From a virus: a stretch of DNA of 26,928 bases. Shown here piece after piece: positions 1 to 26,928 of this stretch. Below the pieces are notes generated by a model, which was not told where the DNA came from, searched no databases, and was given only the letters and a program-made list of their open reading frames with translations. Location: IMG/VR virus record IMGVR_UViG_3300025759_000565, positions 1-26,928 of that record; one strand, 5' to 3'. Positions within the stretch are counted from its first letter, which is position 1; every line of letters starts with the position of its first letter. Both the position numbers and the translations under genes were made by a program.

Positions 1-1
1 A

Positions 2-136
2 TTAGATCTTATTAGGACAACATTGTTACATAGTGTTGCTACTGCTGACTGGGATTTATCAATGGATAAAGAAGCAGTTACGGTAATGCAAAAAATAGTA
101 GAACATTTATCTAAATATAAAAAAAATGAGTCCTAA
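2..136 (+). CDS. C-terminal end of a truncated gene, unknown function
   Basis: An open frame runs in from the left edge and ends at TAA 134-136. The visible 44 residues contain ATADWDLSMDKEAV and end HLSKYKKNES, a polar, probably helical tail. Its start lies outside the window, so the function cannot be judged. The next small gene starts inside it at 126 and overlaps its last 11 nt, as expected for an operon that continues into the replication genes. The good spacing and overlap argue that it is real, but it could be a chance open frame. Confidence 0.5.
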   Translation, partial: LDLIRTTLLHSVATADWDLSMDKEAVTVMQKIVEHLSKYKKNES

Positions 137-254
137 AGAACAATTAATAGATATGTACTATTTACAAGTACAAACTATGTTAACAAGAATAGAATATTTA
201 GAAGGAAAATTAAAACTGTATAAAACAAAGATTAAACATTATGAAAAAAAGTAA
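126..254 (+). CDS. Small coiled-coil-like protein, 42 aa
   Basis: ATG at 126 to TAA 252-254 encodes a 42-residue protein beginning MSPKEQLIDMYYLQVQTM and ending KIKHYEKK. It looks like one amphipathic helix with heptad-spaced hydrophobic residues and a strongly basic end. It overlaps the partial gene upstream by 11 nt and the following gene by 14 nt, consistent with translational coupling. I do not recognise a family. Tiny helical proteins of this sort are common in early regions of tailed phages. Confidence rests on the packing between neighbours rather than on homology. Confidence 0.5.
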   Translation: MSPKEQLIDMYYLQVQTMLTRIEYLEGKLKLYKTKIKHYEKK

Positions 255-606
255 AATTAAATTTATTAAAAAAGAAAATAGTTGGTCATCTAAAGACGGC
301 AAGGATTTCAACAAAGTTTCTGTAACATTCGAAAACGGTGACGTATATGGATTTAGCACACCGGCACCTGGCGAATTTACTTATAAAGTAGGGGATCTTA
401 TTAATTACGACATAACTAGCGAAAAATATAAGTCAGCAAAAGCCTTAGGCAAAGCAGAGTTTGGTTATCAAAAACCAATGAGCACAAATGATAGCATAAT
501 TAGGCAAGTTGCTTTTAAAGGCGCAATTGAGTTAGCTAGCAGGGGCGTAATAAATGTTAAAGATATAGAAGAATTTACTAACGAATTTAATAAAATATTA
601 AAATGA
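241..606 (+). CDS. OB-fold-like putative ssDNA-binding/recombination accessory protein
   Basis: This 121-aa protein has an N-terminal beta-rich half (about residues 1-65, alternating short strands, FENGDVYGFSTP) and a helical C-terminal segment (about 80-120) with NDSIIRQVAFKGAIELASRG followed by a VKDIEEFTNEFNKIL helix. The 'SI-RQVA-KGA' helix is a pattern I associate with phage proteins that sit beside SSBs and recombinases. It overlaps the SSB gene at 603 by 4 nt (ATGA), so the two are probably co-translated. A role at single-stranded DNA is inferred from that neighbour and from the likely beta-barrel. No catalytic motif is visible. Confidence 0.45.
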   Translation: MKKSKIKFIKKENSWSSKDGKDFNKVSVTFENGDVYGFSTPAPGEFTYKVGDLINYDITSEKYKSAKALGKAEFGYQKPMSTNDSIIRQVAFKGAIELASRGVINVKDIEEFTNEFNKILK

Positions 607-938
607 AAATAGCAGGTAAAATAAAAAGCATAGGAAACGTAGTTACAAAAGGCAAATACCAATACAAACCATTAGTCATAGAAACTCTAAGCAAATACCC
701 ACAAACTTTATGTGTACAGTTTAAGGAACGTAATTGGGGTTTATTAGACGCTTATAATAATGGGGATAGCGTAGACGTAGGCATAAATATTTCCGGTAGA
801 GAATGGACAAATCCAAACACAAATGATGTAGTGTATTTGATGAGTCTAGTAGGTTGGAAATTATCAAGATATGTAGAAGAGGTCACAGCACAAGACCACT
901 CACCGCAAAGAGAGGAAGAAGACGATCTTCCATTTTGA
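603..938 (+). CDS. Single-stranded DNA-binding protein, DUF3127-like
   Basis: The 111-aa product resembles the DUF3127 family of Bacteroidetes and phage single-strand binding proteins. It has an OB-fold-like core (MKIAGKIKSIGNVVTKGKY at the start, then TLCVQFKERNW and a GDSVDVGINISGREW strand pair near residues 54-68). A disordered acidic tail ends EEEDDLPF. That acidic-hydrophobic tip (residues 105-111) is the hallmark by which SSBs recruit replication and repair partners. It would coat ssDNA during phage replication. The gene overlaps the previous one by 4 nt and is followed by a hairpin terminator at 958, so it ends the first transcription unit. Confidence 0.75.
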   Translation: MKIAGKIKSIGNVVTKGKYQYKPLVIETLSKYPQTLCVQFKERNWGLLDAYNNGDSVDVGINISGREWTNPNTNDVVYLMSLVGWKLSRYVEEVTAQDHSPQREEEDDLPF

Positions 939-957
939 TTTTTGTTATATGTTTGAG

Positions 958-982
958 GGGGCTTTAATTAGCCCCTTTTTTT
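958..982 (+). terminator. Rho-independent terminator after the SSB gene
   Basis: A perfect 6-bp stem GGGGCT (958-963) / AGCCCC (970-975) with a six-base loop TTAATT is followed directly by seven T (976-982). It lies 20 nt after the SSB stop codon and before the helicase gene, which therefore needs its own promoter or read-through. Confidence 0.85.
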
Positions 983-1010
983 ATTAAAATAATTTAACTA
1001 ACTTACAGCT

Positions 1011-1925
1011 ATGCTAATTAACTTCAATGATCACTTAAAAAAAATTAAACAAGTACAAAGCGGAGAACTAAAAGAGGGTTTGAAGCTAGGACACAAAAAA
1101 CTAGACGAGCACATAAGGTTTAAAAGATCTAATTTTAATGTTATATTAGGTCACGCAAACGTAGGCAAAACAACAGTTATATTATATTTAATGTTGTTAT
1201 ATACTTTAAGGCACAATATTAGATGGCTAGTATATAGTTCTGAAAACGAGCCTTATAGCTTAATAAGAAAGCTAATAGAATTTGTGGATGGAAACCCCAT
1301 AAACAAAATAAATAAAGTAAAACTAAATAAAGTATCTGAATACATAGACAATCATTTTAAGTTCATTGATACTGAAAAATTATATAGTTATAAAGATATA
1401 ATTAGTTTATCTGGAAAAATAAAAAAAGCTTGGGATTACGACGGGTTATTAATAGATCCGTACAATAGTTTAATTAAAGACAAAGAAACTTTGAAAGGTA
1501 TAAACTCACACGAATATGACTATCAAGCTACAAGCGAGATGCGTATATTTTGTAAAAAAAACAATGTAAGTTTATGGCTAAACACACACGCACAAACTGA
1601 TGCGTTAAGAAAAAAACACGGCAAAGGTGATTATTACGAAGGTCACCCGATACCGCCAATGGCTTCAGATGTTGAGGGCGGTGGTAAATTTGTAAATCGT
1701 GCTGACGATTTTTTTGTAATACATAGATACATACAACATCCGACAGACTGGATGTACTCATTAATACACACTAGGAAAATAAAAGATACCGATACCGGTT
1801 CAAGACCAACACCAATTGATGATCCTATTAGGATGAAAAGCATTATTAACAATGTTGGTTTTATGATTGACAATGTCAATATGATTAAAGATAAACCTAG
1901 TGAAAAAAAAGAATTGCCATTTTAA
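1011..1925 (+). CDS. DnaB/RecA-type replicative helicase ATPase
   Basis: This 304-aa RecA-fold P-loop ATPase has Walker A GHANVGKT (residues 47-54), Walker B-like LLIDP (146-150), a sensor-like WLNTHAQ (189-195) and TRKIKDTDTG (254-263) near the C terminus. This order matches the ATPase half of DnaB/Twinkle-type ring helicases. There is no N-terminal primase or toprim domain, so it would act as helicase or loader with a primase from elsewhere. The last residues, EKKELPF, resemble the C-terminal tip of the SSB two genes upstream. It starts 28 nt after the terminator, and its end overlaps the sigma-like gene by 26 nt. Confidence 0.75.
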   Translation: MLINFNDHLKKIKQVQSGELKEGLKLGHKKLDEHIRFKRSNFNVILGHANVGKTTVILYLMLLYTLRHNIRWLVYSSENEPYSLIRKLIEFVDGNPINKINKVKLNKVSEYIDNHFKFIDTEKLYSYKDIISLSGKIKKAWDYDGLLIDPYNSLIKDKETLKGINSHEYDYQATSEMRIFCKKNNVSLWLNTHAQTDALRKKHGKGDYYEGHPIPPMASDVEGGGKFVNRADDFFVIHRYIQHPTDWMYSLIHTRKIKDTDTGSRPTPIDDPIRMKSIINNVGFMIDNVNMIKDKPSEKKELPF

Positions 1926-2415
1926 TATAGTAGAAAAAGCCTTTTTAAAACATAAAGATTGGATTAACATAGTTAAATCTTTTGGTTGTAGAGAAGATGT
2001 TGCAGAAGATCTAGTGCAAGAAATGTACATAGAGGTGCAACTTAAAACAGAAAAGGGCTTAGACATCAGTTATAATAATGATATTAATTATTATTATGTT
2101 TATAAAATGCTAAGGGGTATGTACTTAAATCTACACAAACAAGAATCTAAAATAAAAAAAGTACCACTAGACAACATAGACCAAAATACAATCAAAGAAA
2201 TTATTGGTGTTAATGAAAAAGAATACCAAAGAATGCAAGAAAGCCTTTATGCTGAACTTGACAACATATATTGGTATGATAAAAAAGTTTTTACTATAAT
2301 AGCGCAAGGCAAAAGCGTAAGCGAATTAAGTAGAGATAGCAAGATTAGTTATTATAGTTTATATAATACTTACAGAACAGTTAAACAATATTTAAAAGAT
2401 AAGTTATGCGACTAG
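1900..2415 (+). CDS. Sigma-70-like transcription factor
   Basis: The 171-aa product carries a sigma region 2-like helix EDVAEDLVQEMYIEV (residues 32-46), where 'EDLVQE' is the classic region 2 signature. The C terminus (about 130-167) is a region 4-like helix-turn-helix (VFTIIAQGKSVSELSRDSKI, then YSLYNTYRTVKQYL). It probably directs host RNA polymerase to phage promoters. The start is GTG at 1900, overlapping the helicase gene by 26 nt. No ATG occurs before region 2, so GTG is the only sensible start upstream of the domain. An alternative is a DNA-binding regulator that resembles sigma factors without being one. Confidence 0.65.
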   Translation: MKKKNCHFNIVEKAFLKHKDWINIVKSFGCREDVAEDLVQEMYIEVQLKTEKGLDISYNNDINYYYVYKMLRGMYLNLHKQESKIKKVPLDNIDQNTIKEIIGVNEKEYQRMQESLYAELDNIYWYDKKVFTIIAQGKSVSELSRDSKISYYSLYNTYRTVKQYLKDKLCD

Positions 2416-2543
2416 GAGATTTAGTAGAGAAAATTACAACTTACACCGGTATAAAATGGATAGTAAAAAAAATATGGGGAGAAGATTGCGGGTGCGAGGA
2501 TCGTAAAAATTTCTTAAATGAATTTAAAATTAAAAGGAAATGA
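2406..2543 (+). CDS. Small conserved phage protein with DCGCEDR motif, 45 aa
   Basis: ATG 2406 to TGA 2541-2543, overlapping the sigma-like gene by 10 nt and the next gene by 4 nt (ATGA). The sequence runs from MRLGDLVEKITTYTGIKW to GEDCGCEDRKNFLNEF. The layout 'GD.VEKIT..TGIK.IV..I....CGC..R...LN' is one I recognise as a recurring small hypothetical protein in Bacteroidetes phages. C28 and C30 are too few for a structural zinc finger alone but could bind metal as a dimer. Function is unknown. Confidence 0.7.
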   Translation: MRLGDLVEKITTYTGIKWIVKKIWGEDCGCEDRKNFLNEFKIKRK

Positions 2544-2758
2544 TGGAACACATAGACAAATTAGATTGGGAAGCGTTCCGCAACAACAAATTAGCTAACA
2601 GAATTAGTAAAGACGAATTAGAATTAATTAGCAAATTACACGCAAAGTATATGAAGCACAAATATCAATATGTTGGTGGTTGTAATTGTAAAGGAACTAT
2701 AAAAAAAGTACAGAATTGGATAGATGATATAAATAAAATATATAAAAATGAACATTAA
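2540..2758 (+). CDS. Conserved hypothetical protein with CNCK motif, 72 aa
   Basis: This 72-aa mostly helical protein has an N-terminal helix (DKLDWEAFRNNKLANRISKD), a second helix, then a GGCNCKGT turn (about residues 46-53) and a C-terminal helix. The CxC pair echoes the CGC of the preceding 45-aa protein, which may point to a shared metal or redox partner; that is a guess. It starts with ATGATG at 2540 in an ATGA overlap and runs 11 nt into the nuclease gene. I do not recognise an enzymatic domain. Confidence 0.6.
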   Translation: MMEHIDKLDWEAFRNNKLANRISKDELELISKLHAKYMKHKYQYVGGCNCKGTIKKVQNWIDDINKIYKNEH

Positions 2759-3155
2759 AAAAGTTCATCAATTTGAGCAAGCGGTCGTGACCTTGCTGAA
2801 TTTAGATGGCTGGGATCTTGAGTGGTGTGGCGGAGGTTATGAGCATTATGACGCAAAAGGTATGACGCCGAAAGGCAAATGTTGCGTAATTGAAATGAAA
2901 TTCAGAAAAACACATTACGTAGATAAAATGATTGAAAAGTATAAATATGAAAAACTTATTAAAGAAGATTGTGTGGCATTATATTTTATTAATGATCCTG
3001 GTGGCAATTATATTTTTTGGCTTAACGACTTAGAAATGCCTGATGCCGTAGAAATGTATTGTCCAGACACTACTTTATGGACAAAAAAAAGAATAAAAAA
3101 GCCTTGCTACTTATTGCCTGAAAAACTTGCCCACAGATTACAAAAATATAAATAG
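2748..3155 (+). CDS. Small PD-(D/E)XK nuclease-like protein
   Basis: A 135-aa protein with the spaced active-site pattern of the PD-(D/E)XK superfamily: YDAKG with D35, then VIEMKFR with E49 and K51 at the end of a beta strand. An N-terminal helix (HQFEQAVVTLL) precedes it, and a later strand (VALYFIND, about 76-83) fits the core fold. Size and layout suggest a VRR-NUC or Holliday-junction resolvase-like enzyme that resolves branched phage DNA. A restriction-like or repair nuclease is the alternative. It closes the operon begun at 1011; a 74-nt gap with a promoter-like signal follows. Confidence 0.5.
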   Translation: MNIKKVHQFEQAVVTLLNLDGWDLEWCGGGYEHYDAKGMTPKGKCCVIEMKFRKTHYVDKMIEKYKYEKLIKEDCVALYFINDPGGNYIFWLNDLEMPDAVEMYCPDTTLWTKKRIKKPCYLLPEKLAHRLQKYK

Positions 3156-3185
3156 CAAGATTTCTTCATAATTGTCATTAGTTAT

Positions 3186-3214
3186 CAAATATTTTTTATA
3201 ACTTGCGTATATAA
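3186..3214 (+). promoter_or_regulatory. Putative promoter in the 3156-3229 gap
   Basis: CAAATA at 3186 and TATATAA at 3208-3214 are 22 nt apart, close to the 20-nt separation seen at 11602, 18848, 19637 and 21878. Here the TATATAA box sits 22 nt before the ATG at 3230 instead of 11 nt, so this transcript would have a short leader. It is a weaker match than the others. Confidence 0.35.
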
Positions 3215-3229
3215 CTAATAAAAATTATT

Positions 3230-3514
3230 ATGGGAAATTTAATTATGTACAACTTACAAAATCCCGCTTATTTAGAAGCTAAAGGATTAAGTATAGTTTG
3301 GGATGCTTACCATAAAAACTGTCCAAGAGAAGACATTATGGAAGTAGGATTTAATCAAAACAGCGGTTATGTTTATATTGCTTTAGAAAGCGGTGTGGAT
3401 ATATCTAGTGCCTTTGGTCAAGATGTTCAATATATTGTTACTGATATGTATGACGGAACAGAATATTTTTTAGACGATATTGATGAAGCTTACGAAAAAC
3501 TAAAAACATTATGA
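3230..3514 (+). CDS. Hypothetical acidic protein, 94 aa
   Basis: This 94-aa, strongly acidic protein has mixed alpha/beta character. A strand-turn-strand SGYVYIALESGVDISSAF lies in the middle and an acidic helix DDIDEAYEKLKTL at the end. It is the first gene after the promoter-like gap; an internal Met at residue 6 (3245) could also start it. It overlaps the next gene by 4 nt. I do not recognise the family. A small acidic first gene of an early operon could be a host-takeover or anti-defence protein, but nothing in the sequence demonstrates that. Confidence 0.5.
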   Translation: MGNLIMYNLQNPAYLEAKGLSIVWDAYHKNCPREDIMEVGFNQNSGYVYIALESGVDISSAFGQDVQYIVTDMYDGTEYFLDDIDEAYEKLKTL

Positions 3515-3744
3515 AAGAATATTATATAAAAAGAACTGTCAGCCTAAGCCAATCTGGTGGCGTAATACACATAGAAGCAGAGGTTGATGATTGGGAAGAC
3601 GGACAAAACACTATTTATTTAGAATGGGACGCTAACGCAATGTTAGATGACATACCGGCTTTATACGAGTTTGCCACTAAAGCAAAAGAATCTTGGGAAA
3701 AATCTAGATTAAAAAAATATAAAGATCTTAAAAAAATATTATAA
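3511..3744 (+). CDS. Hypothetical protein, 77 aa
   Basis: A 77-aa protein with an N-terminal beta meander (YYIKRTVSLSQSGGVIHIEAE) followed by an acidic stretch and a C-terminal basic helix ending KYKDLKKIL. It overlaps the preceding gene by 4 nt (ATGA) and is separated from the next by 15 nt. No family is recognised. Its layout, strands then a charged helix, is shared with its upstream neighbour, so the two may act together. Confidence 0.5.
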   Translation: MKEYYIKRTVSLSQSGGVIHIEAEVDDWEDGQNTIYLEWDANAMLDDIPALYEFATKAKESWEKSRLKKYKDLKKIL

Positions 3745-3759
3745 TTAAAATTTATAGAT

Positions 3760-3960
3760 ATGCCAATACACAACGAAATATTTGATACTTATAGAATACA
3801 ACAAAGAGTCAAGGAACAACTTAAAGCTATAAAACTTTTAATAGCGCAGGGTTATACTGTTTTTGATTTAGAAGGTAATATAATCAACAAAGACAACATT
3901 AACGATTTACGAGAGCCTAGATGGAATGACAGGAGGTTATTTAAAAAAAAACAATTATGA
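3760..3960 (+). CDS. Hypothetical protein, 66 aa
   Basis: A 66-aa protein with a long N-terminal helix (IQQRVKEQLKAIKLLIAQG) then 'YTVFDLEGNIINKDNI' and a basic C terminus RRLFKKKQL. The short YTV-DLEGNII hairpin is common in small phage proteins of unknown role. It begins after the sequence TTTATAGATATG; the AGATATG context also precedes the starts at 18848, 24007 and 24735. It ends in an ATGA overlap with the membrane peptide gene at 3957. Confidence 0.5.
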   Translation: MPIHNEIFDTYRIQQRVKEQLKAIKLLIAQGYTVFDLEGNIINKDNINDLREPRWNDRRLFKKKQL

Positions 3961-4067
3961 AAAATAAAATAAAAAACTATTTAATTACAGCATTGTTTAC
4001 TATGTTTTTATTTGTTTGCAGCGTTTTATTGCTGAGTTTAGAATCATTAATAGATTTAGTATTATGA
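3957..4067 (+). CDS. Single-span membrane peptide, 36 aa
   Basis: ATG 3957 to TGA 4065-4067, in ATGA overlaps with both neighbours. The product starts MKNKIKNY, basic, followed by a hydrophobic helix LITALFTMFLFVCSVLLLSL (about residues 9-28) and a short tail. The basic N terminus predicts N-in, C-out insertion in the inner membrane. The LFVC sequence is a poor lipobox, so I do not call it a lipoprotein. It could be a holin-like or superinfection-exclusion peptide. No lysis enzyme is nearby, which weakens the holin idea. Confidence 0.6.
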   Translation: MKNKIKNYLITALFTMFLFVCSVLLLSLESLIDLVL

Positions 4068-4216
4068 CACAGTTAGACGATCTAAAATTACAAAAAGCTA
4101 ATTTAGAAATTGGTTTAGAATACTTACGTATATCTGGCCTAGAAGACACAGAACTGTATAAAAAAGAACAAGACAAATTACATACTGTACAATCTATAAT
4201 ACATAATATAAGATGA
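4064..4216 (+). CDS. Small helical protein, 50 aa
   Basis: The frame is open from further upstream, but the ATG at 4064 is chosen. It gives the usual 4-nt ATGA overlap with the membrane peptide gene and avoids a 52-nt overlap from the ATG at 4016. The 50-aa product (MTQLDDLKLQKANLEIGLEY ... IIHNIR) looks like a helical hairpin with leucines at heptad spacing. It resembles small coiled-coil proteins of phage early operons. No function can be assigned. Confidence 0.55.
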   Translation: MTQLDDLKLQKANLEIGLEYLRISGLEDTELYKKEQDKLHTVQSIIHNIR

Positions 4217-4479
4217 ATAAAGATTTGTCAAGGCTTCAGGCTGATGCGGACATACACGCAGTATTAGAAATATTAAAGCGTTGGAGATCTAAAAGCGACA
4301 ACAAAGAATTAAAAGAGTTTGAGGGTATGATGCTTAGGATCTGCATTTACGTATGGCAGTTGCAAAACGAAAGATGGACTTTTGATAATTTATTAGATGA
4401 TGCAAGGACTTACAAAATACGAGCATTAAAGCGTGCGAAAAAAGCTGAAGATAAATTAAAACATTATGAGAAAATATAA
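4213..4479 (+). CDS. Hypothetical helical protein, 88 aa
   Basis: An 88-aa all-helical protein with a central aromatic patch (IYVWQLQNERWTFDNLL, about residues 48-64) and a very basic, coiled-coil-like C-terminal helix (RALKRAKKAEDKLKHYEKI). It overlaps both neighbours (4 nt upstream, 14 nt downstream). I do not recognise the family; the basic helix could bind nucleic acid. Confidence 0.5.
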   Translation: MNKDLSRLQADADIHAVLEILKRWRSKSDNKELKEFEGMMLRICIYVWQLQNERWTFDNLLDDARTYKIRALKRAKKAEDKLKHYEKI

Positions 4480-4555
4480 AGAAAAAATAATAGCAACTGC
4501 AATAAGCTATTTAGGTGTAATAATAATTTTAATATATGTATATTTATTTAAATAA
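4466..4555 (+). CDS. Single-span membrane peptide, 29 aa
   Basis: ATG 4466 to TAA 4553-4555. MRKYKEK is followed by an uninterrupted hydrophobic helix (about residues 8-28, including YLGVIIILIYVYLF). It overlaps the gene before it by 14 nt and the zinc-ribbon gene after it by 20 nt. It is the second tiny one-helix membrane gene within 500 nt. The positive-inside rule places the N terminus in the cytoplasm. At this length it could be a chance frame, but the basic-then-hydrophobic pattern and tight packing favour a real peptide. Confidence 0.45.
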   Translation: MRKYKEKIIATAISYLGVIIILIYVYLFK

Positions 4556-4655
4556 CCCAAACGAAGATTACTATGAATGCGGTGTTTGTGGCAGAAGTAT
4601 GGAAGAAGAAAAGCCATATTGCAGCACAACCTGTTTTGAAACCGATATGAGATGA
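4536..4655 (+). CDS. Zinc-ribbon mini-protein, 39 aa
   Basis: ATG 4536 to TGA 4653-4655, with an ATGA overlap into the exonuclease gene at 4652. The product has ECGVCGRSM (C15, C18) and PYCSTTCFE (C29, C33). This CxxC...CxxxC arrangement is typical of a single zinc ribbon or treble-clef knuckle. Coupling to the exonuclease gene suggests a role in the same DNA-processing step, but that is only context. Such peptides are common but rarely annotated in phages. Confidence 0.65.
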   Translation: MYIYLNNPNEDYYECGVCGRSMEEEKPYCSTTCFETDMR

Positions 4656-5419
4656 TACAATTACTAGACGGAAAATATTATAATGAGGTAGATCTAATAA
4701 AAAAAATGTATAATGATGAGTTTTATTACGGCGAATTGAATCATTTAGCGTTGTCTAGCTCTAGCATTAAATTGTTGTTGACTAGCCCTAAGACATATAA
4801 ATATGTTTTAAAATATGGTAATGCAGAAAGCCAGGCTCTAAGAGATGGTTGGTTGTTTCACACAGCCATACTAGAACCGCAAGTCTTTGAAGATCAAATA
4901 TTTGTAGACGTGCAATCTAAGAACACAAAGGCTTATAAATTAGCAAAGGAAGAACACGGCAAGGTATTTACTATGAAAGAAAAGCACGACGCTGAAAAAT
5001 TAGCAGACGCATTCTTAAGAAACGAAACTGCATTAAAAATGATAAATGACAGCAAGTTTGAAGAGCCTATGATAAAAACAATAGACGGCTACCCTTTTAG
5101 GGGAAAAGCTGATGTGTTAAGTAAATTTTATATTTGCGATTTAAAAACAACAACAAAGATTAAAAACTTCCACCAAAGCGCAAACGCTTATTCTTATGAC
5201 GTGCAATGTTATTTATATTGCAATTTGTTTGACAGATCTTACAAAGATTTTAAATTTGTAGTAATCGACAAAGGTAGTTTGGATATAGGGGTTTGGGATT
5301 GTAGTGAAGATTTCTATCTTAGAGGCAAAGAAAAAGTTAAAAAAGCTCTAGACATATTTCAAACTTATTTTATAGACGGAGCAGATATTGACAATTATTA
5401 TTTAAGCGGAACATTATGA
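4652..5419 (+). CDS. RecE/RecB-like PD-(D/E)XK exonuclease
   Basis: This 255-aa protein has the layout of phage RecE-type nucleases. An N-terminal LSSSSIKLLLTSPKTYKYV helix is followed by a motif around H70 (RDGWLFHTAIL). Then come GKADVLS with D154 and ICDLKTTTKI with D163 and K165. The helix YSYDVQCYLY supplies the QxxxY motif (Q185, Y189) of the RecB-type nuclease family. It should degrade one strand of linear dsDNA from ends to provide 3' overhangs for annealing. An annealase partner is not obvious unless the OB-fold proteins at 241 and 603 serve. It couples to the zinc-ribbon gene before and the DUF3310 gene after. Confidence 0.75.
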   Translation: MIQLLDGKYYNEVDLIKKMYNDEFYYGELNHLALSSSSIKLLLTSPKTYKYVLKYGNAESQALRDGWLFHTAILEPQVFEDQIFVDVQSKNTKAYKLAKEEHGKVFTMKEKHDAEKLADAFLRNETALKMINDSKFEEPMIKTIDGYPFRGKADVLSKFYICDLKTTTKIKNFHQSANAYSYDVQCYLYCNLFDRSYKDFKFVVIDKGSLDIGVWDCSEDFYLRGKEKVKKALDIFQTYFIDGADIDNYYLSGTL

Positions 5420-5697
5420 AAACAAAAGTAAAAACACCGGATTATTATAACGGGGAAAACGGCTACACAGCTAAACAAGTAGTAGATAATTTTGATTTGA
5501 ACTATCATTTAGGAACATCAGTAACTTATATATTAAGGGCATATAAAAAACACGAAACTCCTAATGAAGATTTACAAAAGGCAATAGATCATTTAACTTT
5601 TGAATTAGAAAAGTTACAACGCAAAGAACAATGGTACATAGATCAATACAATCGTAACAGGCTACCACACGACCAAATAATATCAGGAACAGAATGA
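5416..5697 (+). CDS. DUF3310 domain protein
   Basis: The 93-aa product matches the DUF3310 pattern: PDYYNGENGYTAKQVVDNF, then LNYHLGTSVTYILRAYKK (about residues 28-45), then EDLQKAIDHLTFELEKLQ. This domain is widespread in phages, including the T7 gp1.7 nucleotide kinase region, and is thought to act in nucleotide metabolism. The activity here is not proven. It starts in an ATGA overlap with the exonuclease. Its place next to a DNA hypermodification cassette makes a nucleotide-pool role attractive but unproven. Confidence 0.75.
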   Translation: MKTKVKTPDYYNGENGYTAKQVVDNFDLNYHLGTSVTYILRAYKKHETPNEDLQKAIDHLTFELEKLQRKEQWYIDQYNRNRLPHDQIISGTE

Positions 5698-5822
5698 AGG
5701 ATAAGAAATATACTTTGATACAAAGAATAAAACGATTAGAAAATATAGTCGGTCAAATATACTATACTGTAGAAATATTAAAAGAAAAACTAAATGAAGA
5801 AGAAAATAAACAAAGTGTCTAA
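5694..5822 (+). CDS. Small coiled-coil protein, 42 aa
   Basis: ATG 5694 to TAA 5820-5822, overlapping DUF3310 by 4 nt and the DnaA-like gene by 29 nt. The product MKDKKYTLIQRIKRLENIVG ... KEKLNEEENKQSV is a single coiled-coil helix with hydrophobic residues at heptad positions. No family is recognised. The long overlap with the following gene suggests translational coupling. Confidence 0.5.
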   Translation: MKDKKYTLIQRIKRLENIVGQIYYTVEILKEKLNEEENKQSV

Positions 5823-6201
5823 TTTTATTAAACAAAGTACAGGTGTGGATGTTTTTGAAAACCGGAGGACAAGAAAACACACAGAAGCTAGGTCTTTATT
5901 AAATTATATATTAAGAAATAATTATAGTATGACTTTGTATGAAATAAGAGATTATTATATTAGTAACGGCAAGAGTTACGATCACGCAACCGCTCTTTTT
6001 TCTATTAAAAATTTCCAAACCTATAAGAGATTTAGTGATGATATAAAAAAATGGTACACGCAGTTTGAAAACAACTTTAGTGATAAAGAGTTAAATAAAT
6101 TAAAAAGAGAAAAAATAAAAGAAAACATTGATCTAATTAATCAAAGGTATATAAATAAAATTTATAGAATTACCAATAATTTAATAAACGCTAACAAATA
6201 A
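5794..6201 (+). CDS. DnaA domain IV-like DNA-binding protein
   Basis: The 135-aa product contains what looks like an isolated DnaA C-terminal DNA-binding domain. RRTRKHTEARSLLNYILRN (about residues 24-42) corresponds to the basic loop and first helices. TLYEIRDYY...NGKSYDHATALFSIKNF (about 47-74) corresponds to the helix-turn-helix and the DnaA signature, with DHATAL in place of the usual DHTTVL. The AAA+ ATPase and domains I-III are absent. It may bind a DnaA-box-like phage origin or compete with host DnaA. A long basic coiled-coil tail follows. It is the last gene before the cassette at 6230. Confidence 0.65.
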   Translation: MKKKINKVSNFIKQSTGVDVFENRRTRKHTEARSLLNYILRNNYSMTLYEIRDYYISNGKSYDHATALFSIKNFQTYKRFSDDIKKWYTQFENNFSDKELNKLKREKIKENIDLINQRYINKIYRITNNLINANK

Positions 6202-6229
6202 AAAAATTGAAAAAAACTTATATATAAAT
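6195..6229 (+). promoter_or_regulatory. Putative promoter of the DNA-modification cassette
   Basis: TATATATA begins at 6219, exactly 11 nt before the ATG at 6230, as in the stronger copies at 11602, 18848, 19637 and 21878. The upstream element is degenerate: CAAATA starts at 6195, four bases further upstream than the CAAAA position in the others. A near-leaderless transcript would result. It is the only gap in the 5416-10422 gene string. Confidence 0.45.
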
Positions 6230-6826
6230 ATGAAACCTATAAGAATTAAAATAGAAAAAATTAAAAACAACCCTGAGAACCCAAGAGTCATAAAAGACTA
6301 CAAGTTTAATAAATTAGTCAGGAGTGTAAAAGAATTTCCGCAAATGCTAGAGTTGAGGCCTATTGTAGTAGATGAAAACAATATAATACTGGGTGGTAAT
6401 ATGAGATATAAAGCTGCGGTGCAAGCAGGGCTAAAAGAAGTTTATGTTATACAGGCAGATGAGTTGACAGAAAAACAAAAAAAAGAATTTGTAATAAAAG
6501 ACAACAGCAGTTTTGGGGAATGGGATTGGGATGTTTTAGCTAATGAATGGGACATACAAAGCTTAAAAGATTGGGGCTTAGACATTCCTAAATGGGAAGA
6601 CACAGATGATTTTGACAATGATCTAGAAGACACAGGGGCTTATGATTACCCTGAAGACACAGCAGAAAGTTCACACGTAAAAATGGTGCAGTTGTTTTTA
6701 ACAACAGAAACAGAGCCTAATTTTAGGGAATGGGAATTAAAACTGAGGGAAAAGTATAATACTGATAATTTAACAGATACAATTTATCAAGCTATAAAAG
6801 AAACTTTTAATAATTATGACAACTAA
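6230..6826 (+). CDS. ParB-like domain protein
   Basis: The 198-aa product has a ParB/Srx-type N-terminal fold. NNPENPRV (residues 13-20) corresponds to the box I region, LRPIVVDENNIILGG follows, and GGNMRYKAA (55-63) is the GxxR signature that binds a phosphate of CTP/ATP in this superfamily. An acidic linker (about 105-145) leads to a C-terminal helical region. There is no HTH centromere-binding domain, so it is not a partition ParB. Stand-alone phage ParB-like proteins usually sit beside DNA-modifying enzymes; here the next gene is a DNA dioxygenase, overlapping by 11 nt. It may select sites or couple nucleotide binding to modification. Confidence 0.75.
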   Translation: MKPIRIKIEKIKNNPENPRVIKDYKFNKLVRSVKEFPQMLELRPIVVDENNIILGGNMRYKAAVQAGLKEVYVIQADELTEKQKKEFVIKDNSSFGEWDWDVLANEWDIQSLKDWGLDIPKWEDTDDFDNDLEDTGAYDYPEDTAESSHVKMVQLFLTTETEPNFREWELKLREKYNTDNLTDTIYQAIKETFNNYDN

Positions 6827-7712
6827 ACATATTGTAAAACCAAGATTGACAGATAAGCAGGCAAATAAACTTGCTGCAACTTTATTAACGGATAATGATT
6901 ACAACACTTTAATTACTTATGACGCAGACGTTTATTGTGAAGAAACCGGTAAGTGCATAGCTAAATTTAGAAAAAAAGTTATACCAGGTAAAATTGCAAA
7001 AGACGCATTCGATAATTTAAAGGGTGCAGCAACACCAACAAACAACAGGCCAAATTCTGGCGGTGAAACAGATCAAAAAGGTAACACAACACAATATAGA
7101 TTAAAAAAAGACGGCACAAGATCTAAAACAAACCAAGCTTTGACTTCTGTAAATAGCGGGATTATAGGTTATTTCGACAGAAATGCTAGATTTCCTTATT
7201 GTAGGCAAACTGCTTTTAACGAAAAAGAGTTTAGCAAATTTAAAAAGGCATACCCAATAATTAAATTTGTAGATAGTAAGTATGAAGAATTAATGCCTGA
7301 ACATTATAAGCTGCAAAGAGATCTTGCAGATAAGACATCACAGGATTTTGTAATAAACAATACAGCATTTACAACTGTTACTGTAAATAAAAATTGGCAA
7401 ACTGCTGTTCATACTGACGCTGGTGATTATGAAAAAGGTTTCGGTAATTTAGTTGTCTTAAGAAAAGGTAGATACACAGGCGGGTTTTTTGTTTTACCTA
7501 AATGGGGTGTGGCTTTTGATGTACAGAATTGTGATTTGTTATTAGTAGACGTACACGAATGGCACGGCAACACACCCATAGAGAAAATAGATGACAACGC
7601 AACTAGGGTGAGTTTAGTTATGTATTACAGAAAAAATATGGCAACTTGCGGAACAGCAGAAGAAGAAGCTGATATTGTAAAAAGAAGAACAAGAGGCACT
7701 AAATTAGTTTAA
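6816..7712 (+). CDS. TET/JBP-family 2-oxoglutarate/Fe(II) DNA dioxygenase
   Basis: The 298-aa product shows the double-stranded beta-helix pattern of the TET/JBP family. HTD (H199, D201) forms the iron-binding HxD in QTAVHTDAGDYEKGFGN. GRYTGGFFVLP follows, then VDVHEWHGNTP with H250 (or H247) as the distal iron ligand. R264 in TRVSLVMYYRKN is the expected 2-oxoglutarate contact. These enzymes hydroxylate the 5-methyl group of thymine (JBP) or 5-methylcytosine (TET) in DNA. Because a hydroxymethyl-dU kinase-like gene lies downstream, thymine in DNA is the likely substrate. No C5 methyltransferase is in the window. It overlaps the amidotransferase start by one base. Confidence 0.8.
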   Translation: MTTKHIVKPRLTDKQANKLAATLLTDNDYNTLITYDADVYCEETGKCIAKFRKKVIPGKIAKDAFDNLKGAATPTNNRPNSGGETDQKGNTTQYRLKKDGTRSKTNQALTSVNSGIIGYFDRNARFPYCRQTAFNEKEFSKFKKAYPIIKFVDSKYEELMPEHYKLQRDLADKTSQDFVINNTAFTTVTVNKNWQTAVHTDAGDYEKGFGNLVVLRKGRYTGGFFVLPKWGVAFDVQNCDLLLVDVHEWHGNTPIEKIDDNATRVSLVMYYRKNMATCGTAEEEADIVKRRTRGTKLV

Positions 7713-8314
7713 TGTGCGGAGTTGTAGGCTTTAGTTGTCAGGATCCTAAAAAGTATCATTTAGATTTACTGCATAAAATTATTATACAAAGCAAGATAAG
7801 AGGCTTGCACAGTTTTGGTTATACATATAACGCTAAAGAATTAGTTACTGTAAAACACCACGACTTAACCAAATTAGAATTGCCTTTAACGAACAAGATT
7901 ATATACCACAACAGATATTCTACAAGCGGGGACTATAAAGATCACAATAACAATCAGCCCATAACAAATAAAAACATTAGTTTAGTTTTCAATGGTGTGT
8001 TGGATATGCGAACAAAACAGGAAATTGAAAAGCATTACAACATAAAGATGCAAACAGACAATGACGGCGAAATAATATTGCATAAGTATGAAGAAAACCT
8101 AGAGAAATATATAAAAGAAACAACCGGCAGCTTTGCTGGGTTAATTTTAACTAACTGTAACAAACTTTTAGCAATAAGAAACACCAACAGGCCTTTATGG
8201 AAAGTTAATGTAAATGAAGCTGTTTATTTTGCCTCAACAAAAGATATATTTATTAGAGCCGATAAAACATTGGAACCTGTTGAATTAAAACCTTATGTAT
8301 TATATGAATATTAG
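7712..8314 (+). CDS. Stand-alone class-II glutamine amidotransferase domain
   Basis: The 200-aa product is only the Ntn-type glutaminase domain seen in GlmS, PurF and AsnB. It starts MCGVVGF, so C2 becomes the N-terminal nucleophile after Met removal. R68 in HNRYSTSGD, N94-G95 in FNGVLDM and TDNDGE (residues 115-120) match the glutamine-binding positions. GSFAG and AIRNTNRPLW complete the fold. There is no synthase or ligase half, so the ammonia must be passed to a partner, or the domain acts as an amidohydrolase. Position within the modification cassette points to supplying ammonia for, or trimming, the amino group attached to the base. The start is fixed by the MCG motif. Confidence 0.8.
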   Translation: MCGVVGFSCQDPKKYHLDLLHKIIIQSKIRGLHSFGYTYNAKELVTVKHHDLTKLELPLTNKIIYHNRYSTSGDYKDHNNNQPITNKNISLVFNGVLDMRTKQEIEKHYNIKMQTDNDGEIILHKYEENLEKYIKETTGSFAGLILTNCNKLLAIRNTNRPLWKVNVNEAVYFASTKDIFIRADKTLEPVELKPYVLYEY

Positions 8315-8708
8315 AAAAGCAATAAGATCTGACAAAGATTATATAAAAAAACTACACAAACAACACGCAAAGCACATAGGCAGCTTTAATCTTTATCAGG
8401 TTTGGGATAAATATTTAACAGAAAAAACTAATTATGTTTATGTAATAATAGACAATATGGGCTTTATGCGTTACGGTTATTCTAAAAAATATAATTCCTA
8501 TGTGTTACACGAAATAGCTGTTGACAACGAATGCAAACAAATAGGTGTAGGGAGAATGTTGTACGATTATTTACCTAAACCTATAATGATTAAGTGTAAT
8601 AAAGATAATGAGATAGGCAACAAATTTTATTTAAAAATGAATATGACTAAAGCCGGTGTTACAAAAACTAAAAAAGGAGTAGAACAAAATATATGGTGGG
8701 CTACATAG
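8304..8708 (+). CDS. GNAT-family acyltransferase
   Basis: A 134-aa GNAT protein. MNIRKAIRSDKDYIKKLH is the typical first strand and helix, and HEIAVDNECKQIGVGRMLYDYL is motif A, with QIGVGR as the acyl-CoA pyrophosphate loop. NEIGNKFYLKMNMTKAG is motif B. I chose ATG 8304 over the in-frame ATG 8295 because GNAT proteins usually begin right at this strand; 8295 would add MYY. It overlaps the amidotransferase gene by 11 nt. In this setting it probably acylates an amine on the modified base or its precursor. Phage Mu Mom is a precedent for a GNAT-fold DNA modifier. Protein acetylation is the alternative. Confidence 0.75.
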   Translation: MNIRKAIRSDKDYIKKLHKQHAKHIGSFNLYQVWDKYLTEKTNYVYVIIDNMGFMRYGYSKKYNSYVLHEIAVDNECKQIGVGRMLYDYLPKPIMIKCNKDNEIGNKFYLKMNMTKAGVTKTKKGVEQNIWWAT

Positions 8709-9565
8709 ATTATCACATTAAATCTTCACAAGCTAAAGATATAGATCCAAGCAATGATTGTTTAAGATATGTTGCGGATAGATTTGAACTAAACAAAGAA
8801 CAGCGTTATTGGTTAGCATTTTTGTTTGGTACTTGCTACTCGGCAACTATGGTTTATTATGTATATAATGAATTCCCTGATTACGAGAATGTAGATGTAA
8901 ACCGACTGCAAAGATGGTGGGACACAAACAAACACAAAACATTATTTCAAACAGATAGGCTCAGAGTAAAGACACAAAACAAGTTTGTGGAAACATTTGT
9001 TAGTTATAAAAACTTACTTAACGGAATGAAGCAAGACGATTACTTCAATTCATTAAAGCAACCTAACAGGCAAATGACTTATGACAATTGTTACGCTAAT
9101 TTATCAAACATAAGAAATTTTGGTAGATTCACTATGTTTATTTATCTTGAGATGGTAAATGTATTGACGGGCTATAATTATGAGCCTACATATTTAGATC
9201 TTAAAAATGCAGAAAGTTGTAGGAATGGTTTAGTATATCATCTAGGCAATTATGAATTAGATACACACGGCACTAAAAAGAGATTGACAATCAAGCAATT
9301 AAATTATTTACAATATAAATTTAAAGAATTAAAACAAGAGATACAGCAGTTAGATATATCACACAAAAACATTTGGAACATAGAAACTACATTATGTGCT
9401 TACAAAAAATATATAAAAGGTAAAAGATATATAGGCTACTACATAGACAGACAACGTAAAGAAATACTAAAAATGCAGGACGCTGTGCAGGACGGAGTAG
9501 ATTGGAGTGTGTTGTGGGATTTTAGAAATGAAACTTATGATAAACAATGGCTAAAAGAATTATAG
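8693..9565 (+). CDS. aGPT-PPlase-like amino acid/amine:DNA base transferase
   Basis: The 290-aa helical protein resembles the alpha-glutamyl/putrescinyl-thymine pyrophosphorylase (aGPT-PPlase) families of hypermodifying phages. These replace the (pyro)phosphate on 5-hydroxymethyl-dU in DNA with an amine or amino acid and are distantly related to HhH DNA glycosylases. Visible features are SNDCLRYVADRFELNKEQRY (residues about 20-39), LFGTCYSATMVYYVYNEF, RNFGRFTMFIYLEMVNVLTG (about 139-158) and ESCRNGLVYHLG. I cannot point to proven catalytic residues. The family call rests on this pattern plus the adjacent kinase, which overlaps by 19 nt. Without a profile search the exact clade is open. Confidence 0.65.
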   Translation: MVGYIDYHIKSSQAKDIDPSNDCLRYVADRFELNKEQRYWLAFLFGTCYSATMVYYVYNEFPDYENVDVNRLQRWWDTNKHKTLFQTDRLRVKTQNKFVETFVSYKNLLNGMKQDDYFNSLKQPNRQMTYDNCYANLSNIRNFGRFTMFIYLEMVNVLTGYNYEPTYLDLKNAESCRNGLVYHLGNYELDTHGTKKRLTIKQLNYLQYKFKELKQEIQQLDISHKNIWNIETTLCAYKKYIKGKRYIGYYIDRQRKEILKMQDAVQDGVDWSVLWDFRNETYDKQWLKEL

Positions 9566-10062
9566 CAATAGGAGGTATGCCGGCAAGTGGCAAAACAACA
9601 CTTATGAAAAACATTATCAAAGAGTATATGCCTTTAAATACTTTTAAATATAAATTAGTTAGAGGTATGTATTGCCCAAGAAGATTGATATATTTCATAG
9701 GAGTATATGACGAATCTACATTCAGCGGTACTGATAAGTTATCAATGGCTGTACAACCTTACTTTGTACAATTACTAAGTAAACTAACAAAAGGTGTGTT
9801 TATATTCGAGGGAGATAGATTGTTCAATCAGAGCCTATTCGATAAAGTAAAATGCGAAAAGATTATTATTGACGCAGATGAGGAAACACTTAAACAAAGA
9901 CACCTACAAAGAAATGATAATCAATCAAGTAAGTTTATTAAATCCAAACGTACTAAATTAAATAATATATTAGAAAAAAATTCAGTAACTTTATTACCAA
10001 ACAATACTAGCGAACAAAATAAATACGCTTTTGATTATATATTAAAAAGGATTAACCAATAA
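9547..10062 (+). CDS. 5-hydroxymethyl-dU DNA kinase-like P-loop kinase
   Basis: The 171-aa kinase has Walker A GGMPASGKT (residues 9-17). YFIGVYDESTFSGTDKLSMA follows (about 49-68), where 'GTD-LSMAVQ' is a motif I associate with phage hydroxymethyl-dU DNA kinases. FEGDRLFN (87-94) is the Walker B/substrate region, and a lid-like arginine segment comes after (QRHLQRNDNQSSKF). It would phosphorylate the hydroxymethyl group made by the dioxygenase, activating it for displacement by the aGPT-PPlase-like enzyme. The C terminus lacks the extra helical domain of some relatives, so this is a minimal version. The terminase small subunit starts on the base after its stop codon. Confidence 0.7.
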   Translation: MAKRIIAIGGMPASGKTTLMKNIIKEYMPLNTFKYKLVRGMYCPRRLIYFIGVYDESTFSGTDKLSMAVQPYFVQLLSKLTKGVFIFEGDRLFNQSLFDKVKCEKIIIDADEETLKQRHLQRNDNQSSKFIKSKRTKLNNILEKNSVTLLPNNTSEQNKYAFDYILKRINQ

Positions 10063-10422
10063 ATGAACAAAACCGAACAGCATAAAAAAGCATTATTAGA
10101 AGCCTTGGAGAAATCATTAGGCGTAGTTACAACTGCCTGTAAAAGAGTAGGGGTGGGGCGTACAACTTACTACGATTGGTATAATAGTGATGAGGAATTT
10201 AAACAAAGTGTAGACGATCTGCAAAATGTTGCGTTGGACTTTGCTGAATCACAACTACATAAACAGATAGCGGAAAACTCAACAACTGCTACTATATTCT
10301 ATTTAAAAACAAAAGGCAAAAAACGAGGTTATGTGGAGAGGCAAGAGATAACCGGTGCCGAAGGAGTTCCGACTAATTTCCAAGTAGAGATAATTGATAA
10401 AACAGAAGATACAGAAAATTAA
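10063..10422 (+). CDS. terS: Terminase small subunit
   Basis: A 119-aa protein with an N-terminal helix-turn-helix: LLEALEKSLGVVTTACKRVG then GRTTYYDWYNSDEEFKQSV (about residues 10-50). This is the standard DNA-recognition domain of small terminase subunits. A helical oligomerisation region (LDFAESQLHKQIAENSTTAT) follows, and YLKTKGKKRGYVERQEITG is typical of the family's C-terminal end. It recognises the packaging site and regulates the large subunit, whose gene overlaps its end by 29 nt in another frame. Confidence 0.85.
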   Translation: MNKTEQHKKALLEALEKSLGVVTTACKRVGVGRTTYYDWYNSDEEFKQSVDDLQNVALDFAESQLHKQIAENSTTATIFYLKTKGKKRGYVERQEITGAEGVPTNFQVEIIDKTEDTEN

Positions 10423-11566
10423 GACCAACAAGGTCTATAAACATTTAACCAATAGTAAAAAGAAAATTGTAGTTGAACAAGGCGGTACAAGATCCGGTAA
10501 AACCTACAACATTATACTTTGGATAATTCTGCAGTACGCTCCACAAAACAATAACAAAATTATTACTATTTGCCGTAAAGCTTTTCCTAGTTTAAGAGCG
10601 TCTGTGATGAGGGACTTCTTTGATATACTAAGAAAGCTTAATATATATCAAGAAGAAAACCACAACAAATCAAATAGCGAGTACAAATTGTACGGCAACT
10701 TAGTTGAGTTTATTAGTTTAGATATGCCACAAAAAGTAAGAGGTCGTAAAAGAAACCTTTTATTTATTAATGAGGCTAACGAATTGCATTGGGAAGATTG
10801 GCAACAGTTAATATTTAGAACAGACCAAAGAATAATTATCGATTATAATCCTAGTGACGAGTATCATTGGATCTATGACAAAGTAATACCTAGAGAAGAT
10901 TGTGATTTCTATCGAACAACTTATTTAGACAATCCTTTTTTAGAAAACAGCATAAAGCAAGAGATCGAAAGGCTTAAAGAAACAGATGAGCAATATTGGC
11001 AAATATATGGCTTAGGTTTAAAGGGTGTCAGTAAAGCTACTATCTTTAAATACTACGAATGCAATAAGATCCCTGAAGACGCTAAGTTTATCTCTTATGG
11101 CGCAGATGCAGGGTACACAAATGATCCTTCAACGCTTGTTAGCGTTTACACTAAAGATCACAACCTTTATATCAAAGAACATTTATACAGAACACAAATG
11201 ACTACAAAAGATCTACACAATCATTTTATAGACATAGGTGTAGGATCTAATCAAATTTATATGGATAGCAGCGAGCCTAGACTTATAGATGAATTAAGGA
11301 GAATGGGTTGGGCTATACGGCCTAGCTTAAAGGGTAGGGATTCAGTTAATGCAGGTATTGATTTATTAAAAAGATATAAGTTGCACATAACAACAGACAG
11401 CAATAATGCAATACAAGAGTTTAGGAATTATAAATGGAAGGAAGATAAAACCGGTAGGCTTGTAAATATGCCGGAAGACAAGAACAATCACATAATCGAC
11501 GCAGTAAGATATGCGACTTACAGTATATTAAGTAGACCAAACTTTGGTAAGTACGCTATAAATTAA
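10394..11566 (+). CDS. terL: Terminase large subunit, PBSX type
   Basis: The 390-aa packaging motor has an ATPase with Walker A GGTRSGKT (residues 30-37) and Walker B LLFINEA, with catalytic E127. Its nuclease domain shows the acidic residues D238 (YGADAG), D291 (MDSSEP) and D369 (HIIDA). Length and motif order fit the PBSX/Terminase_3 family, associated with headful or cohesive-end packaging depending on the clade. The start is TTG at 10394; no ATG is available before the ATPase core, and the overlap with terS is 29 nt. A promoter-like element for the tail genes lies directly after the stop codon. Confidence 0.92.
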   Translation: MIKQKIQKIKTNKVYKHLTNSKKKIVVEQGGTRSGKTYNIILWIILQYAPQNNNKIITICRKAFPSLRASVMRDFFDILRKLNIYQEENHNKSNSEYKLYGNLVEFISLDMPQKVRGRKRNLLFINEANELHWEDWQQLIFRTDQRIIIDYNPSDEYHWIYDKVIPREDCDFYRTTYLDNPFLENSIKQEIERLKETDEQYWQIYGLGLKGVSKATIFKYYECNKIPEDAKFISYGADAGYTNDPSTLVSVYTKDHNLYIKEHLYRTQMTTKDLHNHFIDIGVGSNQIYMDSSEPRLIDELRRMGWAIRPSLKGRDSVNAGIDLLKRYKLHITTDSNNAIQEFRNYKWKEDKTGRLVNMPEDKNNHIIDAVRYATYSILSRPNFGKYAIN

Positions 11567-11567
11567 C

Positions 11568-11601
11568 CGCCAAAATAATTTAAAAAAGTTTATATATTAA
11601 T
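11568..11601 (+). promoter_or_regulatory. Putative phage promoter before the tail genes
   Basis: CCAAAA at 11570-11575 (CAAAA aligned at -31 from the ATG) and TATATAT at 11591-11597 (-11) match the spacing at 18848, 19637 and 21878. The ATGC of the upstream box is changed to CGCC. It occupies the whole terL/tail gap. Confidence 0.55.
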
Positions 11602-12246
11602 ATGAAGACAACAATTACAATACCCACAACCCTGAATGACATAACGCTTGCTCAATACAAAGAATGGGTAAAACTTGGAGAACTTAAAGACATACAATTA
11701 CAAATGGAAACTATTAGGATCTTCTGTAACATACCACTAATAAGTGTAAGGCGTATGAGAGCCTCTGATATAAATGACATTACAAACAATATATTTAAAA
11801 TGTTAGAAACTAAACCTACGCTTATTAATAGATTCAAAATGAATGGCGTTGAGTATGGCTTCATACCTAATTTAGATGATATGACTTTTGGTGAGTATGT
11901 AGACCTAGACACATACATAGGTAATTGGCCGGAGATTGAAAAAGCAATGGCTGTACTATATAGGCCTGTTACAATCAAGGTTAAAAACAAGTATTTGATA
12001 GAAGATTATAATGCTGACAACTATGAGGTAATGGAAGATATGCCTTTAGACGTTGTTTTGGGTTCCATTGTTTTTTTTTACAATTTAGGGATCGACTTAT
12101 GCAAAGTTATGACCAACTATATACAGACAGCGGACAAGGACAGCTTGATGGAAGAACAAATTTTAATAGCAAATATGGATGGTATAACTCCATTTATGCT
12201 CTCGCTCAAGGAAACATTACACAGTTTGAAAATATCACTAAATTAA
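11602..12246 (+). CDS. Tail assembly chaperone, unshifted form (gpG-like)
   Basis: This 214-aa protein follows terL and leads a tail-gene block. NDITLAQYKEWVKLGELKD, then IPNLDDMTFGEYVDLDTYIG (about residues 90-108) and MAVLYRPV is a pattern I know from proteins at this position in Bacteroidetes phages. The identification as a tail assembly chaperone comes mainly from genetic structure: a run of nine T near codon 157 and a long overlapping -1 frame that extends the product by a separate C-terminal domain, as for lambda G/GT. Such chaperones coat the tape measure before tube assembly. The tape measure is unusually far downstream (17010). Confidence 0.6.
   Translation: MKTTITIPTTLNDITLAQYKEWVKLGELKDIQLQMETIRIFCNIPLISVRRMRASDINDITNNIFKMLETKPTLINRFKMNGVEYGFIPNLDDMTFGEYVDLDTYIGNWPEIEKAMAVLYRPVTIKVKNKYLIEDYNADNYEVMEDMPLDVVLGSIVFFYNLGIDLCKVMTNYIQTADKDSLMEEQILIANMDGITPFMLSLKETLHSLKISLN
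12072..12078 (+). promoter_or_regulatory. Probable programmed -1 ribosomal frameshift site
   Basis: Nine consecutive T lie at 12071-12079. In the frame of the 11602 gene they read GTT TTT TTT TAC, so the heptamer T TTT TTT is in the register required for a -1 slip. After the slip the reading continues at 12078 (TTA CAA TTT) without a stop to 12332. The -1 frame has its last upstream stop at 12024-12026, so the run lies inside the only permitted window. Confidence 0.75.
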
Positions 12247-12332
12247 ATTTACACCAATGCTTGTATTACTTAACCTTTGAAAAAGAAAAACAAGAACTAG
12301 AACAAAGAATAATTAAAAAAAGTTTTAAATGA
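12078..12332 (+). CDS. Frameshift extension of tail assembly chaperone (gpT-like domain)
   Basis: This -1 frame segment would be translated as the C-terminal 84 residues of a 243-aa fusion (159 aa from the 11602 frame plus 84). An ATG at 12099 could also start it alone (77 aa), but that would overlap the upstream gene by 148 nt, which is unusual here. The segment contains YGWYNSIYALAQGNITQFEN, then LNLHQCLYYLTFEKEKQELE. The 'W...Y.LA.G.I..FE.I..L.L...L.YL' pattern looks like the T domain of tail chaperones, which contacts the tail tube. It ends in an ATGA overlap with the next gene. Confidence 0.7.
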   Translation, partial: LQFRDRLMQSYDQLYTDSGQGQLDGRTNFNSKYGWYNSIYALAQGNITQFENITKLNLHQCLYYLTFEKEKQELEQRIIKKSFK

Positions 12333-12454
12333 CAGAAACAATTAAACATTTATTAGGTATATGCGGTGAAGCACACCCGAACATTTATACAATACTATTT
12401 ATTTTAATAATATTAAGAACAGCAATCAATAAAATAAAAACTTATACGAAATGA
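12329..12454 (+). CDS. Small membrane protein with GICGEAHPN motif, 41 aa
   Basis: ATG 12329 to TGA 12452-12454, in ATGA overlaps with both neighbours. A short amphipathic start, MTETIKHLLGICGEAHPN, precedes a hydrophobic helix IYTILFILIILRTAI (about residues 19-33) and a basic end. The 'LLG-CGE-HPN-' lead followed by one membrane span recurs, to my memory, in tail regions of Bacteroidetes phages. No function is known. It could be a holin-like or injection-associated peptide. Confidence 0.6.
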   Translation: MTETIKHLLGICGEAHPNIYTILFILIILRTAINKIKTYTK

Positions 12455-12921
12455 GCCAAAGAGGAATAAGAGGATTTTATTTAGTATTGTCTAAAATAGA
12501 AGAACAACTTCTAGCAGACGAGAATTGTAATACTGTAACAACCGGTGACATCACAGAAGTAGATTTAAACAAACAAACTATATTCCCTTTGTCGCATATT
12601 ATAATAAATAATGTAAGCCAAGAAGAGCGTGTGTTGAGGTTTAACATAACAGTATTGTCTATGGACATAGTAGATCTTAGCAAAGAACAAGCAACAGATA
12701 AGTTTGTAGGTAACAACAACGAACAAGATGTTCTTAACACGCAATTAGCTGTAGTCAATAAAGTTATAGCTGTATTGCGTAGAGGTACTTTAATGCAAGA
12801 TCTGTATCAATTAGACGGCAATGCGAGTTGCGAGCCTTTTTATGAGAGATTTGAAAATAGACTTGCAGGTTGGGCAAGCACCTTTGATGTACTTATACAT
12901 AATGACATTACAATATGCTAA
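12451..12921 (+). CDS. Putative tail terminator/completion protein
   Basis: A 156-aa protein placed between the tail chaperone and the gp10-like neck protein. It has an N-terminal helix (RGFYLVLSKIEEQLLADENC), central strands (RVLRFNITVLSMDIVD, about residues 60-75) and a conserved-looking C terminus RFENRLAGWASTFDVLIHND. The 'F.NRLAGW..TFDV.I.N' ending is one I associate with structural proteins at this location in Bacteroidetes siphophages. The alpha/beta layout and position match tail terminator or completion proteins. The role is inferred from context. Confidence 0.5.
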   Translation: MSQRGIRGFYLVLSKIEEQLLADENCNTVTTGDITEVDLNKQTIFPLSHIIINNVSQEERVLRFNITVLSMDIVDLSKEQATDKFVGNNNEQDVLNTQLAVVNKVIAVLRRGTLMQDLYQLDGNASCEPFYERFENRLAGWASTFDVLIHNDITIC

Positions 12922-13469
12922 AAGATCCTAAAGAACTTAAGAAAACTTTAAACGGCTATGCTAAATTTCTAGTAAATCAAAGCAAGGCTAATCTAAAAGC
13001 AGATAACAAAAATGTTTCAGGCAGGTTGTCTAATAGTATAAGGTATAAGATTGAAACAGGAGTAGGAATGTTTGACATTAGCATATTTGCTGAAGATTAT
13101 GCTAAGTTCATAGATCAAGGTGTGCAAGGTACTACAAGTACAAAAGCACCTAACAGCCCATACAGATTTGGCTCAGGCACCGGTAAATCAGGCGGTTTGA
13201 CAGAGGGTATAGAGAAGTGGGTTAAAAGAAGAGGCTTGAGGAGATGGCGTGATGAAAAGACAGGCAGGTTTATTTCGCAAGATTTAATAGCTAAAAGAAT
13301 AATAAGAAGCATTTGGAACAAAGGTATAGCGCCCAGTATGTTTATGACAAATGCATTAAACCAGGTTATGAAAAACTTACCTGACGACATACTAAAAGCT
13401 TACGCACTAGACATACAAGGACAAATATTTAATGACATAAAGAACCAAGAAATAAATTTAAATGGCTAA
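12915..13469 (+). CDS. HK97 gp10-like neck/tail completion protein
   Basis: The 184-aa product fits the HK97-gp10-like family. Basic N-terminal helices lead to LSNSIRYKIETG, then strands ending IFAEDYAKFIDQGVQGT (about residues 55-75), the usual 'YA.F.E.GT' signature. A Gly/Pro-rich loop (PNSPYRFGSGTGKSGG) and a basic helical segment with KWVKRRGLRRWRD follow. Such proteins seal the head-tail joint or the top of the tail tube. It overlaps the preceding gene by 7 nt and the following one by 8 nt. Confidence 0.65.
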   Translation: MLKDPKELKKTLNGYAKFLVNQSKANLKADNKNVSGRLSNSIRYKIETGVGMFDISIFAEDYAKFIDQGVQGTTSTKAPNSPYRFGSGTGKSGGLTEGIEKWVKRRGLRRWRDEKTGRFISQDLIAKRIIRSIWNKGIAPSMFMTNALNQVMKNLPDDILKAYALDIQGQIFNDIKNQEINLNG

Positions 13470-14607
13470 GATAAATGTAATAAGCCCGTACTTTATTAAC
13501 GTTGCGGCAACTAATTTAACAAGTGCGAAACTAGAAATTATAATCTATGATGGCGTAGCAAATACTAGCTGGGCAGGTAGCCCGCAATATACTTTGACTT
13601 CTACTGCGATTAACGCAAAGCTAACATTCGAAATATCAGAATTAATTAAAGATTATATATTAGCAGAGTTTAACGGCGACTACCCTACGCTTAACACTTC
13701 ATTAACAGAAGCTACTACTAGGTATGTAGACTATCGAATTACTAAAAGCATATCTGGTGTTGCTCAAACACCTGACACCCCTATATATGCAAATAAAGCT
13801 TTTTATGGCTACGGCTATTTTGAAGATGGTCCAAACCCACAATTTGATCAGGGCTACTTGCAATCTAACACAACCATATTAAAACCAGACGATGCTCCGG
13901 CAAGAATAGCAATAGATCCTACAAACATCACAAGCGTTGCTTTTTTACACAAAGGTCAACAAACATATTCCTTTACGCCTTCTGGCACATACAAAATAGA
14001 GGACAATATAATTTATATAAGCAATGCAGCAGCAGCAGTTGACGGCTACAAAGACAGAGTTTTATTAAGTTCAGGCACATACGAAGAAAGCCTTTGTATA
14101 AATAATTTCCTCAAAGAGTTTAGCGTCGACACAACTGACACTATTTATGTTAGCGGGGTTGAGGGTGTTACTGCTATAAAAGTAAATTCAATATCAGAGT
14201 GTAAACATACACCTTACAAACTAACTTTTATTAATAAGTTTGGTGCATATCAAAATTTATGGATGTTTAAAAGAACTAATAAAACCTTGACGACAAGCGA
14301 AGAAAAGTTTAAGAAAAATATTATCAGCGACGGATCATACGCAACATATAATCATCAAAGGCTGGTTTTAACTAAGAACGGGCAAGAAAGTTTAGTGCTT
14401 AATAGCGGTTATTATCCTGAGTCAAACAACGAATTATTTAAACAAATGTTGCTGAGTGAAAAAGTTTGGTTAGAGTATGAAGACAAAACCCTACCTGTAA
14501 ACATTAAATCTAGCAATATAGCGTTTAAAACTAATCTTAATGATAAGCTAATAGATTATACAGTAGAATTAGATTTTGCTTATGAAACTATAAACAACAT
14601 ACGTTAA
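13462..14607 (+). CDS. Tail/baseplate structural protein, 381 aa
   Basis: A 381-aa beta-rich protein: NVISPYFINV, an AKLEIIIYDG strand pair, then AKLTFEISELIKDYILAEF (about residues 52-70). Near the middle ECKHTPYKLTFINKFGAYQN is followed by LWMFKRTN. The 'P.KLTF.NKFGA.QNLW.FK' block is typical of a conserved structural protein in Bacteroidetes phages that always precedes a large baseplate-like protein, as here (14607, one-base overlap). A distal-tail (Dit-like) role is plausible from the pairing. No enzyme motif is seen. Confidence 0.6.
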   Translation: MAKINVISPYFINVAATNLTSAKLEIIIYDGVANTSWAGSPQYTLTSTAINAKLTFEISELIKDYILAEFNGDYPTLNTSLTEATTRYVDYRITKSISGVAQTPDTPIYANKAFYGYGYFEDGPNPQFDQGYLQSNTTILKPDDAPARIAIDPTNITSVAFLHKGQQTYSFTPSGTYKIEDNIIYISNAAAAVDGYKDRVLLSSGTYEESLCINNFLKEFSVDTTDTIYVSGVEGVTAIKVNSISECKHTPYKLTFINKFGAYQNLWMFKRTNKTLTTSEEKFKKNIISDGSYATYNHQRLVLTKNGQESLVLNSGYYPESNNELFKQMLLSEKVWLEYEDKTLPVNIKSSNIAFKTNLNDKLIDYTVELDFAYETINNIR

Positions 14608-16883
14608 TGCAAGTTATAGAATTATATATAAGTAATGTTAGGGTAGATATGTTTAAAGATGAGTCAGTGACTATTACTGACACAATAAAAAACATAAAAG
14701 ATTTCAGTAAAGTTTTTACATCTTTTAGCCAACAATTTAGTTTACCCGCATCTAAAACAAATAACAAAATATTTAAACATTATTACAACTACGATATTGA
14801 TAATGGTTTCGATGCTAGAGCAAGGGTTGACGCTATTATTAAGCTTAATGGCGTGGATTATAAAAGCGGTAAGATTAAATTAAATAATGTTTCATTAAAG
14901 AACAACAAGCCTTACGCATATAAGATTGTTTTTTTTGGCAAAACAGTAGATCTTAAAGACATAATAGGAGAAGACAAGCTTAATAATCTAAGTTTCGTTG
15001 AGGTAAAAGACTCTGGGACAAGCACCTTGACCTCAGCTAATAAATTAGTAGACTACGGAGGAAGCTTCAGCACAAAGGTGTCAGAAGGTGATAGGGTTCA
15101 TAACACAACTGACGGAACTTATGCAACAGTAGTTTCAGTAGACAGTAATACAACTTTAACTTTAAATGCAGATATATTTGTAGCTAGCGATGGTTACAGG
15201 GTTTTATTATCTCCTATATGGGAAAGCGAAAGCATTAAACAGAAACTCCAAATACAACCCGCAACTGCAAAGAACACCTTAATTGCACCTTTAATTGTAG
15301 CTACAAATAAACAATTATATTATGATAGCTCGGCAAATTTACAAGATGGTAATTTATATTGGCACGGAGGTGGAGGACAGAATGATCACGGTGTAACATA
15401 TACAGATCTGAAATTTGCGTTAAGAGTACACAGCATTATTGAGGCAATAGAAAACACATATAGCGAGATAAATTTTACAACAGATTTTTTTAACACAACC
15501 AATTATAATTATTACAACTTGTATATGTGGTTACATAGAAAATCTGGGGAAGTAAGCACAAGCACTAGTGCAAGCAGTTTTCAATTTACAATAGACAGTT
15601 GGAATGGTGGAGATATTAATGAGGGTGGTGCCGGTTTAGGTACTAGTTATGGTATAACATCTGATTTTGCAGATCAAGGCACAAGCTTTAGTATGAGTAT
15701 TGCTGATTCTACGACAGCTTACACAATAGAATTTTTTAGGAATCAAAGTTCTGTTTATACCACCTCAAGAACAGCTTCTCAAGGTTCTTATACGTTAGGC
15801 ACTTCTGAATTAGGGGATATAGATACAATGGCTGGTACTTGGCACGTAGTTATTAGTGCCGACGCAAGTGTTATTATTGCTAGTATGACTATAACTCTAC
15901 AAGGTGTTATTTTTAATGACGACGGAAGCACCTCTAGTTATACTAATACAATTAATAGCGGATCTATAACTACTCCTGCAATAGCTACATTCGATATAGC
16001 TGATCAAATGCCGGAGATTAAAGTTATAGATTTCATTAATGGATTATTTAAAATGTTTAATCTTATAGCGTTTAAAAATGAAGAGGACAAAATTGAAGTA
16101 AGAACGCTTGACAACTCTTCTAACGAAAGTTATTATAATTTATCTTCTATTGTTACATACGACATAAGTAAATATATTGACGTAAGTACTTCTCAAGTAG
16201 ACGTAGCTTTACCATACAAGGAAGTGAAATTTGAATACGAAGATCTAAAAAGTTTTTTATCTGTCAATCACGAGCAACTATTTAATCAGGGTTGGGGTAC
16301 AGAACAATGGAACGAAGACAATGAGAGTTTAAGAATTGATGGCGGAACTTATAATGTTAAATTACCTTTTGCGCACTTTAAATACGAGAGATTAATTAAT
16401 TTAAACACAGGGGCAAACACTACTATTCAATGGGGTTGGAGTGTAAACGAAAGTCAAAACCCGCTAAAAGGCAAACCATTATTGTTTTACCCAATACGTA
16501 ATAACGGGAACAGCATACAATTTTTAGAAAGTGGTAGCGGTGTAGAAATAGGTAAATATAATATACCTAGCAACAGCAGGTATTTAAATGATGCTAGCGG
16601 ACAAGACAACATACATTTTGGTGCTATGCTAAATGAATATGATAGACCGGTTGTAAGTTTTAGCGGAACATTATTTCAAAACTATTACTACAATTATGTA
16701 ACTAATATTTTTAAACTAAAATCAAGAGTAATAAAAATAACAGCCTACTTGCCTTTAAAAATTATATTAAATTATAATCTTAATGATATAATTATAGTTA
16801 ATGGTAAAGAATATAGAATTAATAGCATAAAAACAAACTTACTTACAAATAAAAGTAACTTAGAATTAATCACAAAATTATGA
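14607..16883 (+). CDS. Large baseplate/tail tip protein, 758 aa
   Basis: A 758-aa structural protein. The N-terminal domain has FSQQFSLPASKTNNKIFKHY (about residues 41-60), DNGFDARARVDAIIKLNG and YKIVFFGKTVDLKDIIGED, a block I recognise from tail proteins of Bacteroidetes phages. The centre is Ser/Thr/Gly-rich beta structure (about 310-450) that may carry surface or carbohydrate-binding loops. The C terminus YLPLKIILNYNLNDIIIVNG, then YRINSIKTNLLTNKSNLELI, closes a hub-like domain. A baseplate hub or tail tip role is inferred. There is no recognisable peptidoglycan hydrolase motif. Confidence 0.6.
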   Translation: MQVIELYISNVRVDMFKDESVTITDTIKNIKDFSKVFTSFSQQFSLPASKTNNKIFKHYYNYDIDNGFDARARVDAIIKLNGVDYKSGKIKLNNVSLKNNKPYAYKIVFFGKTVDLKDIIGEDKLNNLSFVEVKDSGTSTLTSANKLVDYGGSFSTKVSEGDRVHNTTDGTYATVVSVDSNTTLTLNADIFVASDGYRVLLSPIWESESIKQKLQIQPATAKNTLIAPLIVATNKQLYYDSSANLQDGNLYWHGGGGQNDHGVTYTDLKFALRVHSIIEAIENTYSEINFTTDFFNTTNYNYYNLYMWLHRKSGEVSTSTSASSFQFTIDSWNGGDINEGGAGLGTSYGITSDFADQGTSFSMSIADSTTAYTIEFFRNQSSVYTTSRTASQGSYTLGTSELGDIDTMAGTWHVVISADASVIIASMTITLQGVIFNDDGSTSSYTNTINSGSITTPAIATFDIADQMPEIKVIDFINGLFKMFNLIAFKNEEDKIEVRTLDNSSNESYYNLSSIVTYDISKYIDVSTSQVDVALPYKEVKFEYEDLKSFLSVNHEQLFNQGWGTEQWNEDNESLRIDGGTYNVKLPFAHFKYERLINLNTGANTTIQWGWSVNESQNPLKGKPLLFYPIRNNGNSIQFLESGSGVEIGKYNIPSNSRYLNDASGQDNIHFGAMLNEYDRPVVSFSGTLFQNYYYNYVTNIFKLKSRVIKITAYLPLKIILNYNLNDIIIVNGKEYRINSIKTNLLTNKSNLELITKL

Positions 16884-17032
16884 TCAAAGCAATATTAGAC
16901 GGATTAAAGTTTGCGGATAATGAAACAGAAGAGATAATTATTGCCAAAGGTAAATATAAATTGGCTGTAAGCATAGCAGACGGAATTAAACAAATAAAAA
17001 AACTAACAAATGGCAGAAGAAAGAGTAATTAG
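16880..17032 (+). CDS. Small hypothetical protein before the tape measure, 50 aa
   Basis: ATG 16880 (ATGA overlap with the baseplate gene) to TAG 17030-17032, overlapping the tape-measure gene by 23 nt. MIKAILDGLKFADNETEEII ... KYKLAVSIADGIKQIKKL suggests a short alpha/beta unit with a basic tail. I have seen similar small proteins beside tape-measure genes in flavobacterial phages, but the function is unknown. It may assist tape-measure folding. Confidence 0.55.
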   Translation: MIKAILDGLKFADNETEEIIIAKGKYKLAVSIADGIKQIKKLTNGRRKSN

Positions 17033-18812
17033 AATTAAAGGGGATCTCAGCCAGGCAGAGCAATCCTTTAAAGAACTAACTGATACAATCAGAGAACAAA
17101 AAGATATTCTTATTTCTTTGGAAGAAGAGGCGTTTAGACTACAAAAAACTCTCGACAATACTCCTAAAAATCAAATAGCTGCACAAACACAACTAAAGGA
17201 TAAGCTAAAAGAAGTTAATACAGAGATCAAAGATCAAAGATTAGCTCTGAAAAGATTAAACCTAGAAAAACAAAATCAAAAAGCAGATATTAGTTTTCAG
17301 AAAAGACAGGGCTTTATTACTAAAGAACTAATTAAAAGCAGAAGAAACACAGCTGCTCTTAATATGGTAACTAACGGCTACTTTGGATCTTTGCAGAAGG
17401 GTGTTAAATTACTTAGGCTAACTAGACTAGGATTTATTAGTGCTGCGAGAGGCGTAGGTGTTTTCAGCAAGGCATTAATTGCAACCGGTATTGGCGCAAT
17501 AGTAGTAGCGGTAGGGTTGCTTGTAGCCAACTTCGACAAGCTTAAAGAACTTGTCAACGGCGTGAGTTCTGAAACTACTAATCTATTAAAGGATCAGCAA
17601 AAATCTGTTGAGTTAGAAGAGAAAAAGCTTGAAACAATAAACGGCCAAGAGAATATTTTAAAACAGCAAGGCAAATCAGAAAAGGAAATATTACAGCTTA
17701 AAATACAGCAAACACAACAAGTCATAGGTCAATTAGAAGCCCAGCTTGAAACACAAAAGCAAATTAGGAAATCACAAATTGAAACTGCTGAAAGAAATAA
17801 AAGTATATTAAGCGGAATTTTACAAGCGTTGACTTTCCCCTTAGCAACATTATTAGAAGCAGTTGATAGCGTAGGTCGTGCATTAGGGCAAGATTTCGGA
17901 TTAAGAGAAGGTTTATACAATGGTGTAGCCGGCTTATTATTCGATCCGGAAAAAACAAAAGAGGAAGGTGATAAAACAGTTGAAGAAACTGAAAAGAAAT
18001 TACTTAAACTAAAAAATTCATTAGCAGGTTTTCAATTATCTGTACAAGCTATCGACACAAAAACAGACGCAGACACAAAGAAACAACTTTTAAATCAAGA
18101 ACAGGAATTTCAAGACAGATTAGAGGCTATTAGATTAGGCGGTATAGCCACACAAGAACAACTGAGGCAAGAAGAACTAAGAAAAAATAGAGAGTATTAT
18201 CAAGAGTTAATGAATGATGCTATTGCAATTTTCGGATTAGGAAGTTCAGAGTATTTAGCGTTGCTCAATGCTTTTAATATGAAGCAAGAAGAAATTAATG
18301 GTAAGTACGCAGACGCTAATGTTGAGATAGCTGAAAAGGAATCTATGGCTAAGGAAGAGCAATTAGTTTATTACGCAGACGCTTTAGCATCTATTGGTAC
18401 GCTAATTGGTAAAGAAACAGCTAGCGGTAAGGCTCTTGCAGTAGCAGCATCTCTAATAAACACCTATGCAGCAATAGCGGGTAATCTAAAAGCTTTTTCA
18501 GGTGTACCGGTGCCAGGTTATGCAATAGCACAAGCAGTTGCAACAGGTATTCAAGGGTTTATGGCTGTTAAGAACATATTGGCAACTAAAATACCAGGAC
18601 AAAGTGGGGGTGGATCAGTTAGCGGTGGACAGCCTATAACTGCTTCTGCACCTAGTTTTAATATTGTAGGTGCTACGCCTACCTCACAATTAGCTAGTGC
18701 GATAGGAGATCAGCAACAGGAACCTGTACAAGCGTATGTTGTTAGTCAAGATGTAACTTCGGCACAAAGTTTAGAGAATAACATAATTGAAGGCGCTACT
18801 TTAGGCGACTAA
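17010..18812 (+). CDS. Tail tape measure protein
   Basis: A 600-aa protein with the usual tape-measure plan. A long N-terminal coiled coil (about residues 12-100) is followed by a basic stretch and one strongly hydrophobic segment FSKALIATGIGAIVVAVGLL (152-171). More coiled coil rich in Q/E/K comes next. The Ala/Gly-rich C-terminal end includes ASGKALAVAASLINTYAAIA and a GGGSVSGG linker. It sets tail length; at roughly 0.15 nm per residue, 600 residues would give a tail near 90 nm. A 35-nt gap with a strong promoter-like element follows its stop codon. Confidence 0.8.
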   Translation: MAEERVIRIKGDLSQAEQSFKELTDTIREQKDILISLEEEAFRLQKTLDNTPKNQIAAQTQLKDKLKEVNTEIKDQRLALKRLNLEKQNQKADISFQKRQGFITKELIKSRRNTAALNMVTNGYFGSLQKGVKLLRLTRLGFISAARGVGVFSKALIATGIGAIVVAVGLLVANFDKLKELVNGVSSETTNLLKDQQKSVELEEKKLETINGQENILKQQGKSEKEILQLKIQQTQQVIGQLEAQLETQKQIRKSQIETAERNKSILSGILQALTFPLATLLEAVDSVGRALGQDFGLREGLYNGVAGLLFDPEKTKEEGDKTVEETEKKLLKLKNSLAGFQLSVQAIDTKTDADTKKQLLNQEQEFQDRLEAIRLGGIATQEQLRQEELRKNREYYQELMNDAIAIFGLGSSEYLALLNAFNMKQEEINGKYADANVEIAEKESMAKEEQLVYYADALASIGTLIGKETASGKALAVAASLINTYAAIAGNLKAFSGVPVPGYAIAQAVATGIQGFMAVKNILATKIPGQSGGGSVSGGQPITASAPSFNIVGATPTSQLASAIGDQQQEPVQAYVVSQDVTSAQSLENNIIEGATLGD

Positions 18813-18813
18813 A

Positions 18814-18847
18814 ATGCAAAATATTTTTAATTTAATTATATATAGAT
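18814..18847 (+). promoter_or_regulatory. Putative phage promoter before the protease gene
   Basis: ATGCAAA at 18814 lies exactly 34 nt before the ATG at 18848, and TATATAT at 18837-18843 lies 11 nt before it. The same two boxes at the same distances occur at 19603 and 21844. It starts one base after the tape-measure stop codon. Confidence 0.65.
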
Positions 18848-19453
18848 ATGAAAATCATAGAACTAGTACTAGATGAAATGGATGAGCTAACAGGAATTGA
18901 AGCAATTTCAGTAGTAGAGAATCCGGCAATAGAAGAAGATTTTGTTGCTTTAAAATCACAAGAGTTTAAATTAGCAGAAGTAGATCAGGAAAAAAGAATA
19001 TTATTAGGGGCTTTATTAATCCCTAACAAGCCTATTTACAGAAATAATGGTATGGAAGAATACTACATATATTTTTCTAAAGATACAGTACAAAAAGCTT
19101 CACAGCTTTATTTAATGAATGGTAATCAAAACAAAACAACTCTTGAGCATCAACATTCTTTAAACGGCTTAAGTTTAGTAGAGAGTTGGATTGTGGAAGA
19201 TGAAGTACAGGACAAGTCAAGAAAGTATGATATGGACGTGCCTGTTGGTACTTGGATGGGTGCTGTAAAGGTAAACAATGATAAGATCTGGCAAGAATTT
19301 GTAAAAACAGGTAAGGTAAAAGGTTTTAGTATTGAGGGCTATTTCGCTGATAAAATGGAGAGGCCAAAAGATAAACAAAAAGAAAACTTTAGCGAAGAAA
19401 GTAAAGCAGAAGATTTAGTAAATAAAATCAAAGCATTACTAGATGAGGCGTAA
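18848..19453 (+). CDS. Prohead maturation protease, XkdF/S78-like
   Basis: The 201-aa product matches the XkdF-like (peptidase S78_2) prohead protease family. Visible features are ISVVENPAIEEDFVALK, then LLIPNKPIYR, YYIYFSKDTV and LEHQH with H101 as candidate base. LVESWIVEDE...DKS, VGTWMGAVKV and GFSIEG with S161 as candidate nucleophile follow. It would cleave the scaffold and the capsid N terminus during maturation. The scaffold and capsid genes follow directly. The C terminus is Lys/Glu-rich and may tether it to the scaffold. The start at 18848 is set by the promoter-like spacing and by the family N terminus. Confidence 0.85.
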   Translation: MKIIELVLDEMDELTGIEAISVVENPAIEEDFVALKSQEFKLAEVDQEKRILLGALLIPNKPIYRNNGMEEYYIYFSKDTVQKASQLYLMNGNQNKTTLEHQHSLNGLSLVESWIVEDEVQDKSRKYDMDVPVGTWMGAVKVNNDKIWQEFVKTGKVKGFSIEGYFADKMERPKDKQKENFSEESKAEDLVNKIKALLDEA

Positions 19454-19595
19454 AGAAAAACGTAAAAGAGGTTTTGTTACACCTAGTAGAACAAGCCCAA
19501 CTGGAAGCAGAAGAGGGTGTCTATGCCAAGACGATACTTATCATACAGAATGTTGTGATGGCAGTATTCACGCACAAGGAATAGGTAGAACTTAA
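19443..19595 (+). CDS. Cys-rich GCLC/CCDG/QGIG mini-protein, 50 aa
   Basis: ATG 19443 to TAA 19593-19595, overlapping the protease gene by 11 nt. A very basic start (MRRKEKRKRG) leads to RRGCLCQDDTYHTECCDGSI and AQGIGRT. The 'GCLC-D-TYH-ECCDG---QGIG' block with C26, C28, C37 and C38 is one I recognise as recurrent in Bacteroidetes phage structural regions, sometimes as the end of larger proteins. Four Cys plus His could bind a metal, or the protein could be disulfide-bonded in the virion. Function is unknown; it may be a small head or tail decoration. Confidence 0.7.
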   Translation: MRRKEKRKRGFVTPSRTSPTGSRRGCLCQDDTYHTECCDGSIHAQGIGRT

Positions 19596-19602
19596 AACGA
19601 AA

Positions 19603-19636
19603 ATGCAAAATAATAATTTTTAATTTATATAATAAT
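19603..19636 (+). promoter_or_regulatory. Putative phage promoter before the scaffold gene
   Basis: ATGCAAA at 19603 lies exactly 34 nt before the ATG at 19637, and TATATAA at 19626-19632 lies 11 nt before it. The spacing is identical to that at 18814 and 21844. It would also drive the capsid gene at 20220. Confidence 0.65.
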
Positions 19637-20200
19637 ATGAAAGCAACTGAAATGTTAAATAAAATCAAGGACGTTATTAGCCCTACTGAAGAGGTAAGGC
19701 TAGAACAATTAAAGTTAGAAAACGGAACTTTGTTAGAAGCAGAGAAATTTGCAGAAGGCAACGAAGTGTTTATTCTAACAGAAGATCAAAAAGTAGCTTT
19801 GCCTGTAGGTGAATACCAAATGGAATCCGGCGAAACTCTAGTAATTAAAGAAGAGGGCATTATTGCTGATTTAGGCAGCTATGATGATAAAATGGAAGAT
19901 GAAGAAGAAGAAAAAGAAGGTATGAATGAAGAAAAGTACCCTACTAGAGAAGAGTTTGAAGAATTAAAGAAAATGGTAATGGAAATGAGAAATGTTCCTG
20001 AAGAAGCTAAAGAAGAAGACAAGGAAGAATTATCAGCAGACATACCTGAAGAAGTTCAGCAAGAATTATCTGAGCCTGCAGTAGAGCCTATTAAACATTC
20101 TCCCGAAGTTAAGTCTACTAAGAAACAAGTATTATATGGCCAGAATAGACCAATGACTACTATGGATAGAGTATTAAATATGATTAATAAAAATAACTAA
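19637..20200 (+). CDS. Capsid scaffolding protein
   Basis: A 187-aa, very acidic protein directly before the capsid gene. The N-terminal third has a beta domain (KLENGTLLEAEKFAEGNEVF, then LPVGEYQMESGETLVIKEEG) that I associate with this position in Bacteroidetes phages. A poly-Glu linker (about residues 88-100) and a coiled coil (EEFEELKKMVMEMRNV) follow. The basic C-terminal helix (PMTTMDRVLNMINKN) could dock on the capsid shell. The order protease, scaffold, capsid supports the call. A decoration protein is the alternative for the beta domain. Confidence 0.65.
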   Translation: MKATEMLNKIKDVISPTEEVRLEQLKLENGTLLEAEKFAEGNEVFILTEDQKVALPVGEYQMESGETLVIKEEGIIADLGSYDDKMEDEEEEKEGMNEEKYPTREEFEELKKMVMEMRNVPEEAKEEDKEELSADIPEEVQQELSEPAVEPIKHSPEVKSTKKQVLYGQNRPMTTMDRVLNMINKNN

Positions 20201-20219
20201 TAATTTAAATAATTTTAAA

Positions 20220-21176
20220 ATGAAAAGACAAATTAATTTAGATGTGGATAACTCATTAAACAGTTTGACTACTACTTATGCTGGCGAATTTGCTGGTGAT
20301 TATATAGCAGCTGCATTATTGAGCGGATCTACAATTGCTAATGGTGGTATCACTATTAAGCCAAACGTTAAGTATAAAGAAGTGATCAAAAAAGTTGCAT
20401 CTTCTGCAATTGTTGCTGACGCTACTTGTGATTTCTCTCTTACTGCTGACGCTTTAACATTAACTGAAAGAATCCTACAACCAGAAGAATTCCAAGTTAA
20501 TTTACAATTATGTAAGAAGGACTACAGAAATGATTGGGAGGCTGTAGCTATGGGCTACTCGGCTTATGACAATATGCCACCAAAGTTTTCTGACTTCTTA
20601 ATTTCTTATGTAGCTGAAAAAGTTGCAGAAAAAACTGAGCAAACAATTTGGGCAGGTGCTAATGGTAATGCTGGTGAGTTTGATGGATTTGTAACGTTAA
20701 TGGGTGCGGATTCAGATGTAGTAGATGTTTCAGGAACTACTGTAACGGCTGCAAATGTAATTGCTGAAATGGGTAAAATTGTTGACGCAATACCTTCTAC
20801 TCTTTACGGAAAAGAAGATATGTTCATTTATGTTTCTCAAAATATGGCGAGAGCATACGTAAGAGCATTAGGCGGATTTGGTGCAAACGGCTTAGGTGCT
20901 GCGGGTACAAACAGCCAAGGTACACAATGGTGGAATAACGGAGCGTTAACTTTTGATGGTGTTAAGATTTTTGTTGCTAATGGATTAGCAGACAACAAAG
21001 CAGTAGCAGCACAGAAGAGCAACCTATATTTCGGAACCGGATTGCTTTCAGATCAATCAGAAGTACGCCTAATTGACACATCAGAAACTTTAGGTGATCA
21101 AAACGTAAGAATCATTATGCGTTATACTGCAGGTGTTCAGTACGGGATTGGATCAGAGATAGTACTATATTCATAA
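20220..21176 (+). CDS. Major capsid protein, HK97 fold
   Basis: This 318-aa protein lies after protease and scaffold genes and before a hairpin terminator. Features expected of an HK97-type shell protein include a mixed N-terminal arm (NLDVDNSLNSLTTTYAGEFA), the long spine helix region (FSDFLISYVAEKVAEKTEQTIW, about residues 121-142) and the A-domain around MFIYVSQNMARAYVRALGG. The C-terminal strands run ADNKAVAAQKSNLYFGTGLL and RYTAGVQYGIGSEIVL. Codon use is slightly more GC-rich and regular than in neighbours, as expected for the most highly expressed gene. Confidence 0.85.
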   Translation: MKRQINLDVDNSLNSLTTTYAGEFAGDYIAAALLSGSTIANGGITIKPNVKYKEVIKKVASSAIVADATCDFSLTADALTLTERILQPEEFQVNLQLCKKDYRNDWEAVAMGYSAYDNMPPKFSDFLISYVAEKVAEKTEQTIWAGANGNAGEFDGFVTLMGADSDVVDVSGTTVTAANVIAEMGKIVDAIPSTLYGKEDMFIYVSQNMARAYVRALGGFGANGLGAAGTNSQGTQWWNNGALTFDGVKIFVANGLADNKAVAAQKSNLYFGTGLLSDQSEVRLIDTSETLGDQNVRIIMRYTAGVQYGIGSEIVLYS

Positions 21177-21182
21177 TATAAT

Positions 21183-21209
21183 GAGGGGGGCTAACGCCCT
21201 CCTCTATTT
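21183..21209 (+). terminator. Hairpin terminator after the capsid gene
   Basis: A 9-bp stem GAGGGGGGC (21183-21191) / GCCCTCCTC (21196-21204) with one G-T pair and a TAAC loop is followed by TATTTATT. The T tract is interrupted, so it may only reduce read-through into the tail tube gene and leave capsid mRNA in excess. Confidence 0.75.
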
Positions 21210-21233
21210 ATTAACTTTAAAAATTAAATAACT

Positions 21234-21791
21234 ATGGCGTGTTTACTAACAACAGGTAGAGGTTTACCTTGCAAGTCAGGAGTAGGTGGTTTAAAAGCTA
21301 TTTATTTTATTGATTTCGGAGGGGTTGGAACTGCTACTGATGATAGCTCAAAAGAACCTGCAGACGATGGGTTTGACGGAGTTATAAATAATATTACCGG
21401 TACACCTACTGCTTATAAATTTGATATTAAAGGTAATTCATCTTTAGAAACTGCTGTCAACTCTAGTAGAGAAAATGGTACTACTTTTTATGAAAGCACT
21501 TTAAACTTAACATTACCTTATTTAGATGCAGTTACTAACCAAGAGTTGAAACTATTAGCGTTTTCAAGACCGCAAGTAATTGTAGAAGATTACAACGGCA
21601 ATAAATTTGTAGTAGGATTAGACAATGGTGCGGACGTTAACGGCGGAACAATTGTGAGCGGTGCAGCTATGGGAGATTTATCAGGCTTTACATTAACATT
21701 TGTAGCCCAAGAAAAATTCCCACCACCATTTATGAATGCAACTAGCTTCGCACAAGTTACCGTGTCAGGTACTCAGATCGTGCCGAACTAA
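21234..21791 (+). CDS. Major tail tube protein
   Basis: A 185-aa protein starting MACLLTTGRGLPCKSGVGGL and then KAIYFIDFGG. This Cys/Gly-rich beginning is a pattern I recognise in tail tube proteins of Bacteroidetes siphophages. The middle has the beta-barrel rhythm TAYKFDIKGNSSLETAVNSS, then TTFYESTLNLTLPYLD, and the C terminus has LSGFTLTFVAQEKFPPPF. Tube subunits stack on the tape measure. Location between two terminators gives it its own transcript balance, in line with high copy number. The start has no TATATAT box. Confidence 0.7.
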   Translation: MACLLTTGRGLPCKSGVGGLKAIYFIDFGGVGTATDDSSKEPADDGFDGVINNITGTPTAYKFDIKGNSSLETAVNSSRENGTTFYESTLNLTLPYLDAVTNQELKLLAFSRPQVIVEDYNGNKFVVGLDNGADVNGGTIVSGAAMGDLSGFTLTFVAQEKFPPPFMNATSFAQVTVSGTQIVPN

Positions 21792-21815
21792 TTATTTTAG
21801 TGTGTATTTTAAAAG

Positions 21816-21843
21816 AGGGGATGTTGAAGCGTCCCCTTTTTTT
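21816..21843 (+). terminator. Rho-independent terminator after the tail tube gene
   Basis: Stem AGGGGA (21816-21821) / TCCCCT (21832-21837), extendable inward by a T-G and a G-C pair, is followed by seven T ending at 21843. The promoter-like ATGCAAA box begins on the very next base (21844). Confidence 0.85.
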
Positions 21844-21877
21844 ATGCAAAAAATTAAACTTTTTATTATATATTAGT
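21844..21877 (+). promoter_or_regulatory. Putative phage promoter before the portal operon
   Basis: ATGCAAA at 21844 lies exactly 34 nt before the ATG at 21878, and TATATAT at 21867-21873 lies 11 nt before it. It abuts the preceding terminator, so transcription is cleanly ended and restarted. This also fixes the start of the next gene. Confidence 0.7.
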
Positions 21878-22246
21878 ATGAAAGTATTAACTACCAGCAG
21901 TGGTTCGCAAAATATTAAAATTATTCCTAGAGAGTATGTTGCTAGCGGAAGTATGATTATTAAAGACGAATCAACAAACAAGTCATATACTTATAGCGTT
22001 ACGGGTACAACGTCGGGCAATTACTTAAGCATAGACAACGTTTACACGCATTCTGGCGCAGGTATATTAAAAGAAGGTAGATTTTATACTTTAACATTAA
22101 AAAACGGCTCTAACGTCGTAATTTATAATGATAAAATATTTGTAACAGACCAAACAATTGATCAAGGGAATAATAACTATTACGATATGAATAGTGGTGA
22201 TTACACAACAGAAAACTCTTTTGACAATGATTATATAATAGTATGA
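21878..22246 (+). CDS. Conserved structural protein before the portal, 122 aa
   Basis: The frame is open from 21800, but a start there would read through the terminator hairpin. The ATG at 21878 sits right behind the promoter box and gives MKVLTTSSGSQNIKIIPREY. The 122-aa beta-rich product ends in KEGRFYTLTLKNGSNVVIYN, then DKIFVTDQTI and an acidic YY-rich tail. The 'G.FYTL...NGS.V.Y.DKIF-T-Q' block recurs in Bacteroidetes phages next to portal genes. The role is unknown, perhaps head decoration or a portal-associated factor. It overlaps the portal gene by 4 nt. Confidence 0.65.
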   Translation: MKVLTTSSGSQNIKIIPREYVASGSMIIKDESTNKSYTYSVTGTTSGNYLSIDNVYTHSGAGILKEGRFYTLTLKNGSNVVIYNDKIFVTDQTIDQGNNNYYDMNSGDYTTENSFDNDYIIV

Positions 22247-24003
22247 ACGACTTAAGAATTGTAAATTTAGCTACTTATACAACACCTAGCATAGTTGAGA
22301 AACCTCAGCAAGATTGGGTTGCGTACGGAGAAGATAATAATTATTTCGGTTATTTAATAGACCGCTATAACGGATCTCCTACAAATAGTGCCTGTATGAA
22401 CGCTATTAGTGAAATGATATTTGGAAAGGGCTTAGATGCTACTGATTCTAGTAGAAAGCCAGAAGAATATGCAAAAATGATGTCACTATTTCACAAAGAT
22501 TGTGTAAGAAAATTATCTTATGATTTAAAGCTTATGGGACAATGTGCCTTGCAAGTAATTTATTCTAAAGACAGAAAAACAATAGCTAGAATAGAGCATA
22601 TGCCGGTAGAAACACTTAGGGCAGAAAAGTGTAACGAAGACGGTGACATACCAGCTTATTTTTATTTTCAAGATTGGACACAATATAGAAAAGGTGATGA
22701 ATTGCTAAGAATACCAGCTTTTGGTATGAGCAATGAAAGTATCGAGATCTTATATGTAAAGCCGTACAGAGCGGGATTCAAGTATTATAGTAGCCCAGAT
22801 TATGCCGGAGGATTACAATACGCTGATCTAGAAGAGGAAATAAGCAATTATCATTTAAATAATATTCTTAATGGTCTAGCACCTAGTATGTTAATTAATT
22901 TTAATAACGGAACGCCTAATCCAGAAGAGAGAGAACTTATTGAAAAAAAAATATACAAGAAATTTTCAGGCTCAAGCAATGCAGGTAAATTTATCTTAGC
23001 ATTTAATGATGATCCTGCAACAGCAGCAAGTATAGATCCAATACAATTATCTGACGCACACAATCAATATCAGTTTTTATCAGAAGAAAGTAGCAAGAAA
23101 ATATTAGTAAGCCACAGGGTTGTGAGTCCTATGCTAATAGGTATAAAAGACAATACAGGTTTAGGTAATAACGCAGAAGAACTTAAAACAGCTAGTGTGC
23201 TTATGGACAATACAGTTATTAGGCCATTTCAAAGGCTACTAATAGACGCATTTGATCAAGTATTGGCCTACAATGATATAGCCTTAAACTTATATTTTAA
23301 AACGTTACAACCTTTAGAATTTACTGACCTAGACAATGTACAAGATGAAGAAACAAAAGAAGAGGAAACAGGTGTTAAATTAAGCAATGATTTAAGTAAT
23401 GAAGTAGGAGATCTATTATTAAATAATTTAGGCGGAGAAACAATAGGTGAAGAATGGGAAGAAGTAGACAGTAGAAGTCATTGTGAAAGTAATGAAAGTA
23501 TAGAGGAGTGGGCAAATAAAAATATTGAAGTAAAAAAAACAGGCCTACAAAAATTGCAAGATTTTATTACAGCAAAGCCTAATGGTTTTAGCTATTTAGA
23601 TAAAAGCTACTATAAGGTAAGATATAGATATGCAGAAGAATATCCTAGCAGTAATACTAGAGATTTTTGCATAAGAATGATGATAAGATCCGGCGACGGC
23701 ATAGTTTACAGGCTAGAAGATATAGACAAAGCTAGCAGAGAAGGTGTAAACGACCAATTTGGACACAAAGGGCAACCATACGATTTGTTTAAATACAAAG
23801 GCGGTGTTAATTGTGGTCACGTATGGCAAGAAGTATTATACAGATTAAAAGATAAGACAAACAAAAGCAAAAATTTAAAAGATTATAATGAGGTTGATAA
23901 CATACCGAAAAGCTATAAGGCAAAACCTGCAGGAACCGCAGAAAGTAAAGTAGCACCTTTTGATATGCCTAATAATGGACATCACCCTGATTTTAAAGGT
24001 TAA
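22243..24003 (+). CDS. Portal protein with an extra C-terminal domain
   Basis: A 586-aa protein. The first ~390 residues look like a phage portal: VAYGEDNNYFGYLIDRYNGS, SACMNAISEMIFGKGL, LSYDLKLMGQCALQVIYSK, a PSMLINFNNGTPN region and LVSHRVVSPMLIGIKDNTGL, then RPFQRLLIDAFDQVL. An acidic linker (EETKEEETG) leads to a second domain (about 460-560). It contains KVRYRYAEEYPSSNTRDFC, then YKGGVNCGHVWQEVLYRL with Cys/His residues that could bind metal. The second domain resembles a head-morphogenesis (Mu gpF-like) or minor head protein fused to the portal; that is tentative. The 12-subunit portal is the DNA channel and the docking site for terminase. Confidence 0.8.
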   Translation: MNDLRIVNLATYTTPSIVEKPQQDWVAYGEDNNYFGYLIDRYNGSPTNSACMNAISEMIFGKGLDATDSSRKPEEYAKMMSLFHKDCVRKLSYDLKLMGQCALQVIYSKDRKTIARIEHMPVETLRAEKCNEDGDIPAYFYFQDWTQYRKGDELLRIPAFGMSNESIEILYVKPYRAGFKYYSSPDYAGGLQYADLEEEISNYHLNNILNGLAPSMLINFNNGTPNPEERELIEKKIYKKFSGSSNAGKFILAFNDDPATAASIDPIQLSDAHNQYQFLSEESSKKILVSHRVVSPMLIGIKDNTGLGNNAEELKTASVLMDNTVIRPFQRLLIDAFDQVLAYNDIALNLYFKTLQPLEFTDLDNVQDEETKEEETGVKLSNDLSNEVGDLLLNNLGGETIGEEWEEVDSRSHCESNESIEEWANKNIEVKKTGLQKLQDFITAKPNGFSYLDKSYYKVRYRYAEEYPSSNTRDFCIRMMIRSGDGIVYRLEDIDKASREGVNDQFGHKGQPYDLFKYKGGVNCGHVWQEVLYRLKDKTNKSKNLKDYNEVDNIPKSYKAKPAGTAESKVAPFDMPNNGHHPDFKG

Positions 24004-24006
24004 GAT

Positions 24007-24510
24007 ATGGCAACAGTATTATTTATTAAAAGATCTGATTTAGTTAAAAATACCATAATGGATGGTAATGTTGACACAGACCGCTTTATACAGTATGTGA
24101 AGATTGCGCAACAGATACATATAAGAAATTATTTAGGATCAGATTTGTATAATAAAATAAGTTCTGACATAGCTTCGCCAAGCGGACTGACCGGTAATTA
24201 CCTGACTTTAGTAAATGATTACATACAGCCTATGTTAATACATTTTGCTATGATGGATTATTTACCTTTTGCAGCTTTTAGCGTAAAAAACGGGGGTGTG
24301 TTCAAGGGATCTAGCGAAAATGCAGAAACAGCAAGTAAGAGCGAAGTAGATTATTTAGTAAATAAAGAAAGAGAATTTGCTGAATATTATACAAGAAGAT
24401 TTATTGATTATATGTCTTATAACCAAAATCTTTTTCCAGAGTACACAAGTAATAGTAATGATGATATTTATCCAGATCACGATGCAACATTCAACGGGTG
24501 GGTGTTATAA
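24007..24510 (+). CDS. Head-tail connector (DUF6712/gp6-like)
   Basis: A 167-aa mostly helical protein directly after the portal. LFIKRSDLVKNTIMDGNVDT, IQYVKIAQQIHIRNYLGSDL, NDYIQPMLIHFAMMDYLPFA, then KEREFAEYYTRRFIDYM and a Pro/Asp-rich tail ending FNGWVL. This is the pattern of the connector family that forms a ring beneath the portal in Bacteroidetes phages. The start follows TTAAGATATG, a context also found at 24735. Confidence 0.7.
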   Translation: MATVLFIKRSDLVKNTIMDGNVDTDRFIQYVKIAQQIHIRNYLGSDLYNKISSDIASPSGLTGNYLTLVNDYIQPMLIHFAMMDYLPFAAFSVKNGGVFKGSSENAETASKSEVDYLVNKEREFAEYYTRRFIDYMSYNQNLFPEYTSNSNDDIYPDHDATFNGWVL

Positions 24511-24551
24511 GCCCAAAAAGAAAAACGAAATAAAATTAAAAACATATCTAA

Positions 24552-24731
24552 ATGGCAAATACGATAAATTGGGGAAAAGCTTACAGCGAAAGTTGGTGGG
24601 GTAATACTAGCACTAGCTATTGGGGTTCTGTTTATGAAATAGAATATTTAACTTCTGATCTAAGACGAAGAGTGCAAATATACGAGAACAACACAATGAC
24701 CATACAACTATTAGAAAACTTAGAAGATTAA
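24552..24731 (+). CDS. Small Trp-rich structural protein, 59 aa
   Basis: ATG 24552 to TAA 24729-24731. The product begins MANTINWGKAYSESWWGNTS and then TSYWGSVYEIEYL, with two W-G repeats, followed by a coiled-coil-like LRRRVQIYENN segment. The 'INWGK-Y--SWWG' start recurs in small phage proteins between connector and fibre genes. It may be a trimerisation or attachment factor for the fibre that follows 3 nt later, which is inference. A second frame across this region (24377-24604) is a shadow. Confidence 0.65.
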   Translation: MANTINWGKAYSESWWGNTSTSYWGSVYEIEYLTSDLRRRVQIYENNTMTIQLLENLED

Positions 24732-24734
24732 GAT

Positions 24735-26927
24735 ATGAGTTTACTTAAGAAAGCATCCATAATAACCACACCTACAGCTTATGCTGAGGACTACTTATAT
24801 TCTATAAAACCTGCTTATGCTTTAGGTTCAGAGCTTATAACACAGTTTGATGGGGTTGCTGATGGAACAGATGTTGCAACTTTAGCAGGATGGTCTGCTT
24901 ATAATACAGCGACATCAAAAAATGTAGTAGATGAAAAATTAGTTATTGTAACAAGTAGCTACAATCAAGGCGCACTATTTACTGCAACTACAACAATAGG
25001 CACAAAATATTTATTTAAAGCAACAGCTACAGGGGATTTAGGTTTAGGTGGTATGTACCTAACCTCAGGCAGTCTTAATTCTAATATTGACACAAGTAAC
25101 GGAAATGTAGAAATCAGGTTTACAGCATTATCTACAGCTACATATTTATTTTTTAGAGCAAGCAACAATAATGCAGGTACTACTACATACGCTGATATAT
25201 CTTTAAAACCAATAACAGATGCCGACTTTGACTTTGACAGAAACTCAACAGGAACAAGAGTCAATGAAGATTATCTTATAGAAGATGTGCCTTATAATTT
25301 ATTAGTACAATCTAATCAATTTGATACTACTTGGTTTAATAGTAATAGTACAGATACATCAGGTCAAGCAGGATATAATTATAGTAATGATGCTTGGAAA
25401 ATTGATATTACAGGGGCAGCAGGTTATATATCACAATCATTAACTCAATCAGGTTTACAAACAGTAAGTGTATTTGTAAAAGCAGGTACATTAAATTTTG
25501 TAAGATGTAGGGTTACAGGTACAGGTGGTAATAAATTTGTAGATGTTAACCTTACTAATGGTGCTATCGGAACAACAGGGGCAGAGAATATAAATGCCAC
25601 ATCAACAAACATAGGTGAGGGATGGTACAGAATAACATTAACTTATAACGCTACTACATCAGCATTTTTAATATATCCAATTCAAGCTGATAGTGATTTT
25701 ACAGCAACATCAGGTAACATCTTTATCCAATATGCACAATTAGTAAAAGGCGACCAACCAAAAGACTATCTAAAAACAACAGACAGATTAGACATACCAA
25801 GAATAGATTACACAAACGGAGAGCCTAGTATCTTGCTTGAGCCAAGCAGAACGAATTTAGTTACTTATTCACAAGATTTAACTCAAGGTTGGGGTGGGTA
25901 TACTTTTAGTGGTGGGAGCATATCAGTAACATATGGTTTTTTAAGCCCTGAGGGTCTTAATAACGCATCAAGAATTACGTACACAAATTCAAGTGCAGGT
26001 TCAGGTGGTTCGCTTTGGACTACAAATATTACATTAGTTGCGAGTACACAATACACAATTAGTTTTTATGCAAAAAGGGTTAGTGGAACAAAACAAATAA
26101 GAGTAGATTTAAGAAATTCATCTTCATCAGGTGTTAGTGGCTCTGTTTTTACATTAACAGATAAATGGGAAAGATATTCTACAACTGTTACAAATGATAG
26201 TGCAACAAGTAGAGGTGTGCAAATAAGAATAATTGATTCAGAATATTCAGGAAATAGAACTTTTGATATATATGGTTTTCAGCTTGAAGCAGGAAGCTAT
26301 GAAACATCTCTAATACACACCTCAGGAAGTGCAGTTACTCGTAGTGCAGATTCAGCAAACAATGCAGGAAACAGCGACTTAATAAACTCTACAGAGGGAG
26401 TTCTTTATGCAGAGATAGCAGCACTTGCAGATGACCAAACAGGTAGATTTTTTGCTATATCAGATGGCTCAAGCAGTAATCGTATAAGATTAGGTTTTCA
26501 GTCAGGTGTATCTAATAGGTTTCGAGCTTTAGTAGTTAGTGGAGGCAGTACAACTGTGGATATGAACGATACAAATACAACGCTTTCAGATATTACAGAA
26601 TATAACAAGGTGGCATTTAAATTTAAACAAAATGATTTTGCTTTATATTTTAATGGTAGAGAGGTAAAAACAGACACAAGTGGAAATACACCTACAGGAT
26701 TAAATCTTGTAGCTTTTGACAATGCAGCAACAAATATTGGGGGTTTCTTTTACGGAAATTGTAAAATGGTAGCAGTATTTAAAGAAGCTCTTACTGACTT
26801 AGAATTAGAGAAACTAACAGGCTACAACAACCACGAACTATATATGAATTATTACAATAGATTAAGCTATTTAGGTTTAGCAGAAGAATACAATGTAGAA
26901 TCCGATATAAACAATTATATATTATGA
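24735..26927 (+). CDS. Modular receptor-binding / tail fibre protein, 730 aa
   Basis: A 730-aa secreted-type beta protein without a signal peptide. After a short N-terminal anchor (about residues 1-30) come three similar beta-sandwich modules like carbohydrate-binding domains (about 33-165, 185-345 and 365-535). Modules two and three share PYNLLVQSNQF/EPSRTNLVTYSQ starts, a TVSVFVKAG/TISFYAKRV strand and a GWYRITLTY/KWERYSTTV strand. The C terminus (about 550-715) looks like a LamG/concanavalin fold, with YNKVAFKFKQNDFALYFNG and a KEALTDLELEKLTGYN end. It probably binds host surface glycans. It contains no GATC and no CCGG, unlike the rest of the window. Its stop (26925-26927) overlaps an ATG at 26924 that starts the next gene beyond the edge. 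Confidence 0.75.
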   Translation: MSLLKKASIITTPTAYAEDYLYSIKPAYALGSELITQFDGVADGTDVATLAGWSAYNTATSKNVVDEKLVIVTSSYNQGALFTATTTIGTKYLFKATATGDLGLGGMYLTSGSLNSNIDTSNGNVEIRFTALSTATYLFFRASNNNAGTTTYADISLKPITDADFDFDRNSTGTRVNEDYLIEDVPYNLLVQSNQFDTTWFNSNSTDTSGQAGYNYSNDAWKIDITGAAGYISQSLTQSGLQTVSVFVKAGTLNFVRCRVTGTGGNKFVDVNLTNGAIGTTGAENINATSTNIGEGWYRITLTYNATTSAFLIYPIQADSDFTATSGNIFIQYAQLVKGDQPKDYLKTTDRLDIPRIDYTNGEPSILLEPSRTNLVTYSQDLTQGWGGYTFSGGSISVTYGFLSPEGLNNASRITYTNSSAGSGGSLWTTNITLVASTQYTISFYAKRVSGTKQIRVDLRNSSSSGVSGSVFTLTDKWERYSTTVTNDSATSRGVQIRIIDSEYSGNRTFDIYGFQLEAGSYETSLIHTSGSAVTRSADSANNAGNSDLINSTEGVLYAEIAALADDQTGRFFAISDGSSSNRIRLGFQSGVSNRFRALVVSGGSTTVDMNDTNTTLSDITEYNKVAFKFKQNDFALYFNGREVKTDTSGNTPTGLNLVAFDNAATNIGGFFYGNCKMVAVFKEALTDLELEKLTGYNNHELYMNYYNRLSYLGLAEEYNVESDINNYIL

Positions 26928-26928
26928 T

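Follow-up and report, generated by a model that had tools for sequence, protein, structure and literature searches.

The window, a stretch of viral DNA of 26,928 nucleotides from the IMG/VR record IMGVR_UViG_3300025759_000565, contains six plus-strand open reading frames between positions 6230 and 10062, with neighbours overlapping or abutting by 1–20 bases (Table 1). All six lie where the initial annotation had placed the genes of a base hypermodification cassette, and the cassette as observed there is confirmed as real. Pfam and PHROG profiles identified a DnaB_C-like ATPase, a DUF3127 protein and a RecE-type nuclease upstream, and TerS and TerL downstream, in agreement with the earlier placement of the set between the replication genes and the terminase. 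The order and reading frames of the cassette are kept across dozens of IMG/VR contigs, far above chance, and dN/dS values of 0.025–0.09 for all six genes, calculated against the nearest relative (L002), reveal strong purifying selection. A promoter scan performed no better than on shuffled sequences. Of five terminator-like hairpins, against an expectation of 1.9, one falls within the GATase gene. The carrier is a marine phage, probably flavobacterial; scanning genomes for ADDT returned only three bacterial loci, all in MAGs, and this is therefore no proof of a host.

Table 1. Genes of the cassette, listed 5′ to 3′.
Product	Position	Strand	Length (aa)	Profile matches
ParB_N-like protein	6230..6826	+	198	Pfam ParB_N 1e-6 (above cut-off); phrog_620 1.2e-30
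TET/JBP 2OG-Fe(II) dioxygenase	6816..7712	+	298	Pfam Tet_JBP (PF12851) 6e-28
Stand-alone class II (Ntn) GATase domain	7712..8314	+	200	Pfam GATase_7 6.5e-12, GATase_6 (above cut-off)
GNAT-type N-acyltransferase	8295..8708	+	137	Acetyltransf_7 E 0.0012 (below cut-off)
ADDT-A, amino acid:DNA transferase family	8693..9565	+	290	Pfam ADDT PF18724 1.6e-18
P-loop nucleotide kinase	9547..10062	+	171	AAA_18, AAA_33 (at cut-off)

Pfam matches above cut-off bear out the earlier assignment of the first three products as ParB-like, TET/JBP and class II amidotransferase proteins. In the ParB-like protein, residues N17, G56, R59, N92 and D101 are invariant among 64 relatives, and its gene is located directly upstream of TET in most contigs long enough to show that side; it may be a DNA-binding or targeting factor that brings the enzymes to DNA. 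The dioxygenase scores 97.5 bits against PF12851 (cut-off 34.9), and its iron ligands H199, D201 and H250 and the 2OG-binding R264 are invariant in 37 sequences, including divergent relatives. Its AlphaFold model (pLDDT 89) matches TET2 with a Z score of 21.9 over 252–256 residues and NgTet1 with a Z score of 19.5.

The fifth product had been called aGPT-PPlase-like. The protein, here ADDT-A, is an ADDT rather than an aGPT-PPlase in the strict sense: it scores 67.7 bits against PF18724 (cut-off 26.2), while aGPT-Pplase3 gives only a sub-threshold match. An hmmsearch against the PDB found 25qc (3e-7) and 8z2m (1e-4). The model of ADDT-A (pLDDT 95) adopts an HhH-glycosylase-like fold and superimposes on 8z2m, the solved PaMx11 5-phosphomethyl-dU glycinyltransferase (PUGT), with a Z score of 19.5 and an rmsd of 3.1 over 251 aligned residues; the matches that follow, queuine salvage and then Ogg glycosylases, have Z scores of 10 or less. 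A literature search for PUGT returned no match. We strongly infer that ADDT-A exchanges the phosphate of 5-phosphomethyl-dU (5-PmdU) for a nucleophile. PHROG places ADDT-A closer to the Ackermannviridae ADDT (phrog_3271) than to PaMx11 PUGT. In a sequence comparison of ADDT active sites, aimed at a possible loss of amino-acid binding in ADDT-A, an FGR..F.Y.E motif is common to ADDT-A, the Vibrio ADDT and PALP-linked ADDTs, and FG(S/P)W..(F/W)K to ADDT-B, PaMx11 and M6.

The kinase carries a GMPASGKTT Walker A motif together with EGDR and GTDKLSMA. Its earlier designation as a P-loop kinase stands, through the P-loop, the AAA_33 match and phrog_800, which is common to the window kinase (9.4e-12), M6 gp54 (2e-39) and PaMx11 gp49 (5e-30). 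The HMUDK model that had also been anticipated missed it, however: PF18748 matched neither the window kinase nor, among the 25 families listed for relatives, any of these. The same model scores M6 gp54 at 7.7e-18 and leaves PaMx11 gp49 below cut-off (18.1 bits vs 27). Alignment of the window kinase to M6 gp54 and PaMx11 gp49 with hhalign gave 84–85% probability, mostly over the P-loop, and the PHROG result is the stronger evidence of kinship. The protein is strongly predicted to be a 5-hydroxymethyl-dU (5-hmdU) DNA kinase. Neither the product of the gene at 8693 nor that of the gene at 9547 fell into an unrelated family in profile searches, the outcome that the initial annotation had named as evidence against its reading.

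The GATase has its catalytic Cys2 directly after the start Met, and C2, R68, N94, G95 and D118 are invariant across 29 sequences, divergent relatives included, so that the active site is intact. These residues presumably correspond to those of GlmS, namely the Cys nucleophile and the Arg, Asn-Gly and Asp of the glutamine site. The GATase domain accounts for the 200 residues of the protein, which has no fused synthase or synthetase domain. GATase accompanies ADDT-A in 74 of 74 contigs but ADDT-B or ADDT-C in none of 21. Bins of Prevotella and Phocaeicola are among the very divergent contigs that show this pairing, and it holds even where ADDT-A is only 53–57% identical, the gene order is altered and the kinase centre is unrelated. 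The GATase is tentatively predicted to donate ammonia to ADDT. The adjacent product matches GNAT profiles in Pfam weakly, the best match (19.6 bits vs 27) lying below the curated cut-off; the acyl-CoA loop motif (R/Q)xxGxG/A is present as QIGVGR and, with variants, throughout the family, with G84 invariant. It shares 29% identity over 65 residues with the PaMx11 gp48 acetyltransferase. This gene is optional, occurring in 48 of the 74 GATase cassettes and missing from 26, and its product is predicted to acylate the installed amine.

Comparison of sister phages revealed exchange within the cassette. L026 and L021 share 93% identity in parB-TET; for kinase-TerS-TerL the value is 95.6%. Their alignment stops at the TET stop codon and picks up again at the kinase start. 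One of the two phages carries GATase-GNAT-ADDT in this interval, and the other, L021, carries a glycinyltransferase-like ADDT (ADDT-B) and a homologue of flavin-dependent lyases. This alternative ADDT matches 25qc (7e-12) and PUGT 8z2m (1e-6), and the flavoprotein matches 8z2o (1e-6) and 8z79 (1e-5), both titled 'Flavin-dependent lyase' in the PDB. The same pattern was observed between L047 and L036, with 90–96% identity. At least five tailoring types stand behind related TETs, and in the TET tree the flavin type requires at least four label changes on starred branches. Judged from sequence, GATase-GNAT-ADDT-A forms an exchangeable module, whose slot is taken in sister phages by the glycinyltransferase and flavin-lyase module. 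Swapping of the tailoring module between phages 93–96% identical may let them change their base chemistry with TET and kinase retained. Since TET and kinase are common to both modules, the same intermediate, 5-PmdU, would feed each of them, and the TET most likely hydroxylates the 5-methyl group of thymine in DNA.

Taken together, the TET step, the kinase step and the class of the ADDT make it probable that the cassette directs a thymidine hypermodification acting on finished DNA. The pathway would start with the TET/JBP enzyme rather than with a dUMP hydroxymethylase as in M6, ViI and PaMx11. TET would convert the thymine methyl in DNA to 5-hmdU and the kinase would convert this to 5-PmdU, both steps being strongly indicated. 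ADDT-A would then replace the phosphate by a nitrogen nucleophile; the transferase class is similarly well grounded, and the identity of the nucleophile is a prediction. We propose, tentatively, that it is ammonia, released from glutamine by the adjoining GATase to yield 5-aminomethyl-dU, although we know of no ADDT that uses ammonia. Where GNAT is present, it may acylate the amine in an optional last step. The full proposal, to which we assign a probability of roughly 0.4, is that the GATase channels ammonia to ADDT, giving 5-aminomethyl-dU in one step followed by N-acylation, as a second, flavin-free route to aminated thymine carried on a swapped module. Oxidation of thymine in DNA, its phosphorylation and the introduction of an amine or amino acid, as put forward in the initial annotation, find support in the protein families, the folds and the exchange of modules. 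A new modified base goes beyond the evidence, as the product could be the known 5-aminomethyl-dU or an acyl form of it; overall, that first interpretation is partly supported.

The alternative that survives best, although we consider it unlikely, keeps the thymine pathway but lets ADDT-A add an amino acid such as glutamine or serine, with the GATase-fold protein acting as an amidohydrolase on the side chain or in later tailoring and GNAT acylating the amino-acid amine. Characterised ADDT relatives transfer amino acids, as the PDB title of 8z2m states, and ADDT-A lies within the phrog_3271 clade with Ackermannviridae ADDTs. Enzymes of that type are serine-dependent, and the nucleophile may therefore be an amino acid. 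A class II GATase fold that lacks a synthetase domain can be a hydrolase; EgtC and Dug3, for instance, are amidohydrolases on gamma-glutamyl conjugates. However, the GATase is tied to ADDT-A and not to other tailoring genes and stays where GNAT is missing, so that it looks like a partner in the transfer step, and glutamine transfer followed by deamidation would be a roundabout route.

A different substrate would give a hypermodified cytosine: 5-methylcytosine, supplied by a methyltransferase of the host or by an unseen one of the phage. 5-Methylcytosine oxidases exist in the TET superfamily, a C5-methyltransferase adjoins TET in the Methylophilales phage Melnitz, and PF00145 is above cut-off in 3 of 51 distinct related records. 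TET residue D204, also compatible with cytosine, is at the HxD+3 position, which in the NgTet1 structure reportedly contacts N4 of 5-methylcytosine. As a substrate marker D204 was rejected: the Melnitz TET beside the C5-methyltransferase also has Asp, so the residue is not discriminating here, and divergent ADDT-linked TETs have Asn. Against cytosine, PF00145 is not above cut-off in the other 48 records, two complete genomes with ~44% identical TETs among them; the enzymes encoded downstream have their homologues among those acting on 5-hmdU and 5-PmdU; and exchange has also paired TET with the PUGT/flavin-lyase module. With a TET of this type, the cultured Nonlabens phage P12024L carries homologues of neither C5-methyltransferase nor thymidylate synthase. 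No C5-methyltransferase is encoded within the window, itself a fragment. The thymidylate-synthase-type hydroxymethylase (PF00303) occurs in PaMx11, M6 and the Vibrio relative but in none of 30 records with the TET cassette or a close TET, a complementary distribution of TET and hydroxymethylase. Because IMG/VR records are fragments, neither absence is proof. We regard the cytosine route as improbable.

Slightly less probable still is the amidating step envisaged in the initial annotation, with the GATase drawing on glutamine to convert a carboxylate of the modified base into an amide. In CmoX phages, ligases fused to a glutamine amidase domain are the proposed amide makers (PMC12783734). Those ligases are of the AMP-forming type, whereas here the GATase is bare and no carboxylate-activating ligase, whether ATP-grasp or AMP-forming, was recognised in the cassette with ORFs, Pfam and PHROG, so a role as ammonia donor or deamidase fits better. 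That GATase and GNAT are unrelated cargo within a TET-ADDT-kinase operon, a view to which the 26 cassettes without GNAT lend something, is very improbable given the perfect GATase-ADDT-A association in very divergent contigs, the overlapping frames and the purifying selection.

If the proposed pathway is correct, phages can equip thymine with a hydroxymethyl handle once the DNA has been replicated, much as happens in kinetoplastids on the way to base J, and this handle enters the amino-thymine chemistry of M6, ViI and PaMx11 with the thymine of the nucleotide pool left in place. It would also predict GATase-driven DNA amination, of which no case is known to us. The modification likely shields the DNA against host nucleases, and module exchange probably keeps changing the disguise of the DNA from host enzymes. 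The slot between TET and kinase would then be a natural combinatorial system, suggesting that base chemistry itself is exchanged within marine phage populations. The cassette offers short, enzyme-sized test cases for the question of whether phage TETs oxidise thymine.

In kinetoplastids, JBP1 and JBP2 oxidise thymine in DNA before a glucosyltransferase completes base J. The window cassette resembles this system in its TET/JBP enzyme predicted to act on thymine in DNA, and differs in belonging to a phage and in having kinase and transferase genes in place of glucosylation. Phage TET systems acting on 5-methylcytosine were reportedly described by Burke et al. 2021. Such systems use a C5-methyltransferase and glycosyltransferases (summarised in PMC12730594). 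They likewise start hypermodification from TET/JBP oxidation in DNA, but neither of these enzyme types is encoded within the window.

Thymidine hypermodification in the Pseudomonas phages PaMx11 and M6 and the Salmonella phage ViI is reportedly the subject of Lee et al. 2018, 2022, and is also treated in PMC6449724 and PMC9599517. In these phages, 5-hmdU is made as a nucleotide by a thymidylate-synthase-family hydroxymethylase. These phages share with the window cassette an ADDT-family transferase and a 5-hmdU DNA kinase; PaMx11 also has GNAT and flavin-lyase tailoring genes, and M6 has PALP and radical SAM genes. Unlike them, the window cassette has a TET/JBP enzyme in place of the hydroxymethylase (PF00303 in none of the 30 records), and it includes a GATase, which the compared gene clusters of PaMx11 and M6 lack.

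A further close counterpart is found in the Rhodococcus equi phage Tonitrus, in which a ParB-like protein, a TET/JBP-like protein, an aGPT-PPlase2-domain protein and a 5-hmU DNA kinase were assigned by annotation only to a thymidine hypermodification system (PMC11955845). This parB/TET/aGPT-PPlase2/kinase set resembles that of the window, but neither GATase nor GNAT is named among its five genes, one of which is hypothetical. The combination of TET, ADDT and kinase is thus already known from the Tonitrus annotation. Our literature search, whose scope excluded the listings of Iyer 2013 (for example of GATase beside TET), found no report of GATase with TET and ADDT. What is new here is the strict pairing of GATase with ADDT-A and the exchange of the tailoring module between closely related phages.

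The cassette is compact: its six plus-strand genes at 6230–10062 abut or overlap their neighbours by 1–20 bases, and the terminase genes TerS (10063) and then TerL (10394) adjoin it without a gap. The record of 26,928 bases is classed as linear in IMG/VR and is possibly a fragment. Pfam searches bore out the ParB, TET/JBP, glutamine amidotransferase (GATase) and kinase families named in the initial annotation and placed the 8693 product in the amino acid:DNA transferase (ADDT) family, while the proposed GNAT matched only below the cut-off. The window terminase is nearest to those of Flavobacterium phages (36%) and TET matches proteins of a Nonlabens phage and a Pelagibacter phage (~43% each), so that a marine Bacteroidetes host is likely.

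Genes of the candidate hypermodification cassette and their Pfam matches
Gene	Position	Strand	Pfam match
ParB_N-like	within 6230–10062	+	ParB_N, 1e-6
TET	within 6230–10062	+	Tet_JBP, 6e-28
GATase	within 6230–10062	+	GATase_7, 6.5e-12
GNAT	within 6230–10062	+	GNAT, below cut-off
ADDT	within 6230–10062	+	ADDT PF18724, 1.6e-18
P-loop kinase	9547–10062	+	AAA_18/AAA_33

The TET model (pLDDT 89) matched human TET2 (Z 21.9) and NgTet1 (Z 19.5), compared with a Z of about 14 for AlkB-type enzymes. The ADDT model (pLDDT 95) matched the crystal structure of PaMx11 gp46, the 5-phosphomethyl-dU glycinyltransferase PUGT, over 251 residues (Z 19.5), and the next matches were to a queuine salvage enzyme at Z 10 and to HhH DNA glycosylases at Z 8.9 or less; sequence profile matches to PDB entries 25qc (an ADDT, 3e-7) and 8z2m (1e-4) agree with this. 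The kinase falls in phrog_800 (9.4e-12), which also contains M6 gp54 (2e-39) and PaMx11 gp49 (5e-30), and M6 gp54 is a Pfam 5-hydroxymethyl-dU (5-hmdU) DNA kinase (7.7e-18); the window kinase did not reach the cut-off of that Pfam model (HMUDK). The ParB-like protein gave a match to the N-terminal domain of ParB, G56 and R59 being conserved, and its constant place upstream of TET hints at a role in DNA binding or targeting.

The family phrog_800 is labelled ‘terminase small subunit’, although the 5-hmdU DNA kinases from phages M6 and PaMx11 belong to it; this label concerns locus L132:8260–8820 as well as window 9547–10062, and GenBank annotates M6 gp54 in the same way. Phage TETs (L121, L122, L123, L134, L138, L139) have been named ‘SNF2 DNA repair protein’, ‘DnaJ chaperone’, ‘queuine tRNA-ribosyltransferase’ or ‘oxidoreductase’.

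The gene order parB-TET-GATase-(GNAT)-ADDT-kinase-TerS-TerL was found in dozens of viral contigs. Relative to the nearest relative (L002), dN/dS was 0.025–0.09 across all six genes, indicating strong purifying selection, and the alignments showed no variation at the catalytic residues of TET (H199, D201, H250, R264) and GATase (C2, R68, N94, G95, D118) or in the kinase P-loop (G10, G15, K16).

Among distinct contigs whose TETs are related to that of the window, the tailoring block varies. GATase-(GNAT) with the window type of transferase (ADDT-A) occurs in 74 contigs having both TET and kinase, a glycinyltransferase-like ADDT-B with a flavoprotein in 15, ADDT-B alone in 3 and another type, ADDT-C, in 3, one with a PALP enzyme; a TET-associated glycosyltransferase or FkbM methyltransferase can also follow TET, without kinase or ADDT. 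Contigs L026 and L021 share 93% identity over parB-TET and 95.6% over kinase-TerS-TerL; their alignment breaks at the end of TET and picks up again at the start of the kinase, the slot holding GATase-GNAT-ADDT-A in one and ADDT-B with the flavoprotein in the other. A like exchange between TET and kinase separates L047 and L036 (flanks 90–96% identical), and the flavin type is scattered over the TET tree, well-supported branches forcing at least four changes. The alternative ADDT matches PDB 25qc (7e-12) and PUGT (1e-6), its flavoprotein matches 8z2o and 8z79, titled ‘Flavin-dependent lyase’, and PaMx11 has the gene row PUGT, flavoprotein, acetyltransferase, kinase.

Rarer layouts suggest further products. 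Loci L049–L051 have only ADDT-B between TET and kinase and lack the flavoprotein, which predicts a glycyl-type base left uncleaved. In L053–L055, TETs 57–59% identical to that of the window precede a TET-associated glycosyltransferase (PF20691 in L054), and a kinase is absent; this may be a phage analogue of base J. An FkbM-family methyltransferase directly follows TET, with no kinase or ADDT, in L057:5649–7249 and L122:6001–7597, which between them represent a Pelagibacter phage and a viral contig, possibly for O-methylation of 5-hmdU. Locus L058:9986–13642 has the row TET, PALP-type PLP enzyme, ADDT-C, kinase; in M6, likewise, a PALP gene adjoins the ADDT.

A module of PUGT and flavin lyase relatives should need 5-phosphomethyl-dU, which the shared TET and kinase must then supply, so that the TET substrate would be thymine in DNA. 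Gene content agrees: the thymidylate-synthase family, the source of 5-hmdU present in M6, PaMx11 and a Vibrio relative, was found in 0 of 30 records, most of them fragments, and just 3 of 51 distinct records (mostly fragments) had a C5-methyltransferase above the cut-off. Contigs of L071, L011 and L018, with GATase-type cassettes, also have a PF00145 C5-methyltransferase match. The complete genomes P12024L and HTVC112P (TETs about 44% identical) have neither family, unlike phage Melnitz, whose much more distant TET lies right beside a C5-methyltransferase. In this Methylophilales phage (L137:2303–4487) the HhaI-type methyltransferase gene overlaps that of TET, the layout expected of a 5mC-type phage TET.

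GATase was present in 74/74 ADDT-A contigs and 0/21 ADDT-B/C contigs (Fisher p 1.6e-21, a guide only, the contigs being related to one another). The adjacency persists where ADDT-A is 53–57% identical, gene order is altered, GNAT is absent and the middle of the kinase has diverged beyond recognition, and it recurs in Prevotella and Phocaeicola bins, neither of which gave a TET match. The Prevotella MAG locus (L130:5866–11112) reads ParB-ParB-GATase-ADDT-kinase-GNAT-radical SAM and adjoins terminase genes; the Phocaeicola MAG loci are L128 and L129. Class II GATases that stand alone and keep an intact active site release ammonia from glutamine. Since the GATase is of this kind and no carboxylate-activating ligase was recognised within the cassette, the simplest reading, to which we give a probability of about 0.4, is that ADDT-A uses the ammonia so released as its nucleophile. 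TET would convert thymine in DNA to 5-hmdU and the kinase would convert this to 5-phosphomethyl-dU, from which ammonia would displace the phosphate to yield 5-aminomethyl-dU in a single step. Through glycine, the flavin module would arrive at an amine of this kind too. In the main rival scheme, the group that ADDT-A attaches is an amino acid, on which the GATase-fold protein works; the closer relationship of ADDT-A to Ackermannviridae ADDTs (phrog_3271) than to PUGT (phrog_6364) is compatible with this scheme. On the ammonia reading, GNAT may acylate 5-aminomethyl-dU. Base modification by the cassette would presumably protect phage DNA from host nucleases.

Iyer et al. are said to have predicted TET-initiated hypermodification in 2013. 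TET, ADDT, kinase and ParB, common to the window and Rhodococcus phage Tonitrus, are annotated in the latter as a thymidine hypermodification set (PMC11955845, citing Lee et al. 2018 and 2022), and the core set of the cassette is therefore not new. The literature searched, which stopped short of Iyer et al. 2013, Lee et al. and Burke et al., reported neither a GATase–ADDT-A partnership nor the swapping of a whole tailoring module by phages that are otherwise nearly identical. In a related proposal, ligases of phages that carry a glutamine amidase domain as a fusion would form amides on carboxymethylcytosine (PMC12783734), but their chemistry differs from the step proposed here for GATase and ADDT-A.
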